From Saccharothrix sp. S26 (lineage in GTDB: Bacteria > Actinomycetota > Actinomycetes > Mycobacteriales > Pseudonocardiaceae), in NCBI RefSeq assembly GCF_021390395.1, contig NZ_JAJUWT010000010.1, positions 124,001-188,000 of the forward strand: a stretch of DNA of 64,000 nucleotides. Direction: 5' to 3'. A program made the translations under genes and the position numbers. The notes beneath the pieces were generated by a model. That model made no database searches and was not told the DNA's origin. It saw only the letters and a list, made by a program, of their open reading frames with translations. Shown one piece after another: positions 1 to 64,000 of this stretch (positions are counted from its first letter, which is position 1; every line of letters starts with the position of its first letter).

Positions 1-1175
1 TCCGCGCCGTCGACGTCGAGGAGGCGGACCAGGAGGCCCGGTTCGCCGTGGTGCGGGTGGCGGCAGTTGGCGGTGGTCAGGGGAGCGGGGCGGTCCTGGA
101 GGCGGACGCCGGGCGCGTGCACGACGGAGGCGACCTCGGCGATGCCCTCGACGAACGACACGACCGACTCGGGGTAGACGCCCGCGCTGCCGCCGCCCTG
201 GATGCGGGTGGTGGCGGCGTTGGGGCCGAGGACGGCGACCTTCACGTCGGGTGACAGGGGGAGGACGCCGTCGTTGCGCAGCAGGACGGTGCTCGCGGCC
301 ACGGCTTCGCGCAGCAGGTCGTGCGGGGCTTCGACCTGCGGTGTCACGGGTGTGGAGCCGTTGAGCGCGCCGACCCGGGAGGCCAGGCGGAGCAGTCGTT
401 CGAGCTTGAGGTCCAGCGCGCTCTCGGGCACCTCGCCGTTCTCGACGGCGGCGGCCAGGTCGTTCCACGGGCTCCGCGGGCCGGGCATGGCGAGGTCCTG
501 GGCGGCCCGCGCGGACGGCGCGGTGGAGCGGACCGCGCCCCAGTCGGAGACGACCAGGCCGTCGAAGCCCCACGTGCCCTTCAGCGGTTCGTCCAACAGC
601 GGGCTCTCCGACATGGTGACGCCGTTGACCCCGTTGTACGCCGACATCACCACCCACACGCCGGCGCGGACGGCGGCCTCGAACGGCACCAGGTAGACCT
701 CGTGGAGGGTGCGTTCGTCCACCTCGGCGTTCAACGTCATGCGCTCGGTCTCGGAGTCGTTGGCCACGTAGTGCTTGGCCGTGGCCGCGACACCACCGCT
801 CTGCACGCCGGTGATGTAGGCCGCGCCGATGCCCGCGGTCAGCACGGGGTCTTCGGAGAAGCACTCGAAGTGCCGACCGCCGAACGGCGTCCGGTGCAGG
901 TTGAGCGTGGGCGCGAGCAGGACGTCCACGCCCTTGCGGCGCGCCTCGGCCGCCAGCAGGACGCCGAGCCGTCGCACGAGGTCGACGTCCCAGGTGGCGG
1001 CCAGCGCGGTGGGGGAGGGCAGGGCCAGTGACGTGCTGCGCTCGTCCCAGCCCTGGCCGCGCACCCCGATCGGGCCGTCGGACACCACGATCGACCGCAG
1101 CCCCACGTCGGGTTCGTCGTGCGTCCGCCAGCCCGTGGCACCGGTCAGCAGCCGAACCTTGCGCCTCACGTCCAC
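1..1175 (-). CDS. GH3 family beta-glucosidase, N-terminal part (cut by window edge)
   Basis: About 390 N-terminal residues of a glycoside hydrolase family 3 enzyme that would release glucose from beta-linked glucosides. Visible GH3 signatures: LAPTLNLHRTPFGGRHFECF, the KHYVANDSE loop, and VVSDWGA carrying the conserved nucleophile Asp. The start of the C-terminal alpha/beta sandwich (STVLLRNDGVLPLS) is reached before the edge. There is no signal peptide, so it is probably cytosolic. GTG at 1175 is chosen because AAGGGG lies 6 nt upstream; GTG at 1169 is an alternative. A perfect operator palindrome sits 18 bp upstream. It lies downstream of the ROK regulator on the same strand but has its own control site. 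Confidence 0.93.
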   Translation of the reverse strand, partial: MDVRRKVRLLTGATGWRTHDEPDVGLRSIVVSDGPIGVRGQGWDERSTSLALPSPTALAATWDVDLVRRLGVLLAAEARRKGVDVLLAPTLNLHRTPFGGRHFECFSEDPVLTAGIGAAYITGVQSGGVAATAKHYVANDSETERMTLNAEVDERTLHEVYLVPFEAAVRAGVWVVMSAYNGVNGVTMSESPLLDEPLKGTWGFDGLVVSDWGAVRSTAPSARAAQDLAMPGPRSPWNDLAAAVENGEVPESALDLKLERLLRLASRVGALNGSTPVTPQVEAPHDLLREAVAASTVLLRNDGVLPLSPDVKVAVLGPNAATTRIQGGGSAGVYPESVVSFVEGIAEVASVVHAPGVRLQDRPAPLTTANCRHPHHGEPGLLVRLLDVDGA

Positions 1176-1192
1176 ACCGGGCCCCTTGTCTT

Positions 1193-1206
1193 GGAGAGCG
1201 CTCTCC
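1193..1206. promoter_or_regulatory. Operator palindrome GGAGAGCGCTCTCC before the GH3 gene
   Basis: A perfect 14-bp palindrome placed just upstream of the GH3 start. The central CG and flanking inverted arms are typical of LacI/GalR-family operators; the CebR box TGGGAGCGCTCCCA is similar. The same core recurs at 12157-12168 and 12257-12272. No LacI-family gene is in the window, so the regulator must be elsewhere (inference). Confidence 0.7.
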
Positions 1207-1245
1207 CGTCAGCGTCGGGCTCGGCCGCCGGATCTGTCAAGGCGG

Positions 1246-2472
1246 TCAGGCGATGTCGACGCGGGGTGCGGGTTTGCGCGGGTCGGCGGCGCGGTCGAGG
1301 AGGGCGGCGACCGGGAGGGTGGCGGCGCCGACGGCGACGGCGTCCGGGCCCAGGCGGCCCAGCTCGATCGAGATCTGCTCGTACGGGTGCCGCAGCGCGT
1401 GGGCGCGGGTGGCGGCCACGATCCGGTCCAGCTGGTGCGACCCGAGGGCCAGGCCGGCCCAGCCGCCCAGCACGATCCGCTCCGGGTTGAACAGGTTGAC
1501 CAGGTTCGCGATGCCCGCGCCCAGGTAGCCCGCGGTCTCCTCCAAGACGCGGGCGGCGGTCTTGGAGCGGGACGCGGAGTCGATCAACGCGGCCACGGTC
1601 GACTGCTCGTCGCCCGCGGCCAGTTCGCGCCCACGTGCCTTGCGGTACCGGTCGAGGATGCCCTCCGCGCCCACGTAAGCCTCCAGGCACCCCAGAGCAC
1701 CGCACCGGCACGGCCTGCCGCCGTACACGATGGTCGTGTGCCCCCACTCGCCCGCCGAGCTGGTGGCACCGCGGTAGACCCCGCCGTCGGTCACCACGGC
1801 CGCGCCGACACCGGAGCCGATGAGGGCTATCACCACGTGCCGCGCGCCCCGGCCCGCGCCGAACCACATCTCCGCCTGGCCCTGCGTCTTGGCCCCGTTC
1901 TCCACGTACAGCGGCCACGCGGACTCCGACGCCGAGGCGACCAGCTCCTCCAGCCGCACGCCGTCCCACCCGATGGTCGGCGCGTGCACGACCGCGGTCG
2001 TGCCCTGCTCCACGGTCCCGGGCACGCCGATGCCGACGCCGAGCACGGTCGACGCCGGTACGCCCGCCGAGTCGACCACGTCCCGGACCGCCGCCGCGAT
2101 CAACGAGGCCACGGCGGTGGGCGAGGACGGTGACAACGGGCGGTCGAACGCGGCCAGCTGGGTCAACGACAGGTCGAACAGCTCGACCTTGATCCCCGTC
2201 TCGCCCACGTCCACCCCGACCACGTGCCCGAACGCGGGGTTGACGCGCAGCAGCACGCGCGGCCGGCCGCCGTCGGAGTCCACCGAACCGGCCTCGACCA
2301 CGAGCCCGTCGTCGACCAGCTCGCCGGTCACGTTGGACACCGTCGCCGCCGACAGCCCGGACCGCCGGGACAGCTCGTACCTGCTCAACGGCCCGTCGAA
2401 GAACAGCGTGGACAGCAGGGTCGAGCGGTTCTGCCGACGCAGGTCGCGGACGGTGGTGCGCTTCGGTGCCAC
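1246..2472 (-). CDS. ROK family transcriptional regulator
   Basis: A 408-residue NagC/XylR-type ROK repressor. An N-terminal winged HTH (about residues 10-65, with SRYELSRRSGLSAATVSNVT as recognition region) precedes a sugar-kinase fold with a nucleotide-like motif GVDVGETGIKVELFD and the ROK zinc motif CRCGALGCLEAY near residue 255. The canonical kinase segment GHTT is preserved around EWGHTTIVYGG, so it may still bind a sugar. The start codon is GTG. It is divergent from the ABC importer operon, with a shared 186-bp intergenic region containing AT-rich repeats, so it probably controls that operon and itself. Inducer unknown; a beta-glucoside or glucose is the reasonable guess from context. 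Confidence 0.92.
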   Translation of the reverse strand: MAPKRTTVRDLRRQNRSTLLSTLFFDGPLSRYELSRRSGLSAATVSNVTGELVDDGLVVEAGSVDSDGGRPRVLLRVNPAFGHVVGVDVGETGIKVELFDLSLTQLAAFDRPLSPSSPTAVASLIAAAVRDVVDSAGVPASTVLGVGIGVPGTVEQGTTAVVHAPTIGWDGVRLEELVASASESAWPLYVENGAKTQGQAEMWFGAGRGARHVVIALIGSGVGAAVVTDGGVYRGATSSAGEWGHTTIVYGGRPCRCGALGCLEAYVGAEGILDRYRKARGRELAAGDEQSTVAALIDSASRSKTAARVLEETAGYLGAGIANLVNLFNPERIVLGGWAGLALGSHQLDRIVAATRAHALRHPYEQISIELGRLGPDAVAVGAATLPVAALLDRAADPRKPAPRVDIA

Positions 2473-2480
2473 GCCCCGAC

Positions 2481-2513
2481 CTTAGTTTGCGACTTAAAAT
2501 TAGCCTAAGTTTG
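2481..2513. promoter_or_regulatory. Putative ROK operator with TAGTTTG / AAGTTTG repeats
   Basis: An AT-rich island in GC-rich DNA between the divergent ROK and transporter genes. It contains direct repeats TAGTTTG (2483-2489) and AAGTTTG (2507-2513), and the inverted pair CTTAG / CTAAG at 2481-2485 and 2505-2509. ROK-family operators are usually AT-rich repeats of this kind. It is unlike the GAGAGCGCTCTC boxes elsewhere in the locus. Confidence 0.55.
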
Positions 2514-2658
2514 TAACCTGTTCGTGATTGACGTGACTTGGCTCACCGGGGTTGAGTCTGCACCGACACGAGGACGCGCCCAGCGTCCCAGCCGCGATGG
2601 CACCCGCGGCCCGCACCACACGAGCGCTCGCCCTTCCCCCGCCCGACAAGGAGAACCC

Positions 2659-5389
<2,731 letters not shown>

Positions 5390-5393
<4 letters not shown>

Positions 5394-6370
5394 GCTACCT
5401 CCTCAAGCGGATCGCGTTCTACCTGTTCACCGCGTGGGCCGCGATCACGATCAACTTCTTCATCCCGCGGGTCATCCCCGGCGACCCGGTGCAGGCGCTG
5501 ATCACCCGGTCGCGCGGCCAGATGACCAGCGACGCCGTGCAGTCGCTCTACGTGCTGTTCGGGCTGGACAAGGACGCGAGCCTGGTCGAGCAGTACTTCA
5601 CCTACCTGGGCCAGCTGCTGCGCGGCGACCTCGGCCTGTCGTTCACGTACTTCCCGTCGCCGGTGTCGCAGGTGCTCGGCGACGGCCTGCCGTGGACGCT
5701 GGGCCTGGTCGGGATCACCACCGTGCTGGGCTTCCTCATCGGCACGGCGCTGGGCACGGGCATCGGCTGGCGGCGCGGCTCGTGGGCCGACGCGCTGATC
5801 CCGGTGACCACGTTCGTGTCGTCCATCCCGTACTTCTGGCTCGGCCTGATCGCCATCGCGCTGCTGACCGGCCCGGACAGCTTCTTCCCGGCCTCCGGCG
5901 CCTACGACAACGGCCTGGTGCCCAACCCGGACCTGGAGTTCGTCGGCAGCGTGCTGCGGCACGGCCTGCTGCCCGCGTTCACCATCCTGATCTCGTCCAT
6001 GGCGGGCTGGATCCTGTCGATGCGCAACATGATGGTCACGGTGGCCTCCGAGGACTACGTGACCGTCGCGCACGCCAAGGGCCTGTCCGACCGGCGCGTG
6101 ATGGTGTCCTACGCGGCGCGCAACGCGTTGCTGCCCAACGTCTCCGGGTTCGCGCTGTCGCTGGGCTTCATCGTCGGTGGCACGCTGCTGGTCGAGATCG
6201 TGTTCTCCTACCCCGGCCTGGGCCTCCAGCTGTTCCAGGCCGTCGGAGCCAAGGACTACCCGCTCATGCAGGGCATCTTCCTGATCATCACGCTGTCCGT
6301 GCTGCTGGCGAACTTCCTCGCCGACGTGGCCTACCTCGCGCTCGACCCGCGCACCCGACGGGAGGGCTGA
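5390..6370 (+). CDS. ABC transporter permease (DppB/OppB type)
   Basis: A 326-residue inner-membrane permease with about six hydrophobic segments. The N-terminus [20 protein letters not shown] and the [11 protein letters not shown] motif are characteristic of the DppB family. The cytoplasmic EAA-like loop reads [15 protein letters not shown], which docks onto the ATPase. The start overlaps the preceding stop by 4 nt (ATGA). Confidence 0.93.
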
Positions 6371-6373
6371 GCC

Positions 6374-7362
6374 GTGACCGTGGTTCCCACCACCGGGACG
6401 GCCACCCCGGTCGCCGCGCCGGTGAAGCGCCGCAGGCTGCGGTTCGTGGCCAACCCCAAGGCGACCACCGGCCTGGTGATCCTGGGCTTCTTCGCCCTGC
6501 TCGCGATCATCGGGCCGTGGATCGCGCCCTACGACCCCTCCGGGCGCGGCAACGACCTGCTCCAGGGCCCGTCGGCCGCGCACTGGTTCGGCACCACCCA
6601 CCTCGGCCAGGACATCTTCAGCCAGGTCGTGGTCGGCACCCGCAGCGTCATGGTCGTCGGGTTCGTCGCGGGCCTGGTGGCGACGGTCCTGTCGATCCTG
6701 GTCGGCGTCACGTCCGGCTACCTGGCGGGCGCGGGCAGCGAGGTGCTGTCGGCGCTGTCCAACGTGTTCCTGGTGCTCCCCGCGCTGCCGCTGATGATCA
6801 TCATCACGTCGACCCTGCCGGAGACCGGCACCCTCACCATCGCGCTGGTCATCGGCTTCACGTCGTGGGCCTGGGGCGCGCGGGTGCTGCGGGCGCAAAC
6901 GCTGTCGCTGCGCGGGCGCGACTACGTGGAGGCCGCGCGGGCGACCGGCGAGAAGACGTGGCGGATCATCCTGTTCGAGATCCTGCCCAACCTCACCGCG
7001 GTCATCGCCTCCGGCTTCGTCGGCACGGTCATCTTCGCGGTGACGCTGGAGATCACGCTGGCGTTCATCGGCATCGGCGCGGGCGGCGACTGGAACTGGG
7101 GCACGGTCCTGTACTGGGCGCAGAGCCAGCAGGCCCTCGCGCAGGGCGCGTGGTGGTGGTTCGTGCCCGCGGGCCTGGCCATCGCCCTGCTGGGCACCGC
7201 GCTGTCGCTGGTGAACTTCGGCATCGACGAGTTCGTCAGCCCGCGGCTGCGCGGCGGGGGCAAGACGAACGTCAAGACCGCCGACGGCCACACGGTGCGG
7301 ATGCGGGTCGGTTTCACGCCGGTGCTCGCGCACAAGACCCGGCCCGAGGGAAGGGAGACGCC

Positions 7363-7366
<4 letters not shown>
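6374..7366 (+). CDS. ABC transporter permease (DppC/OppC type)
   Basis: A 330-residue second permease. An N-terminal cytoplasmic tail (residues 1-30) leads into a first membrane segment and the family motif APYDPSGRGNDLLQGPSAAH, followed by HWFGTTHLGQDIFSQ. The EAA loop is YVEAARATGEKTWRII. The GTG start lies 3 nt after the previous stop. About 35 residues after the last membrane helix form an unusual charged tail ending at KTRPEGRETP. Confidence 0.92.
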
Positions 7367-8401
<1,035 letters not shown>

Positions 8402-8403
<2 letters not shown>

Positions 8404-8425
8404 TCCCGTACACGACAACGGGATC
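8402..8425 (+). other. Intercistronic stem-loop between transporter and GH1 gene
   Basis: Perfect 8-bp arms GATCCCGT / ACGGGATC with an 8-nt loop, starting inside the ATPase stop codon and ending 9 nt before the GH1 ribosome-binding site. There is no T-run, so it looks more like an mRNA-processing or stability hairpin that separates expression of the importer and hydrolase than a full terminator. Confidence 0.45.
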
Positions 8426-8444
8426 CGAACTCCAGAGGAGATCA

Positions 8445-9845
<1,401 letters not shown>

Positions 9846-9855
9846 CCGGACGGAC

Positions 9856-9892
9856 GAGGGGCGTGCCGGCGGGGTTCCGCGGCACGCCCCTC
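9856..9892 (+). terminator. Rho-independent-like terminator after the GH1 gene
   Basis: A perfect 12-bp stem, GAGGGGCGTGCC (9856-9867) and GGCACGCCCCTC (9881-9892), with a 13-nt loop, 10 bp after the GH1 stop. There is no strong T-run, as usual in high-GC actinobacteria. Confidence 0.75.
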
Positions 9893-9937
9893 ACCCGCGC
9901 GTCGTCGCCGGAGTGGCCGCACCCGGCGGCGCGACGA

Positions 9938-9976
9938 CCGGAGGGCCGGGGGGAGCGCATCCCCCCGGCCCTCCGG
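9938..9976 (-). terminator. Terminator hairpin of the minus-strand glycoside hydrolase
   Basis: A perfect 16-bp stem, CCGGAGGGCCGGGGGG / CCCCCCGGCCCTCCGG, with a 7-nt loop, placed 9 bp beyond the stop of the gene ending at 9986. With the hairpin at 9856 it insulates two convergent transcripts. Confidence 0.75.
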
Positions 9977-9985
9977 CTTTCCCCG

Positions 9986-12121
9986 TCAGCGCCGGTAGAC
10001 GCCGAACTCGTAGAGCGAGTAACCCCACCCGGTGCCGCGCTGAGTGGCGTGCAGGCGCACGTACCGGCCGGTGGCCGTGACGTCGATCGAGTCGACCCCG
10101 CCGTTGCCCGTCGTGGTGGCGTGCACCGACCGCCAGTTCGTGCCGTCGTCGGACACCTGGATCTCGTACGCCCGGCCGTACGCGCCCTCCCACACCAGTT
10201 GCACGTGCTGGAACGTGGTCACCGCGCCCAGGTCGACCCGCAACCACTGCGGGTCGGACCAGTCGGTGGCCCAGCGGGAGCCCGCGTTGCCGTCCACCGC
10301 GTTCGACGGCGGGAACGGCGCGCCGTCGCCCACCTGCTGGTAGGACGAGGCCGTGACGGGCTTGCCGAGGGCCACGTTCACGCCTGCCGGCTGCGGCGCG
10401 ACGACCCGCACCGACTTCGTCTCGATGCCGATGTTGCCGCGGCCGTCCTCGGCCATCACGTACACCTTCCACACGCCGAGCCGGTCGGGCGCGGTCACGG
10501 TCAACCGGGTGCCGTCGACCCGCACGGGCGTGAACGCGAGCCCGCCGCTGTTGTCGACGTACTTGCTGTTGAACGCCGCCGACCAGGTGATCGGGTCGCC
10601 GTTGGGGTCGCTCACGGCCACGTCGACGTCCAGCCGCGCGCCGGCCGCGACGGTGGTGGGCAGGGACATCGCGGTGATCACCGGCGGGGTGTTGGCCGGC
10701 GTCGCGCCGCCGAACGCCCGCTGCACCGCGTAGAACGACAGCCGCTTCTTGCCCGCCGGGGTCAGGTTGAACCACACCGCGCCGAAGTCGTACTCCGTGC
10801 CGTAGTGGAACAACGTGCCGCCGAACGAGACACCCGTGTGCCCGGTGATGCAGTTCCACGCCCGCGTGTAGCCGTCCCGCTTCTGCACGTCCGTCGGCTC
10901 GCTCGGCACGCCGTTGACGTCGTTGGGCACCTCCCACTCACCCGCCGGGCCGGCCTCGGTCAGCAGGTACGGCTTGGTGTAGCCGCCGTTGACCCAGTCC
11001 TGCCGGACCTGGCAGACGTTGCCGTAGGAGTTCACCGAGTAGAGGTCGAGGTCGGGCGCGTGCGCCTTGAGGTAGACCCAGGCGCCGGTCCACGCGTCGG
11101 TGTTGGTCACCGGGTGGTTGGCGTCGATGGCGTGGATCGCCCGCGCGGCCTCGTTGACGTACTTGGCGTACGCGATCCGCTGGTTCTCCAGCTCCGTGCC
11201 CGAGTAGCAGTTCTGCAGGCCCAGGATGGACTCGTTGCCGACGTTCCACATGAGCACGCCGGGGTGGTCCTTGTAGGTGGTGACCCACTGCCGGATCGTG
11301 TTCAGCATGTCGGTCTTGTACGTGGTGTCGGTGACGTAGTTGACGCAGCCGCCGGAGCCGGGCCCGCCACCGGGCTGCAACCAGAAGCCGTTCATCACCT
11401 TGATGCCGTTGGCCGCGGCGGCGTCCAGCAGGGGCCGGGTCGAGGCGTCGGTGCCCCAGGTGCGCAGGGTGTTGACGCCCATGGACTTCAGCTCCGGCAT
11501 GTACCGGGCCGCGTCGGCGGCCGGCGGTCCCCAGGTGAGGCCCTTCACCGTCCACGGCTGACCGTCGACCATCAGCTTCCAGTCGCCCTGGGAGCCGGTG
11601 ACGCGCACGCCCGTGCCGGGCTGGGGAGTGCCGCCCCGGGTGCCGTAGACGCGGAACTCCCACAGCGAGTAGCCGTAACCGTTGGCGCGTTGGGTGCCGT
11701 GGACGCGGACGTACCGGCCGGAGCCCGTGACGTCGAAGCCCTGCCTGCCGCCAGTGCCGGCCGTCGTGGTGTGGACGGTGGTCCAGGCGGTGCCGTCGGG
11801 GGAGACCTGGAGCTGGAACGAGGTGGCGTAGGCGGCTTCCCAGTCGAGCTCGACGCGGCTGAGGGTCGAGGTGGTGCCGAGGTCAACCCGCAGCCACTGC
11901 GGGTCGCTCCACGCGCTGGCCCACCGCGTGCCCGGGTCGCCGTCCACGGCCGCGGACGCGGGTGTGCCCGCGCCTTCAATCGAGGACGCCGTGGCGGGCT
12001 TGCCCTGGGACAGCAGCACGGGCGCGGCGTTCGCGGTGCCCGGGACGACGGCGAGGCCGAGGAACAGGGCGAGCCCCAGGAGCGGGGCCAGCGCGGTGCT
12101 GGCGGATCGGAGGCGGTGCAT
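9986..12121 (-). CDS. Secreted clan-A glycoside hydrolase with two discoidin (F5/8 type C, CBM32-like) domains
   Basis: A 711-residue exported enzyme. Order: Sec signal peptide (about 1-33, ending in GTANAA); discoidin domain 1 (about 35-160, with TRWASAWSDPQWLRVDLG); a TIM-barrel glycosidase (about 180-490) resembling the GH2/GH5 catalytic barrel, with WNVGNES as probable acid/base and LLTEAGPAGEWE as probable nucleophile; an Ig-like linker domain (about 500-570); and discoidin domain 2 (about 575-711, with SRWATDWSDPQWLRVDLG). The ATG at 12121 has AGGAGA upstream and starts at the signal peptide, so a 26-residue longer frame is rejected. Substrate is unknown; the two carbohydrate-binding domains suggest polysaccharide or glycoprotein. 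An operator palindrome lies 36 bp upstream. Confidence 0.88.
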   Translation of the reverse strand: MHRLRSASTALAPLLGLALFLGLAVVPGTANAAPVLLSQGKPATASSIEGAGTPASAAVDGDPGTRWASAWSDPQWLRVDLGTTSTLSRVELDWEAAYATSFQLQVSPDGTAWTTVHTTTAGTGGRQGFDVTGSGRYVRVHGTQRANGYGYSLWEFRVYGTRGGTPQPGTGVRVTGSQGDWKLMVDGQPWTVKGLTWGPPAADAARYMPELKSMGVNTLRTWGTDASTRPLLDAAAANGIKVMNGFWLQPGGGPGSGGCVNYVTDTTYKTDMLNTIRQWVTTYKDHPGVLMWNVGNESILGLQNCYSGTELENQRIAYAKYVNEAARAIHAIDANHPVTNTDAWTGAWVYLKAHAPDLDLYSVNSYGNVCQVRQDWVNGGYTKPYLLTEAGPAGEWEVPNDVNGVPSEPTDVQKRDGYTRAWNCITGHTGVSFGGTLFHYGTEYDFGAVWFNLTPAGKKRLSFYAVQRAFGGATPANTPPVITAMSLPTTVAAGARLDVDVAVSDPNGDPITWSAAFNSKYVDNSGGLAFTPVRVDGTRLTVTAPDRLGVWKVYVMAEDGRGNIGIETKSVRVVAPQPAGVNVALGKPVTASSYQQVGDGAPFPPSNAVDGNAGSRWATDWSDPQWLRVDLGAVTTFQHVQLVWEGAYGRAYEIQVSDDGTNWRSVHATTTGNGGVDSIDVTATGRYVRLHATQRGTGWGYSLYEFGVYRR

Positions 12122-12156
12122 GGCGTCTCCTGCCGGATTGTCGGGTCGAGGTGCGG

Positions 12157-12168
12157 GAGAGCGCTCTC
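12157..12168. promoter_or_regulatory. Operator core GAGAGCGCTCTC before the secreted hydrolase
   Basis: A perfect 12-bp palindrome (imperfect 16-bp GGGAGAGCGCTCTCTC) in the 182-bp divergent region. It has the same core as the sites at 1193 and 12257. The position suits repression of the minus-strand secreted hydrolase. Confidence 0.7.
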
Positions 12169-12256
12169 TCAACCCGGCTCGAGTGTCGCGAACGACCACG
12201 GCCGTGTCAACGAACGTCCTCTTGACACCGTGGTGGCCCAGCGGGCAACCTCAGTC

Positions 12257-12272
12257 GGGAGAGCGCTCTCCC
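12257..12272. promoter_or_regulatory. Operator GGGAGAGCGCTCTCCC before the DUF305-like gene
   Basis: A perfect 16-bp palindrome, the best copy of the three, 31 bp upstream of the plus-strand lipoprotein gene. Together with the site at 12157 it gives each divergent gene its own operator, about 100 bp apart, so DNA looping between them is possible. Confidence 0.72.
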
Positions 12273-12303
12273 AGCCACGTTCCACGTCGGCAGGAGGACA
12301 ACG

Positions 12304-12867
12304 GTGTCCCGAAAACCCCGCGCCAAGCACGGCCGGCGCATCCCTGGAGCACGAGCGGGCCGACTGCGAGACGCCGCACGACAAGTCGGCGTACTGCTCC
12401 TGCTGGTCGTGGCCGCCTGTGCGCCCGCACCGGACCCGGCCCCGTCGTCGTCGTTCAACGCCACCGACACCGCGTGGATCCAGCTGATGATCCCGATGAA
12501 CGAACAGCTCTTGCCCGCGCTGGCCCTGGCTCCGCCCGAGCTCGCGCCGCTCGCCGCCGAGCTGGAGCGGTCGCACGAGCAGGAGTTGGTCCGGCTCAAG
12601 CGGTTGCGCGAACGGGCCGGGTTGCCCGAGGACAACCCGCACGCCGGCCACCAGATGCCCGGCCTGCTGTCGGAGGCCGACCTGGCGGGACTGCGCCTGG
12701 ACCCGTCCGGCCTGCCCGGGAAGCTGCGCGAGCACCTGGACCAGTCGGCGTCGCTGGCGCGCGGCGAGCGGGACAGCGGCGCGGACCAGGAGACGCGTGA
12801 CCTGGCGGCGTCGATCGCGACCACGCGCGCCGCGCAGATCGCGCGGTTGGGGGCGGTGTCGCCGTAG
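12304..12867 (+). CDS. DUF305-like lipoprotein
   Basis: A 187-residue predicted lipoprotein: a basic N-region, the hydrophobic stretch VGVLLLLVVAAC with lipobox Cys near residue 39, then a mature part of about 150 residues. FNATDTAWIQLMIPMNEQLL and HEQELVRLKRLRER followed by a His-containing HAGHQMPGLLSEADLAGL segment resemble DUF305 (a four-helix ferritin-like fold). The usual His-His pair of the first helix is replaced by N-E, so metal binding is doubtful. The GTG start has AGGAGG 6 nt upstream. Control by the same operator as the sugar genes is the most interesting aspect. Confidence 0.7.
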   Translation: MSRKPRAKHGRRIPGARAGRLRDAARQVGVLLLLVVAACAPAPDPAPSSSFNATDTAWIQLMIPMNEQLLPALALAPPELAPLAAELERSHEQELVRLKRLRERAGLPEDNPHAGHQMPGLLSEADLAGLRLDPSGLPGKLREHLDQSASLARGERDSGADQETRDLAASIATTRAAQIARLGAVSP

Positions 12868-13040
12868 GGGCAAGACGTGTACCGGGCCGGTGGGGCAACG
12901 AGTGCGGGGAGGATGGCGAGAGGCAGGCAGCGGCCGGTTGCAAAGGGTGGTCCCGGGTGGTGGGCGGGCGTGCGAACCCGGGGGAGCGGCCCGCGGTGCG
13001 ACCGTTGCCGCGGGAAGCGGGCTCCGACCCGGGGCGGCGG

Positions 13041-13605
13041 GTGGACGCCATCAAGACCGGGTTCACGGTGAGGCTGAGTGGTGGCGGCAGCATCGCGCTG
13101 TTCCTGGCCATGCGCCGCCAGTGGCACGAGGAAGCGGTCGCCGTGGTCACCACGCGGGACGCGGAGAGCGGCGGGTCACGCCGAGCCGCGGGCAGGATCC
13201 TCACCACCCACCTGCGCGACCCGCGCCCGATCGCCGCGGCATGCCCGCCAATCCCGAGTCCTGGGCCGTCACCCTCGACCTGACCGGCGCGACCCTGGTC
13301 GACTTCAACGCCGCCGGTGCCTGTCCCCGGGCGTGCCAGTCGGCCACGCTCGCGGGCACGGCCCGGTTCACCGGGGCGCGGTTCGCCGACGTCGACTTCC
13401 GTGGCACGGCCCGCTGCACCGACGTGACTTCGAGGGCGATGTGCTGTTCGCCGGCGTGAGCCGCAGCGAAGCCTGGTGGTTCCTCGGCGCGAAGGTCACG
13501 AGCCTCGACGCCGCGGTGGAGGTCCGGGGTTTCCGGATCCCTCCGGACGGGTCGATCGTCGCCGAGCCCCGGACCGGTCCCGGCGGGCTACGGCCGGACC
13601 GGTGA
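13041..13605 (+). pseudogene. Decayed pentapeptide-repeat membrane-anchored protein
   Basis: Three reading frames must be joined to follow the protein. Frame one (from 13041) has VDAIKTGFTV, GSIALFLAMRRQWHEE and AAGRILTTHLR. A second frame from about 13240 has LDLTGATLVDFN and ARFTGARFADVDFRGTAR. A third, from about 13430 to the stop at 13605, has DFEGDVLFAGVS. This order (transmembrane anchor, helical domain ending in a THLR segment, then A-x-F/L pentapeptide repeats) matches a large actinobacterial family, but the helical domain and most repeats are missing. At least two frameshifts and a large deletion are needed, so I call it a remnant. Its 3' end overlaps the HAD gene tail. Confidence 0.6.
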
Positions 13606-14259
13606 GACGCGGGCGACCAGGTGGTCGACGGCCTCCGGCAGGTCGGCGGGCCCCTCGACGGTGATGCCACCGCCGCCCAGCTCCCGCAGCGGCCGGATGT
13701 CGATGTCGTAGCGGTCGCCGACACCCCACACGTGGCGGGCGTCCACGCCGAACCGTTCCAGCAGCACGCGGAACGCGCCGGGGTCGGGCTTCGGCCTGCC
13801 GCCGACGTCGTCCGCGCTCACCACACCGGTGAAGCCCGCGACGCCGACCCCGATCCGGTCGAGGATCGCCGCGGCCGCGCCGGCGGTGTTGTTGGTGAGC
13901 AACGCGATCGGCACCAGGTCGCGCAGCCGCGCCAGCTCCCGCACCACCGAGTCGTCCGGGCGGACGCCGTCGACGATCGACAGGCGCGCCTCGCGGTACT
14001 CGCGCCACTCGTCCGCGGCGAAACCGTGGGCGAGCACGAACGAGGTGGTCGACGTGCGCGACCAGTCCGTCCGCATCCGCTCGCGCAGCTCGGCCACCCT
14101 GCGCGCGGCGTGCTCGGGCGTCTCGCCCCGCAGCTGCACGAACATCGAGCCGATGACGTCGAGGATCGGCCCGGTGTACAGCTCGCGGGGGTAGAGCGTG
14201 CCGTCGAGGTCGAAGACGACCAGCCGGGGCGCCGACCCGTTGTCGATCACTTCCACCAT
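13588..14259 (-). CDS. HAD family hydrolase
   Basis: A 223-residue haloacid-dehalogenase-like phosphatase. Motif I is VVFDLDGTLYP (residues 14-24) with the nucleophile Asp, motif II LLTNN (about 125), and motif III with Lys in GGRPKPDPGAF, followed by GVGDRYDIDI. The cap between motifs I and II is helical. Typical length for the subfamily that dephosphorylates small metabolites; the substrate cannot be told. TATGCT lies 6 nt before the ATG and no ribosome-binding site is seen, so the mRNA is probably leaderless. Confidence 0.88.
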   Translation of the reverse strand: MVEVIDNGSAPRLVVFDLDGTLYPRELYTGPILDVIGSMFVQLRGETPEHAARRVAELRERMRTDWSRTSTTSFVLAHGFAADEWREYREARLSIVDGVRPDDSVVRELARLRDLVPIALLTNNTAGAAAAILDRIGVGVAGFTGVVSADDVGGRPKPDPGAFRVLLERFGVDARHVWGVGDRYDIDIRPLRELGGGGITVEGPADLPEAVDHLVARVSPVRP

Positions 14260-14265
14260 CAGCCG

Positions 14266-14271
14266 AGCATA
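14266..14271 (-). promoter_or_regulatory. Leaderless -10 element TATGCT (HAD gene)
   Basis: TATGCT on the minus strand ends 6 nt before the ATG at 14259, putting the transcription start at or next to the start codon. Confidence 0.5.
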
Positions 14272-14330
14272 GTGAGCCGTTGGGCAACACCGGAGAAACG
14301 CGGTGGCCCCCGACCCGTCGGGCGCGCGCG

Positions 14331-14336
14331 TAGCGT
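14331..14336 (+). promoter_or_regulatory. Leaderless -10 element TAGCGT (DUF427 gene)
   Basis: TAGCGT ends 7 nt before the ATG at 14344, with no ribosome-binding site; it fits the TANNNT consensus. Confidence 0.5.
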
Positions 14337-14343
14337 CGGAGCC

Positions 14344-15096
14344 ATGAGTGCTGCGGAGCGCGGACGGGTGCGGGTGGAGACCGGGACCAAGCGGGTCCGG
14401 GCCTACCTGGCGGGCGAGCTGGTCGTGGACACCACGCGACCGGCGCTGGTGTGGGAGAAGCCGTACTACCCCACGTACTACTTCCCGGCGGAGGACGTGC
14501 GGGCGACCCTCGTGCCGACGGGCGAGGTGCGACGGTCACCCAGTCGGGGCAACGGTGAGCTGTTCGACGTCAAGACCGGCACGGCCACCGCGGCGGGCGC
14601 GGGCCTGCGCTACCCGGACTCGCCGCTGGAGGCGCTGCGCGAACTGGTCCGGCTGGACTGGGACGCGATGGACGAGTGGTTCGAGGAGGACGAGCCGGTC
14701 TACGTGCACCCGCGCGACCCGTACACCCGAATCGACGCGCTGCCCAGCAGCAGGCACGTCCGGGTCGAGGTCGGCGGCGTCGAGGTGGCGAACTCGCACC
14801 GGCCGGTGATCCTGTTCGAGACCGGCCTGCCCGCCCGCTACTACCTGCCGATGACCGACGTGCGGCTGGACCTGCTTCGGCCCACCGAACTGCGCACGAG
14901 CTGCCCGTACAAGGGCACCGCCGAGTACTGGTCGGTGGTGCTCGGCGACGAGGTGCACGAGAACGTCGTGTGGGGCTACCGCACGCCGCTGCCGGAAAGC
15001 GCGCGCGTGGCGGGTCTGGTCGCGTTCTACAACGAGAAGGTCGACACTTACGTCGACGGCGTTCTGGAGGAACGGCCGCGCACCCACCTGGGCTAG
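14344..15096 (+). CDS. DUF427 domain protein (tandem repeat)
   Basis: 250 residues made of two DUF427 modules: about 10-105 (YLAGELVVDTTRPALVWEKP, then YYFPAEDVRATLVP) and about 135-240 (VEVGGVEVANSHRPVILFET, then YYLPMTDVRLDLLRP, CPYKGTAEYWSV). The family is a small beta-rich fold of unknown biochemical role that is very common in actinobacteria. The second copy keeps the conserved CPYKG segment, whereas the first has SPSRGNG instead, so only the second may be functional. Transcribed divergently from the HAD gene. Confidence 0.9.
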   Translation: MSAAERGRVRVETGTKRVRAYLAGELVVDTTRPALVWEKPYYPTYYFPAEDVRATLVPTGEVRRSPSRGNGELFDVKTGTATAAGAGLRYPDSPLEALRELVRLDWDAMDEWFEEDEPVYVHPRDPYTRIDALPSSRHVRVEVGGVEVANSHRPVILFETGLPARYYLPMTDVRLDLLRPTELRTSCPYKGTAEYWSVVLGDEVHENVVWGYRTPLPESARVAGLVAFYNEKVDTYVDGVLEERPRTHLG

Positions 15097-15170
15097 CAGT
15101 GCGTGCTCGCCGGGGCGCCGCCCGGACGGCGGATGGTAGTGCCTGATCAAGACGGGAACGCTAGCCAACC

Positions 15171-15773
15171 ATGGACGTCTTCCCCTCCACCCCGAGGGCA
15201 CACCGGAACCCCGTGGTCGTCGCTCGGAAGATGGCTCTGCTCAAAGCGCCCCACATGGCGAAGCTGACGGAGTTCGCCCAGCGCATCGCCACCGAGCGCA
15301 AGGCCGACGTGCCGCTGTTCGACCCGGCGAGCGGCGGCGTGAAGTCGAAGGTCCTGCTGCTGCTCGAGTCGCCCGGACCCGCGTCGTCGGGCTCGGGCTT
15401 CAACTCGCCGGACAACGACGACCCGACCGCCGCCAACGTGTTCGCCGCGATGGCCGAGGCGGGCCTGTCGCGGCGGGTGAGCCTGAGCTGGAACGTGGTG
15501 CCGTGGCACCTGAACAACCGCGAGCCCTCGCCCGCGGACCTGCGTGCCGCCGTGCCGTACCTGGTGGAGTTGCTGCGGATGCTGACCGAGCTGAAGGCGG
15601 TCGTGGTGCTGGGCAGGCCCGCGGGAACCGGCTGGACGCTGTCCGGCCGCGGCCACAAGCTGAAGGTGTTCAACGCACCCCACCCCTCGCCGCTGCACAT
15701 CAACCGCGACCGGGCCAACCGGTGGCCGCAGCTCGTGGAAGCCTGCCGGGAGGCCGCCAAGGCGGTCGAGTGA
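15171..15773 (+). CDS. Uracil-DNA glycosylase superfamily-like protein
   Basis: A 200-residue protein with the layout of the UDG fold: LLLLESPGPAS (equivalent of the GEAPG motif, about residue 60), WNVVPWHLN (about 110; the usual N-x-x-p/W strand), and a C-terminal HPSPLHINRDRAN (about 180), the expected catalytic or DNA-clamping His loop. VVLGRPAGTGWTL aligns with the pre-motif strand. The motifs deviate from classical families 1-5, so substrate and activity are uncertain. The start is not firm; ATG 15171 has no clear ribosome-binding site and the inner ATG 15231 is possible. Confidence 0.72.
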   Translation: MDVFPSTPRAHRNPVVVARKMALLKAPHMAKLTEFAQRIATERKADVPLFDPASGGVKSKVLLLLESPGPASSGSGFNSPDNDDPTAANVFAAMAEAGLSRRVSLSWNVVPWHLNNREPSPADLRAAVPYLVELLRMLTELKAVVVLGRPAGTGWTLSGRGHKLKVFNAPHPSPLHINRDRANRWPQLVEACREAAKAVE

Positions 15774-15803
15774 GCCAGTCCACCGGGATCCGCCGGTCCG
15801 GCC

Positions 15804-15956
15804 GTGTCGGTCCGGGCGGGCACGCTGCTGGTCGACGGCATCGGTCGCGGCGACCAGTTCGTCGGGACGACGTTGGCGCGGGCGGGCCTGATCGCCTCGC
15901 GGTCGGGGCCCGCCCGGCTGACCGGGCACGGCCGGGAGCTGCTCGCCGCCGCCTGA
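15804..15956 (+). pseudogene. Possible winged-helix fragment
   Basis: A 50-codon frame beginning GTG and ending at a TGA. The end, LARAGLIASRSGPARLTGHG, resembles the second half of the winged helix found at the N-terminus of Mrr-type and related proteins (A-G-L-I then L-T-x-x-G). It has no partner domain and no ribosome-binding site. It is most likely a leftover of a larger gene; it could also be chance. Confidence 0.25.
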
Positions 15957-15985
15957 TCCGTCGTGCGGGCGGCTGCCGGCGTTCC

Positions 15986-15991
15986 TAGGCT
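15986..15991 (+). promoter_or_regulatory. Leaderless -10 element TAGGCT (tspO)
   Basis: TAGGCT ends 6 nt before the ATG at 15998; no ribosome-binding site. Confidence 0.5.
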
Positions 15992-15997
15992 CGACGC

Positions 15998-16471
15998 ATG
16001 GCTCACCTCGCGGTGCGACGACCCCTGGCCGGACTGGCGGTGTTCGCGGCCGCCGTCGCCGCGACGGCGGTCATCGGCTCCCTGTCCGCCGTGTCCTCCG
16101 CGGCCGAGTACGAGCAGCTGCGCACGCCGTCGTGGGCCCCGCCGTCCTGGCTGTTCGGCCCCGTCTGGACGACGCTGTACGCGATGATCGCGGTGTCGGG
16201 CTGGCTGTTCTGGAAGCGGTACGGCGCGCGCCGCGAGCTGGTGCTGTTCGCCGTGCAGCTCGTCCTCAACGCGGCGTGGACGCCGTTGTTCTTCGCCGCC
16301 GGCCGGTACGGGCTCGCCCTGGTGGACATCATCGCGCTGCTGGTGTCGATCATCGCGCTGATCGTGCTGTTCGGCCGCGAGCACCGGCCGGCGGCCCTGC
16401 TCCTCGTGCCCTACCTGGCCTGGGTCTGCTTCGCGACCGCGCTGAACGCGAGCATCGTCAGCCTGAACTGA
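15998..16471 (+). CDS. tspO: TspO/MBR family membrane protein
   Basis: A 157-residue integral membrane protein with five hydrophobic helices. TspO signatures: TPSWAPPSWLFGPVWTTLYA (residues 46-65), with the W-x-P-P-x-x-x-F-x-x-V-W pattern, and LVLNAAWTPLFF in helix 3. The family binds tetrapyrroles such as porphyrins or heme and has been tied to stress responses. The 3' end overlaps the convergent WYL gene by 14 bp. Confidence 0.95.
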   Translation: MAHLAVRRPLAGLAVFAAAVAATAVIGSLSAVSSAAEYEQLRTPSWAPPSWLFGPVWTTLYAMIAVSGWLFWKRYGARRELVLFAVQLVLNAAWTPLFFAAGRYGLALVDIIALLVSIIALIVLFGREHRPAALLLVPYLAWVCFATALNASIVSLN

Positions 16472-17429
16472 TCGCCCGGCCGATCCGGTCGTGCAGGTCG
16501 CGCAGGTGCCGGACCAGCTCGGGCGGCTCGTGCACCTCGAACTCGCAGCCCAACTGCACCAGGTGGAACGCCAAGTACTCCACCGTGTCACCCAGCCCGC
16601 TCACCCGGCAGGTCCGCTCGTCCACCTCCTGCACCGCCGCGCCCGGCAGCCGCGCGCGCACGTCCCGCGCGGGCAGGTGGACCGTCGCCACCACCGGGTA
16701 AGTCGGAGCCCGGCTGAGCATGTGCTCCTTCAAATACGTCGCCGGGTCGTCCGCGGGCAGCGCGCGCGGCGCGAACCGTGCACCGGTGGGGGACAACGCG
16801 GTCATCCGGTCGACGCGGAAGAACCGCCAGTCGTCCCGTCCCGGGTCGAACGCCACCAGGTACCACCGCCGCCCGGACGGCACCAGGTGCAGCGGCTCGA
16901 CGTGCCGCCCGCTGGGCGTGCCGTCCGCCGCCGAGTACCGGAACCGCAGCCGTTCCCGGTTCGCGATGGCCGACGCCAGCACGGTCAGGTGCTCGGGGTC
17001 CACCGTCACCCCGTCCGCGCCCAGCACCACCGGCACGGTCGCCGCGCCCAACGCGCTCACCCGCCGCCGCAGCCGTGCCGGCAACACCTGCTCCAGCTTC
17101 GCCATGGCCCGCACCGACGCCTCCTCGATGCCCGCCACGGTCTGCCGCGCCGCCGTCCGCAACCCGACCGCGATCGCCACGGCCTCCTCGTCGTCGAGCA
17201 GCAACGGCGGCATGGCCGTGCCGGCGACCAGCCGGTAGCCGCCCTCCGCGCCCATCGTCGCCTCGACCGGGTACCCGAGGTCGCGCAGCCGGTCCACGTC
17301 ACGCCGGATCGTGCGCGGGCTGACCCCCAGCCGGCGCGCCAGCTCGCTGCCCGGCCACTCGCGCGGCGACTGGAGCAGCGACAGCAGGGACAGCAGCCGG
17401 CCCGCGGTGTCGGTCACGCCGACCAGCAT
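16458..17429 (-). CDS. HTH/WYL-domain transcriptional regulator (YafY-like)
   Basis: A 323-residue regulator. An N-terminal HTH-11 type winged helix (SELARRLGVSPRTIRRDVDR, about 29-48) is followed by a WYL domain (about 145-230, with LVPSGRRWYLVAFDPGRDDW) and a C-terminal WCX extension. WYL domains sense nucleic-acid or nucleotide ligands in several regulators. It lies beside an ATP-dependent DNA ligase in the same direction with a 25-bp gap, so a DNA-repair link is possible but not shown. ATG 17429 is used; GTG 17417 is an alternative. Confidence 0.92.
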   Translation of the reverse strand: MLVGVTDTAGRLLSLLSLLQSPREWPGSELARRLGVSPRTIRRDVDRLRDLGYPVEATMGAEGGYRLVAGTAMPPLLLDDEEAVAIAVGLRTAARQTVAGIEEASVRAMAKLEQVLPARLRRRVSALGAATVPVVLGADGVTVDPEHLTVLASAIANRERLRFRYSAADGTPSGRHVEPLHLVPSGRRWYLVAFDPGRDDWRFFRVDRMTALSPTGARFAPRALPADDPATYLKEHMLSRAPTYPVVATVHLPARDVRARLPGAAVQEVDERTCRVSGLGDTVEYLAFHLVQLGCEFEVHEPPELVRHLRDLHDRIGRAISSG

Positions 17430-17454
17430 GCCCGATCGGTGGACAGGCCCGGTC

Positions 17455-18507
17455 CTACTCGCCGAACAGCTCCCGCAGCTCCGCCGGCGGGACCTCTTCG
17501 AGCTGGGCGTACGTGCACGACTCGGGCGTGCGGTCGGGCCGGAAGCGGACCAGGCGGCTCGTGTGCCGGAACCGCCGTGCCTGGAGGTGCTCGTAGCGCA
17601 CCTCGGCGACCAGTTCCGGCCGCACCGGCTCCCACGACAGCGTCTTGGTCGGGTTCCACCGGCTCTGCGCGCCCGGCGTGGCCGCGTCCATCCCGGCCCA
17701 CTCCTCCCACGGGTGGCCGACCAGCGCGTCCCGCCGGTACGGGGCCAGCTCGTCCAGCAGCTCGCGGCGACGGGCGGCGGTGAAGCTGCTGGCCACGCCG
17801 ACGTGGTGCAACGCCCCCGCGTCGTCGTACAGCCCGAGCATCAGCGACCCGACGCCCTCGCCGTCCTTGTGCGGCCGGAACCCGGCCACCACGCAGTCGG
17901 CCGTCCGCTCGTGCTTGACCTTCCACATCACCCGCTTGTCCTGCTCGTACGGCAGGTCCGTGCGCTTGGCCACCACGCCGTCGAACCCCGCGCCCTCGAA
18001 CCGGGTGAACCAGTCCTCGGCCTGGTCCGGGTCGTCCGTCGCGGGCGTGAGGTACAGCCCCGGCACGTCCCGCAGCACGCCCTCCAGCAGTCGGCGGCGC
18101 TCGCCGAACGGCGTCGCGGTCAGGTCCCGGTCGTCCAGCGCGAGCAAGTCGAACGCCACGAACCCGGCCGGCGTGTCGACCGCGAGCTTGCGCACCCGCG
18201 AGGCGGCCGGGTGCAGCCGGAGCTGGAGCAGGTCGAAGCTCAGGCCCTCGGGCGTGACGATGACGATCTCGCCGTCCACCACGCACCGCGGCGGCAGCCC
18301 GGCCAGCAGCACCTCGACCACCTCGGGGAAGTACCTGGTCAACGGCCGGTCGTTGCGCGAGCCCAGCTCCAACTCGGCCCCGTCGCGGAACACCACGCAC
18401 CGGAACCCGTCCCACTTCGGCTCGTAGACCAGGCCGGGCTCGCGCGGCACCGAGTGCACGGCCTTGGCGAGCATCGGCCGCACGGGCGGCATCACGGGCA
18501 GGTCCAC
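17455..18507 (-). CDS. ligC: ATP-dependent DNA ligase (LigC type)
   Basis: A 350-residue ATP-dependent ligase. Motif I YEPKWDGFRC carries the Lys that is adenylated (about residue 32); motif III is VAFDLLAL, motif IV FDGVVAK and motif V MWKVKHERTADCVV. A C-terminal OB-fold follows. It has the length and the lack of polymerase and nuclease domains of mycobacterial LigC, which works as a back-up repair ligase (end-joining or base-excision type). GTG 18507 is used because TACGCT stands 7 nt upstream, a leaderless arrangement. Confidence 0.93.
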   Translation of the reverse strand: MDLPVMPPVRPMLAKAVHSVPREPGLVYEPKWDGFRCVVFRDGAELELGSRNDRPLTRYFPEVVEVLLAGLPPRCVVDGEIVIVTPEGLSFDLLQLRLHPAASRVRKLAVDTPAGFVAFDLLALDDRDLTATPFGERRRLLEGVLRDVPGLYLTPATDDPDQAEDWFTRFEGAGFDGVVAKRTDLPYEQDKRVMWKVKHERTADCVVAGFRPHKDGEGVGSLMLGLYDDAGALHHVGVASSFTAARRRELLDELAPYRRDALVGHPWEEWAGMDAATPGAQSRWNPTKTLSWEPVRPELVAEVRYEHLQARRFRHTSRLVRFRPDRTPESCTYAQLEEVPPAELRELFGE

Positions 18508-18514
18508 GTCGCCG

Positions 18515-18520
18515 AGCGTA
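18515..18520 (-). promoter_or_regulatory. Leaderless -10 element TACGCT (ligC)
   Basis: TACGCT on the minus strand ends 7 nt before the GTG at 18507, with no ribosome-binding site. Confidence 0.45.
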
Positions 18521-18623
18521 GATCCGGCGGGGGAATTTCACCGTGGATCGGAATCGAGGGCGGGAACTGTCCGCATTCGGTCGTAGCGTGGTGCCAACAC
18601 CGAAACGGAAGGCAGCATCCACC

Positions 18624-19124
18624 ATGAGCGCCACCACCACCTCCGCCGAGCTCGCCGACCTGCTGTCGACCCTGGCCACGCACCGCGGGTTCCTCCGCTT
18701 CACCGTGCGCGGGCTCAGCGACGAGCAGGCCCGCCAGACGCCCACCGCGAGCGCGCTGTCGCTCGGCGGCCTCATCAAGCACGTCCGCACCGTGGAGGAG
18801 GCATGGATGCGCTTCGCCGTCGGCGGCGCGGAGCTGATGGAGAGCGTGGAGGCCGACTGGGTGAACGGCTTCCGCGTGCTGGAGCACGAGACCCTCGAAG
18901 GGCTGCTGGCCGACTACGAGGAGACGGCCGCGAAGACCGAGCGGCTGCTCGCGGACCTGGACCTCGACACCACCCACCCGCTGCCCGTGGCCCCCTGGTT
19001 CGAGCCGGGCGGGACGCGGTCGGTCCGCCGGGTGGTGCTGCACCTCATCGCCGAGACCGCGCAGCACGCGGGCCACGCGGACATCCTCCGCGAGACCATC
19101 GACGGCCAGAAGACGATGGGCTGA
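18624..19124 (+). CDS. DinB family protein (DUF664)
   Basis: A 166-residue four-helix-bundle protein of the DinB/YfiT superfamily, whose members are metal-dependent thiol-S-transferases or have no known reaction. Candidate metal ligands are the His of LIKHVRTVEEAWM and two His of HLIAETAQHAGHADIL. The ATG at 18624 follows GGAAGG by 12 nt. Divergent from ligC over 116 bp. The gene ends 4 bp before the stop of the convergent DUF985 gene. Confidence 0.88.
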   Translation: MSATTTSAELADLLSTLATHRGFLRFTVRGLSDEQARQTPTASALSLGGLIKHVRTVEEAWMRFAVGGAELMESVEADWVNGFRVLEHETLEGLLADYEETAAKTERLLADLDLDTTHPLPVAPWFEPGGTRSVRRVVLHLIAETAQHAGHADILRETIDGQKTMG

Positions 19125-19128
19125 GGCC

Positions 19129-19593
19129 TCAGCGCCGGCAGAGGCGGCGGACCAGGTCGGCGTGCGAGGGGTAGCGCGGGGCGAGGGTGTCGGCCTCACC
19201 GAACGTGACGACGTCGTCGGTGTAGGGCGGCACCACGACCGTGCCGACCAACGACCAGCCGCCGTCCGGCTCGCTCGCCTGCCACACCCCGGCGGGCACC
19301 ACCACCTGCGGGCGTTGTCCCGCGGCGAGATCGGGGCCGAGCACCGGCGTGGTCACCGTGCCGTCCGGGTGCAGCAGCAGCATCCGCAACGGCGCGCCGA
19401 CGTGGTGGGCGTAGATCTCCACGTGGTCGAGCTTGTGCACGCCGGAGAACTCGCCCTCGCGCAGCAGGTAGTGGATCGCCGAGACCTCGGGTGAGCGCCA
19501 CGACTGGCCGAACCACCCGCCCTCCACCGGCAGCTCGACCAGCCCCAGCTCCGCGATGACCTGTTCGGCCGTCAACGCAGGCACCCCGTTCAC
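19129..19593 (-). CDS. DUF985 cupin-like protein
   Basis: A 154-residue single-domain cupin of the DUF985 family. Key parts: VEGGWFGQSWRSPE, AIHYLLREGEFSGVHKLDHV (start of the barrel with candidate metal ligands His and Glu), WSLVGTVVVPPY, and a C-terminal LVRRLCRR. Function unknown in the family; sugar-phosphate-like ligands have been suggested for cupins of this fold. The GTG start overlaps the GGDEF gene stop by 4 nt, so the two are co-translated. Confidence 0.88.
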   Translation of the reverse strand: MNGVPALTAEQVIAELGLVELPVEGGWFGQSWRSPEVSAIHYLLREGEFSGVHKLDHVEIYAHHVGAPLRMLLLHPDGTVTTPVLGPDLAAGQRPQVVVPAGVWQASEPDGGWSLVGTVVVPPYTDDVVTFGEADTLAPRYPSHADLVRRLCRR

Positions 19594-21113
19594 GACAGCT
19601 CCGCCTCCACCGATCCGTGCACCACGACGATCCCCTTGCCCAGCCGCTTGGCCGTGTACATCGCCGCGTCGGCCGTGCCGATCAGGTCGTCGGCGGTCAA
19701 CGACGGGTCGAACGCCTCGCGGTGCGAGATGCCGACCGACGCGCGGATCACGTGCGAGCCGTGCGCGGTCCGGTGCGGCTCGTGCAACGCGGCCAGCACC
19801 CGCCGCCCGATCTCCTCCGGCGGCTGCGAGTAGCCGTCGACCAGCACGCCGAACTCGTCACCGCCCAGTCGCGCCACCACGTCCTGCGACCGGACGCACG
19901 CCTGCAACCGCGACGCCACGATCCGCAGCACCGCGTCGCCCTCGGCGTGGCCGTAGTTGTCGTTGACGTCCTTGAACCCGTCCACGTCGATGAACAGCAC
20001 CACCACCGGCGACGTGCCGGCCAGCGCCGCGTCCAGCCGTTCCCGGAACAGCACCCGGTTCGCCACCCCGGTCAACGGGTCGTGGTAGGCCTGGTGGCGC
20101 AGCCGTTCCCGGCTGTCGCGCAGCTGCTCCAGCAGCCGCACGTTGTCGATCAGGGTCAGCAGCTGCCGGGCGATCACCAGCAGCACCACGCCGAGCCCGA
20201 CGTAGATCTCCAGCGGGTTGAGCCGCACGCCGGTCGCCGTGCCGACCACGATGAACAGGCCCGTGACCAGCATGGGCAGGTACGGCACCAGCAGGTGCAG
20301 CAGCTCGCCCGCGCGCAGCCTGGTCGCGCCGACCCGTTCCCGCGCGGTGTTGCCGGGTGCGACGGAGCTGAGGAAGAACAACGCCGGGCACACCATGAAC
20401 CCGATGTCCGCGGCGGTCGGGATGGCGGTCGCGCCCTTGCTCACCAGGTACGCGAACACCCAGCCCGACGCCGACTGCGCCAGCCCTGCCAACGCGATGA
20501 ACAGCACCGGGAGCTGCCGCACCGACCGGTGCGTCCACGACGACACCAGCAGCACGACGAGCATCACCAGGTAGGCCGCCGGGTGCGCCACCACGGTCGC
20601 GAAACCGGGGCCGGAAGTGGCCCACGCGCGGACCATCGACTCCAGCAGCGACACCCACGTGAGCACGAACAGCGAGCCGACGACGATCAGGCCGTCCAGC
20701 GCCACCACCAGCTTGCTGCGGTGGCCGGGCAGCTTGCCCGAGCCGCCGTGCGCCAGCACGAGGATCGCGCACAGCGTGAGCACGGGCACGAGCATGAACC
20801 CGATGGGCGCGAGCGTGGACGAGGGCAGCGACACCCCGAGGAACACCTGGCCCCAGATCCACACGGCCAGCCCGACGACCAGGCTCGCCATCGCCGCGAC
20901 CATCCACAGCCGCCAGCGCCGCGCCACGCCCTGCCGCCGCCGTGCGGCCCGCCAGTACGACACCATCGCCGCGGTCGAGGCCAGCAGCTGGGTGAACTTG
21001 TCGATCGCGACCGACGCGGGCCGGTCGAACACCCCGGAAACGACGAGGCAGACGAGGACGACGACCAGGGCGCAGACGGCACCGGAGATGATGCCGAACC
21101 GCCTCAGGGTCAT
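19590..21113 (-). CDS. Membrane diguanylate cyclase (GGDEF domain)
   Basis: A 507-residue inner-membrane signalling protein. The first ~330 residues hold about nine hydrophobic segments without a recognisable sensor family. They are followed by a short helix (VRLLEQLRDSRERLRHQ) and a GGDEF domain (about 345-500): HDPLTGVANR, VVLFIDVDGFKDVND and an intact active-site RLGGDEFGVL. No EAL domain is attached. It should make cyclic di-GMP; the RxxD inhibitory site is not evident at the usual spot before GGDEF. ATG 21113 is preferred to GTG 21161 because a good promoter (21160-21188) would start transcription near 21153. Confidence 0.92.
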   Translation of the reverse strand: MTLRRFGIISGAVCALVVVLVCLVVSGVFDRPASVAIDKFTQLLASTAAMVSYWRAARRRQGVARRWRLWMVAAMASLVVGLAVWIWGQVFLGVSLPSSTLAPIGFMLVPVLTLCAILVLAHGGSGKLPGHRSKLVVALDGLIVVGSLFVLTWVSLLESMVRAWATSGPGFATVVAHPAAYLVMLVVLLVSSWTHRSVRQLPVLFIALAGLAQSASGWVFAYLVSKGATAIPTAADIGFMVCPALFFLSSVAPGNTARERVGATRLRAGELLHLLVPYLPMLVTGLFIVVGTATGVRLNPLEIYVGLGVVLLVIARQLLTLIDNVRLLEQLRDSRERLRHQAYHDPLTGVANRVLFRERLDAALAGTSPVVVLFIDVDGFKDVNDNYGHAEGDAVLRIVASRLQACVRSQDVVARLGGDEFGVLVDGYSQPPEEIGRRVLAALHEPHRTAHGSHVIRASVGISHREAFDPSLTADDLIGTADAAMYTAKRLGKGIVVVHGSVEAELS

Positions 21114-21159
21114 GGCACCCCGCTCATGCCGCCACTGGAGTCGATCAGCTGACCGAGCC

Positions 21160-21188
21160 ACTGTAATGACCCGGTGACGCTGTGTCGA
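21160..21188 (-). promoter_or_regulatory. Promoter of the GGDEF-DUF985 operon
   Basis: Minus-strand -35 TCGACA (21188-21183), a 17-bp spacer, then -10 TACAGT (21165-21160). It fits the main vegetative consensus and predicts a leader of about 40 nt. Confidence 0.55.
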
Positions 21189-21257
21189 TCTGGGGGTGTC
21201 TGTTGGTCACCGTGCGCGTGTCACTGGGACGGCCCGCCCTGATCACCCTCTAAGGTT

Positions 21258-21273
21258 TCGAACTGGTGTTCGC
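21258..21273. promoter_or_regulatory. LexA-type SOS box before ruvC
   Basis: TCGAACTGGTGTTCGC matches the actinobacterial SOS consensus TCGAAC-N4-GTTCGA except for the last base. It sits 20 bp before the ruvC start and just after a possible -10 TAAGGT (21251-21256), so LexA bound here would cover the transcription start. ruvC is a LexA target in mycobacteria (known). Confidence 0.75.
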
Positions 21274-21293
21274 CGGCGATGGAGGGGACCAGC

Positions 21294-22529
21294 GTGCGCG
21301 TGTTCGGAGTCGACCCCGGCCTGACCCGGTGCGGGTTCGGCGTGGTCGACGGCGGTGCCGGTCGGACCGTGCGGCCGGTCGCCGTGGACGTCGTGCGCAC
21401 CCCCGCGGACGCCGACCTGGCGTTGCGGCTGCTCCAGCTCTCCGACGCCGTCGAGCAGTGGCTGGACCGCTACGAGCCGCAGGTGGTGGCCATCGAGCGG
21501 GTGTTCAGCCAGCACAACGTGCGCACCGCGATGGGGACGGCGCAGGCGGGCGGCGTGGTCGCCCTGTCGGCCGCGCGGCGCGGGCTGCCGGTGGTGTTCC
21601 ACACGCCGAGCGAGGTCAAGGCCGCCGTGACCGGCTCGGGTCGGGCGGACAAGGCGCAGGTCACCGCCATGGTGACCAAGCTGCTCGGCCTGAAGACCGC
21701 CCCGAAGCCCGCCGACGCCGCCGACGCGCTCGCCCTGGCCATCTGCCACCTGTGGCGCGCGCCGATGCGGTCGAGGCTGGAGGAGGCCCGGGCCAAGGCC
21801 GCCGAGATCGCCCGCACCCACCGCGCGCGGCTGGCGCAGGCCGAGGTGAAGGCGACGGCCACCCCGACGCGCGGCCGAGGTGCGCGGATGGGGGCCGGCC
21901 CGGCGGGGACGGCGAAGGGCGCGGTGTCGGCCACGAGCGCGGCTGCGGCGACAGGCGCGGCTGCGGCGACAGGCGGGGCTGCGGCGGGGGAGGGCGCGGT
22001 TCCGGCTGAGGCCGCGGTGCGGGTAAGGGCAGCGCGGGCAGGGGAGGGCGCGGGGTCGGCCGGTGAGGTGGCGGCGGCGCGGGGTGCGGTGTCGGCCACG
22101 AGTGCGGATGCGGTGACAAGCGCGGCGGCTGCGGCGCGGGGTGCGGTGTCTGCCACGAGTGCGGATGCGGTGACAAGCGCGGCGGCTGCGGCGCGGGGTG
22201 CGGTGTCTGCCACGAGTGCGGATGCGGCGCGGGGTGTGGTTGCGGCTCGGTCCGCGGTGTCGGGCGCGGCGGCGAAGGCGGCTGCGGCGGCAAGCGCAGG
22301 TGCGGCGGCGAAGGGCGCGGCTGCGGTGCGGGCGGGGAAGAACGTGCCGGCCGCTGAGGTGGAGGCAGCCGTGCAAGCCGGGCCGGAGGCGGCACCGGTG
22401 AGGGCGGGGTCGGCGCGGCCCGCGAGGGGCAAGGCCATGCCGGTTGAGGCCGGGTCGGCGGGGGCGGCCAAGATTGGGGCCCGGTCGAAGTCGGCCGGAG
22501 CTGGGAAGACCGGAGGTAGGGGTCAGTGA
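21294..22529 (+). CDS. ruvC: Crossover junction endodeoxyribonuclease RuvC with long Ala-rich tail
   Basis: 411 residues, of which only the first ~185 are RuvC. The core resolves Holliday junctions together with RuvAB and keeps acidic residues D7 ([10 protein letters not shown]), E68 (AIERVF), and D141 and D144 ([12 protein letters not shown]). From about residue 190 to the end is a low-complexity, Ala/Gly/Val/Ser/Thr-rich basic tail of about 220 residues containing 57-bp tandem repeats. Usual RuvC length is 160-190. GTG 21294 is chosen for the GGAGGGG ribosome-binding site and the conserved VRVFGVDPG start. The stop overlaps ruvA (GTGA). Confidence 0.93.
22083..22226 (+). repeat. 57-bp tandem repeat inside the ruvC tail
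   Basis: Two complete near-identical 57-bp units (22083-22139 and 22140-22196) and a partial third to about 22226, in frame, coding [19 protein letters not shown]. They differ by single bases (for example gtcggcc versus gtctgcc). Shorter 18-bp GCGGCTGCGGCGACAGGC repeats lie upstream near 21950-21990. Confidence 0.9.
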
Positions 22530-23116
22530 TCTCGTCGCTGCGCGGGCAGGTGCTGTCCATCGGGCTCGACCACGTCGTCGTCGAGGTCGGCGGCGTCGGC
22601 TACGCCGTGCAGGCCACCCCGGCCACGCTCGCCACCCTGCGCCGGGGCGAGGAGACCCAACTGGCCACGGCGCTGGTCGTGCGCGAGGACTCGCTGACCC
22701 TCTTCGGCTTCGCCGACACCGAGGCGCGGGAGCTGTTCGGGCTGTTGCAGACGGTGTCCGGCATCGGGCCCCGCCTCGCCCTGGCCACGCTGGCCGTCCT
22801 CGAACCGGACAAGCTGCGCGCCGCCCTCGCCGAGGGCAACATCACCGTGCTCACCCAAGTGCCCGGCATCGGCCGCAAGGGCGCCGAGCGCCTCATCATC
22901 GAGCTGCGCGACAAGGTCGGCCAGCTCGCGCCCGCCCCGAGCGCCACCGGCGACACCGGCCAGGTCCGCGCCCAGGTCACCGAGGCCCTGCTCGGCCTCG
23001 GCTTCCCCGCCAAGCAGGCCGAGCAGGCCGTGGACGCGGTGCTGGCCGCCGACGGCGCGCTGGGCACCTCCGAGGTCCTCCGCCGGTCCCTGGCCGCCCT
23101 GGGTCGCAAGCGATGA
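22526..23116 (+). CDS. ruvA: Holliday junction branch-migration protein RuvA
   Basis: A 196-residue DNA-binding subunit that tetramerises on four-way junctions and loads RuvB. OB-fold (1-60, beginning [20 protein letters not shown]), two helix-hairpin-helix motifs (about 70-130; [33 protein letters not shown]) and a C-terminal RuvB-contacting helix domain (about 150-196). The GTG start overlaps the ruvC stop by 4 nt. Confidence 0.97.
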
Positions 23117-24165
23117 ACTACGAAGACGACACCCTCAACCCGCTGCCCGACCCGACCGAACGGGATCTCGAGACCACGCTGCGGCCGAAGGACCTGCACG
23201 AGTTCGTCGGCCAGCCCAAGGTCCGCGAACAGCTCGAACTGGTCCTGCGCGGCGCGATGCAACGCGGCGCGCCGCCCGACCACGTGCTGCTGTCCGGCCC
23301 GCCCGGCCTGGGCAAGACCAGCCTCGCCATGATCATCGCCGCCGAGCTGGGCGCGTCACTGCGCATCACCTCCGGCCCCGCCCTGGAACGCGCGGGCGAC
23401 CTCGCCGCGATGCTGTCCAACCTGGTCGAGGGCGACGTGCTGTTCATCGACGAGATCCACCGGATGGCCCGGCCCGCCGAGGAGATGCTCTACCTGGCGA
23501 TGGAGGACTTCCGCGTCGACGTGGTCGTCGGCAAGGGGCCCGGCGCGACCAGCATCCCCCTCGACATCGCCCCGTTCACGCTGGTCGGGGCCACCACCCG
23601 GTCCGGCGCGCTGACCGGGCCGCTGCGCGACCGGTTCGGCTTCACCGGGCACATGGAGTTCTACAGCGCCGACGAGCTGGAGCTCATCGTCCGCCGGTCG
23701 GCCCGCATCCTCGGCGTCGACCTGCGCGAGGACGGCGGCCGGGAGATCGCCGGCCGCTCCCGCGGCACGCCCCGCATCGCCAACCGCCTGCTCCGCCGGG
23801 TTCGGGACTACGCAGAGGTGCGGGCGGACGGCGCGGTGACCCTGGAGGTCGCCCGCGACGCCCTGCGCGTCTACGACGTGGACGAGCTGGGCCTGGACCG
23901 GTTGGACCGGGCGGTCCTGGGCGCGCTGGTCCGCTCGTTCGGTGGAGGCCCCGTCGGCGTCTCCACGCTGGCCGTCGCGGTGGGTGAGGAGCCGACCACG
24001 GTCGAGGAGGTCTGCGAGCCCTACCTGGTGCGCGCGGGCATGCTGGCCCGCACGCCGCGTGGTCGGGTCGCCACCGCCGCCGCCTGGTTGCACCTCGGCC
24101 TCCAGCCCCCGTCGCACGCGCCGGGGGAGGCCACCCGATCCCTGTTCGACGACGCCACCGAGTGA
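23113..24165 (+). CDS. ruvB: Holliday junction branch-migration ATPase RuvB
   Basis: A 350-residue AAA+ motor. Walker [10 protein letters not shown], Walker [10 protein letters not shown], sensor 1 LVGATTRSG, Arg-finger segment GPLRDRFGF, and a C-terminal winged helix ([17 protein letters not shown]). ATG 23113 overlaps the ruvA stop (ATGA); the open frame extends much further upstream but is not coding there. Last gene of the SOS-boxed ruvCAB unit. Confidence 0.97.
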
Positions 24166-24262
24166 TCGGGACAACTCACCTGGCACAATCGGCAGCGGCA
24201 CCCCAGAAATTCGGACGTACCGGGCGCTGATCGCACCCGCCCGTCCGGTTGATCGGAGAATG

Positions 24263-24628
24263 ATGGACCTGTCCTCCTTGATGTTCCCGCTGCTGCTCGT
24301 GCTGCTCGCGGTGCCGCTGTTCCTCAGCGCCCGCAAGCAGAAGCGGGCCGTCGCCGAACAGCAGGCGCTGCTGAACTCCCTGGAGCCGGGTGACCGGGTC
24401 ATGACCACCTCCGGGCTGTACGCGACGGTGGCCGGCGTGAACGACGAAGACAACACGATCGACCTCGAGATCGCCGACGGCGTGGTGACCACTTGGCTCC
24501 GCCAGGCCATCCGCGAGAAGGTTGTCGTGGACACCGAGACCGACGCGGTCGTGGACGACGTCGAGGACGCCGACGCCGTCGACGAGACCGCCGACGTCGC
24601 CCGCGCACAGCAGGAGAGCAAGAAGTAA
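24263..24628 (+). CDS. yajC: Preprotein translocase subunit YajC
   Basis: A 121-residue single-pass membrane protein that associates with SecDF. One N-terminal helix (FPLLLVLLAVPLFLSARKQK) is followed by the conserved segment LEPGDRVMTTSGLYATVAGV and an acidic C-terminal tail (DTETDAVVDDVEDADAVDE). ATG-ATG at 24260/24263; the second is better spaced from GGAG. It lies upstream of secD, with a hairpin between them. Confidence 0.92.
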   Translation: MDLSSLMFPLLLVLLAVPLFLSARKQKRAVAEQQALLNSLEPGDRVMTTSGLYATVAGVNDEDNTIDLEIADGVVTTWLRQAIREKVVVDTETDAVVDDVEDADAVDETADVARAQQESKK

Positions 24629-24653
24629 CCCGCAGTAACCAGCGAACCCCTCG

Positions 24654-24691
24654 GCCTGGAGCCGGCAACTGTCAACGTGCCGACTCCAGGC
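24654..24691 (+). other. Stem-loop between yajC and secD
   Basis: Arms GCCTGGAGCCGGCA (24654-24667) and TGCCGACTCCAGGC (24678-24691), 14 bp with a single mismatch and a 10-nt loop. It could be a partial terminator for yajC, leaving secD with its own promoter in the 77 bp that follow, or an mRNA-stability element. Confidence 0.5.
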
Positions 24692-24768
24692 AGTGACGCG
24701 CAGCTCACACCATCAGGGGTACGCTGCGGCCTCGCTGACCTTGTCAACTATCAGGAGACGGACGGACC

Positions 24769-26610
24769 GTGGCACCTCCGGCCGGGCAAATCCGCCCCGC
24801 GAAGTACCTGGGCGCATTTGTCCTCATCGTGGTCGCGCTGTACTCCCTGGTGTTCTTCACCGGGAACGGCAAGGCGACACCCAAGCTCGGCATCGACCTC
24901 CAGGGTGGCACCCGTGTCACGCTGACCGCCCGGGCTCCTGATGGGAAAACGCCCTCGGAAGAGTCGCTCAACCAGGCGCGCGCGCTCATCGAGACGCGCG
25001 TCAACGGTCTGGGCGTGGCCGGTCCCGAGGTCATCCGTGACGGCACCAACCTGGTCATCACGGTCCCCGGCTCGGACAGCGAGGGCGCCAAGCGCCTCGG
25101 CCAGACGGCGAAGCTGAACTTCCGCAAGGTCATCGGCTCGCCGGTGCCCAACGCGCCGGAGCCCGCGCCGAGCAGCACCCCGTCCACCTCGGGTTCCGCC
25201 GCGCCGTCCACGTCGGGTTCGGCCGCGCCGACCGAGACCGCGGGTTCCGCCGCGCCGACCACGACCGCCCAGGGCCGCCCGGCCCCGGCGCTCGAAGGCC
25301 AGCCGGAGACGACGACCCCGCCGGCCGAGACGACGACGCCGCCCGCCGACCCGTCCGCGCCCGCGGAGCAGCCGCCCGCCCAGTCGCAGGTCGACTGCCG
25401 CGCGGTGTTCCAGGGCCAGTACTCCGACGACCCGACCAAGGCCATCGAGGAGTCCCGCACCTGCCGGCAGGACCCGCAGCTGACGACGCTGGACGCGCAG
25501 ACCGTGTCCCAGGCGCTCGGCGCGTTCACCTGCCCCACGGTCGACCCGCTCATCGGCAACGACGACCCGGCGCTGCCGCTGCTGACCTGCAACCAGGACC
25601 GCACCGAGAAGTACGTGCTCGCGCCCGTCACCCCGCCCACCGACGGCAGCGTGAAGGACGACGACTTCAGCCTGTACTCGCGGCTGACCGGTGAGGACAT
25701 CGACAACGCGGTCGCCGGCACCGACCCGCAGGGCGCGGGCTTCGTGGTCGACCTCACCTTCAAGGGCGAGGGCGGCAAGAAGTGGGGCCAGTTCACCTCG
25801 GCGAACGTCTCGCAGCAGGTCGCCGTCGTGCTCGACAGCCAGGTCGTGTCCGCGCCGAACATCAACGAGCCCATCCTCGGCGGTTCGACGCAGATCAGCG
25901 GCAAGTTCAGCCAGGCGGACGCCACCAGCCTCGCCAACGTGCTCAAGTACGGCTCGCTGCCGCTGTCGTTCGAGGCCTCCGAGGCCGAGACGGTGTCCGC
26001 GACGCTGGGCCTGGCCTCGCTGGAGGCCGGTCTGATCGCCGGCGGCATCGGCCTGCTGCTGGTGTTCATCTACTGCCTGTTCTACTACCGCCTGCTGGGC
26101 GTGCTGACGATCCTGTCGCTGGCCCTGTCCGGTGTGGTCGTCTACGCCGTGCTGGTGCTGCTGGGTCGCTTGATCGGCTTCACCCTCGACCTCGCGGGCA
26201 TCGCCGGTTTCATCGTGTCGATCGGTATCACCGCGGACTCGTTCGTGGTGTTCTTCGAACGGCTCAAGGACGAGATGCGCGAGGGCCGGTCGTTCCGGTC
26301 CGCGGTGCCGCGCGCCTGGGTCCGCTCCCGCCGCACGATCCTGTCCGCGGACGCGGTCAGCTTCCTGGCCTCGGCCATCCTGTACGTGATCGCCGTCGGC
26401 CAGGTGAAGGGCTTCGCGTTCACCCTCGGCATGTCGACCGTGCTCGACCTGGTCGTGGTCTTCCTGGTCACGCACCCGCTGGTCAGCATGATCTCCAAGT
26501 CGAAGCGCCTGTCGAACCCGAGGCTCGTGGGTCTGGGCGGCGCCGTCCAAGCGGCGGTCGACGACCGCGCGCTGTCGGGTGCGAAGAGCACCGCTGTGAA
26601 GGAGGTCTGA
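24769..26610 (+). CDS. secD: Protein translocase subunit SecD
   Basis: A 613-residue Sec accessory subunit that uses the proton gradient to complete export. TM1 (about 15-33), the motif LGIDLQGGTRVTL, a large extracytoplasmic P1 domain, and five further helices (about 420-590), with LDLAGIAGFIVSIGITADSF in the proton path. Between residues ~125 and ~205 is an inserted Pro/Thr/Ser/Ala linker with GSAAP repeats, longer than in proteobacterial SecD but common in actinobacteria. GTG start. Confidence 0.95.
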   Translation: MAPPAGQIRPAKYLGAFVLIVVALYSLVFFTGNGKATPKLGIDLQGGTRVTLTARAPDGKTPSEESLNQARALIETRVNGLGVAGPEVIRDGTNLVITVPGSDSEGAKRLGQTAKLNFRKVIGSPVPNAPEPAPSSTPSTSGSAAPSTSGSAAPTETAGSAAPTTTAQGRPAPALEGQPETTTPPAETTTPPADPSAPAEQPPAQSQVDCRAVFQGQYSDDPTKAIEESRTCRQDPQLTTLDAQTVSQALGAFTCPTVDPLIGNDDPALPLLTCNQDRTEKYVLAPVTPPTDGSVKDDDFSLYSRLTGEDIDNAVAGTDPQGAGFVVDLTFKGEGGKKWGQFTSANVSQQVAVVLDSQVVSAPNINEPILGGSTQISGKFSQADATSLANVLKYGSLPLSFEASEAETVSATLGLASLEAGLIAGGIGLLLVFIYCLFYYRLLGVLTILSLALSGVVVYAVLVLLGRLIGFTLDLAGIAGFIVSIGITADSFVVFFERLKDEMREGRSFRSAVPRAWVRSRRTILSADAVSFLASAILYVIAVGQVKGFAFTLGMSTVLDLVVVFLVTHPLVSMISKSKRLSNPRLVGLGGAVQAAVDDRALSGAKSTAVKEV

Positions 26611-26611
26611 C

Positions 26612-27808
26612 GTGGCCGAGACGAAGAAGGCAGGCGTCTTCCATCGCCTCTACGTCGGCAACGGCGCGTTCGACATCGTCGGCAAGCGCAAGCGCTGGTA
26701 CGTGATCTTCGGGGTCATCCTGCTGGTCTGCGTCCTGTCGATCGTGTTGAAGGGCTTCAACCGCGGCATCGACTTCACCGGTGGCACGCGCATCCAGATG
26801 CCCGCCACCAGCTCGTCGGGCACGATCAGCGTCGAGGCGGCCAAGGAGTCGTTCGAGAAGGCCCTCGGCAAGGAGCCCGCCGCCACGCAGACCGTGGGCA
26901 CGGGCGACTCGGCGACCATCCAGATCCGGTCGGAGACGCTGAACGCCGACCAGGTCGCGACGCTCAAGACCGCGCTCAACGACGACCTCAAGCCCAACGG
27001 CGGCACGCAGGCGATCAGCGACAGCGCCGTCTCGGCCTCGTGGGGCGGTGAGATCACCAGCCAGGCGTTGATCGCGCTGTTGGTGTTCTTCGTCGCCGTG
27101 ATGATCTTCCTGGCGCTGTACTTCGAGCTGTCGATGGCGATCGCCGCGCTCGTCGCGGTGCTGCACGACGTGCTGATCACGGCGGGCGTGTACTCGCTGG
27201 TCGGCTTCGAGGTCTCGCCGGCCACGGTCATCGGCCTGCTCACCATTCTCGGCTTCTCGCTGTACGACACGGTGGTCGTGTTCGACAAGGTCCGGGAGAA
27301 CACCCGCGGCCTGCTCGGCCTGACCCGCCGCACCTACGGCGAGGCCGCGAACCTGGCGGTCAACCAGACCCTGATGCGGTCGATCAACACCTCGTTGATC
27401 GCGCTGCTGCCGGTGCTGGGCCTGCTCGCGATCGGCGTCGGCCTGCTCGGCGTCGGCACGCTGAAGGACCTGGCGCTGGTGCAGCTCACCGGTATCGCGA
27501 TCGGCGCGCTGTCCTCGATCTTCATCGCGACCCCGGTCGCGGTGGACCTGAAGATGCGCGACGCCCGTTACAAGGCGCAGGCCGCTCGGGTGCAGGCGCG
27601 CCGGGCGAACCTGGCCCGCAAGGCCGCCGCCGGTGAGGCCACCGCGGGCGAGGTCGCGGGCGGTGACGTCGTGGAGTCGACCGACGACGAGTCGTTGCAG
27701 GCCGAGTTGCGCAAGGAGAAGGCCATGGCGGCCGCGGCGGGCGTGCCCACGCGGACCGGCAAGGCAAGCGACGCGCGGCGTCGTCCGACGGGCAAGAAGC
27801 ACCGTTGA
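26612..27808 (+). CDS. secF: Protein translocase subunit SecF
   Basis: A 398-residue partner of SecD with six helices: FNRGIDFTGGTRIQM after TM1, IAALVAVLHDVLITAG and ATVIGLLTILGFSLYDTVVV in the membrane core, and a basic cytoplasmic tail (residues ~310-398, RYKAQAARVQARRANLARK) that is longer than usual. It begins 1 nt after the secD stop. Its own stop overlaps the apt start. Confidence 0.95.
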   Translation: MAETKKAGVFHRLYVGNGAFDIVGKRKRWYVIFGVILLVCVLSIVLKGFNRGIDFTGGTRIQMPATSSSGTISVEAAKESFEKALGKEPAATQTVGTGDSATIQIRSETLNADQVATLKTALNDDLKPNGGTQAISDSAVSASWGGEITSQALIALLVFFVAVMIFLALYFELSMAIAALVAVLHDVLITAGVYSLVGFEVSPATVIGLLTILGFSLYDTVVVFDKVRENTRGLLGLTRRTYGEAANLAVNQTLMRSINTSLIALLPVLGLLAIGVGLLGVGTLKDLALVQLTGIAIGALSSIFIATPVAVDLKMRDARYKAQAARVQARRANLARKAAAGEATAGEVAGGDVVESTDDESLQAELRKEKAMAAAAGVPTRTGKASDARRRPTGKKHR

Positions 27809-28323
27809 AGCTCGATCGCGCCCTAGGGCTGCTGCGTGAGGTCCCGGACTTCCCCCTGCCGGGGGTCGTGTTCCGGGACCTCACGCCGGTCCTCGCCGAC
27901 CCGGACGCGCTGCGCTCCGTGGTCGACGCCCTGCAGGACAAGATCCACCCCGACACCCAGGTGGTGGCCGCGATCGAGTCGCGCGGCTTCCTGCTGGGCG
28001 CGGCGCTCGGCTACGGCTGGCACTACGGCGTCGTGCCGCTGCGCAAGCCGGGCAAGCTGCCGGCCGTGGCGCACCGGGTCACCTACGACCTGGAGTACGG
28101 GACGGCCACCCTGGAGCTGCCCGCGGAGGCCATCGTGCCCGGTCAGCACGTCGTCGTGGTGGACGACGTGCTGGCGACCGGCGGGACGGCCGCGGCGGCG
28201 TGCGAGCTGGTCGAGCGGGCCGGTGGTGTGGTGACGGGTGTGTCGGTGGTGCTGGAGATCCCCGGGCTGGGCGGGCGTGAACGGCTGGTCGGTCGAGAGG
28301 TCAACGCCCTGCTGACGGTGTGA
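27805..28323 (+). CDS. apt: Adenine phosphoribosyltransferase
   Basis: A 172-residue purine-salvage enzyme converting adenine and PRPP to AMP. The PRPP-binding motif is VVVVDDVLATGGTAAAA (about 112-128); the hood loop is near AAIESRGFLLGA. The TTG start overlaps the secF stop by 4 nt, the arrangement expected for the conserved secDF-apt-relA order of actinobacteria. Confidence 0.95.
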   Translation: MKLDRALGLLREVPDFPLPGVVFRDLTPVLADPDALRSVVDALQDKIHPDTQVVAAIESRGFLLGAALGYGWHYGVVPLRKPGKLPAVAHRVTYDLEYGTATLELPAEAIVPGQHVVVVDDVLATGGTAAAACELVERAGGVVTGVSVVLEIPGLGGRERLVGREVNALLTV

Positions 28324-28525
28324 CGACGTCCTGCTGACGGCGTGACCCGGTCCCGGCAGGCCCGCTGACCTGGTTTTCGACACCTCCGGCCGGTGGCCAC
28401 AGGTCGGCCGTTGGGGGCGTTCAGCCTGGTGGGCGGCGATTGGTCGGGCTGATTCACAACTGCTGCTCGTCGTGTGAACCGCACCGCTCATCGGCTCGTT
28501 GCCGAGGCAGGCCCCGCAACGGAGT

Positions 28526-28531
28526 TATCCT
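28526..28531 (+). promoter_or_regulatory. Possible -10 element TATCCT before relA
   Basis: TATCCT lies 25 nt before the TTG start in the 233-bp gap after apt; no convincing -35 at 17 bp. The remainder of the gap shows no gene. Confidence 0.35.
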
Positions 28532-28556
28532 CGGTTCCTAGACCCGAGGAGCGTGG

Positions 28557-30857
28557 TTGAGCCAGGACACCGAACCCGCCCAGACGTCGCAGCCCGTGCC
28601 CGCACGGCCGCCGTCGGCGACGAGGCGCGTGCGCGCGCGGCTGGCACGTCGGATCACCGCCCAGCGCGCCGCGCCGGTCAAGCAGGTGCTCGAACCGCTG
28701 GCCGCCGTCCACCGCGACCTGCACCCGAAGGCCGACCTGGCGCTGCTCCAGCACGCCTACGACGTCGCGGAGGAGAAGCACCGACCCCAGCGGCGCAAGT
28801 CCGGCGACCCCTACATCACCCACCCGCTGGCCGTGGCGACCATCCTGGCCGAGCTGGGCATGGACACGACCACGCTGGTCGCGGCCCTGCTGCACGACAC
28901 GGTGGAGGACACCGACTACTCGCTGGACCAGCTGCGGGTCGACTTCGGCAACGAGGTCGCGCTGCTGGTCGACGGCGTCACGAAGCTGGACAAGGTCAAG
29001 CTCGGCGCGGCGGCCGAGGCCGAGACCATCCGCAAGATGGTCATCGCCATGGCCAAGGACCCCCGGGTGCTGGTCATCAAGCTCGCCGACCGCCTGCACA
29101 ACATGCGCACCATGCGGTTCCTGCCGCCCGAGAAGCAGGCCCGCAAGGCGCGCGAGACGCTGGAGGTGCTGGCCCCGCTGGCGCACCGGCTCGGCATGGC
29201 GACGGTGAAGTGGGAGCTGGAGGACCTGGCGTTCGCGATCCTCCAGCCCAAGAAGTACGACGAGATCGTGCGCCTGGTGGCCAACCGCGCCCCGTCCCGC
29301 GACACCTACCTCGGCGGCGTGATCAAGGAGCTGTCCCAGCAGTTGGCCGGTGCGCAGATCACCGCCAAGGTCGAGGGCAGGCCCAAGCACTACTACTCGA
29401 TCCACCAGAAGATGATCGTGCGCGGTCGGGACTTCGACGACATCCACGACCTGGTCGGCGTGCGCATCCAGGTGGACGAGGTGCGCGACTGCTACGCGGC
29501 CATGGGCGTGGTGCACGCGCTGTGGCAGCCCATGCCCGGCCGGTTCAAGGACTACATCGCGCAGCCCCGGTTCGGCGTCTACCAGTCGTTGCACACGACC
29601 GTCATCGGACCGGACGGCAAGCCGCTGGAAGTGCAGATCCGGACCTACGACATGCACCGGACCGCCGAGTACGGCATCGCGGCGCACTGGCGGTACAAGG
29701 AGACGCGCGGCACGCACAGCGGCAAGGGCGTCGAGGTCGACGAGATGGCCTGGATGCGGCAGCTGCTGGACTGGCAGCGGGAGGCCGCCGACCCCGGCGA
29801 GTTCCTGGAGTCGCTGCGGTTCGACCTGGCCGCGCGGGAGATCTTCGTCTTCACGCCGAAGGGCGACGTGGTGACGTTGCCGACCGGGTCGACGCCGGTG
29901 GACTTCGCCTACGCCGTGCACACCGAGGTGGGTCACCGGTGCATCGGGGCACGGGTGAACGGCCGGCTGGTCGCGCTGGAGCGCAAGCTCGAGAACGGCG
30001 AGGTCATCGAGATCTTCACCTCGAAGGCCGAGGGCGCGGGGCCGTCCCGCGACTGGCTGTCGTTCGCGGCGTCGCCCAGGGCCAAGGCGAAGATCAAGCA
30101 GTGGTTCGCGAAGGAGCGCAAGGAAGAGGCCATCGAGGTCGGCAAGGACGCCATCGCGAAGGAGGTCCGACGCGTCGGGCTGCCCTTGCAGCGGCTGGTC
30201 TCGGCCGATTCGATGGGCGCGCTGTCGAAGGAGCTGCACTACCCCGACGTGTCGGCGCTGTACGCGGCCGTGGGGGAGGGCCACACCTCCGCCCGGCACG
30301 TCGTGCAGCGGCTGGTGGCGCAGCTCGGCGGGGTCGAGCACGCCGAGGACGAGCTGGCAGAGCGCTCGACGCCGTCCACGGTGGCTCGGCGACGGGTCAC
30401 CGGTGACGCCGGCGTCATCGTCAAGGACGCGGCCGACGTGTGGGTGAAGCTGGCGCGGTGCTGCACGCCGGTGCCGGGGGACGACATCCTGGGTTTCGTG
30501 ACGCGTGGCGGCGGGGTGTCCGTGCACCGGACCGACTGCACGAACGCGGACGAGCTGCTGAAGACGCCCGAGCGGTTGCTGGACGTCGAGTGGGCCCCGT
30601 CGTCGTCCTCGGTGTTCCTGGTGGCGATCCAGGTGGAGGCGCTGGACAGGCACCGGTTGCTGTCGGACGTGACGAAGGTGCTCGCCGACGAGAAGGTCAA
30701 CATCCTGTCGGCGTCGGTGACGACGTCGCGGGACCGGGTGGCGGTGTCGCGCTTCTCGTTCGAGATGGGCGATCCGAAGCACCTCGGTCACGTGTTGAAG
30801 GCGGTGCGGAGTGTTGAGGGCGTGTACGACGTGTATCGGGTGACGTCGGCGTCGTAG
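28557..30857 (+). CDS. relA: Bifunctional (p)ppGpp synthetase/hydrolase (RelA/SpoT, Rel)
   Basis: A 766-residue stringent-response enzyme. HD hydrolase domain (about 75-220; [11 protein letters not shown] with catalytic His-Asp, then [12 protein letters not shown]), synthetase domain (about 270-390; [32 protein letters not shown]), TGS domain (about 430-490; [20 protein letters not shown]), a zinc-finger/helical region with CCTP, and a C-terminal ACT domain (about 690-766). Both catalytic halves look intact. The TTG start has GAGGAG 5 nt upstream. Confidence 0.96.
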
Positions 30858-30893
30858 GGCGCAGGTAAAAGATTAAAAGAGGAAGATCAAAAG

Positions 30894-31122
30894 AGTCCTC
30901 GCCGGACGGGCAGATCAGCAGGATGACCCCGACTACTGCGGGATGTTCCTGTTGCGTTGTGGGTCGGGTTTCGTGTCATCCCGCCGACCTCCACAAGGGC
31001 TACCACACGCGTCAAGGGGGGCGCGGGCCATCAGTGAAGGCCGTGGGTATCGGTGAACCCGCGCCCCCCTTGACACGTGCGGTAGGGCTGCGCCAGGTCG
31101 GCGGGATGACACGAAGCCCTCC
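30894..31122 (+). repeat. Palindromic repeat, copy 1 (downstream of relA)
   Basis: About 229 bp nearly identical (around ten differences by eye) to the reverse complement of 35137-35365. Inside is a 146-bp imperfect palindrome (30970-31115): 21-bp perfect outer arms beginning TTCGTGTCATCCCGCCGACC, a 17-bp perfect inner arm GTCAAGGGGGGCGCGGG, and a ~30-nt loop. It codes for nothing obvious. It occupies the space between two converging genes (relA and the small minus-strand gene at 31169). The left flank is A-rich (AAAAGATTAAAAGAGG), unlike the surroundings. Confidence 0.9.
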
Positions 31123-31168
31123 TTTTGCGATGGCTCGCAGGTTGCGATGGCTCGCAGGGACGGCGCGG

Positions 31169-31333
31169 CTAGCGGTTCCGTCGGGTGGTGCGGACGGATT
31201 TCACCGTGTAGGCGATCGCGCCGAGGATGAGCAGGAGCCCGATGCCCTGGAGGCCCGGTGAGTCGTCGGCCCCTCCGAGGATGACACCGGCGATGCCCAG
31301 CACGGTCATGAAGCCTGCGACGAAGAAGGTCAT
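31169..31333 (-). CDS. Small two-helix membrane protein (54 aa)
   Basis: A short frame: MTFFVAGFMTVLGIAGVILG, then a short loop with GADDSPGLQ, a second hydrophobic stretch IGLLLILGAIAYTV, and a basic end KSVRTTRRNR. Two predicted transmembrane hairpin helices with a positive C-terminus. Codon use is GC3-rich like its neighbours, which supports coding. No family recognised. The ATG follows an AT-rich palindromic box directly, so the mRNA would be leaderless or nearly so. Terminates against the repeat at 30894-31122. Confidence 0.6.
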   Translation of the reverse strand: MTFFVAGFMTVLGIAGVILGGADDSPGLQGIGLLLILGAIAYTVKSVRTTRRNR

Positions 31334-31361
31334 ATATCGAGTGTCGCGCGATATCTATCGA
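31331..31361 (-). promoter_or_regulatory. AT-rich operator/promoter box before the small membrane protein
   Basis: Reading the minus strand: TCGATAGATATCGCGCGACA, then CTCGATAT next to the ATG. Repeated TCGATA half-sites and a GATATC centre stand out in GC-rich DNA. It resembles AT-rich operators of small regulators; no candidate regulator is adjacent. Confidence 0.4.
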
Positions 31362-31450
31362 AAATCAACAGGTCGGGTCGCGTCAGTGATACGTCATCGG
31401 GGGATGTCACGATCCGGGACGTCGGCCTGGTGGTCGACGGGGAAGACGCA

Positions 31451-31485
31451 GGGGCCCGCTACTCCTCTCCCGAGTAGCGGGCCCC
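31451..31485 (-). terminator. Terminator of the peptidyl-prolyl isomerase gene
   Basis: A perfect 14-bp stem, GGGGCCCGCTACTC / GAGTAGCGGGCCCC, with a 7-nt loop, 18 bp beyond the stop of the minus-strand gene ending at 31504. Confidence 0.8.
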
Positions 31486-31503
31486 TGGTGTTCGCGTGGC
31501 GGG

Positions 31504-32367
31504 TCAGGCGATGGTGACGGACTCGAACTTGACTTCCTTGTTCGGCTTGCCGCCGCCGGGGGAGGGGTCGAAGGAGCCGTCGTGGCCGGCGCGGGCGACC
31601 TCGTCGATCAGCTTGAGACCGTCTTCGTCCAGGCTGCCGAAGACCGTGTAGTCGGGCGAGAGCTGGGCGTCGCCGTAGACGATGAAGAACTGGCTGCCGT
31701 TGGTGCCCTTCTGGGTCTCCGGGTCGGCGCCGGCGTTGGCCATGGCCAGGTAGCCGCGGCCGTAGGTCAGTTCCGGCCAGGTCTCGTTGTCGAACGTGTA
31801 GCCGGGGCCGCCGGTGCCCGTGCCGGTCGGGTCGCCGCACTGGAGCATCTGCAGGCCCTCGGTGCCGATGCGGTGGCAGGTGCTGCCGTCGTAGTAGCCC
31901 TGCTTGGCCAGGTTGACGAAGCTGTTCACCGCGCACGGCGCGAGGGCGCGGTCCAGGGTCAGCTTCAGGTCGCCGATGTTGGCCTTGATGGTGGCGGTGG
32001 CGGTGCCGGTCGCGGGGGCGCTGCCCTCGGGGGCCTTCGTGCCCTCCTTGGACGCGGGCTCCTTCGACGGCCGGTACTCGCAGGTCGCCGGGTCCGCGAT
32101 GGGGGTCGGGCGCGTCGGCAGCGCCTTGACCTCGGTCGGGATCTGGATCGGGGCGGCCGAGGTGGAGCTGGCCGCGGCGGTGTCGTCGCCGGTGCTGCTG
32201 AAGTCGGTCGTGGCGAGGAAGTACACACCGCCCGCGACCACGACGACGGTGACCGCCGTCGCGACCACGGCGATCACCCGGCGCCGCTTCGCGCGCTCCG
32301 CCCTGCGGACGAGCTGGCGTTCCAGCTTCCGCTTGGCCTGCTCGCGGCGCTGCACGTTGGTCGGCAC
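31504..32367 (-). CDS. Membrane-anchored cyclophilin-type peptidyl-prolyl cis-trans isomerase
   Basis: About 287 residues. A basic N-terminal tail (1-30), one transmembrane helix (VIAVVATAVTVVVVAGGVYF), a Ser/Ala/Thr/Pro linker, then a cyclophilin domain (about 115-287): VNSFVNLAKQGYYDGSTCHR, GTGGPGYTFDNE, and GSQFFIVYGDAQL. The catalytic Arg after the His is replaced (HRIGTEGLQ rather than HRVIPGFMIQ), usual for this actinobacterial subgroup, so activity may be low. It should act outside the membrane on secreted proteins. GTG 32367 is preferred to TTG 32373 because GGAGG is then spaced 6 nt. Confidence 0.88.
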   Translation of the reverse strand: MPTNVQRREQAKRKLERQLVRRAERAKRRRVIAVVATAVTVVVVAGGVYFLATTDFSSTGDDTAAASSTSAAPIQIPTEVKALPTRPTPIADPATCEYRPSKEPASKEGTKAPEGSAPATGTATATIKANIGDLKLTLDRALAPCAVNSFVNLAKQGYYDGSTCHRIGTEGLQMLQCGDPTGTGTGGPGYTFDNETWPELTYGRGYLAMANAGADPETQKGTNGSQFFIVYGDAQLSPDYTVFGSLDEDGLKLIDEVARAGHDGSFDPSPGGGKPNKEVKFESVTIA

Positions 32368-32512
32368 CTGCAACCTCCCTGATCTCTGCGTCGACGGCGA
32401 CGATCGGTCAGCAGTCTAGGGGGCACGCATGTGACTGGTGTATGCCGGATAGGCTGGCGAACGGGGTCCACCGGGATCCGTTGTCGATCCGTTGCCGTCG
32501 AGAGGTAGTCCC

Positions 32513-33214
32513 GTGCTCGTGATCGGGTTCCCGACCGGCGCCCTCCAGGCCAACTGCTACGTGCTGGCCGCGGGCGCGGGGGAGGCGTGCGTGGTGGTCG
32601 ACCCCGGCCAGGACGCGGCCGAGCCGATCGCCGAGGCGCTGCGCGAGCACCGGCTGTCCCCGGTCGCCGTGCTGCTGACCCACGGCCACTTCGACCACGC
32701 GTTCTCCGTCGCGCCGGTCTGCGACGGCAACGACATCCCCGCGTGGATCCACCCCGACGACCGCGGGATGCTGGCCGACCCGCTCAAGGGCATCAGCGCC
32801 CAGTCGATGGCGTTCTTCGGCGGCAACCTGGAGATGCGGGAGCCGCGCGAGGTGCGCGAGCTGGCCGACGGCGTCGAGCTGGACCTGGCCGGCCTCCGGC
32901 TGACCGTCGACCACACACCGGGCCATACCGGCGGGTCGGTGATGTTCCGCGCCGGCACCGAGGAGGGCGGACGGCTCGTGCTGTCCGGCGACACCCTCTT
33001 CGCCGGCTCCATCGGACGCACCGACCTGCCGGGCGGCAACCACCGCGAGATGCTGACGTCGCTGCGCACGAAGGTGCTGACGTTGGCCGACGACACGGTG
33101 GTCCTGCCCGGCCACGGACCGACGACGACCATCGGCCGCGAGCGCGCGAGCAACCCGTTCCTGCTGGAACTGGGCTCACCGGACGCGCCGGCCGCCCCTC
33201 ACCGAGGACTGTAG
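32513..33214 (+). CDS. MBL-fold metallo-hydrolase (glyoxalase II-like)
   Basis: A 233-residue metallo-beta-lactamase-fold hydrolase. The metal motif THGHFDH (about residue 60), the second ligand His in [11 protein letters not shown], the Asp in LSGDTLF and a final GHGPTTT are all in place, giving a standard binuclear site. Family members hydrolyse thioesters such as S-lactoylglutathione-like adducts; actinobacteria would use mycothiol or another thiol. GTG 32513 with AGAGG 7 nt upstream. It lies 4 bp before hisS in the conserved actinobacterial order. Confidence 0.92.
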
Positions 33215-33218
33215 AACC

Positions 33219-34481
33219 GTGACGACGTTTGCCGCGCCCAAGGGCGTGCCCGACTACTTCCCGCCGACCTCCGCGCAGTTCCTGGCGGTGCGCGACACGC
33301 TCGTGGCGTCCGCCCGCCGCGCCGGCTACGGCTACATCGAGCTGCCGGTCTTCGAGGACACCTCGCTGTTCGCGCGCGGCGTCGGCGAGTCGACCGATGT
33401 GGTCAGCAAGGAGATGTACACCTTCACCGACCGCGGCGGGCGGTCGATCACGCTGCGGCCCGAGGGCACCGCCGGCGTGATGCGGGCCGTCATCGAACAC
33501 GGCCTGGACCGCGGCCAACTCCCGGTCAAGCTGGCCTACGCCGGCCAGTTCTTCCGCGCCGAACAACCCCAGGCCGGCCGCTACCGCCAGTTCCACCAGG
33601 TCGGCATCGAGGCGATCGGCGTCGACGACCCCGCCCTGGACGCCGAGGTCATCGCCGTCGCCGACGCCGGCTTCCGCGCCCTGGGCCTGACCGGCTTCCG
33701 CCTCGAACTGACCTCACTCGGCGACTCCACGTGCCGCCCCCAGTACCGCGAGAAGCTCCAGGCCTTCCTCGCGAAGCTGCCGCTGGACGACGAGACCAGG
33801 CGACGTGCCGAGCTGAACCCCCTGCGCGTGCTGGACGACAAGCGCCCCGAGGTCCGCGAGCTCGTCGCCGACGCCCCGCTCATGGTGGACAACCTGTCGG
33901 CCGAGTCCCTCGCCCACTACGAGCAGGTCAAGGGCTACCTCAACGACCTGGGCGTGAAGTTCGTGGAGAACCCGCGGATGGTGCGCGGCCTGGACTACTA
34001 CACGAAGACGACGTTCGAGTTCGTGCACGACGGCCTCGGCGCGCAGTCCGGCATCGGCGGCGGGGGCCGTTACGACGGCCTGATGGAGCAGTTGGGCGGC
34101 CAGCCGCTGTCCGGTGTCGGCTTCGGCCTCGGCGTCGACCGGGCACTGCTGGCCTGCCAGGTCGAGGGCGTGACCCCGGGCGACGAGACCCGCTGCGACG
34201 TCTACGGCGTGCCGCTCGGCGAGGCCGCGAAGTCCCGTCTGGTCGCCCTGTCCGCCCCGCTGCGCGCCGCCGGCGTCCGGTTCGACCTGTCCTACGGCGG
34301 CAAGGGCCTCAAGGGCGCGATGAAGGGCGCTGACCGCTCCGGCGCGCGCTTCGCCCTCGTCCTCGGCGAACGCGACATCGAGGCCGGCGTCGTGCAGGTG
34401 AAGGAGTTGGCGTCGGGCGACCAGCGCGAGGTGCCGCTGGCGGACGTGGTGACCTCGGTGCTGGAGGCGTTGGGCCGGTGA
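33219..34481 (+). CDS. hisS: Histidyl-tRNA synthetase
   Basis: A 420-residue class II synthetase charging tRNA-His. Motif 2 [20 protein letters not shown], the His-A loop [15 protein letters not shown], and motif 3 [13 protein letters not shown] are visible, followed by the C-terminal anticodon-binding domain (about 325-420). GTG start, coupled to the MBL gene; its stop overlaps the next gene (GTGA). The essential gene sits between the two inverted repeats. Confidence 0.97.
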
Positions 34482-35107
34482 GCGAGCGGATTGCCCTTGA
34501 CCTGCTCGACCCGAAGGCGGTGCGCAAACGCGCCCGGACGGTCGCCATCGGCGCGCTGATCGTCGCCGCCGCCTTCGGCGGGTTGCTGGGCCTGCTCGCC
34601 GGCCGCACCGCGGGCCTCGTCACCGCCGCGATCTTCGCCGTCCCCCTGCTCCTGCTGGCCTGGTCGGAAGCCCGCCGCCGAGTCTGGCTGGAAGGCCACG
34701 TCCTCTCGGTCCGCGCCTTCGGCACCCGCTCGGTCGACCTGCACACCGCCGACCAACTGGACCTGCTCGTCACCGACGTCCGCGGTACCCGCACCGTGGG
34801 CCTCTTCGTCCGCGGCGGCGGCAAGGCGATCAACCTGGCCCTGGCCATCTACGCCGGCACGGGAGGCCGCGAACAGGGCGTCCTCCCGCTCCGCAAGCTG
34901 GCCGACGTCCTGGCCGGCCGCGGCGACGCCCCGGGCCTGGTCTTCTCCGAACTGCTGGTCGCCCAACTCCGCGCCGAAGCCAGGGGCCTCGCCGCCGCCG
35001 ACCGCCCCCTCTACAAACTGGGCTCCCTGGCCCCTACCGGCCGCCTCGCCCAAAAACTGAACCCCGAAGCCATCTCCCGCTTCGTCGCCACCCTCGACCA
35101 ATCCTGA
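34478..35107 (+). CDS. Membrane protein of unknown function, co-translated with hisS
   Basis: A 209-residue protein with a helical N-terminal segment ([18 protein letters not shown]), two adjacent membrane helices ([19 protein letters not shown] and [17 protein letters not shown]), then a cytoplasmic domain of about 140 residues resembling a PH-like fold by its beta-rich pattern ([20 protein letters not shown]). No family firmly recognised. GTG overlaps the hisS stop by 4 nt. Confidence 0.8.
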
Positions 35108-35119
35108 CGCGTCCACTGG

Positions 35120-35142
35120 CCCTCCCTTCCCCAAAGGGAGGG
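35120..35142 (+). terminator. Small hairpin after the hisS operon
   Basis: CCCTCCCTT / AAGGGAGGG (9 bp, 5-nt loop) starting 13 bp after the stop at 35107 and running into repeat copy 2, whose big palindrome may reinforce termination in both directions. Confidence 0.6.
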
Positions 35143-35365
35143 CTTCGTGTCATCCCGCCGACCTGGCGCAGCCCTACCGCACGTGTCAAGGGGGGCGCGG
35201 GTTCACCGATACCCACGGCCTTCACTGATGGCCCGCGCCGCACTTGACGCGTGTGGTAGCCCTTGTGGAGGTCGGCGGGATGACACGAAACCCGACCCGC
35301 AACGCAACAGGAACATGCCGGAGTATTTGGGTCATCCTGCTGATCTGCCCGTCCGGCGAGGGCTC
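35137..35365 (-). repeat. Palindromic repeat, copy 2 (inverted relative to copy 1)
   Basis: Reverse complement of the element at 30894-31122, about 95% identical by eye. The 146-bp palindrome spans 35144-35289 with the same 21-bp perfect arms. Most differences fall outside the palindrome (around 35310-35330), plus two bases in one inner arm (GTGCGG for GGGGGG). Like copy 1 it sits between two converging genes (ending 35107 and 35397). The outer flank is again AT-rich (TTTAATCCTTCAATC). Confidence 0.9.
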
Positions 35366-35396
35366 TTTAATCCTTCAATCTCTTACTTCTCACGCA

Positions 35397-36260
35397 TCAC
35401 TCATCCGGCAACCCCCACGTCCCCTTGGGCGGCGGCGGCGACTGCGTGGCCGTCGCATCCGTCATCGCCGGCACGCCACCGATGAACCGGACCAGCGACT
35501 CGTCGTGCTCCACCCGCCCCGGGAACGGGTCACCGGCCGTCAACCGCGTCAACGCCGCCACCGGCAACTCCACGTGCGACCCGACCAGCACGAAGTTGCC
35601 GAACCTGCGCCCCCGGAACACCGCCGGCTCCGCCAGCACGCACACGTGCGGGAACACCGCCCGAACCGTCGCCGCCTGGGCCTTGGCGAACGCCAACTTC
35701 CCCCCATCACCGATGTTCGCCGCGTACACGCCCGCGCCCCGCAACGCCCGAGAGGCCAACGACACGAACTCCACCGACGTCAGGTGCGCGGGTGTCCGCG
35801 CCCCGGCGAACACGTCCGTCACCACCAGGTCGAACGCACCCTCAGGCGCTTTCTCCAGCACCGCCCGCGCGTCCCCGTTGCGAATCCGCAACCGCCAGTT
35901 CCGGTCCAACGGCAGGACGCCCCGGACCAGGTCGATCAACGCCGCGTCGATCTCCACCACCTGCTGGCTGGACCGCGGCCGCGTCACCGCGATGTACCGG
36001 GGCAGCGTGAGCGCGCCCCCGCCCAGGTGCAGCGCCCGGATCGGCTCGCTGCCCGGCGCGACGAGGTCCGCCACGTGGCCCAGCCGCCGCAGGTACTCGA
36101 ACTCCAGGTGCGTCGGGTCGTCCAGGTCGACGTGCGACTGCGGGGTGCCGTTCAGGCGCAGCATCCACGCCCTGGGCACGTCGGGATCGGGGATCAGTTC
36201 CGCGATGCCCGAGTCGACCTCCCTGCTGATGGTCTCGTCGGCTTTCCGGATCCGTCCCAC
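35397..36260 (-). CDS. Spermidine synthase-like methyltransferase-fold protein
   Basis: A 287-residue Rossmann-fold protein of the spermidine synthase/fused-methyltransferase group. ALHLGGGALTLPRYIA is the SAM-binding glycine motif (about residue 97), VVEIDAALIDLVRGVLPL the acidic motif, and FDLVVTDVFAG the active-site strand. Polyamine-specific residues cannot be verified, and in actinobacteria this family often has another, unknown aminopropyl- or methyl-transfer role. The C-terminus ends in a Pro-rich tail. Start GTG 36260, with GATAAT 6 nt upstream (leaderless). Confidence 0.85.
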   Translation of the reverse strand: MGRIRKADETISREVDSGIAELIPDPDVPRAWMLRLNGTPQSHVDLDDPTHLEFEYLRRLGHVADLVAPGSEPIRALHLGGGALTLPRYIAVTRPRSSQQVVEIDAALIDLVRGVLPLDRNWRLRIRNGDARAVLEKAPEGAFDLVVTDVFAGARTPAHLTSVEFVSLASRALRGAGVYAANIGDGGKLAFAKAQAATVRAVFPHVCVLAEPAVFRGRRFGNFVLVGSHVELPVAALTRLTAGDPFPGRVEHDESLVRFIGGVPAMTDATATQSPPPPKGTWGLPDE

Positions 36261-36266
36261 CTTCTG

Positions 36267-36272
36267 ATTATC
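36267..36272 (-). promoter_or_regulatory. Leaderless -10 element GATAAT
   Basis: GATAAT on the minus strand ends 6 nt before the GTG at 36260; no ribosome-binding site. Confidence 0.5.
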
Positions 36273-36284
36273 CCCGACGGTCGC

Positions 36285-36737
36285 TCACGTATCCGCGACG
36301 GCCGACCCGGGCAGCACCCGCGCGCTCTCACCGCTCGGCAGCTCGCGGTCCGGCGGCTTGCGGTTCGGCAGGCGGTCGACCAACCGCCCCAACCGCTCCG
36401 CCGTGCCCTGCAACGGCCCGAGCGCGCCCGCCAGCACCTGGATCGACTCGTCGAGCTTGCCGGTGCTGCCCGCCAGCGCCGCGATCTCGGGCGAGAGCTG
36501 CGCCAACTGCCGGTGGGCCGCCTCCAACTGGTGCAACGCCTCGGGCATCTCGTTGGCCAGGAACGTGGCGAGCTGCTCCAACCGCTCCAACGTCCCGCGC
36601 AGCTCCGCGAGCTGCGGCAACTCCCGCGCCAACGGGGTCAGCCGCTCCAGCGCGTCGGCGATCCGCGGCAACGCCGCCACGCCCGACACCAACCCGGTGG
36701 CGACCCGGGCCGCCAACCCCAGCACGGTCCGCAGCAT
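36285..36737 (-). CDS. Coiled-coil protein of unknown function
   Basis: A 150-residue protein. A short amphipathic or hydrophobic N-terminus (MLRTVLGLAARVATGLVSGV) is followed by a long heptad-like helical region (about 25-120) with ELPQLAELRGTLERLEQLA, and a Pro-rich end. No family recognised; it resembles membrane-associated coiled-coil proteins. The start is placed at ATG 36737 because a divergent -10 lies 6 nt upstream; longer frames would cross the opposite gene's start. Confidence 0.7.
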   Translation of the reverse strand: MLRTVLGLAARVATGLVSGVAALPRIADALERLTPLARELPQLAELRGTLERLEQLATFLANEMPEALHQLEAAHRQLAQLSPEIAALAGSTGKLDESIQVLAGALGPLQGTAERLGRLVDRLPNRKPPDRELPSGESARVLPGSAVADT

Positions 36738-36742
36738 GCCGG

Positions 36743-36749
36743 TACGGTA
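36743..36749. promoter_or_regulatory. Symmetric bidirectional -10 (TACGGT / TACCGT) between two leaderless genes
   Basis: The 13-bp palindrome CGGTACGGTACCG (36740-36752) contains a plus-strand TACGGT (36743-36748) 8 nt before GTG 36757 and a minus-strand TACCGT (36749-36744) 6 nt before ATG 36737. Only 19 bp separate the two start codons. Confidence 0.55.
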
Positions 36750-36756
36750 CCGATCC

Positions 36757-37119
36757 GTGCAGATCGCCGCTGACGTCCTCACCGCGCTCGTCGCGGCCAT
36801 CCACCTCTACATCGTCGTGCTGGAGATGTTCCTCTGGAACACCCCGCGCGGGCGTGCGACGTTCGGCACCACGCCGGAGTTCGCCGCCGAGTCGAAGGTG
36901 CTCGCCGCCAACCAGGGCCTGTACAACGGGTTCCTCGCCGCCGGCCTGATCTTCTCCTTGATCGCCCGCGGCACGACCGGGTTCGCGTTCGCCGTGTTCT
37001 TCCTGATCTGCGTGATCATCGCGGGCCTGTACGGCGCGGCGACGGTCAGCCGTCGGATCCTGGTCGTGCAGTCCGTCCCCGCCGCGATCGCGTTGCTGCT
37101 GGTGGTGCTTGCCCGGTAG
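36757..37119 (+). CDS. DUF1304 family membrane protein
   Basis: A 120-residue four-helix membrane protein. The DUF1304 signature is clear: AIHLYIVVLEMFLWNTPRGR followed by FAAESKVLAANQGLYNGFLA. Function is unknown; a role in lipid or small-molecule transport has been proposed for relatives. The last 74 bp overlap, tail to tail, with the YibE/F gene on the other strand, an unusually long convergent overlap. Confidence 0.9.
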   Translation: MQIAADVLTALVAAIHLYIVVLEMFLWNTPRGRATFGTTPEFAAESKVLAANQGLYNGFLAAGLIFSLIARGTTGFAFAVFFLICVIIAGLYGAATVSRRILVVQSVPAAIALLLVVLAR

Positions 37120-38518
37120 CCGGACGCCGCCACGGCCCCTTGGCCGGGTCGTACCCGGTGCGCAGGTCCCCCCGGACGTGCCGCCGCCACAAGGCCCGCG
37201 GCTCACCGGCTTCACCCTCACCAGCTTCACCCTCATCGGCCTCGATCACCCCACCGGCCTCGACCGACTCGGGCACCGGCTCCTTCCCCGCGACGAACGC
37301 CGCCACCGCCGTCGTGATCGGCACCGCCGCGACCAACCCGATGCTGCCCACCAACGTCCGCACGACCTCCTGCGCCACCTCCTGCGCGGTCAGGATCTCG
37401 CCCAGCGTCCGCCCCGACAGCGTGAACGCCAGCAGCAACGGCAGCGCCGCGCCCGCGTACGCCATGACCAGCGTGTTGACCACCGACGACAGGTGGTCGC
37501 GCCCGATCCGCGACCCCGCCGCGTACAGCTCCCGGAACCCCAGTGACGGGTTGGCCCGCCGCAGCTCCCACACGGCGCTGGTCTGCGTCACCGTCACGTC
37601 GTCCAGCACGCCCAGCGCGCCGATGATCGTGCCCGCCAGCAGCAGCCCCCGCGTGTCGATGCCGTGCCCGAGCAGCGACACCAGGTTCGCCGTCTCCTGG
37701 TCCAACCCGGTCAGCTTGCCGAACGCCGAGAACACCGCACCCAGCACGCCGATCAGCGCCAGGCTCGTCAACGTGCCCAGCACCGCCGTGGACGTGCGGG
37801 CGCTCAACCCGTGCGTCAGGTACAGCACCACGAACATGATCAGCCCCGCGCCGACCACCGCCACGGTCAGCGGGCTCTCCCCGGCCAGGATGGCCGGCAG
37901 CACGAACAGCACCAGCACCACGAAGCTCAACACCAGCGCGCCCAGCGCCGCCAACCCCTGCCAGCGCCCCAGCAGCAGCACCGCCGCCGCGAACAGCACC
38001 GCCAGCAGCAGCAACGGCACGCCGCGCTGGAAGTCGGCGAGCTGGTAGGAGGTGCTGTCGTTCGGGTCGCCGCCGCCGTAGGACAGCACGACCGCGTCAC
38101 CCACGGCGAACTTCGGCGTGCCCGGCTGGTCGGGCACCGGCACCCGGACTTCCCGACCCGCCGCCGCGCCGTCGCTCATCTTCACGGTGACCAGCACGCA
38201 CCCGGTGGCCCCCGGCTCGCCCTGGTCGGGACCGCACCCGCCCTGCGCCACCGCGGTCACGTCGCCACGCACCGGCACCTGTGCCAGCCCGGCCTGCGCG
38301 CCCGTGCGCTGCTCGTGCCCGAACGGGTACAGCACCAGCGCGCCGACCACGGTCGCCAGCACGAACGGCAGCAGCAGGACCAGCAGGAGCTTGCGCACAG
38401 GTCGGGAAGCGGGCTCGACGGGGCCGTGCCCATGACCGTGTCCATGGGCGGCGATGAGATCCTTTGCGCGCACGCGCACATCCTGCCCGTCCACCCCGTA
38501 CGTCCGCATGTCGGACAC
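37046..38518 (-). CDS. YibE/F family membrane protein
   Basis: A 490-residue multi-pass membrane protein. A His-Gly repeat stretch (AAHGHGHGHGPVEP, about residue 25) precedes TM1; an extracytoplasmic domain (about 65-165) with paired Cys (GGCGPDQGEPGATGC) is followed by seven or eight helices. YibE/F core: GLSARTSTAVLGTLTSLALI and GVLDDVTVTQTSAVWELRRA. It probably transports a solute, but the substrate is unknown. The tail past residue 430 is charged, rich in Glu then Arg. Confidence 0.9.
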   Translation of the reverse strand: MSDMRTYGVDGQDVRVRAKDLIAAHGHGHGHGPVEPASRPVRKLLLVLLLPFVLATVVGALVLYPFGHEQRTGAQAGLAQVPVRGDVTAVAQGGCGPDQGEPGATGCVLVTVKMSDGAAAGREVRVPVPDQPGTPKFAVGDAVVLSYGGGDPNDSTSYQLADFQRGVPLLLLAVLFAAAVLLLGRWQGLAALGALVLSFVVLVLFVLPAILAGESPLTVAVVGAGLIMFVVLYLTHGLSARTSTAVLGTLTSLALIGVLGAVFSAFGKLTGLDQETANLVSLLGHGIDTRGLLLAGTIIGALGVLDDVTVTQTSAVWELRRANPSLGFRELYAAGSRIGRDHLSSVVNTLVMAYAGAALPLLLAFTLSGRTLGEILTAQEVAQEVVRTLVGSIGLVAAVPITTAVAAFVAGKEPVPESVEAGGVIEADEGEAGEGEAGEPRALWRRHVRGDLRTGYDPAKGPWRRPATGQAPPAATRSRRGRTARPGSDG

Positions 38519-38579
38519 TTCAGTGCGAATTCCGGGGTGAACCCTTCAGCCGCGTCCCCTTCGGTGCCACGCTCGCCGC

Positions 38580-39272
38580 GTGACCACGAACTGGACACCC
38601 ATCCACGGCCGGTCCTTCGAGCCGGTCCCGTACCGACCGGCCAGGATGCCGGTCGACGAATCCCTGCGCACGGCCGCCGACCTGCGCGCCCGGATGCGGG
38701 AACGCCGCACGGTCCGCATGTTCTCGCCCGACCCGGTGCCCGAGCAGGTGGTGCTCGACGCCATCGAGGTCGCCTCCACCGCGCCCAGCGGTGCCCACCA
38801 GCAGCCGTGGACGTTCGTCCTGGTCAAGAACCCGGAGGTGCGTCGGCGCATCCGCGAGGCGGCCGAGCACGAGGAGCGCGTCTCGTACGCGGGCAGGCTG
38901 GGCGAGGAGTGGCTGGAGGCGCTGCGCCCGCTCGGCACCGACGACGTCAAGCCGCACCTCACCGACGCGCCGGAGCTGGTCGTCGTGTTCCAGCAGCGGT
39001 ACTACGAGGAGCCCGACGGCGGCCGCCGCAAGCACTACTACGTGGACGAGTCGGTGGGCATCGCGGTCGGCATGCTGCTGACCGCGCTGCACCTGTCCGG
39101 GCTCGCCGCGCTGACCCACACGCCCTCGCCGATGAGGTTCCTCGGCGAGGTGCTGGGCCGCCCGCGCAACGAGAAGGCGTTCGCGGTGATCCCGATCGGC
39201 TACCCGGCCGACGACTGCGTGGTGCCCAACCTGGTCCGCAAGTCACTGGACCAGGTCGTGGTCCGGGTCTGA
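38580..39272 (+). CDS. Nitroreductase family protein
   Basis: A 230-residue FMN-dependent oxidoreductase. RRTVRMFSPDPVPEQVVLDA and STAPSGAHQQPWTFVLVKNP form the flavin site; GIAVGMLLTALHLSGLAAL is the dimer helix; IGYPADD closes the fold. The sequence resembles the branch that includes iodotyrosine deiodinase and BluB-like enzymes, but the substrate is undecided. Its 3' end overlaps the convergent NadR-like gene by 30 bp. Confidence 0.88.
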   Translation: MTTNWTPIHGRSFEPVPYRPARMPVDESLRTAADLRARMRERRTVRMFSPDPVPEQVVLDAIEVASTAPSGAHQQPWTFVLVKNPEVRRRIREAAEHEERVSYAGRLGEEWLEALRPLGTDDVKPHLTDAPELVVVFQQRYYEEPDGGRRKHYYVDESVGIAVGMLLTALHLSGLAALTHTPSPMRFLGEVLGRPRNEKAFAVIPIGYPADDCVVPNLVRKSLDQVVVRV

Positions 39273-40358
39273 CCGGTCCACCGGCGCCGGCGGGTCGGCG
39301 AACCGGAAGTGCGCCGCCACCGCCTCCTCGCAGGCCGCCAGGGCCTGCCGCAGCCGCTCGTCCCGCGACCCGGTGACCAGTCGCCACGGCACGCCCCGCG
39401 CCGCCAGCCCGGCCCGGAACCGCTCGGTCATCCACGCCCGCAGGTGCTCACCGTCCCGCCACCCGTCCTGCTCGAACGGCACGCCGACGTGATCGGTCAG
39501 CAGGTACAGGGCGGGGCGGTGGGCGTCCGGCGCGATGTCCGGGTGCGGCGCGCCGAGGTAGCGGTGGCCCCACACGGTCGCCGCCCACGAGTCGTTGTCG
39601 CACACCAGGACCGGGCCGTCGACCGCCGCGTCGGCCAGCTCCCGCTGCCGGCGCGCCACGTCCTGGAAGTCGCCGACCGTCCACACCAGATCCTCGATCC
39701 CGGCGTCCGGGTCGAACGCCCGCGCGGCCGCCAGCTTCAGCTCCGTGTGCTCACGCCCGTACTCGGCCACCCACGGCGCACCCAACGCCTCCGCCAGGTC
39801 GCGCGACAACGTCGTGGTGCCCGTGCTCTCCGCCCCGACCACCACCACCCGTGCGCACAATCCGACCTGCGTCGCCCGCGCCAACCGGCCCCACTGCCCG
39901 CGTGGATCGGCCCGCACCGCCGTCCCCGACACGGGGAACGCACCCCGCTCCAGGTCCACCAGGACGTGCCGCGCGCCGAGCCGCTTGGCCATCTCGTCGC
40001 CGTAGTGCTCGCTGGAGAACACCGCGTCGACCGCCGCCGACGCGGGGTCGCCGTCCAGGATGGCCCGCCGCGCCAGCACCGCCCGCGCCACGCCCATGTG
40101 CAGCTCCCACACCCGGTCGCTGCCGAAGTCCATCTCGTGGTCGTCGACGTCACCGAGCACGACGAGACCGGGCGTGCCCGCGTGCTCGGCGCGCAGCCAC
40201 GCCACCCGGTCGGCGACCGGGATGGACTCCGCGCTCGACGCCAGCACGGTCACGGTCGTCCGCGCGCTGCGCGCCGAGGCCGTGCGGATCAGGTGGTGGT
40301 GACCGGCGTGCGGGGGGTAGAACTTGCCGAGCACCAACGCGTGGTCGAACTCCGTCAC
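39243..40358 (-). CDS. NadR-like bifunctional NMN adenylyltransferase / ribosylnicotinamide kinase
   Basis: 371 residues. The N-terminal nucleotidyltransferase domain (about 1-165) begins HALVLGKFYPPHAGHHHLIR with the H-x-G-H motif, and the C-terminal kinase domain (about 175-350) has a P-loop-like VVVGAESTGTTTLSRDLAEA. It lacks the N-terminal HTH of enterobacterial NadR, so it is an enzyme rather than a repressor. It would phosphorylate nicotinamide riboside and adenylate NMN to NAD. GTG 40358 overlaps the pnuC stop by 4 nt; the much longer open frame upstream is antisense to the radical SAM gene and not used. Confidence 0.9.
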   Translation of the reverse strand: MTEFDHALVLGKFYPPHAGHHHLIRTASARSARTTVTVLASSAESIPVADRVAWLRAEHAGTPGLVVLGDVDDHEMDFGSDRVWELHMGVARAVLARRAILDGDPASAAVDAVFSSEHYGDEMAKRLGARHVLVDLERGAFPVSGTAVRADPRGQWGRLARATQVGLCARVVVVGAESTGTTTLSRDLAEALGAPWVAEYGREHTELKLAAARAFDPDAGIEDLVWTVGDFQDVARRQRELADAAVDGPVLVCDNDSWAATVWGHRYLGAPHPDIAPDAHRPALYLLTDHVGVPFEQDGWRDGEHLRAWMTERFRAGLAARGVPWRLVTGSRDERLRQALAACEEAVAAHFRFADPPAPVDRSDPDHDLVQ

Positions 40359-41005
40359 GCTACGACCACCCGGTCCCGCTCGTCCTCGCGCAACGACCTC
40401 GTCCAGTTGCGCAGGCCCAGCACGCACAGCGCCATGAACCCGACGTAGAGGATCGCGGTCAGCCACAGGTCCTTGTAGGCGTACAACGGGACGTAGATCA
40501 CGTCGGCGGCGATCCACAGCCACCAGCACTCGACCTTCTTGCGCGTCTGGCCCCACGTGGCCAGCAGGGAGAGGACGGTGGTCACGGCGTCCGCCCACGC
40601 CACGGTCGAGTTGCTGAACGTGGTGAGCACCCACACCAGCAGCACGGTGCCCGCCACGCCGGCCGCGAGGAGCCACCACCACTGCGCGCGCGTGGTGCGA
40701 CTGACCGGCAGCGCGGTGTGCTCGGCGCCGCCCCGCAGCCACGCCCACCAGCCGTACAGCGCGAGCGCCACGTAGACGACCTGGAGGCCCGAGTCCGCGT
40801 ACAGCTCGCTGGTCGCGAACAGGACGAGGAAGGCGAGGTTGTTGAGGATGCCGATCGGCCAGTTCCACGCGTTCTGCCGCGCCACCAGCCACACGCAGAG
40901 CGCGCCGGTGATGAAGCCGGCCACCTCGCCCCAGCTCGTGGGGACGCCGGCGAACGTGAACGCGGGTGTGTTGAAGGGCCACACGATGATGTCGAGCACT
41001 GACAC
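40355..41005 (-). CDS. pnuC: Nicotinamide riboside/mononucleotide transporter PnuC
   Basis: A 216-residue membrane transporter with seven helices. The family signature WNWPIGILNNLAFLVLF is intact (about residue 47), and W-rich helices WWLWIAADVIYVPLYAYKDL follow. It imports NR for the downstream NadR-like enzyme in the same two-gene operon. GTG 41005 is selected because GGAG lies 5 nt upstream; longer frames run through an SOS box into the divergent gene. Confidence 0.92.
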   Translation of the reverse strand: MSVLDIIVWPFNTPAFTFAGVPTSWGEVAGFITGALCVWLVARQNAWNWPIGILNNLAFLVLFATSELYADSGLQVVYVALALYGWWAWLRGGAEHTALPVSRTTRAQWWWLLAAGVAGTVLLVWVLTTFSNSTVAWADAVTTVLSLLATWGQTRKKVECWWLWIAADVIYVPLYAYKDLWLTAILYVGFMALCVLGLRNWTRSLREDERDRVVVA

Positions 41006-41027
41006 AAGCACTCCGATTGACCGTTGT

Positions 41028-41043
41028 TCGAACGCGTGTTCGA
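41028..41043. promoter_or_regulatory. LexA-type SOS box between pnuC and the radical SAM gene
   Basis: TCGAACGCGTGTTCGA is a perfect match to TCGAAC-N4-GTTCGA. It ends 8 bp before the radical SAM ATG and lies 23 bp before the pnuC start, so it may repress both directions. The M. tuberculosis homologue Rv2578c is, to my knowledge, a LexA target. Confidence 0.85.
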
Positions 41044-41051
41044 ATGTGGAC

Positions 41052-42956
41052 ATGCGATGGGACGGGCAGAAGGACGGGGCGGACCGACAGCAGGCTCTGC
41101 CGGGATTGCCGGGGCTGGTGCGCAGCGTACGAACTCCCGACTTCGCCGACGTCGTGTTCCACGAGGTGAACGCCAAGTCCGTGCTGAACAAGGTGCCCGG
41201 TGACGGCCTGCCGTTCAACTGGACGGTCAACCCGTACCGCGGCTGCACGCACGGGTGCACGTACTGCCTGACGGGTGACACGCCCGTGCTGCTGGCCGAC
41301 GGCCGCACCAAGCCCATCGCCGACCTGGCCGTGGGCGAGGAGGTGTTCGGCACGTCCGAGGGCCGGTACGTGGTCACCCGCGTGCGGGCGCACTGGGAGA
41401 CGGTCAAGCCCGCCTACCGGGTCACGTTGAGCGACGGCACGCAGGTCGTGGCGGGCGGTGACCACCGGTTCCTCACCGATGAGGGCTGGAAGCACGTTAC
41501 GCCAGGCCGGTGCGACGACTTCGAGGAGCGGCCGTACCTGGTCAAGGGCGCGAGGCTGGTCGGGACGGGCCGGTTCGCCGCGCCGCCCGCGCAGGGCGAG
41601 CCGTACCGCGCGGGCTACCTGTGGGGCGCGGTGCGCGGCGGCCTGCCCAGCCACCCGGACGTGCTGGCGCGCGTGCGCGAGTACGCGGGCGGGCGGGTGC
41701 CGCGGGAGAACGAGCTGGTCCAGTGGCCGACCACGCCGGACGAGGAGTGGTCGAAGGGCTTCCTGGCCGGGCTGTTCGACGCGCGGGGCAGCTCCACCGG
41801 CGGCGAGCTGGTCCTGTCCAGTTCGGACAGCGCCGTGTTCGAGGCCGCCGTGCTGGCGTTGACGCGGTTGCGCGTGTCGCACGTGGTCGAGGTGCGCGGG
41901 GTGCGGATCGTCGGCGGGCTGGCCGAGCGGCTGCGGTTCCTGCACCTGGTGTGCCCGGTGATCCCGCGCGGCACCGCGGTGGAGGGCATGGCGGTGCCCG
42001 TGACGTCCCGGCTCGCGGTGGTGTCGGTGGAGTCGCTGGGCGTGACGCGGACGCTGTACGACATCACCACCGGCACCGGCGACTTCGTGGCCAACGGCCT
42101 GGTCAGCCACAACTGCTTCGCCCGCAACACGCACACGTACCTCGACCTCGACGCCGGGCGCGACTTCGACACCCAGGTCGTGGTCAAGGTCAACGCGGTC
42201 GACGTGCTCAAGTCGCAGCTGCGGTCCAAGCGGTGGCGGCGCGAGCACGTGGCGATGGGCACGAACACCGACCCGTACCAGCGGGCCGAGGGCCGCTACC
42301 GGCTCATGCCGGGCATCATCCGGGCGCTGGCCGACTCCGGCACGCCGTTCTCGATCCTCACCAAGGGCACCGTGCTGTCGCGGGACGTCCCGCTGCTGGC
42401 GCAGGCCGCGTCGCAGGTGCCGGTGGGCATCGGCGTGTCGTTGGCGTTGCTGGACCGCGAGCTGCAATCGGGGCTGGAGCCCGGCACGCCCAGCCCGCAG
42501 GCCAGGCTGGAGCTGGTGCGCCGGGTGCGTGACGCGGGGTTGCCGTGCGGGGTGTTCGTCGCGCCGGTGCTGCCGAAGCTCACCGACTCCGAGGAGGGCC
42601 TCGACGCGCTGCTGGCCTCGATCGCGGACGCGGGCGCGACGGGCGTGACGGTCCTGCCGCTGCACCTGCGGCCGGGCGCGCGCGAGTGGTTCGCCCGGTG
42701 GCTGGTGCGGGAACGGCCGGACCTGGTCGACGACTACCGCGGGCTGTACGCGCGGGGCTCCTATGTGGACGCCCGGTACCGGCGGTGGCTGACCGAGCGC
42801 ATCACCCCGTTGTTGCGGCGGCACGGCTTGGACGCGCGCGGCAAGCGCGACGCCGTCGGGGTGCCCGGCGACGACGAGGGGTTGTGGCCGGAAGGCAGCC
42901 TGCCGTCCTCGGCCCCACCGGCTCCGGTCGTCCAGGAACAGTTGACGCTCCTCTGA
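41052..42956 (+). CDS. Rv2578c-family radical SAM protein interrupted by an intein
   Basis: 634 residues as translated, about 351 after splicing. N-extein MRWDGQKDGADRQQ... to NPYRGCTHGCTY, C-extein CFARNTHTYLDLDAGRDF... . Spliced, the motif reads C-x3-C-x2-C (CTHGCTYC), which binds the [4Fe-4S] cluster that cleaves S-adenosylmethionine. After it come FDTQVVVKVNAVDVL, MGTNTDPYQRAEGRYRLMPG and FSILTKGTV, strongly conserved in the family. Function unknown, but the family is DNA-damage induced in mycobacteria. A perfect SOS box lies directly upstream. The ATG is chosen because MRW begins the known family; no good ribosome-binding site precedes it. Confidence 0.93.
   Translation: MRWDGQKDGADRQQALPGLPGLVRSVRTPDFADVVFHEVNAKSVLNKVPGDGLPFNWTVNPYRGCTHGCTYCLTGDTPVLLADGRTKPIADLAVGEEVFGTSEGRYVVTRVRAHWETVKPAYRVTLSDGTQVVAGGDHRFLTDEGWKHVTPGRCDDFEERPYLVKGARLVGTGRFAAPPAQGEPYRAGYLWGAVRGGLPSHPDVLARVREYAGGRVPRENELVQWPTTPDEEWSKGFLAGLFDARGSSTGGELVLSSSDSAVFEAAVLALTRLRVSHVVEVRGVRIVGGLAERLRFLHLVCPVIPRGTAVEGMAVPVTSRLAVVSVESLGVTRTLYDITTGTGDFVANGLVSHNCFARNTHTYLDLDAGRDFDTQVVVKVNAVDVLKSQLRSKRWRREHVAMGTNTDPYQRAEGRYRLMPGIIRALADSGTPFSILTKGTVLSRDVPLLAQAASQVPVGIGVSLALLDRELQSGLEPGTPSPQARLELVRRVRDAGLPCGVFVAPVLPKLTDSEEGLDALLASIADAGATGVTVLPLHLRPGAREWFARWLVRERPDLVDDYRGLYARGSYVDARYRRWLTERITPLLRRHGLDARGKRDAVGVPGDDEGLWPEGSLPSSAPPAPVVQEQLTLL
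41265..42113 (+). other. Intein in the radical SAM iron-sulfur motif (283 residues)
   Basis: It begins with Cys1 in CLTGDTPVLLADGRTKPIAD (block A), has block B VVAGGDHRFLTDEGW, and ends LYDITTGTGDFVANGLVSHN (blocks F and G), with the next residue Cys+1. All splicing residues are in place: Cys1, block-B His, penultimate His, terminal Asn, Cys+1. The middle has one LAGLIDADG-like motif, GFLAGLFDARGSS, but the first (AGYLWGAVRGGLPS) has lost its acidic residue, so the homing endonuclease is probably dead. Confidence 0.92.
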
Positions 42957-43122
42957 GTGATGGCGGTGCGGGTTGACGGGGCACCTCGGCGAGCCGGTCG
43001 GCGCCGTGTCCGGCCGGCGGCCCGGGATCGGCATGCCGCATCGGCCGCTCGGGGTTCGGCTGTCGACGGCGGGCGAGCCGGGCCGGCACGGTGGGGGCAC
43101 GCGGTCCGAGGAGGAGGCGCAC

Positions 43123-43404
43123 ATGCGTGGTGCCCTGCTGGGTTTCGTGACAGCGGCGGCCGTCGTGGTGGGTGGCGTGACGGTTCCGGCGTCGGCCACG
43201 GAGATCGGCGAGTGGGTCGGGCCCTACGACGTGTTCGAGCAGTGCGAGGCCGACCGGAAGCAGGACGTCCGCAGCTCGGGCCAGGTCTGCCAACCTCGGG
43301 TGGTGGCCGGCGCGGTGCGGCAGGGTGACGAGGGCTGGTGGGACTACGAGTGCCGGCCCGACGGGTCGGGCACTTACTCGCTCTACGCCGTCTACTGCCC
43401 GTAG
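43123..43404 (+). CDS. Small secreted protein with four cysteines
   Basis: A 93-residue precursor. Signal peptide MRGALLGFVTAAAVVVGGVT, ending near PASAT; mature part about 67 residues with four Cys (EQCEAD, QVCQP, YECRP, VYCP), probably two disulfides. No family recognised; the shape resembles small inhibitor or lectin-like actinobacterial exoproteins. GAGGAGG lies 6-12 nt upstream of ATG 43123. The 166 bp before it hold nothing else I can name. Confidence 0.75.
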   Translation: MRGALLGFVTAAAVVVGGVTVPASATEIGEWVGPYDVFEQCEADRKQDVRSSGQVCQPRVVAGAVRQGDEGWWDYECRPDGSGTYSLYAVYCP

Positions 43405-43484
43405 TGCCGGGTTTCTCCGCCTGTGCGGCCCGTCGACGGATGCCCTCCGCGGGGTGACGACTGCGGCCGTCACCGCGCCGGCCG

Positions 43485-44903
43485 TCACCGCGCTCCGACC
43501 GACTGCGGGAACCGCAGCACGCCGTCCGGGTCGTAGCGGCGGGCCACGGCGCGCAGTCGGCGCAGGTTGTGGCGGTAGGCGGTCTCGGCCCAGTCCTCCT
43601 GCTCGGGGTCCAGGTAGTTGATGTAGGTGCCGGAGCCGATCAGGCGCGCCAGCTCCACCTGCGCCTGGTCCACCTCCCGCGTGACGTGCTCGGGCGGCAG
43701 GGCGCCGACCGTGCCGAAGACCTCGACCGACGTGGGCGCGCCGCGGTGCGGGTAGGCGGTGTCGGTCGGGCGCAGCCGGTCGATCGCACCACCGAGCGCA
43801 CCGACGATGAGCAGCGCGCTGTCCATGCCGCGCACCGTGCCCGCCACCGCCGCCGGGTCGTCCCACAGGCCGTCGGAGATGCGCGAGGAAGCCCGGAACG
43901 CGTTGCGGGGCGGGTGCCCCTGGGTCATGATCGCCGTCGCGGTCGGGTAGTCGACCTCGGCGTGCTCCAGCGGCCCGTCGACGCCGAGGCGGGCCAGTTC
44001 CGCGTGCAAGAGCGCCTCGGGGCCGATCGAGCAGCCGGTGAGGTCCACCGAGCCGTCCGGCAGCACCACGCACGTGCTGGACAGGTGGTCGGGTGCCGCG
44101 GCGCTCCACGGCTGCCACGCGCCGAGCACGTCCGCCGCCGACCCGGCCGGGAACCTGATCCGGAACACGGTCAGCACCTCCGGCGCGGGCACGGTGGCGA
44201 ACTCGAACGACGTCACCACGCCGAAGTTGCCGCCACCGCCGCCGCGCAGCGCCCAGAACAGGTCCGGCGAGCGGTCCTCCGCGGCGGTGATCACCCGGCT
44301 GTCCACCGTGACCACGCGGGCCGCGCGCAGCCGGTCGCAGGTGAGGCCGAACGCGCGGTCGACCCAGCCGAGCCCACCGCCCAACGTGAACCCGGCGATG
44401 CCGACGGACGGGCAGTTGCCCAGCGGCAGGCACCGGCCGGCGGCGGCGAGCGCCGCGTAGACGTCGCCGAGGCGGGCACCCGCGCCGACCACGGCGGTGC
44501 CGTCGGGGCGCACCTCGATCCGGTTCATCGGCCCGAGGTCGATCACCAGGCCGTCGTGCGGGGTGGAGTAGGCGGCGTAGCTGTGCCCGCCGCCGCGCGC
44601 GGCCACCCGGATCCCGCGCCGCCGCGCCTCCTCCAGGCTGCGCTGCACGTCCTCCGGTCGCACGCAGCGGGCGATCGCGGCCGGCCGCTGGTGGTCGAAC
44701 AGCGAGTTGAACGGCAGCCGCGCGGCCTCGTAACCGTCGTCTCCGGGCAAGAGCAGTTCACCGGCCAGGCGGGCACGCAGCCGCGCCCACCTCCCAGCGC
44801 CGCCGGCCGCGGCCGCCGCCACACCACCCGCACCGGCCACCGCGCCACCCGCGACCGCCGCCGCACCGGCCCACCGGAACACGTCCCGCCGCGAAACCGC
44901 CAC
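43485..44903 (-). CDS. Tat-exported FAD-linked oxidoreductase (BBE-like)
   Basis: A 472-residue berberine-bridge-enzyme-like flavoprotein. N-terminus VAVSRRDVFRWAGAAAVAGG is a twin-arginine-type signal. The FAD domain (about 70-245) has RGGGHSY with the His expected to bind FAD covalently and LPLGNCPSVGIAGFTLGGGL with the second attachment Cys, so bicovalent FAD is likely. The C-terminal BBE element is TYINYLDPEQEDW ... YDPDGVLRFPQSV. Substrate unknown. GTG 44903 with GAGGAGG 5 nt upstream. Confidence 0.92.
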   Translation of the reverse strand: MAVSRRDVFRWAGAAAVAGGAVAGAGGVAAAAAGGAGRWARLRARLAGELLLPGDDGYEAARLPFNSLFDHQRPAAIARCVRPEDVQRSLEEARRRGIRVAARGGGHSYAAYSTPHDGLVIDLGPMNRIEVRPDGTAVVGAGARLGDVYAALAAAGRCLPLGNCPSVGIAGFTLGGGLGWVDRAFGLTCDRLRAARVVTVDSRVITAAEDRSPDLFWALRGGGGGNFGVVTSFEFATVPAPEVLTVFRIRFPAGSAADVLGAWQPWSAAAPDHLSSTCVVLPDGSVDLTGCSIGPEALLHAELARLGVDGPLEHAEVDYPTATAIMTQGHPPRNAFRASSRISDGLWDDPAAVAGTVRGMDSALLIVGALGGAIDRLRPTDTAYPHRGAPTSVEVFGTVGALPPEHVTREVDQAQVELARLIGSGTYINYLDPEQEDWAETAYRHNLRRLRAVARRYDPDGVLRFPQSVGAR

Positions 44904-45023
44904 ACCGACCTCCTCGTCAGCGAACCCCGACCGCCCCGTTGCCCGATTCCATCCAACAAGGCGCTGAATCGGAGCAGAACCGCTGTTCGGACGTGCGGGC
45001 GGCGAACTTCGTACGGCGTACGG

Positions 45024-45029
45024 TATACT
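45024..45029 (+). promoter_or_regulatory. Leaderless promoter/operator TATACT before the SnoaL-like gene
   Basis: TATACT ends 7 nt before the ATG at 45037. It lies inside the near-palindrome GTACGGTATACTGTAC (45019-45034), preceded by another GTACGG repeat, so repression at this site is likely. Confidence 0.55.
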
Positions 45030-45036
45030 GTACGGC

Positions 45037-45438
45037 ATGAGTGCTGTGCCGGGTAGTGGAGCGGGTTTCACGCCGACCGACGAAGACGTGGCGGGCGTGC
45101 TCGCGTGGTTCGAGCAGTGGGACGCCCTGGCCGTGGCCAAGGACGTCGAGGCCATGGCGGACATGGCGTTGTTCCCGGTGAACGCGGTGACCGACGGGTC
45201 GGCGCAGTCGTGGGACCGGGCGCGGTTCCTGACCGACATGGCGGCCACGCTGGGGGACGGCGACGTGCACATGGAATCGGTCCGCACGCCGGTGTTCATC
45301 AACGCCGACCTGGTGTTCGTGGTGACCGACGCGACCATCACGGCGGGCGACTTCTCGCAGGTCGTGCGGTACGGCGACCTGCTGGTGAAGGCCGACGGCA
45401 AGTGGCTGTTCCAGACGATGGTCCAGGGCGGGTGGTAG
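45037..45438 (+). CDS. SnoaL/NTF2-like protein
   Basis: A 133-residue alpha+beta cone of the NTF2 superfamily: N-terminal helices (TPTDEDVAGVLAWFEQWDAL), then strands with FINADLVFVVTDATITAGDF and RYGDLLVKADGKWLFQTMVQ. Members act as small isomerases, hydrolases or ligand binders; nothing here fixes the reaction. Divergent from the FAD-linked oxidoreductase (133 bp apart), which could mean shared control. Confidence 0.82.
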   Translation: MSAVPGSGAGFTPTDEDVAGVLAWFEQWDALAVAKDVEAMADMALFPVNAVTDGSAQSWDRARFLTDMAATLGDGDVHMESVRTPVFINADLVFVVTDATITAGDFSQVVRYGDLLVKADGKWLFQTMVQGGW

Positions 45439-45475
45439 CCGGGAGGCAGGGCATGTGACGACCGCGTGACCGATC

Positions 45476-45517
45476 CGCGCCACTAACAATCAGTCTTGAC
45501 TGTTTGTTAGTGGCGCG
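45476..45517. promoter_or_regulatory. 42-bp palindrome before the tetR/AtuA operon
   Basis: Outer arms CGCGCCACTAACAA (45476-45489) and TTGTTAGTGGCGCG (45504-45517) are perfect, with an inner CAGTC-TT-GACTG. Only one mismatched pair and the central TT break the symmetry. A -35-like TTGACT is inside it. It ends 14 bp before the tetR start: the expected place for autoregulation. As RNA it could also form a hairpin that ends the upstream gene. Confidence 0.7.
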
Positions 45518-45531
45518 GAACACTCGACCGC

Positions 45532-46146
45532 ATGTCCACCGAAACCGGGCAGCGGGAGTCCCGGCGGCAGGCCGACCGCAGCCGCGAGACCCGGCGCAAG
45601 CTCATGGAGGCCACCGTCGAGTGCCTGGTCGAGCACGGCTGGGCGGGCACGACGACGACCGTGGTCGCCGAACGCGCGGGCGTCTCCCGCGGCGCTCAGC
45701 TGCACCACTTCCGCACCCGCGGCGAGCTGGTCGCCGCCGCGGTCGAGCACCTGGGCGCGGAGAGCGTCCTGGACCTCAAAGAACGCGCACGGCAGGTCGA
45801 CGAGAGCTCGCCACGAGGTCGCATCGCCGCCGTGGTCGAGCTGATCGCCGACTTCTACGCCAGCGACCTGTTCACCGCCGCCCTCGAACTGTGGGTCGCC
45901 GCGCGCACCGACCCGGACCTCAAGACCGTGGTGGTGCCGCTGGAGGTCCGCCTGGGCCGGGAGACGCACCGCCTGGCCGTCGAGCTGCTGGGCGCGGACG
46001 AGGGCAAGCCCGGCGTCCGCGAGACCGTGCAGCTCACCCTGGACCTGGTGCGCGGCCTCGCGCTGGCCAACCAGCTCACCGACGACGGCAAGCGGCGGAG
46101 CCGGATTGTCCGGCACTGGGCGAAGATGCTGGAGGACTCGCTGTGA
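45532..46146 (+). CDS. TetR family transcriptional regulator
   Basis: A 204-residue repressor. HTH domain (about 14-65): [20 protein letters not shown] and [20 protein letters not shown], followed by a C-terminal ligand-binding helical domain (about 70-204). It is the first gene of a chain of eight, each joined by a 4-nt overlap or a few bases, so it very probably controls that operon, with an acyl-CoA or free-acid intermediate as inducer (inference). Confidence 0.93.
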
Positions 46147-46892
46147 TCGACGAGATCCTGATCGACCTGCACACCGAGAGCGAGGTGCTGGACGCCCTCG
46201 TCGCCCCGCTGGACGACTGGTCGGTCCCCACCCCCGCGCCGGGCTGGACGATCGCCCACCAGATCAGCCACCTGCACTGGACCGACCGCATCTCCGTGCT
46301 CGCCGCGCGCGACGCGGAGGCGTTCGCCGAAGCGGCGAAGCGGGCCACGCAGGACATGGTGGACGAGGGCGCGCGCGAACCCGTCACCCTGGAGCAGTGG
46401 CGGGAGGGCCGCAACGAGCTGGCGGAGGCGCTGCGGGCCGTGCCGCCGGGCGTGAAGGTGCCGTGGTTCGGCCCGCCGATGAGCCCCGTGTCGATGGCCA
46501 CCGCCCGGTTGATGGAGACCTGGGCGCACGGCCAGGACGTGGCCGACGCGCTCGGCGTCACCCGTGAGCCGACCAACCGGCTCAAGCACGTCGCGCACCT
46601 CGCGGTCCGCGCGTTCGGCTGGTCGTTCCTGGTCAACGGCCTGCCGGCGCCGCAGGTGCCGCTGCGGGTCGAGCTGCTCGGACCGGACGGCGACCGGTGG
46701 ACCTGGGGCCCGGCCGACGCCGAGGACCGGATCACCGGTCCCGCCCTCGACTTCTGCCTGCTGGCCACCCAGCGGCGGCACCGCGACGACCTCGCCGTCA
46801 CGGCCGTGGGCGAGCACGCGCGGGCGTGGCTGCCGATCGCGCAGGCGTTCGCGGGTCCGCCCGGCCCCGGTCGGGAGAAGGGCCGGCCGTGA
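46143..46892 (+). CDS. TIGR03084 family (DinB/maleylpyruvate-isomerase-like) protein
   Basis: 249 residues. N-terminal four-helix DinB-type bundle with candidate metal ligands His in [10 protein letters not shown], Glu in [16 protein letters not shown] and the His beside it; the C-terminal SCP2-like region has [18 protein letters not shown]03084 proteins are known mainly from genome context next to AtuA-type genes. Thiol-dependent (mycothiol) transfer or isomerisation is a reasonable guess. GTG overlaps the tetR stop. Confidence 0.88.
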
Positions 46893-48130
46893 TCCGCATC
46901 GGCAACGCCTCCGGCTTCTACGGCGACCGGTTCTCCGCCGTCCGCGAGATGCTCACCGGCGGCCACCTCGACGTGCTCACCGGCGACTACCTGGCCGAGC
47001 TGACCATGCTCATCCTCGGCCGCGACCGGGTGAAGGACGCCTCCCTCGGCTACGCGCGCACGTTCCTGCGCCAACTGGAGGAGAACCTGGCCGACGCCCT
47101 GGCCCGCGGCGTGAAGATCGTCTCCAATGCGGGCGGGCTGAACCCGGCCGGGCTGGCCGAGGCGATCGACCGGCTCGGGCTCGGCGCGAAGGTCGCCCAC
47201 GTGACCGGCGACGACGTGCGCGACCGGTTCCCCGAAGCCCTGACCGCCAACGCCTACCTCGGCGCGTGGGGCATCGCCGAGTGCCTGAAGGCCGGTGCGG
47301 ACGTCGTGGTCACCGGCCGCGTCACCGACGCGTCGCTGGTCGTCGGCCCGGCCGCGGCGCACTTCGGCTGGGGCCGCGAGGACTTCGACGCGCTGGCGGG
47401 CGCGACGGTCGCGGGTCACGTGCTGGAGTGCGGCACGCAGGCCACCGGCGGCAACTACTCGTTCTTCACGTCGATCGACGCGACCCGGCCGGGTTTCCCG
47501 ATCGCCGAGGTGGAGGCGGACGGCTCGGCGGTGATCACCAAGCACGACGGCACGGGCGGCGCGGTCACCGTCGACACCGTGACCGCGCAGTTGTTGTACG
47601 AGATCGGCGCGCCCGCCTACCTCGGCCCGGACGTGGTCAGCCACTTCGACACGATCCGGCTCGACTCGCACGAACGCGGGGTGCGCGTCTCGGGGGTGAA
47701 GGGCTCGCCGCCGCCGGACACGCTCAAGGTGTGCCTGAACGCGCTGGGCGGCTTCCGCAACTCCACCACGTTCGTCCTGACCGGGTTGGACGTCGAGGCC
47801 AAGGCGGAGCTGGTCCGGCGGCAGCTGGAGTCGGCGATCGGCGCGGGAGGACTGACCTGGACCCTGGCCCGCACCGACCACGCCGACGCCGACACCGAGG
47901 AGACGGCGAGCGCGCTGCTGCACGTTAGGGTCAAAACGCCGGACGCCAAGCGCGCCAAGGCGTTCTCACGGGCCGGCATCGAACTCGCGCTGGCGTCGTA
48001 CCCGGGCTTCCACGTCACCGCGCCGCCCGGCGACGGCACGCCGTTCGGCGTCTACCGAGCCGCGTACGTGCCGCGGTCGTCGGTGCCGCACCGGGCCGTG
48101 CTGCCCGACGGGAAGGTGGTCGAGGTATGA
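46889..48130 (+). CDS. atuA: AtuA family acyclic terpene utilisation protein (DUF1446)
   Basis: A 413-residue DUF1446 protein. Family signatures: [19 protein letters not shown] near the N-terminus, [40 protein letters not shown] and [11 protein letters not shown]. AtuA is needed for growth on citronellol/geraniol in Pseudomonas, but its reaction is not established. GTG overlaps the previous stop by 4 nt; its own stop overlaps the next gene. Confidence 0.93.
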
Positions 48131-48447
48131 GGGTCCCGTTGGGAACCATCGCCGGAGCGCGCTCCGGCGACAAGGGCGGTGACGCCAACCTCGGCGTGTG
48201 GGTGCGCACGGACGCGCAGTACGAGTGGCTGCGCGCCGAGCTGACCGTGGCCCGGCTGAAGGAACTGCTGCCCGAGGCGGGCGAGGTCGACCGGTACGAG
48301 CTGCCGAACCTGCGGGCGCTGAACTTCGTGCTGCACGGCCTGCTCGGCGACGGCGTCGCCTCGTCCACCCGCTTCGACCCGCAGGCCAAGGCGCTGGGGG
48401 AGTGGCTGCGCTCCCGGCACGTCGACCTGCCGGAGGCGCTGCTGTGA
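48127..48447 (+). CDS. AtuA-associated small protein
   Basis: A 106-residue protein that matches the C-terminal domain carried by longer AtuA proteins: GARSGDKGGDANLGVWVRTD, then LPNLRALNFVLHGLLGDGVA. Here it is a separate gene right after atuA, with a 4-nt overlap, so the two should form one complex. Confidence 0.88.
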   Translation: MRVPLGTIAGARSGDKGGDANLGVWVRTDAQYEWLRAELTVARLKELLPEAGEVDRYELPNLRALNFVLHGLLGDGVASSTRFDPQAKALGEWLRSRHVDLPEALL

Positions 48448-49598
48448 CCCCCACGTCCGAGCTGTTCGAGACACCCGAGCGCCGCGACCTGCGCGCGGTG
48501 GTGCGCAAGTTCACCGAGCGGGAGGTCGTGCCGCACCTGGCGGACTGGGAGCGCGCCGGCGAGCTGCCCCGGTCGCTGCACCGCGCGGCGGCCGGCATCG
48601 GGTTGCTGGGGCTCGGGTTCCCGGAGGCGGTCGGTGGCGCGGGCGACCTGCTCGACACCGTGGTGGCCACCGAGGAGCTGATCCAGGCCGGCGGGTCGTC
48701 CGGGCTGGTCGCCGGGCTGCTCACGCACGGCATCGCGCTGCCGCACATCGTGGACGCCGGTGATCCCGGGCTGGTCGACCGGTTCGTGCGGCCGACGTTG
48801 GCGGGCGAGCTGATCGGCGCGCTCGCGATCACCGAACCGGGTGGCGGGTCGGACGTGGCGGCGCTGCGCACCACGGCCCGTCGTGACGGCGACTCCTACG
48901 TGGTCAACGGGACGAAGACGTTCATCACCTCCGGCGCGCGGGCGGACTTCGTGACCACGGCCGTGCGCACGGGCGGTCCCGGTCACCAGGGCGTGAGCCT
49001 GCTGGTGGTCGAGAAGGGCACGCCCGGGTTCGCGGTGGACCGCCGGCTGGACAAGATGGGCTGGCACTGCTCGGACACCGCGGAACTGTCCTTCGTGGAC
49101 GCCCGCGTGCCTGCGGCCAACCTGGTGGGCCACGAGAACGCGGGGTTCGCGCTGATCATGCGGCAGTTCCAGGTGGAGCGGATCTCGTTGGCCGTGCAGG
49201 CGTACGCGACGGCCCAGCGGTGCCTGGACCTCACGCTGGCGTACGTAAGGCAGCGCGAGACGTTCGGCAAGCCGCTCATCGCGCGCCAGGTGGTCCGCCA
49301 CCGGCTGGTGGAGATGGCGCAGCGCATCGACCTGGCCCGCACCTACACCCGCGAGGTGGCGGTGAGGGTCGCGGCCGGCGAGGAGGTGGTGGCGCAGGTG
49401 TGCTTCGCGAAGAACGAGGCGGTGCGGGCGTGCTCGTCCGTCGTGGACGCGGCGGTCCAGCTGCACGGCGGCGCGGGCTACCTCCGCGTCACGGAGGTCG
49501 AGCGGCACTACCGGGACGCGCGGATCCTCGGCATCGGGGGCGGCGCGACCGAGGTGATGACGGAGCTGGCGGCACGGCGATTGGGGTACACGGCATGA
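48444..49598 (+). CDS. Acyl-CoA dehydrogenase (AtuD/isovaleryl-CoA type)
   Basis: A 384-residue FAD enzyme introducing the alpha-beta double bond in an acyl-CoA. ALAITEPGGGSDVAALRTTA and YVVNGTKTFITSG are the FAD/substrate signatures; VVDAAVQLHGGAGYLR carries the C-terminal family motif. The catalytic Glu expected for short-chain enzymes (near GYLRVTEVERHYRD) is present as E in TEVERHY, the position used by isovaleryl/long-chain types. GTG overlaps the preceding gene stop. Confidence 0.93.
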   Translation: MTPTSELFETPERRDLRAVVRKFTEREVVPHLADWERAGELPRSLHRAAAGIGLLGLGFPEAVGGAGDLLDTVVATEELIQAGGSSGLVAGLLTHGIALPHIVDAGDPGLVDRFVRPTLAGELIGALAITEPGGGSDVAALRTTARRDGDSYVVNGTKTFITSGARADFVTTAVRTGGPGHQGVSLLVVEKGTPGFAVDRRLDKMGWHCSDTAELSFVDARVPAANLVGHENAGFALIMRQFQVERISLAVQAYATAQRCLDLTLAYVRQRETFGKPLIARQVVRHRLVEMAQRIDLARTYTREVAVRVAAGEEVVAQVCFAKNEAVRACSSVVDAAVQLHGGAGYLRVTEVERHYRDARILGIGGGATEVMTELAARRLGYTA

Positions 49599-51190
49599 CT
49601 GTGTTGCACACGGCGGTCGACCCCCGGTCGCCCGAGCACGCCGAGAACCGCGAGGCGATGCTGGCGCGGATCGCCGAGCTGCACGCCGAGCAGGCCAAGG
49701 CGCTGGCGGGCGGTGGGCCGAAGTACACCGAGCGGCACCACAAGCGCGGCAAGCTGCTCGCGCGGGAGCGGATCGAGCTGCTGGTGGACCAGGACAGCCC
49801 GTTCCTGGAGCTGTCGCCGCTGGCCGCGTGGGGCACCGACTACCCGGTCGGCGCGAGCGTGGTGACCGGGATCGGGGTGGTCGAGGGCGTCGAGTGCGTG
49901 ATCGTGGCCAACGACCCGACCGTGCGCGGCGGCGCGAGCAACCCGTGGACGCTGCGCAAGACGTTCCGGGCCAACGACATCGCGTTGGCCAACCGGCTGC
50001 CGCTGATCGGCCTGGTCGAGTCGGGCGGCGCGGACCTGCCCAGCCAGAGCGAGATCTTCATCCCGGGCGGCCGGGCGTTCCGCGACCTCACGCGGCTGTC
50101 GGCGGCGGGCATCCCGACGATCAGCACCGTCTTCGGCAACGCCACGGCCGGCGGGGCGTACGTGCCGGGCATGTCGGACTACGTGGTGATGATCGAGGGG
50201 CGCTCGAAGGTGTTCCTCGGCGGGCCGCCGCTGGTGAGGATGGCGACTGGCGAGGAGTCCGACGACGAGTCGCTGGGCGGCGCGCGGATGCACGGCACCA
50301 CCTCCGGCCTGGCCGACTTCGTGGCCGAGGACGAGGTGGACGCGATCCGGCTCACCCGGCGCGTGGTGGCGAGGCTGAACTGGCGCAAGCTCGGTCCCGC
50401 GCCGCGCGCGGTGGAGCCGCCCCGCTACGACGAGGAGGACCTGCTCGGCCTGGTGCCGACGGACCTGCGCGTGCCGTTCGACCCGCGCGAGGTGATCGCC
50501 CGGATCGTGGACGGCTCGCGGTTCGACGAGTTCAAGCCCGACTACGGGGCGAGCCTCGTGACGGGGTGGGCCGACCTGCACGGCTACCCGATCGGGGTGC
50601 TGGCCAACGCGCGCGGCGTGCTGTTCAGCGAGGAGGCGCAGAAGGCCACCCAGTTCATCCAGCTGGCCAACTCCAGCGACACGCCGCTGCTGTTCCTGCA
50701 GAACACCACCGGCTACATGGTCGGCGCGCAGTACGAGCAGGGCGGCATCATCAAGCACGGCGCGATGATGATCAACGCGGTCTCGAACAGCCGCGTGCCC
50801 CACCTGACGGTGGTGATGGGCGCGTCGTACGGCGCGGGCAACTACGGCATGTGCGGCCGGGCCTACGACCCGAGGTTCCTGTTCACCTGGCCCAACGCCA
50901 AGTCGGCCGTGATGGGCCCGAAGCAGTTGGCGGGCGTGCTGTCGATCGTGGCCCGCCAGGCGGCGGCCGCGAAGGGCCAGGACTACCCCGAGGAGCACGA
51001 CGAGGCCATGCGCCGGATGGTCGAGGACCAGATCGAGCAGCAGTCCCTGGCGGCCTTCCTCTCCGGCCGCCTCTACGACGACGGCGTGATCGACCCCCGC
51101 GACACCAGGACCGTGCTGGGGCTGTGCCTGTCGGCGATCCACAGCGGACCGGTCCAGGGCACCGACCGCTACGGCACCTTCCGGATGTGA
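49595..51190 (+). CDS. Acyl-CoA carboxylase beta subunit (carboxyltransferase)
   Basis: A 531-residue carboxyltransferase of the methylcrotonyl-/geranyl-CoA carboxylase type rather than acetyl-CoA AccBD: HTAVDPRSPEHAENREAMLA and GGPKYTERHHKRGKLLARER are the N-terminal signature of MCC/GCC beta. ATAGGAYVPGMSDYVVMIEG and GASYGAGNYGMCGRAYDPRF form the two oxyanion-hole regions. It carboxylates the beta-methyl group of an enoyl-CoA using carboxybiotin. Overlaps the dehydrogenase stop (ATGA). Confidence 0.93.
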   Translation: MTVLHTAVDPRSPEHAENREAMLARIAELHAEQAKALAGGGPKYTERHHKRGKLLARERIELLVDQDSPFLELSPLAAWGTDYPVGASVVTGIGVVEGVECVIVANDPTVRGGASNPWTLRKTFRANDIALANRLPLIGLVESGGADLPSQSEIFIPGGRAFRDLTRLSAAGIPTISTVFGNATAGGAYVPGMSDYVVMIEGRSKVFLGGPPLVRMATGEESDDESLGGARMHGTTSGLADFVAEDEVDAIRLTRRVVARLNWRKLGPAPRAVEPPRYDEEDLLGLVPTDLRVPFDPREVIARIVDGSRFDEFKPDYGASLVTGWADLHGYPIGVLANARGVLFSEEAQKATQFIQLANSSDTPLLFLQNTTGYMVGAQYEQGGIIKHGAMMINAVSNSRVPHLTVVMGASYGAGNYGMCGRAYDPRFLFTWPNAKSAVMGPKQLAGVLSIVARQAAAAKGQDYPEEHDEAMRRMVEDQIEQQSLAAFLSGRLYDDGVIDPRDTRTVLGLCLSAIHSGPVQGTDRYGTFRM

Positions 51191-51198
51191 GGCGACCC

Positions 51199-53067
51199 GT
51201 GATCCGCAAGCTGTTGATCGCCAACCGGGGCGAGATCGCCCGCCGGGTGATCCGCACGTGCCGCGAGGTCGGCATCTCGCCGGTGGCCGTGTTCTCCGAC
51301 CCCGACGAGCGCTCGCCGCACGTCCGCGAGGCCGACGCGGCGGTGCGGCTGCCCGGCGCGACCCCGGCCGAGACCTACCTGCGCGGTGACGCCCTGGTGG
51401 CCGCCGCGCTCGCCGCCGGCGCGGACGCCGTGCACCCCGGGTACGGGTTCCTGTCCGAGAACGCCTCCTTCGCCCGCGCCGTGCTCGACGCCGGGCTCAC
51501 GTGGGTCGGGCCGGACCCGGCGGTCATCGAGGCGATGGGGTCGAAGGTCGCCGCCAAGAAGAGGATGGCGGCGGCGGGCGTCCCGGTGCTGCCCGAGCTC
51601 GACCCGGAGTCGGCCCGGGAGTTCCCGCTGCTGGTCAAGGCGTCCGCCGGCGGTGGCGGACGGGGCATGCGGGTGGTGCGCTCGGCGTCGGAGCTGGCCG
51701 GGCAGGTGGCCGCCGCGCGTCGGGAGGCCGAGTCCGCGTTCGGCGACGGCACGGTGTTCTGCGAGCCCCTGCTGGAGCGGGCGCGGCACGTCGAGGTGCA
51801 GGTGCTGGCGGACGCGCACGGCACGGTGTGGGCGTTGGGGGAGCGGGAGTGCTCCATCCAGCGCCGCCACCAGAAGATCATCGAGGAGACGCCGAGCCCG
51901 GCCGTGACGCCGCCGGCCCGTCAGCGGTTGTTCGACGCGGCCACCGCCGCCGCCCGGGCCATCGGGTACGTCGGCGCGGGCACGGTGGAGTTCCTGTTCA
52001 CCGACGACGGCTCGTTCCACTTCCTCGAGGTCAACACCCGCCTCCAGGTCGAGCACCCGGTCACCGAGGAGGTGTTCGGCGTCGACCTCGTCGCCTGGCA
52101 GCTCGCCGTCGCCGAGGGCGCGCGCCTGCCCGCCGAGCCGCCGACCCCGAACGGCCACGCCGTCGAAGCCCGCCTGTACGCAGAGGACCCCGCGCACGAC
52201 TGGCGGCCCGCGAGCGGCACCCTGCACCGGTTCGCCGTGCCGGCCGGCGTGCGCGTCGACAGCGGCGTGGAGGACGGCAGCGAGGTGGGCGTGCACTACG
52301 ACCCGATGCTGGCCAAGGTGATCGCCTGGGCCCCGACCCGGCACGCCGCCGTCCGCAAGCTCGCCGCCGCCCTGGACCGCGCCGAGCTGCACGGCCTGGT
52401 GACCAACCGCGACCTGCTCGTCCGCACGCTGCGGCACCCGGAGTTCGGCGCGGGCAACACCCACACCGGCTTCCTGGACCAGCACGGCCTCACCGCCGCC
52501 GAACCGGTCGACGTCCGCCCCGCCGCGCTGGCCGCCGCGCTCGCGCTGGCCGAACGGCGGCGCACCTCGCTGCCGCCGGGCTGGCGCAACGTGCCGTCCC
52601 AGCCGCAGCGGACCGCGTTCGAGCACGGCGACGACACCGTCGAGGTCGACTACCGGCACACCCGCGCGGGCGTGGAGACGAGCCTGGACCTGACCGTCGT
52701 CGCCGCCGCACCGGACGCGGTCACGGTGGAGCGCGACGGGGTGCGCACCACGTACCCGGTCGCGGTGTACGGCGACCGGGTCGAGGTGGGCGCGGTGTCG
52801 CTCCGGCTGCGGCCCCGGTTCCCCGAGCCGCGGGCGAAGGTGGCCGAAGGCGCGACCGTCGCCCCGATGCCCGGCACGGTGGTGCGGGTCGCGGTCGAGC
52901 CGGGGCAACGGGTCGACGCGGGCGCGGAGCTGCTCGTGCTGGAAGCGATGAAGATGGAGCACCGCGTGCTGGCCACCACCGGCGGCGTGGTCGCGGACGT
53001 GCTCGTGCGGGTGGGTGCGCAGGTCGATGCGGGCGACGTGCTCGCGGTTGTGGAGGCGGGGTCATGA
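51199..53067 (+). CDS. Biotin carboxylase / biotin carrier alpha subunit
   Basis: A 622-residue fusion: biotin carboxylase (about 1-445; IRKLLIANRGEIARRVIRTC, ATP-grasp KASAGGGGRGMRVV, HLEVNTRLQVEHPVTE), a linker BT domain, and biotinyl carrier domain (about 545-622; LEAMKMEH, where Lys is biotinylated). It supplies carboxybiotin to the beta subunit 8 bp upstream. GTG start. Confidence 0.95.
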   Translation: MIRKLLIANRGEIARRVIRTCREVGISPVAVFSDPDERSPHVREADAAVRLPGATPAETYLRGDALVAAALAAGADAVHPGYGFLSENASFARAVLDAGLTWVGPDPAVIEAMGSKVAAKKRMAAAGVPVLPELDPESAREFPLLVKASAGGGGRGMRVVRSASELAGQVAAARREAESAFGDGTVFCEPLLERARHVEVQVLADAHGTVWALGERECSIQRRHQKIIEETPSPAVTPPARQRLFDAATAAARAIGYVGAGTVEFLFTDDGSFHFLEVNTRLQVEHPVTEEVFGVDLVAWQLAVAEGARLPAEPPTPNGHAVEARLYAEDPAHDWRPASGTLHRFAVPAGVRVDSGVEDGSEVGVHYDPMLAKVIAWAPTRHAAVRKLAAALDRAELHGLVTNRDLLVRTLRHPEFGAGNTHTGFLDQHGLTAAEPVDVRPAALAAALALAERRRTSLPPGWRNVPSQPQRTAFEHGDDTVEVDYRHTRAGVETSLDLTVVAAAPDAVTVERDGVRTTYPVAVYGDRVEVGAVSLRLRPRFPEPRAKVAEGATVAPMPGTVVRVAVEPGQRVDAGAELLVLEAMKMEHRVLATTGGVVADVLVRVGAQVDAGDVLAVVEAGS

Positions 53068-54227
53068 CGATCAACTTCACCGAGGGCGACGAGCGGCGGG
53101 CGTTGCGCGAGGCCGTCGCCGCCCTCGCCGGCAAGTACGGCCACGAGTACTTCGCCGCCAAGGCCAGGGCCGGCGAGAAGACCGACGAGCTGTGGGCCGA
53201 GGCGGGCGCGCTCGGCTACCTGGGCGTGGCCGTGCCGCAGGAGTACGGCGGCGGTGGCGGCGGGATCGGCGACCTGGCCGCCGTGTGCGAGGAGCTGGCC
53301 CGTGCGGGCTGCCCGCTGCTGCTGACCGTGGTCTCGCCCGCCATCTGCGCCACCGTGATCAGCCGCTTCGGCACCGCCGAGCAGAAGCGGCGGTGGCTGC
53401 CCGGGTTCGCCGACGGCACCACCAAGATGGCGTTCGCCATCACCGAGTCCGACGCGGGCTCGAACTCCCACAAGCTCGCCACCGCCCTGCACCGCGACGG
53501 CGACGAGTGGGTGCTCAACGGCGGCAAGACGTTCATCTCCGGCGTGGACGAGGTCGAGGCGGTCATGGTGGTCGCGCGGCACGTCGACGCCACCGGCCGG
53601 CGGCTGCTCCCTTCGCTGATGATCGTGCCGACGGACGCGCCCGGCTTCACCTACCAGCACATCCCGATGGAGGTGCTGTCGCCGGAGAAGCAGTTCACCT
53701 GCTTCTTCGACGACGTGCGGCTGCCGCTGGACGCGCTGGTCGGCTCCGCGGACGCGGGCTTGGCCCAGCTCTTCGCCGGGCTCAACCCGGAGCGGATCAT
53801 GGCGGCGTCCTTCGCCACCGGCATGGCCCGCCGCGCACTCGACCAGGCGAGCGAGTACGCCCGCACCAGGACCGTCTGGGACACGCCGATCGGCGCGCAC
53901 CAGGGCATCGCGCACCCGTTGGCGCAGTGCGCGATCCAGGTCGAGCTGGCGAGGCTGATGACCCAGAAGGCCGCGGCTCTCTACGACGCTGGGGAGGACC
54001 GGGCTGCTGGTGAGGCGGCCAACATGGCCAAGTACGCGGCGGGGGAGGCGGTGGCGGGTGCGGTGGACCAGGCCATCCAGGTCCACGGCGGCAACGGGCT
54101 GTCGTCCGAGTACGGGCTGGGCGCCATGCTGGCCGCGTCCCGGTTGTCCCGCATCGCCCCGGTCAGCCGGGAAATGATCCTGAACTTCGTGGCGCAGCAC
54201 ACGCTGAAGTTGCCGCGCTCCTATTGA
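53064..54227 (+). CDS. Acyl-CoA dehydrogenase (second copy)
   Basis: A 387-residue acyl-CoA dehydrogenase, not close to the one at 48444. FAITESDAGSNSHKLATALH and WVLNGGKTFISGVDEVEAVM are the FAD/substrate elements; IQVHGGNGLSSEYGL is the C-terminal motif with the catalytic-Glu region (SEYGLG). It may serve another chain-length step of the same pathway. ATG overlaps the alpha-subunit stop. It is the last gene of the coupled operon and ends 1 bp before a convergent gene, without a visible hairpin. Confidence 0.92.
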   Translation: MTINFTEGDERRALREAVAALAGKYGHEYFAAKARAGEKTDELWAEAGALGYLGVAVPQEYGGGGGGIGDLAAVCEELARAGCPLLLTVVSPAICATVISRFGTAEQKRRWLPGFADGTTKMAFAITESDAGSNSHKLATALHRDGDEWVLNGGKTFISGVDEVEAVMVVARHVDATGRRLLPSLMIVPTDAPGFTYQHIPMEVLSPEKQFTCFFDDVRLPLDALVGSADAGLAQLFAGLNPERIMAASFATGMARRALDQASEYARTRTVWDTPIGAHQGIAHPLAQCAIQVELARLMTQKAAALYDAGEDRAAGEAANMAKYAAGEAVAGAVDQAIQVHGGNGLSSEYGLGAMLAASRLSRIAPVSREMILNFVAQHTLKLPRSY

Positions 54228-54228
54228 G

Positions 54229-55191
54229 TCAGGCCCATTCCCAGCGCAGGCCGACCACGCCGGGACCGAAGTCGAGCGCGACCGCGTACGCGTAGCCCCA
54301 CGTGTCCACCGGGGTCTCGCGTATGTCGGTTGGTTCTCCACCGGTCAAACCGGTCGTGAATTGCTCACAACGCACGGGCCGGCACCGCGAGTCGTACCGG
54401 ACCTCCAGGACGTACTCGCGCACGGGGTGCCGGAAGCGCCGCGAGTGCGTGTTGTCGAACGTCGGGTGGTGCGGGGCGACGTGGATCAGCTCGTACTCGA
54501 CGGCGGTGCGCTCACCCCGCCGCAGCGGGCGGTCCAGCAGCAGTTCGGCGACCATCAGACCGTTGCGCGGGTCGGCGGAAACCCGCCCCAGTCTGCACGA
54601 GCGCAGCGTGCCGATGACCGGCAGCGGGTCGCCGGGCAGGCGGGTGTCGTAGCCGAGCAGGACCCGGTCGACGCCCGAGCGCTCGGCGCGCAGCACCTGC
54701 CGGGACCGCACCCGGCGGGTGCTGCCGTCCATCGCGAGCTCCACCTGGTCGCGCAGGCTCAGCCGGGTCAGGTCCTGGTCGGTGCTCGTGTCGACGTCGG
54801 CCAGCAGCTCCGCGATGGTCGCGTAGTCGTTCTCGCCGACCCAGCCCTCCGGACCGGACACGCGCGCGCGCGGCCTGGCCTTGCCGCGCGGGCGCGGCGG
54901 CCCCAGCAGCGAGCTCAGCCCACCCGCGCCGACGTCGAGGATCTCCTCCAGGTGGCTGACGGCGGTCAGCGAGTCCGGTCGTTCGGGCCGCCTGCGGCCG
55001 GACTGCCAGTAGCTCAGCGCGGCGATGCTGACCGCCACGCCCCGCGTCCGCAGCTTGTGCTGGATGCGTTCCAGGCTGAGCCCTTTGGCGCGGATCGCCG
55101 CGCGCAATGCGTCCGCGAAGGGGTCGGCCCCCGCGTCGATCCGTCGGGGATCGCGCGTCCGCGATTCCGGTCCGACGACTGGCGTAGGCAT
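54229..55191 (-). CDS. XRE-type helix-turn-helix regulator with C-terminal sensor-like domain
   Basis: 320 residues. An N-terminal HTH (about 25-80: ALRAAIRAKGLSLERIQHKL, VAVSIAALSYWQSGRRRPER) is followed by a beta-rich C-terminal part of about 200 residues with VLLGYDTRLPGDPLPVIGTL and YELIHVAPHHPTFDNTHSRR that I do not recognise as a family. The regulator is common in Pseudonocardiaceae by my memory of the architecture. GGAG 5 nt before the ATG. Convergent with the AtuA operon. Confidence 0.8.
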   Translation of the reverse strand: MPTPVVGPESRTRDPRRIDAGADPFADALRAAIRAKGLSLERIQHKLRTRGVAVSIAALSYWQSGRRRPERPDSLTAVSHLEEILDVGAGGLSSLLGPPRPRGKARPRARVSGPEGWVGENDYATIAELLADVDTSTDQDLTRLSLRDQVELAMDGSTRRVRSRQVLRAERSGVDRVLLGYDTRLPGDPLPVIGTLRSCRLGRVSADPRNGLMVAELLLDRPLRRGERTAVEYELIHVAPHHPTFDNTHSRRFRHPVREYVLEVRYDSRCRPVRCEQFTTGLTGGEPTDIRETPVDTWGYAYAVALDFGPGVVGLRWEWA

Positions 55192-55956
55192 CTTCGCTCC
55201 GTTCTCCCAAGGACAAGGCGAGCGACGTTATCGTGCGAAATCGCCGGCGCGGTACAGCCGATCGGGTTTCGGGTCGTGAATTTACCCGAATCGGACGGCA
55301 AAATCCGGTCCGCGGTGGAATGTTTGAATTCTCATTAACAGCAGCGCTGTGAAGAACCCGGTACCGGCGATCGGCGCACCGCGCTCGGTCGTCCGGCCCC
55401 TTCCCGGTACCCGAACCGGCCCAGGGCCTGGGTCACCCGGGTGATGCGCGGCACGACGAGCGAGTTCGAGGGCTTCGACGCCGATCGCAATGCGGTGCCG
55501 GTGGGCGTTGCCCGCGCAACTCGCGCGCCCCGCTATGCCGAAGCTCACGTTGACCGTCGCGCCAATACCCGTGACACGCGTGTACCCGCTGGTCGAGGAC
55601 GTCGACTCGGCTCGGCCCGACGGCATCCGCCGCCCCGGCGGGGCGCTGATCCGGACAGTTGGTCGCATAGTTACCCCGAAGAACTCCTCGGCGGTGGCCG
55701 CGGACGCGCTCGACGCTCGTTTCGACGGACCGGTGGTCCTATTTCTCCACAGCGTTGAATCGGTTCTCAATCACGTTGTCGAACGCCTTCGATCGCGCCT
55801 CTCCGCCGTAGTGCGGGCCCGGCCGCCCCGACCCCCGTGGCGGTTCACCCGAACCGATCGCCCGGTTGGGCGCCCTGCGGCCCGGCGGAGTTAGGCACAC
55901 TGGCAGGCCCGCGCGTGATCCGCGCCGGGGTTGCCTTACCCCGCAGAGGAAAGCCG
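55192..55956. other. Unassigned stretch between XRE gene and protease cluster
   Basis: 765 bp. The first ~170 bp (to 55360) are relatively AT-rich (for example GTTTGAATTCTCATTAACAG) and likely hold promoter elements of the XRE gene. Further on, frames on both strands of 85-160 codons exist but show mixed third-base composition, no ribosome-binding site and no known motif. I see no supported gene; a decayed gene near 55530-55790 is possible. Confidence 0.5.
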
Positions 55957-56562
55957 ATGCGCCAGCTCTCACCGGGCCTCGCCGTGGCCGCCCTGACCAC
56001 CACCCCGCTCCCCGCGCCCGCCCACGCCGAGGGCGCCGTGCGGCACGCGGGTTCACCCGCCGCCGTGCCGGGCAGCCACCCGATCAAGGACCCGGCCGAT
56101 GCCGTCGCGCTCGACCCGCGGCAGGCCCGGCGGCTCGCCGCCGACCCGGCGGTGGCCCACGTCGAGCACCGGATCGACCAGCCCACCCTGCCGCTGGACA
56201 CCACCTACGGCCGCACCACGACGGGCGCGGGCGTCGCCGCCCACGTGGCCGACGCCGGCCTCGGCGGCCCGGCCTCGGTCGCCCACGCGCCGACCGACGA
56301 AAGGGCGTCGTTCTCCGACTACGGCTCGGGCGCGGAGCTGTACGCGCCCGGTGTCGGCACCACGTCGGCCTGGCACCCGAGCGACACCGCCACCACCACG
56401 CTCAGCGGCACGTCGACGGCGACCGGGTTCGTCACCGGCGTCACCGCCCGGTTCCTCCAGTCCAACCCCACCACCACCCCGGCCCTGGTGCACACCGAGC
56501 CGACCAAGCCGGGACCGGTGCGGTGGGGCGGGCGGCTCCTGCACTTCCCGCCCACCAGGTAG
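55957..56562 (+). CDS. S8 protease relict with large in-frame deletion
   Basis: 201 residues. A signal peptide (MRQLSPGLAVAALTTTPLPA) and the end of an I9 propeptide (DPRQARRLAADPAVAHVE) are followed by GVAAHVADAGLGG (catalytic-Asp region), then directly RASFSDYGSGAELYAPGVGT and LSGTSTATGFVTG (Ser region). About 130 residues around the catalytic His and oxyanion Asn are gone, but the frame is kept. It should be inactive. A ribosome-binding site (AGAGGAAAG) is still present. Closest relative is the gene 35 bp downstream. Confidence 0.75.
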   Translation: MRQLSPGLAVAALTTTPLPAPAHAEGAVRHAGSPAAVPGSHPIKDPADAVALDPRQARRLAADPAVAHVEHRIDQPTLPLDTTYGRTTTGAGVAAHVADAGLGGPASVAHAPTDERASFSDYGSGAELYAPGVGTTSAWHPSDTATTTLSGTSTATGFVTGVTARFLQSNPTTTPALVHTEPTKPGPVRWGGRLLHFPPTR

Positions 56563-56596
56563 CGAGCAAGTCCCTTCCCCTGCAAAGGATCCCACC

Positions 56597-57721
56597 ATGC
56601 GCACACTGCTGTCCGGCTTGGGCGTCGCCGCCCTCGCCGCCGTCACCCTCACCGCGCCGGCGCACGCCGAAGGCGTGGTGCTGCACGCCGGCTCGACCAC
56701 CGCCGTGCCCGGCAGCTACATCGTCAAGCTCGCCGACGTCGCCGCCGCCGACGCGGTCACCGCCCGGCTCGACGGCCACGTCACCCGCACCTTCCCGGCG
56801 CTGCACGCGTTCGCCGCGACCCTGACCCCGCGGCAGGCGCGCCGGCTCGCCGCCGACCCGGCGGTCGACTACGTCGAGCAGGACCAGGTCGTGCGGGCGC
56901 ACACCACCCAGACCAACGCGCCGTTCGGCCTGGACCGGATCGACCAACGCGCGCTGCCCGTGGACGGCAACTACAGCTACACGTCGACCGGGGCGCGAAC
57001 CCGCGCGTACGTCATCGACACCGGCATCCGGGCCACCCACACCGAGATCGCCGGCCGCACGTGCCCCGGCTACGACGCGGTCGACAACGACACCGTGCCG
57101 CAGGACGACAACGGCCACGGCACCGCCGTCGCGTCGCTCATCGCGGGCCGCGTGAACGGCGTCGCGAAGCAGGCCCTGGTGTGCGGCGTCCGGGTGCTCA
57201 ACGGCTCCGGCAGCGGCACCACCGCGGGCGTGATCGCGGGCATCGACTGGGTGGCGCGCAACCACGTCAAGCCCGCCTCGGCCAACCTGAGCCTGGGCGG
57301 CGGCGCGTCGACCGCCGTGGACGACGCGGTCCGCCGGCTGATCGCCGCGGGCGTCACGGCGTCGGTCACGGCGGGCGGCAGCAACACCGACGCCGCCAAC
57401 ACCTCGCCCGCCCGCGTGACCGAGGCGCTCACCTCCGGCGCGGCCACCCGGACCGACACCCGCGCGTCGTTCTCCAACTACGGCTCGGTGGTCGACGTCT
57501 ACGCGTACGGCACGAACATCACCGTGGCGTGGCACACGAGCGACACCGCCACCAACACGATCAGCGGCACGTCGCTGTCCACCGCGTACGTCACCGGCGT
57601 GACGCTCCGGTTCCTCCAGCTCAACCCGACCGCCACGCCGGCGCAGGTGCACGCGGCGGTCGTCACCGAGGCGACACCGCTGTCGTGGGGCCGACTGCTG
57701 TACTGGTCGCCGACCCGCTGA
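56597..57721 (+). CDS. S8 family serine protease, divergent copy with altered oxyanion site
   Basis: 374 residues. Signal peptide (1-24, ending APAHAEG), I9 inhibitor propeptide (about 35-105, PGSYIVKLADV ... VDYVEQDQVV), and peptidase S8 domain. The triad residues are present: Asp in AYVIDTGIR, His in NGHGTAVAS, Ser in SGTSLSTAYVTG. The oxyanion-hole Asn of the usual AAGN motif is Gly here (VTAGGSNTDA), and TPH after the Ser motif is lost, so activity is doubtful. It is a tandem duplicate of the intact enzyme at 58413. Confidence 0.88.
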   Translation: MRTLLSGLGVAALAAVTLTAPAHAEGVVLHAGSTTAVPGSYIVKLADVAAADAVTARLDGHVTRTFPALHAFAATLTPRQARRLAADPAVDYVEQDQVVRAHTTQTNAPFGLDRIDQRALPVDGNYSYTSTGARTRAYVIDTGIRATHTEIAGRTCPGYDAVDNDTVPQDDNGHGTAVASLIAGRVNGVAKQALVCGVRVLNGSGSGTTAGVIAGIDWVARNHVKPASANLSLGGGASTAVDDAVRRLIAAGVTASVTAGGSNTDAANTSPARVTEALTSGAATRTDTRASFSNYGSVVDVYAYGTNITVAWHTSDTATNTISGTSLSTAYVTGVTLRFLQLNPTATPAQVHAAVVTEATPLSWGRLLYWSPTR

Positions 57722-57722
57722 G

Positions 57723-58178
57723 CTACTGCTCGGCGAGGTGGGCCGACGGGGCGAGCACGTGGCGCATCACGAGCTCGCCCCCGTCCACCTCGCCGGTGTC
57801 GGTGAAGCCGAACGCCGCGTACAGGCCGCGGGCCACCGCGTTGCCCGGCACCACGCTCAGCACGAGCTCGGTGCGGCCCTCCGACCGCGCCACGTCGGCG
57901 ATCGCGGCCAGGCCCTTGCGGCCGAGTCCGCGGCCCTGCGCCCGCCGGTCGATCATGAACCGGACGATGTGCAGCGCCTCCGGCCGGTCGCGTTCCAGGA
58001 GGGTGAACCCGACCAGCTCCTCTCCCCCGTACAGCGCAAGGGGTTGCAACTTCGGGCGGTAGATCCAGGCGTCCGCGATCGACTTGAGGTTCGTCGCGAC
58101 GAACGCCCGCTGCTCCTCGTGGACCTCCAGGCCGATGACGGCCCGGTAGTTGTCCTCGGTGACGGGTTCCAAGCGCAT
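57723..58178 (-). CDS. GNAT family N-acetyltransferase
   Basis: A 151-residue acetyltransferase. Core: YGGEELVGFTLLERD and IVRFMIDRRAQGRGLGRKGL (acetyl-CoA pyrophosphate loop R-x-x-G-x-G), then VPGNAVARGLYAAFGFTDTG. The spermidine/spermine-acetyltransferase-like start RLEPVTEDNYRAVIGLEVHE suggests an amine substrate. Ends 1 bp from the convergent protease gene and separates protease copies two and three. Confidence 0.9.
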   Translation of the reverse strand: MRLEPVTEDNYRAVIGLEVHEEQRAFVATNLKSIADAWIYRPKLQPLALYGGEELVGFTLLERDRPEALHIVRFMIDRRAQGRGLGRKGLAAIADVARSEGRTELVLSVVPGNAVARGLYAAFGFTDTGEVDGGELVMRHVLAPSAHLAEQ

Positions 58179-58412
58179 GTCCGGACGGTAGCGCCGCCGT
58201 CACGTGAGTGCTCTCGGATTCTGGGAACTGCCAGCTCAAGGCCGTTTTTTAACGCTGTGGGTTCAACTGGCAAATCTTCACACTTCCGAGTTAACGCGTC
58301 GGATGCCTACGTTGTGACTGTCAGCGAGGGCAAGGTGGCCCAATGTCACCCCCGAGCCCTGCAACGCTCCTCGGGGTGGGTTGGGGTCACCGTGGGAAAG
58401 AACGGAATCCGC

Positions 58413-59600
<1,188 letters not shown>

Positions 59601-59617
59601 TCGAGCACCACGTCCCC

Positions 59618-59652
59618 GCCGGGGCCGTCCTCCGCTGGAGGGCGGCCCCGGC
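59618..59652 (+). terminator. Terminator after the intact protease
   Basis: GCCGGGGCCG (59618-59627) / CGGCCCCGGC (59643-59652), extended by TCCTCC/GGAGG inside, 17 bp after the stop. The 145 bp that follow up to the convergent dprP stop show nothing else. Confidence 0.75.
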
Positions 59653-59797
59653 CGTTCGGGCAACGGCTCGCGGCCATCGCCCTGACCTGCGGATTAAAGG
59701 TTTGCTCAACGTTCGTTCAGCACCGACCGCGCACACTGGTGGCGCGGCGGCCCGGGGGAGGCCCTGGTAGGTGGGCCGAGGGGGAGGGCCGCCGCCC

Positions 59798-60844
59798 TCA
59801 CACGTAGATCGACAGCGTCAGCGCCGCCACCCAGCACACCCCGATCACCTGGAGCACGTGGTCGCGCAAGGCGATGCGCTCCGGTTCGCCCGCGCCACCG
59901 TCGTCCACGTCCACCGCGTACCGCAGGACCGCCACCACGAACGGCACGATCGACACCATCGCCCAGCCGGAGTTGTAGTCGGCGCGCTCCCGCAGCTCGA
60001 ACGCCCACAACGCGTAGGCCAGGATCAGGATCGCCGCCGCGGTGGCCCACACGAACCGCAGGTAGCTGGCCGAGTAGCGGCGCAGCGACGCCCGGATCCG
60101 CGCGCCCGTCCGCTCGTACAGCACGATCTCGGCGTACCGCTTGCCCGCCACCATGAACAGCGAGCCGAACGCCGTCACCAGCAGGAACCACTGCGACAGC
60201 GGGATGCCGGCCGCGATGCCGCCCGCGATGGCCCGCAGCAGGAAACCCGACGCCACGATGCACAGGTCGATCACCGGCTGGTGCTTCCACCCCAGGCAGT
60301 AGCCCAGCTGCGCGGCGCAGTACACCGCGATCACCACGACCAGCGGCGGGCCGGAGCACAGCGCGACGCCGACGGACGCGGCGAACAGCGCCGCCGCCGT
60401 GACGTACGCCGTGCGCGCCGAGACCGCCCCGGCCGCGATCGGGCGGTGCCGCTTGGTCGGGTGGGCGCGGTCGGCGTCCACGTCGATGGCGTCGTTGACC
60501 AGGTACACCGCCGAGGCGGCCAGGCAGAACGCGACCAGCGCCAGGGCGGTGTCCAGCAGCACGGCGGGCTCGCCGAGCCGGTTCGCCGCGAACGGCGCGG
60601 CCAGCACGAGGAAGTTCTTCACCCACTGGTGCGGCCGGGCCGCGCGAACCAACCCGGCGACCGCTCCGGTGGACCGGGTGGCGGCGGTGGTCGGGCTGGT
60701 CGCGGCGGTCCCGCTCACTTCGCCGGTGCTGTTCACCGCGCCGGTGCTGTTCACCGCGCCGGCCCCGCTCACCGCGCCGGTTCCGCTCAGACCGCCCGTC
60801 CCGCTCACCGCGCCGGTTCCGCTCAGCTCACCGGTCCCGCTCAC
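59798..60844 (-). CDS. Decaprenyl-phosphate phosphoribosyltransferase (UbiA superfamily) with repeat-rich N-terminus
   Basis: 348 residues. From about residue 65 it is a UbiA-type prenyltransferase: RPHQWVKNFLVLAAP, aspartate motif 1 NDAIDVDADRAHPTKRHRP, motif 2 in SLFMVAGKRYAEIVLYERTG, and about nine helices. It matches Rv3806c (5-phosphoribosyl-1-pyrophosphate:decaprenyl-phosphate transferase), the entry step to decaprenyl-phosphoryl arabinose. The first ~55 residues are an odd SGTGAV-type repeat absent from the family. GTG 60844 overlaps the PAP2 stop; GTGs further in would remove the repeats. Confidence 0.9.
   Translation of the reverse strand: MSGTGELSGTGAVSGTGGLSGTGAVSGAGAVNSTGAVNSTGEVSGTAATSPTTAATRSTGAVAGLVRAARPHQWVKNFLVLAAPFAANRLGEPAVLLDTALALVAFCLAASAVYLVNDAIDVDADRAHPTKRHRPIAAGAVSARTAYVTAAALFAASVGVALCSGPPLVVVIAVYCAAQLGYCLGWKHQPVIDLCIVASGFLLRAIAGGIAAGIPLSQWFLLVTAFGSLFMVAGKRYAEIVLYERTGARIRASLRRYSASYLRFVWATAAAILILAYALWAFELRERADYNSGWAMVSIVPFVVAVLRYAVDVDDGGAGEPERIALRDHVLQVIGVCWVAALTLSIYV
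60716..60844 (-). repeat. 18-bp minisatellite in the 5' end of the prenyltransferase gene
   Basis: About seven degenerate 18-bp units (plus-strand form ACCGCGCCGGTGCTGTTC), coding SGTGAV, SGAGAV and NSTGAV. Two adjacent units near 60722-60757 are nearly identical, which suggests recent expansion by slippage. Confidence 0.85.
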
Positions 60845-61374
60845 CGCGCCGCTCCGTCCAGTTCGCGGCCGACCACCCGGCCGAGCAGCGCGCCCAACAC
60901 CGCGCCCGCCGCCACGTCGGTGGGGTAGTGCACCCCGAGCACCAACCGGGACAACACCATCGGCGGCACGAGCACCGGTTCCAGCCGCCGCCCGGTCAGC
61001 CGCGAGAACAGCACCGCCGCGGCGGTCGTCGACACCGCGTGCGCGGACGGGAAGCTCAACCCGCTCGGCGTCCCGGCCAGCACGCGCACCGCCTCGTCGT
61101 CCGGCCGTCGCCGCCGGACCACCCGCTTGACCGCGATGGCCACGGCGTGCGACCCGGCCACCCCGGCGGTGGCCACCAACCAGTCCCGCCGCCGGGTCCG
61201 GTCCACCGCCGCACCCGCGAGCCCCAGCGCCAACCAGCCGGCGCCGTGCTCGCCGAAGAACGACAAGCCGCGCGCCGACGCCACCACCAGCCGGTGGCCG
61301 AGCGCGCGCTGCACCTGGCTCAGAACGGTGATCTCGGCACGCACGGCGGTCCTCCCGCGGTCGGTGGTCTTCAC
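60841..61374 (-). CDS. PAP2 superfamily phosphatase (decaprenyl-phosphoryl phosphoribose phosphatase type)
   Basis: A 177-residue membrane phosphatase. The three PAP2 motifs are visible: KRVVRRRRP, PSAHAVST (after GLSFP) and SRLVLGVHYPTDV. The homologue Rv3807c lies beside the prenyltransferase in mycobacteria; it would remove the 5-phosphate from decaprenyl-phosphoryl-5-phosphoribose. The ATG overlaps the glycosyltransferase stop by 4 nt. Confidence 0.92.
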   Translation of the reverse strand: MKTTDRGRTAVRAEITVLSQVQRALGHRLVVASARGLSFFGEHGAGWLALGLAGAAVDRTRRRDWLVATAGVAGSHAVAIAVKRVVRRRRPDDEAVRVLAGTPSGLSFPSAHAVSTTAAAVLFSRLTGRRLEPVLVPPMVLSRLVLGVHYPTDVAAGAVLGALLGRVVGRELDGAAR

Positions 61375-63062
61375 GGCACCTGCCCGGGTCGGAGGGTGGG
61401 TCCGCAGTGACCTCGGGGCGCGTCGCGCCGCGCGGCTTCGGCGCGGGCCAGGTCGGTGCGGACGTAGTCGCGCAGCGCCGCCAGTCGTGCCTCGTCCGCG
61501 ACGGCGTCACGGCGCACCCAGTCCTGCGCGACCGGCCCGGCCGAGAGCACGTGGTAGTCCGCGGCCAGCCGCGGGTCGTCGGCGATGCCGGTGAGCCTCG
61601 ACCACTCGCCGTGCGAGTGGATGAACGTCGGCTTCACCCGGTCGAACGCGTAGTCGCGCACGCCGGCCATGTCCCGCGCGCCCCACAGGTCCGCCATCCT
61701 CGGCTCGGCCAGCCCGACCAGGTCGACCACGGCCGGCCGGGCGGTCAGCGCGGTGCCGCCGACGTCGGGCAGCAGCAGGGTGGCGCGCTCGACGCCGAGG
61801 ATGTCCGCCAAGCCGTTGAACCCGCGCCCGAACGTCTCGGCCACCAGGCACATCGGCACCGTCGGCGCGGCGCGGAACTCCCGCGCCGCGGTGGTGAACC
61901 GGGCCACCGTCGGCAGGACCGCCACGGCCAACGCCACCGCCGGCACCGCACGCCGCCGTGCCGTCCCGCGCCCCAGCACCCGGGCCGCGGCGAACACCGC
62001 GACCAACGCGCCCAGCACCCACACCGGCGTGGCGAACCGAAGCTCGCCCATCCAGTCCGGGGCCAGCACCGCGTACCCCAGCAACGCCAACCCCAGCGGC
62101 GCGAGCAGCGCGACCAGCACCGACCCCAGCCGCGAACCCCGCGCCAGCACCAGCCCCACGCACAGCGCCACCACCAGCACGGCCAACGCGCCCGCGTACT
62201 GCACCACCTCGCCGACCCGGGTGAACTGCGCGAGGGTGGGCGGGTCCTGGCTCTTCGCCACCGCGGGCAGCGCCAACCACCGGCCGAACTCCACCCGCCG
62301 CCACGCCACGTACGCGCCGAACGGCACCAGGAACACCGCCGTGGACAACGCCACCGACCGCACCGCCGCCGCCAACCCCACCCGCCGCACCGCCGTCAGC
62401 ACCAGCAGCGGGTACGCGCCCGCGTAGACCAGCCCGTCCGGCCGGGTCAACGCCGCCACCGCGACCAGGAGCCCGACCGCGACCGCGACCCGCCCGGACA
62501 GCAGCCGGTCGTCCAGCACCGCCACGGACAGCACCACCGCAAGCCAGCACGTCACCAGCGCGTACAGCGGGTTCTCCAACCCGGAGAACACCCAGATCAC
62601 GAACGACGGGATCGCCGCCAGCACCGCGCCGAACGCCACCGTCACCAGCCCCGGCCGGCGGAACACCCGGCGCGCGACCGCGTGGCACGCCAGCAGCACG
62701 CCCGCGCAGCACAGCACCGCCAGCGCCTTGGGGAACAGCACGTAGTCCGGCACGCCGAACACCGCACCCCGGTCGAACAGCCCCACCAACCGGCCCAGGG
62801 CCAGCAACGCCAACCACGCGGGGTTCGAGTACGCCTCGGTCGGCTCCGCGCCCGGCTGGAGCACCGGACCCAGGCCGTCGGTGATCGTGCGCGCGTAGGC
62901 GAACGTGATCGCGGCGTCGTCCACCAGCCAGTTGCCGTACAGCGCGCCGTGCGCGGCGATCAGCGCCGTGCCGCCCGCCACCGGCCACCACCACCGCACG
63001 CGCCGCGGACGCGAGGGCGCGGCGTCCGCGGCGTGCCGCTCGGGCGCGGTCGTCGCGGTCAC
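61371..63062 (-). CDS. GT-C membrane glycosyltransferase, AftB-like arabinosyltransferase
   Basis: A 563-residue polytopic membrane enzyme with about ten to eleven helices. The GT-C DD motif stands in the first loop (GNWLVDDAAITFAYARTI), followed by EPTEAYSNPAWLALLALG; a C-terminal extracytoplasmic domain starts near residue 420. Gene order and fold match AftB (Rv3805c), which adds terminal beta-1,2-arabinofuranose from decaprenyl-phosphoryl arabinose. Length is about 80 residues shorter than AftB, so the exact linkage is uncertain. GTG 63062 overlaps the dprE2 stop. Confidence 0.82.
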   Translation of the reverse strand: MTATTAPERHAADAAPSRPRRVRWWWPVAGGTALIAAHGALYGNWLVDDAAITFAYARTITDGLGPVLQPGAEPTEAYSNPAWLALLALGRLVGLFDRGAVFGVPDYVLFPKALAVLCCAGVLLACHAVARRVFRRPGLVTVAFGAVLAAIPSFVIWVFSGLENPLYALVTCWLAVVLSVAVLDDRLLSGRVAVAVGLLVAVAALTRPDGLVYAGAYPLLVLTAVRRVGLAAAVRSVALSTAVFLVPFGAYVAWRRVEFGRWLALPAVAKSQDPPTLAQFTRVGEVVQYAGALAVLVVALCVGLVLARGSRLGSVLVALLAPLGLALLGYAVLAPDWMGELRFATPVWVLGALVAVFAAARVLGRGTARRRAVPAVALAVAVLPTVARFTTAAREFRAAPTVPMCLVAETFGRGFNGLADILGVERATLLLPDVGGTALTARPAVVDLVGLAEPRMADLWGARDMAGVRDYAFDRVKPTFIHSHGEWSRLTGIADDPRLAADYHVLSAGPVAQDWVRRDAVADEARLAALRDYVRTDLARAEAARRDAPRGHCGPTLRPGQVP

Positions 63063-63814
63063 GCCGGCAACCGCCGGAACACCGCGCGGGGCAGGTGCCG
63101 CAGCACCGACATCACCGCGCGCAGCGGCGCGGGGGCCCACACCAGCTCCCGCCGGTCGCGCGCCGCCCTCACCACCACCTCGGCCACCTGGTCGGCGGTG
63201 CTCGACAACGGCGTCGGCGGCAGCCCGTCGGTCATCCGGGTGCGCACGAAACCGGGCCGCACCACCGTGACGGTGACGCCGTGCGGGCGCAGCGCCTCGC
63301 CCAGCCCCTGGTAGAAGGCGTCCATCCCGGCCTTGGTCGACCCGTAGACGAAGTTCGACCGCCGCACCCGCTCGCCCGCCACCGACGACAGCGCCACGAT
63401 CACGCCGTGCCCCTGCTTGCGCATCCGCTCGGCGAGCCCGACGCCGACCGACACCGCGCCGGTGTAGTTGACCCCGGCCAGCTCCAGCGCCGCCTCGTGG
63501 TCCTGCCAGGCCCGCTCGGCGTCGCCCAGCACCCCGAACGCCACCAGCGCCACGTCGATCCCGCCGTCGGCGAAGACCTTGTCCAGCACCGCGGGGTGGC
63601 CGTCGACGTCACGCGCGTCGAAGTCCACCGCCGTCACCGGCACGCCCGCCGCGGTCAGCTCCACCACCGCCGCGTCACGGCGGTACGAGGGCCGGGCGGC
63701 GAGCACCACCCGCGGCTTGCGCACCGCGGTGTAGCGCCGGACCACCGCCAGTGCGATTTCGGACGTGCCGCCCAGCACGAGCACGCTCTGCGGATTGCCC
63801 ACCGCGTCGATCAC
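63059..63814 (-). CDS. dprE2: Decaprenylphosphoryl-2-keto-beta-D-erythro-pentose reductase DprE2
   Basis: A 251-residue short-chain dehydrogenase. NAD(P)-binding [18 protein letters not shown] (T-G-x-x-x-G-like), [11 protein letters not shown], Ser in [20 protein letters not shown] and the Tyr-x-x-x-Lys pair YGSTK. It reduces the keto intermediate made by DprE1, completing epimerisation of ribose to arabinose on decaprenyl phosphate. AGGAGG precedes GTG 63814, and the start overlaps the dprE1 stop. Confidence 0.93.
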
Positions 63815-64000
63815 AGCTCCAACCTCCTGGACATGTCGGATGCGAAAACGCCGTCCGGGTCGACCGAGGCGCGCACCGCGCGCCACTGCGCGAATCGGGG
63901 GTAGCCGCGGCGGACGGCCTCGGCCGTGGTCCGCGACTCCTTGGCCAGGTAGTGCCGCCCGCCCGCGCCGAGCACCAGCTCGTCCAGCTCGTCGCACAAC
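63811..64000 (-). CDS. dprE1: Decaprenylphosphoryl-beta-D-ribose oxidase DprE1, C-terminal end (cut by window edge)
   Basis: Only the last ~62 residues are in the window: [20 protein letters not shown], then [20 protein letters not shown] and SDMSRRLEL. This is the typical DprE1/alditol-oxidase C-terminus, with the Lys of YLAKES expected to contact substrate. It belongs upstream of dprE2 in the same coupled operon. Confidence 0.88.

Follow-up and report, generated by a model that had tools for sequence, protein, structure and literature searches.

Intein-containing genes of the Rv2578c family of radical SAM proteins are collected by the curated model NF038136 ("intein-containing Rv2578c family radical SAM protein"), whose model line holds nothing on endonuclease decay, orphan inteins or a LexA box. 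MoaA of the archaeon Pyrococcus abyssi, a different enzyme which we take to be of the radical SAM type as well, carries an intein that, judging from the -3 spacing, should lie at the third cysteine of a CX3CX2C motif. A native disulfide between Cys-3 and Cys1 blocks splicing of this intein (PMC3922620, PMC10663303), and oxidation-sensitive inteins have also been reported for mycobacterial SufB and DnaB (PMC6195587). In the standard account of the homing cycle, as outlined in PMC8966425, splicing is selected through the function of the host protein; loss of the host should therefore release the intein to decay.

The locus described here lies in a 64,000-nucleotide stretch of DNA from Saccharothrix sp. 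S26 (hereafter the window). Its nearest relatives among named records are of the same genus (S. carnea, 94%). The locus belongs to the same gene family as the NF038136 proteins, with the same insertion site and a score above the curated cut-off, i.e. the intein of the window gene as such is of an already annotated kind. The series of orphan inteins found in other Saccharothrix species goes beyond the annotated intein and is not predicted by the standard homing-cycle account.

Anatomy of the window gene

Translation of the window reveals an open reading frame of 634 aa (41052-42956, plus strand). Its residues 1-594 match NF038136 with 820 bits (cut-off 700), and the match to NF038135 reaches 515.5 bits (cut-off 430). 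The intein extends from C72 to N354, between CTHGCTY and CFARNTHTY, and splits CTHGCTY|C in such a way that Cys+1 is itself the third cluster cysteine (Table 1). The CX3CX2C motif of the predicted spliced product is formed by C65, C69 and C355, as judged from the sequence and the empty homologues. Both this position and the assignment as an Rv2578c-family gene with an SOS box agree with a preliminary description of the same DNA. A Cys, Ser or Thr at +1 inside a conserved active-site motif is the usual place of an intein, so the position is unsurprising in itself.

The residues of class 1 splicing are all there, namely C1, the block-B His, the block-F Asp, the C-terminal His-Asn and the nucleophile at +1. 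Block B reads GGDHRF with Gly in place of the Thr of TXXH (Ser in some congeners), a substitution with which splicing may still be compatible. The earlier statement that all splicing residues are intact holds for C1, His, Asp and His-Asn and is slightly too strong with regard to the block-B Thr.

On one side the gene is flanked by YibE/F, nitroreductase, NadR and PnuC genes, on the other by genes for an FAD oxidase and an NTF2-like protein, as seen from translations and tblastn between loci; the names YibE/F, NadR, PnuC, oxidase and NTF2 are our reading of the translations. Altogether, the locus is best described as a LexA-boxed, SplB-like radical SAM gene of the Rv2578c family, coding for a putative enzyme and interrupted at the third cluster cysteine by a class-1 cis-splicing intein. 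The putative function is DNA repair. Streptomyces orthologues are tentatively annotated as SplB in PMC12924846, where the repair link is called speculative, and the spore photoproduct lyase match of the extein model agrees with that annotation. The window copy of the intein is intact and ordinary, and an explanation by a function of its own is not needed for it.

Table 1. Features of the window locus (window positions) and of the free-standing ORF of three related species.
Feature	Position	Strand	Basis
LexA (SOS) box TCGAACGCGTGTTCGA, perfect palindrome ending 9 bp before ATG	41028..41043	+	sole site without mismatch in 64 kb; conserved place in homologues
N-extein, 71 aa, ending in CTHGCTY with cluster cysteines 1 and 2 (C65, C69)	41052..41264	+	NF038135/NF038136 matches; CFAR or CYAR follows at once in empty homologues
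Intein, 283 aa, class 1 type, C1 ... HN, Cys+1	41265..42113	+	intein_Nterm TIGR01445 and intein_Cterm TIGR01443 above cut-off; filled and empty homologues; intein matches of precursor model
Degenerate LAGLIDADG endonuclease part (residues 101-238 of the intein); beta part of the first repeat missing	41565..41978	+	weak PF14528 match under cut-off; I-DmoI/PI-PfuI profile matches; motif spacing; no strands between motif helices in models
LAGLIDADG motif 1, GYLWGAVRGG, acid replaced by Gly	41613..41642	+	Gly in 20/20 filled Saccharothrix loci
LAGLIDADG motif 2, FLAGLFDARG, acid replaced by Arg	41760..41789	+	Arg in 20/20 filled Saccharothrix loci
C-extein, 280 aa and stop; Cys+1 as third cluster ligand, remainder of radical SAM barrel	42114..42956	+	PF04055; NF038135; Foldseek match to spore photoproduct lyase, E 5e-5
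Free-standing, splicing-dead intein-derived ORF	L100:2830-3714, also L102, L103		three Saccharothrix species; behind LexA box

The LexA box

The box was searched for 150-420 bp upstream of the third-Cys codon, with one locus per genome and C-extein stretches as controls (two loci with too little upstream sequence were skipped). It is found with at most one mismatch in 150/155 filled, 31/33 empty and 10/10 interrupted or unresolved loci and in 0/198 controls. The operator is thus present at a fixed upstream place in 181 of the 188 filled or empty orthologous loci. Since TCGAACN4GTTCGA occurs without mismatch only once in the window and none of the controls matches, a chance box was rejected. 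Fifteen of 20 distant empty homologues could be parsed and were counted (the other five were left out): seven have 0-1 mismatch, three have two and five have three. The latter five belong to one genus (g89, probably Streptomyces) and have in common GGGAACN4GTTCTA at nearly the same place; three mismatches alone are not distinctive, as 1/15 controls of the distant set has three as well. Two more LexA-box-like sites with one mismatch each are located in the window at 21258-21273 and 2728-2743 (TCGAACTGGTGTTCGC and TCGAACCCCGGTGCGA, respectively).

LexA regulation of the window gene is predicted from the conserved operator. A radical SAM gene, vnz_31145, which may belong to the Rv2578c family, is listed in the LexA regulon of S. 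venezuelae (PMC9380542). Because the box is as common in empty as in filled genes, it was rejected as a partner of the intein and is assigned to the host gene. SOS control, as far as the operator reveals it, is older than the intein and uninformative on it.

Endonuclease remnant

At what we take to be the catalytic position of the LAGLIDADG motifs, the acid is absent from both motifs of the window intein (RGG and ARG). The preliminary description had recognized the degeneracy and had ascribed it to one motif only. The motifs are separated by 48 residues, as compared with 99-101 in the six full-length relatives measured, i.e. about 50 residues are absent between them. In the precursor model, the stretch between the two motif helices is devoid of strands. 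In an active LAGLIDADG homing endonuclease each motif ends in an acid and both repeats are complete; neither is the case for the window intein.

Intein forms at the same site in relatives

Among the 390 genomes of the family sample, a match at E <= 1e-20 is present in 351, and the NF038136 cut-off is exceeded in 225; the corresponding numbers for the even class sample of 394 genomes are 172 (E <= 1e-50) and 31. Fetched loci that lack the Cys motif in one frame (14 in number) do not enter the motif table, and L001 and L002 were not used. The site harbors full-length inteins (339-350 aa, acids kept where the motifs were read), intermediate ones (317-335 aa, spacing 72-85), half-endonuclease inteins (248-306 aa, spacing 40-61 where read) and, in other genera, mini-inteins (143-166 aa) with C1 and HN|C in place. 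Two Pseudonocardia inteins of 329 and 365 aa have motif spacings of 87 and 112. The inteins of Actinokineospora (g37, L144-L156) keep the endonuclease acids at a motif spacing of 49 aa, short as in their dead relatives.

The full-length inteins appear to move. To place the Pseudonocardia inteins on the tree, four changes are required, of which two are forced. The intein of Pseudonocardia G304 (L186, 350 aa, both acids) adjoins two genera (g130 and g136) of another family, and the mini-intein of G313 (L081, 149 aa) is its sister; endonuclease deletion and horizontal transfer seem to have occurred here side by side. The intein tree comprises 90 filled rows, limited in number per genus. The inteins of Saccharothrix, Umezawaea, Lentzea, Actinokineospora, Kutzneria, Prauserella and Actinophytocola form one clade each, and those of Amycolatopsis require three changes. 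The half-endonuclease inteins look vertical, vertical descent being judged by genus monophyly in the intein tree. Frequent empty and filled sites together with an intact endonuclease had been named beforehand as the mark of a plain selfish element. This pattern exists elsewhere, in genera with both empty and filled species and in the full-length endonucleases of Pseudonocardia G304 and G306, g2, g68 and genera of other families, but not in Saccharothrix.

This range of forms bears on the explanation by a late homing-cycle element, in which the endonuclease was inactivated once the element had become fixed, the intein stays because it is rarely deleted precisely, and the orphans are host pseudogenes caught before decay of the intein. 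Every stage that it expects, from empty sites to mini-inteins, occurs at one site, and the full-length forms spread horizontally. The dN/dS of the intein parts, calculated in seven genera (G002, G021 and the Amycolatopsis inteins not of 292 aa were left out), points both ways. The endonuclease part of Saccharothrix (18 species) has 0.47 vs 0.28-0.30 in the splicing parts and 0.16-0.22 in the exteins, which is in accord with a late homing-cycle element. On the contrary, endonuclease parts devoid of an acid are nearly as constrained as their own splicing parts in Lentzea (0.17 next to 0.14-0.15; 24 species, motif-2 acid lost in 24/24) and Amycolatopsis (0.27 next to 0.28-0.31; 32 species, both acids lost). 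The value for Actinokineospora is 0.32 (16 species; both motifs could be read in 15, all of which retain the acids). Endonuclease parts without an acid can therefore stay constrained. Given also the orphans described below, we consider a late homing-cycle element a serious possibility, with the chances somewhat against it.

A dead endonuclease part could also persist by mutualism with the Hint domain, the LAGLIDADG part being kept for folding of the splicing domain, which would give a constant length without any new function. Endonuclease parts supporting splicing have been reported (PMC8966425), and the intein length is confined to 282-284 aa across the 20 filled Saccharothrix loci. The mini-inteins, which retain C1 and HN|C at the same site, suggest however that the part is dispensable in principle, and mutualism leaves a constrained ORF that can no longer splice (see below) unexplained. 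We regard it as an unlikely explanation.

In five genomes (G250, G252, G122, G102 and G345) the gene is in two pieces, the N-extein with the whole intein in one place and the C-extein elsewhere, in three of them on different contigs. A split intein was rejected for these genomes: the first piece contains the entire intein, and the gene is interrupted precisely at HN|C. In G250, the only one checked for an integrase, a serine integrase (PF07508, PF00239) begins right at the break, and a core ACAA(C/T)TG is common to both ends in 4/5 genomes. Apparently, the two-piece loci (L092:3160-17020, with a 14-kb element, in G250; L093/L094, L095/L111, L096/L097 and L098/L099 in the others, respectively) are integrated elements cutting the gene at HN|C of the intein, so that a second mobile element uses the same codons. 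Since all five cut alleles are filled, the attachment site may extend over DNA of both the intein and the C-extein. Phage Samy uses an Rv2578c-family gene in Streptomyces (PMC12924846).

Orphan inteins in Saccharothrix

Eighteen of the 25 Saccharothrix species sampled have a filled and intact gene, and in the remaining seven the enzyme is broken or lost and the intein or a derivative is kept; an empty site was found in 0/25. The C-extein is frame-broken in G002 and G021. G007 and G024 carry an intact 283-aa intein behind an N-extein that is shortened and lacks the Cys motif, and the C-extein has given way to a short unrelated tail. In G004, G012 and G014 (hereafter the trio), only an intein-derived ORF of 294 aa is left. 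The Saccharothrix inteins form one clade with 100% SH-aLRT, and the intein is vertical and immobile in this genus as far as the tree and the motifs tell. The proposal of domestication rather than active homing is supported for Saccharothrix: both endonuclease acids are lost in 20/20 filled loci of a single intein clade, and intein or derivative is kept after loss of the enzyme.

Further broken-host proteins are present in the protein database, from S. lopnurensis, S. xinjiangensis, S. coeruleofusca, Saccharothrix sp. Mg75, Actinosynnema sp. CA-299493 and one JGI entry, which together with those matching G002, G007, G021 and the trio makes ten. The nine that do not belong to the trio all keep C1, HN and Cys+1, though the latter is an extein residue; this is not what a late homing-cycle element would lead one to expect. 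Host state changes six times on the intein tree (P0011, P0012 and P0049 left out), and at least three of these changes are forced by well-supported branches. Outside Saccharothrix, P0130 (Actinokineospora sp. 24-640) is an intein with a lost host enzyme; P0130, P0142, P0182, P0190 and P0225 have a degenerate N-extein and/or a very short C-extein, and all but P0130 may be fragments.

The gene order of the window, YibE/F-NadR-PnuC-[intein]-oxidase-NTF2, is preserved in G007 and G024, and the trio retains only the outer neighbours (YibE/F-[ORF]-NTF2). The LexA box, assessed in genomes, is kept in 5/5 of these (G007, G024 and the trio) with 0, 0, 1, 1 and 1 mismatches.

Selection after loss of the host

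The ORF of the trio starts 24 bp downstream of the point at which its LexA box begins and has lost the block-B His and the C-terminal HN|C. Of the differences between G004 and G014, 29 are synonymous and 9 non-synonymous (dN/dS 0.13, p 3e-9), distributed over the codon positions as 5/2/31. The nine amino-acid changes are to be compared with 27.8 expected, and 0/20,000 spectrum-preserving neutral simulations gave as few; for the endonuclease core alone the numbers are 2 changes and 8.3 expected (0/20,000 simulations). The ORF is under purifying selection. One antisense frame also has a low dN/dS (0.21, p 6.5e-6), which we take as a shadow of the sense frame because of its four stops. Of 152 columns conserved in intact copies, 39-40 are changed in the trio, with a rate ratio of 0.45-0.47 (below 0.12 in most intact copies); this indicates a passage through relaxation or a changed function. 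The trio represents one event in close relatives.

For the other broken hosts the picture is mixed. Neutrality is not rejected for the G007-G024 pair (15 differences, 8 amino-acid changes vs 10.9 under neutrality, 1,405/20,000 simulations as low), as would suit a late homing-cycle element. Conserved columns are nevertheless still spared in 5/6 pairs of broken-host sisters (p 6e-4 to 2e-8), pairs that share rows, and the P0002-G014 comparison restricted to conserved columns is not significant (p 0.14). It is possible that host loss in the five sparing pairs postdates the divergence measured. The free ORF of the three trio species is constrained with neither host nor splicing left; this and the sparing of columns speak against a late homing-cycle element.

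Cluster formation and a possible redox trap

The preliminary description had reasoned that no cluster can form before splicing. This does not follow, because C1 directly after CTHGCTY completes a linear CX3CX2C in the precursor; a cluster bound in this way would consume the splicing nucleophile. The precursor model has a mean pLDDT of 77.2 and a pTM of 0.53, with segments 64-69 and 356-376 below 50.

The same description had proposed a redox/SOS switch. In such a switch, oxidation would connect C69 (C-3) and C72 (C1) by a disulfide and hold the enzyme as an inactive precursor until the cell is reducing again. The CxxC pair C69-C72 is present in the window gene and, as the search motif itself demands, in every filled locus. 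Its likeness to the Cys-3/Cys1 pair of the P. abyssi MoaA intein makes a redox trap plausible; redox control has been reported for that intein. C-3 is however fixed by the cluster of the enzyme and not by selection on the intein, i.e. its conservation proves nothing, and the LexA box is independent of the intein. Moreover, some orphans retain the intein after loss of both the Cys motif and the enzyme (P0003, P0005, P0008, P0010 and P0038), so a switch acting on this enzyme cannot explain its retention there. Overall, the switch appears quite unlikely.

Proposed role of the intein

The explanation we favor is that the intein of this LexA-boxed, SplB-like gene is no longer only a passenger and that in Saccharothrix it probably has a function of its own in trans, a conclusion held with modest confidence. 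The intein, which in a single Saccharothrix clade of constant length is devoid of both presumed catalytic acids and of part of the first LAGLIDADG repeat, would excise itself after translation and thereby link C69-T-Y to C355 to yield the CX3CX2C enzyme. Judging from the comparative data, its coding sequence would remain under constraint after loss of the enzyme, and within one clade it seems to have become a free-standing LexA-boxed gene. It is this free gene, together with the constraint after enzyme loss, that suggests an own function in trans of the excised or free Hint/half-LAGLIDADG protein. The function might be DNA binding without cleavage, as in WhiA; this is a guess from likeness of fold only. 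In addition, splicing may be slowed down in oxidizing conditions by a disulfide between C(-3) and C1.

A stronger form is offered tentatively, since we would sooner doubt it than accept it. In this form the intein was domesticated for itself in Saccharothrix, and the cleavage-dead Hint plus half-LAGLIDADG protein is, at least partly, the selected product of the LexA-boxed locus. It would repeatedly outlive the enzyme, first with vestigial exteins and intact splicing residues and finally as a free splicing-dead SOS gene, turning from a selfish element into a regulator in parallel to WhiA.

The enzyme was lost at least three times on the tree, the intein frame stays, and the LexA box is kept in the genomes checked. 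If the favored explanation is true, this is a clean natural case of an intein gaining its own function. Empty, full-length, half-endonuclease, mini and orphan states exist at one site within one bacterial class, which makes the persistence of dead inteins directly testable. A literature search in sources lacking most subscription papers recognized no report on orphaned inteins of the Rv2578c family.

Comparison with known systems

The model of the trio ORF (pLDDT 89.6) comprises a Hint fold and a LAGLIDADG part. It matches inteins and, more weakly, WhiA (Foldseek E 6e-4); the absence of WhiA among the 50 VIA matches listed proves nothing. WhiA (DUF199) is described as a LAGLIDADG-related regulator of Gram-positive bacteria and shares the LAGLIDADG part with the trio ORF. 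It presumably has an HTH domain and no Hint domain, in contrast to the Hint plus LAGLIDADG composition of the ORF.

Hint domains outside canonical intein hosts are known as BIL domains, and BIL structures are among the structural matches. Unlike these, the Saccharothrix orphans can be seen to derive from the canonical intein of an orthologous locus, and remnants of the endonuclease are retained in them. The PhoVMA intein (PDB 7qst), also a Foldseek match, has lost the LAGLIDADG acids and kept the domain (PMC8966425), as the window intein has. The accessible part of that report describes no orphan form of PhoVMA, in contrast to the inteins of Saccharothrix, which occur both in an intact host gene and as orphans.
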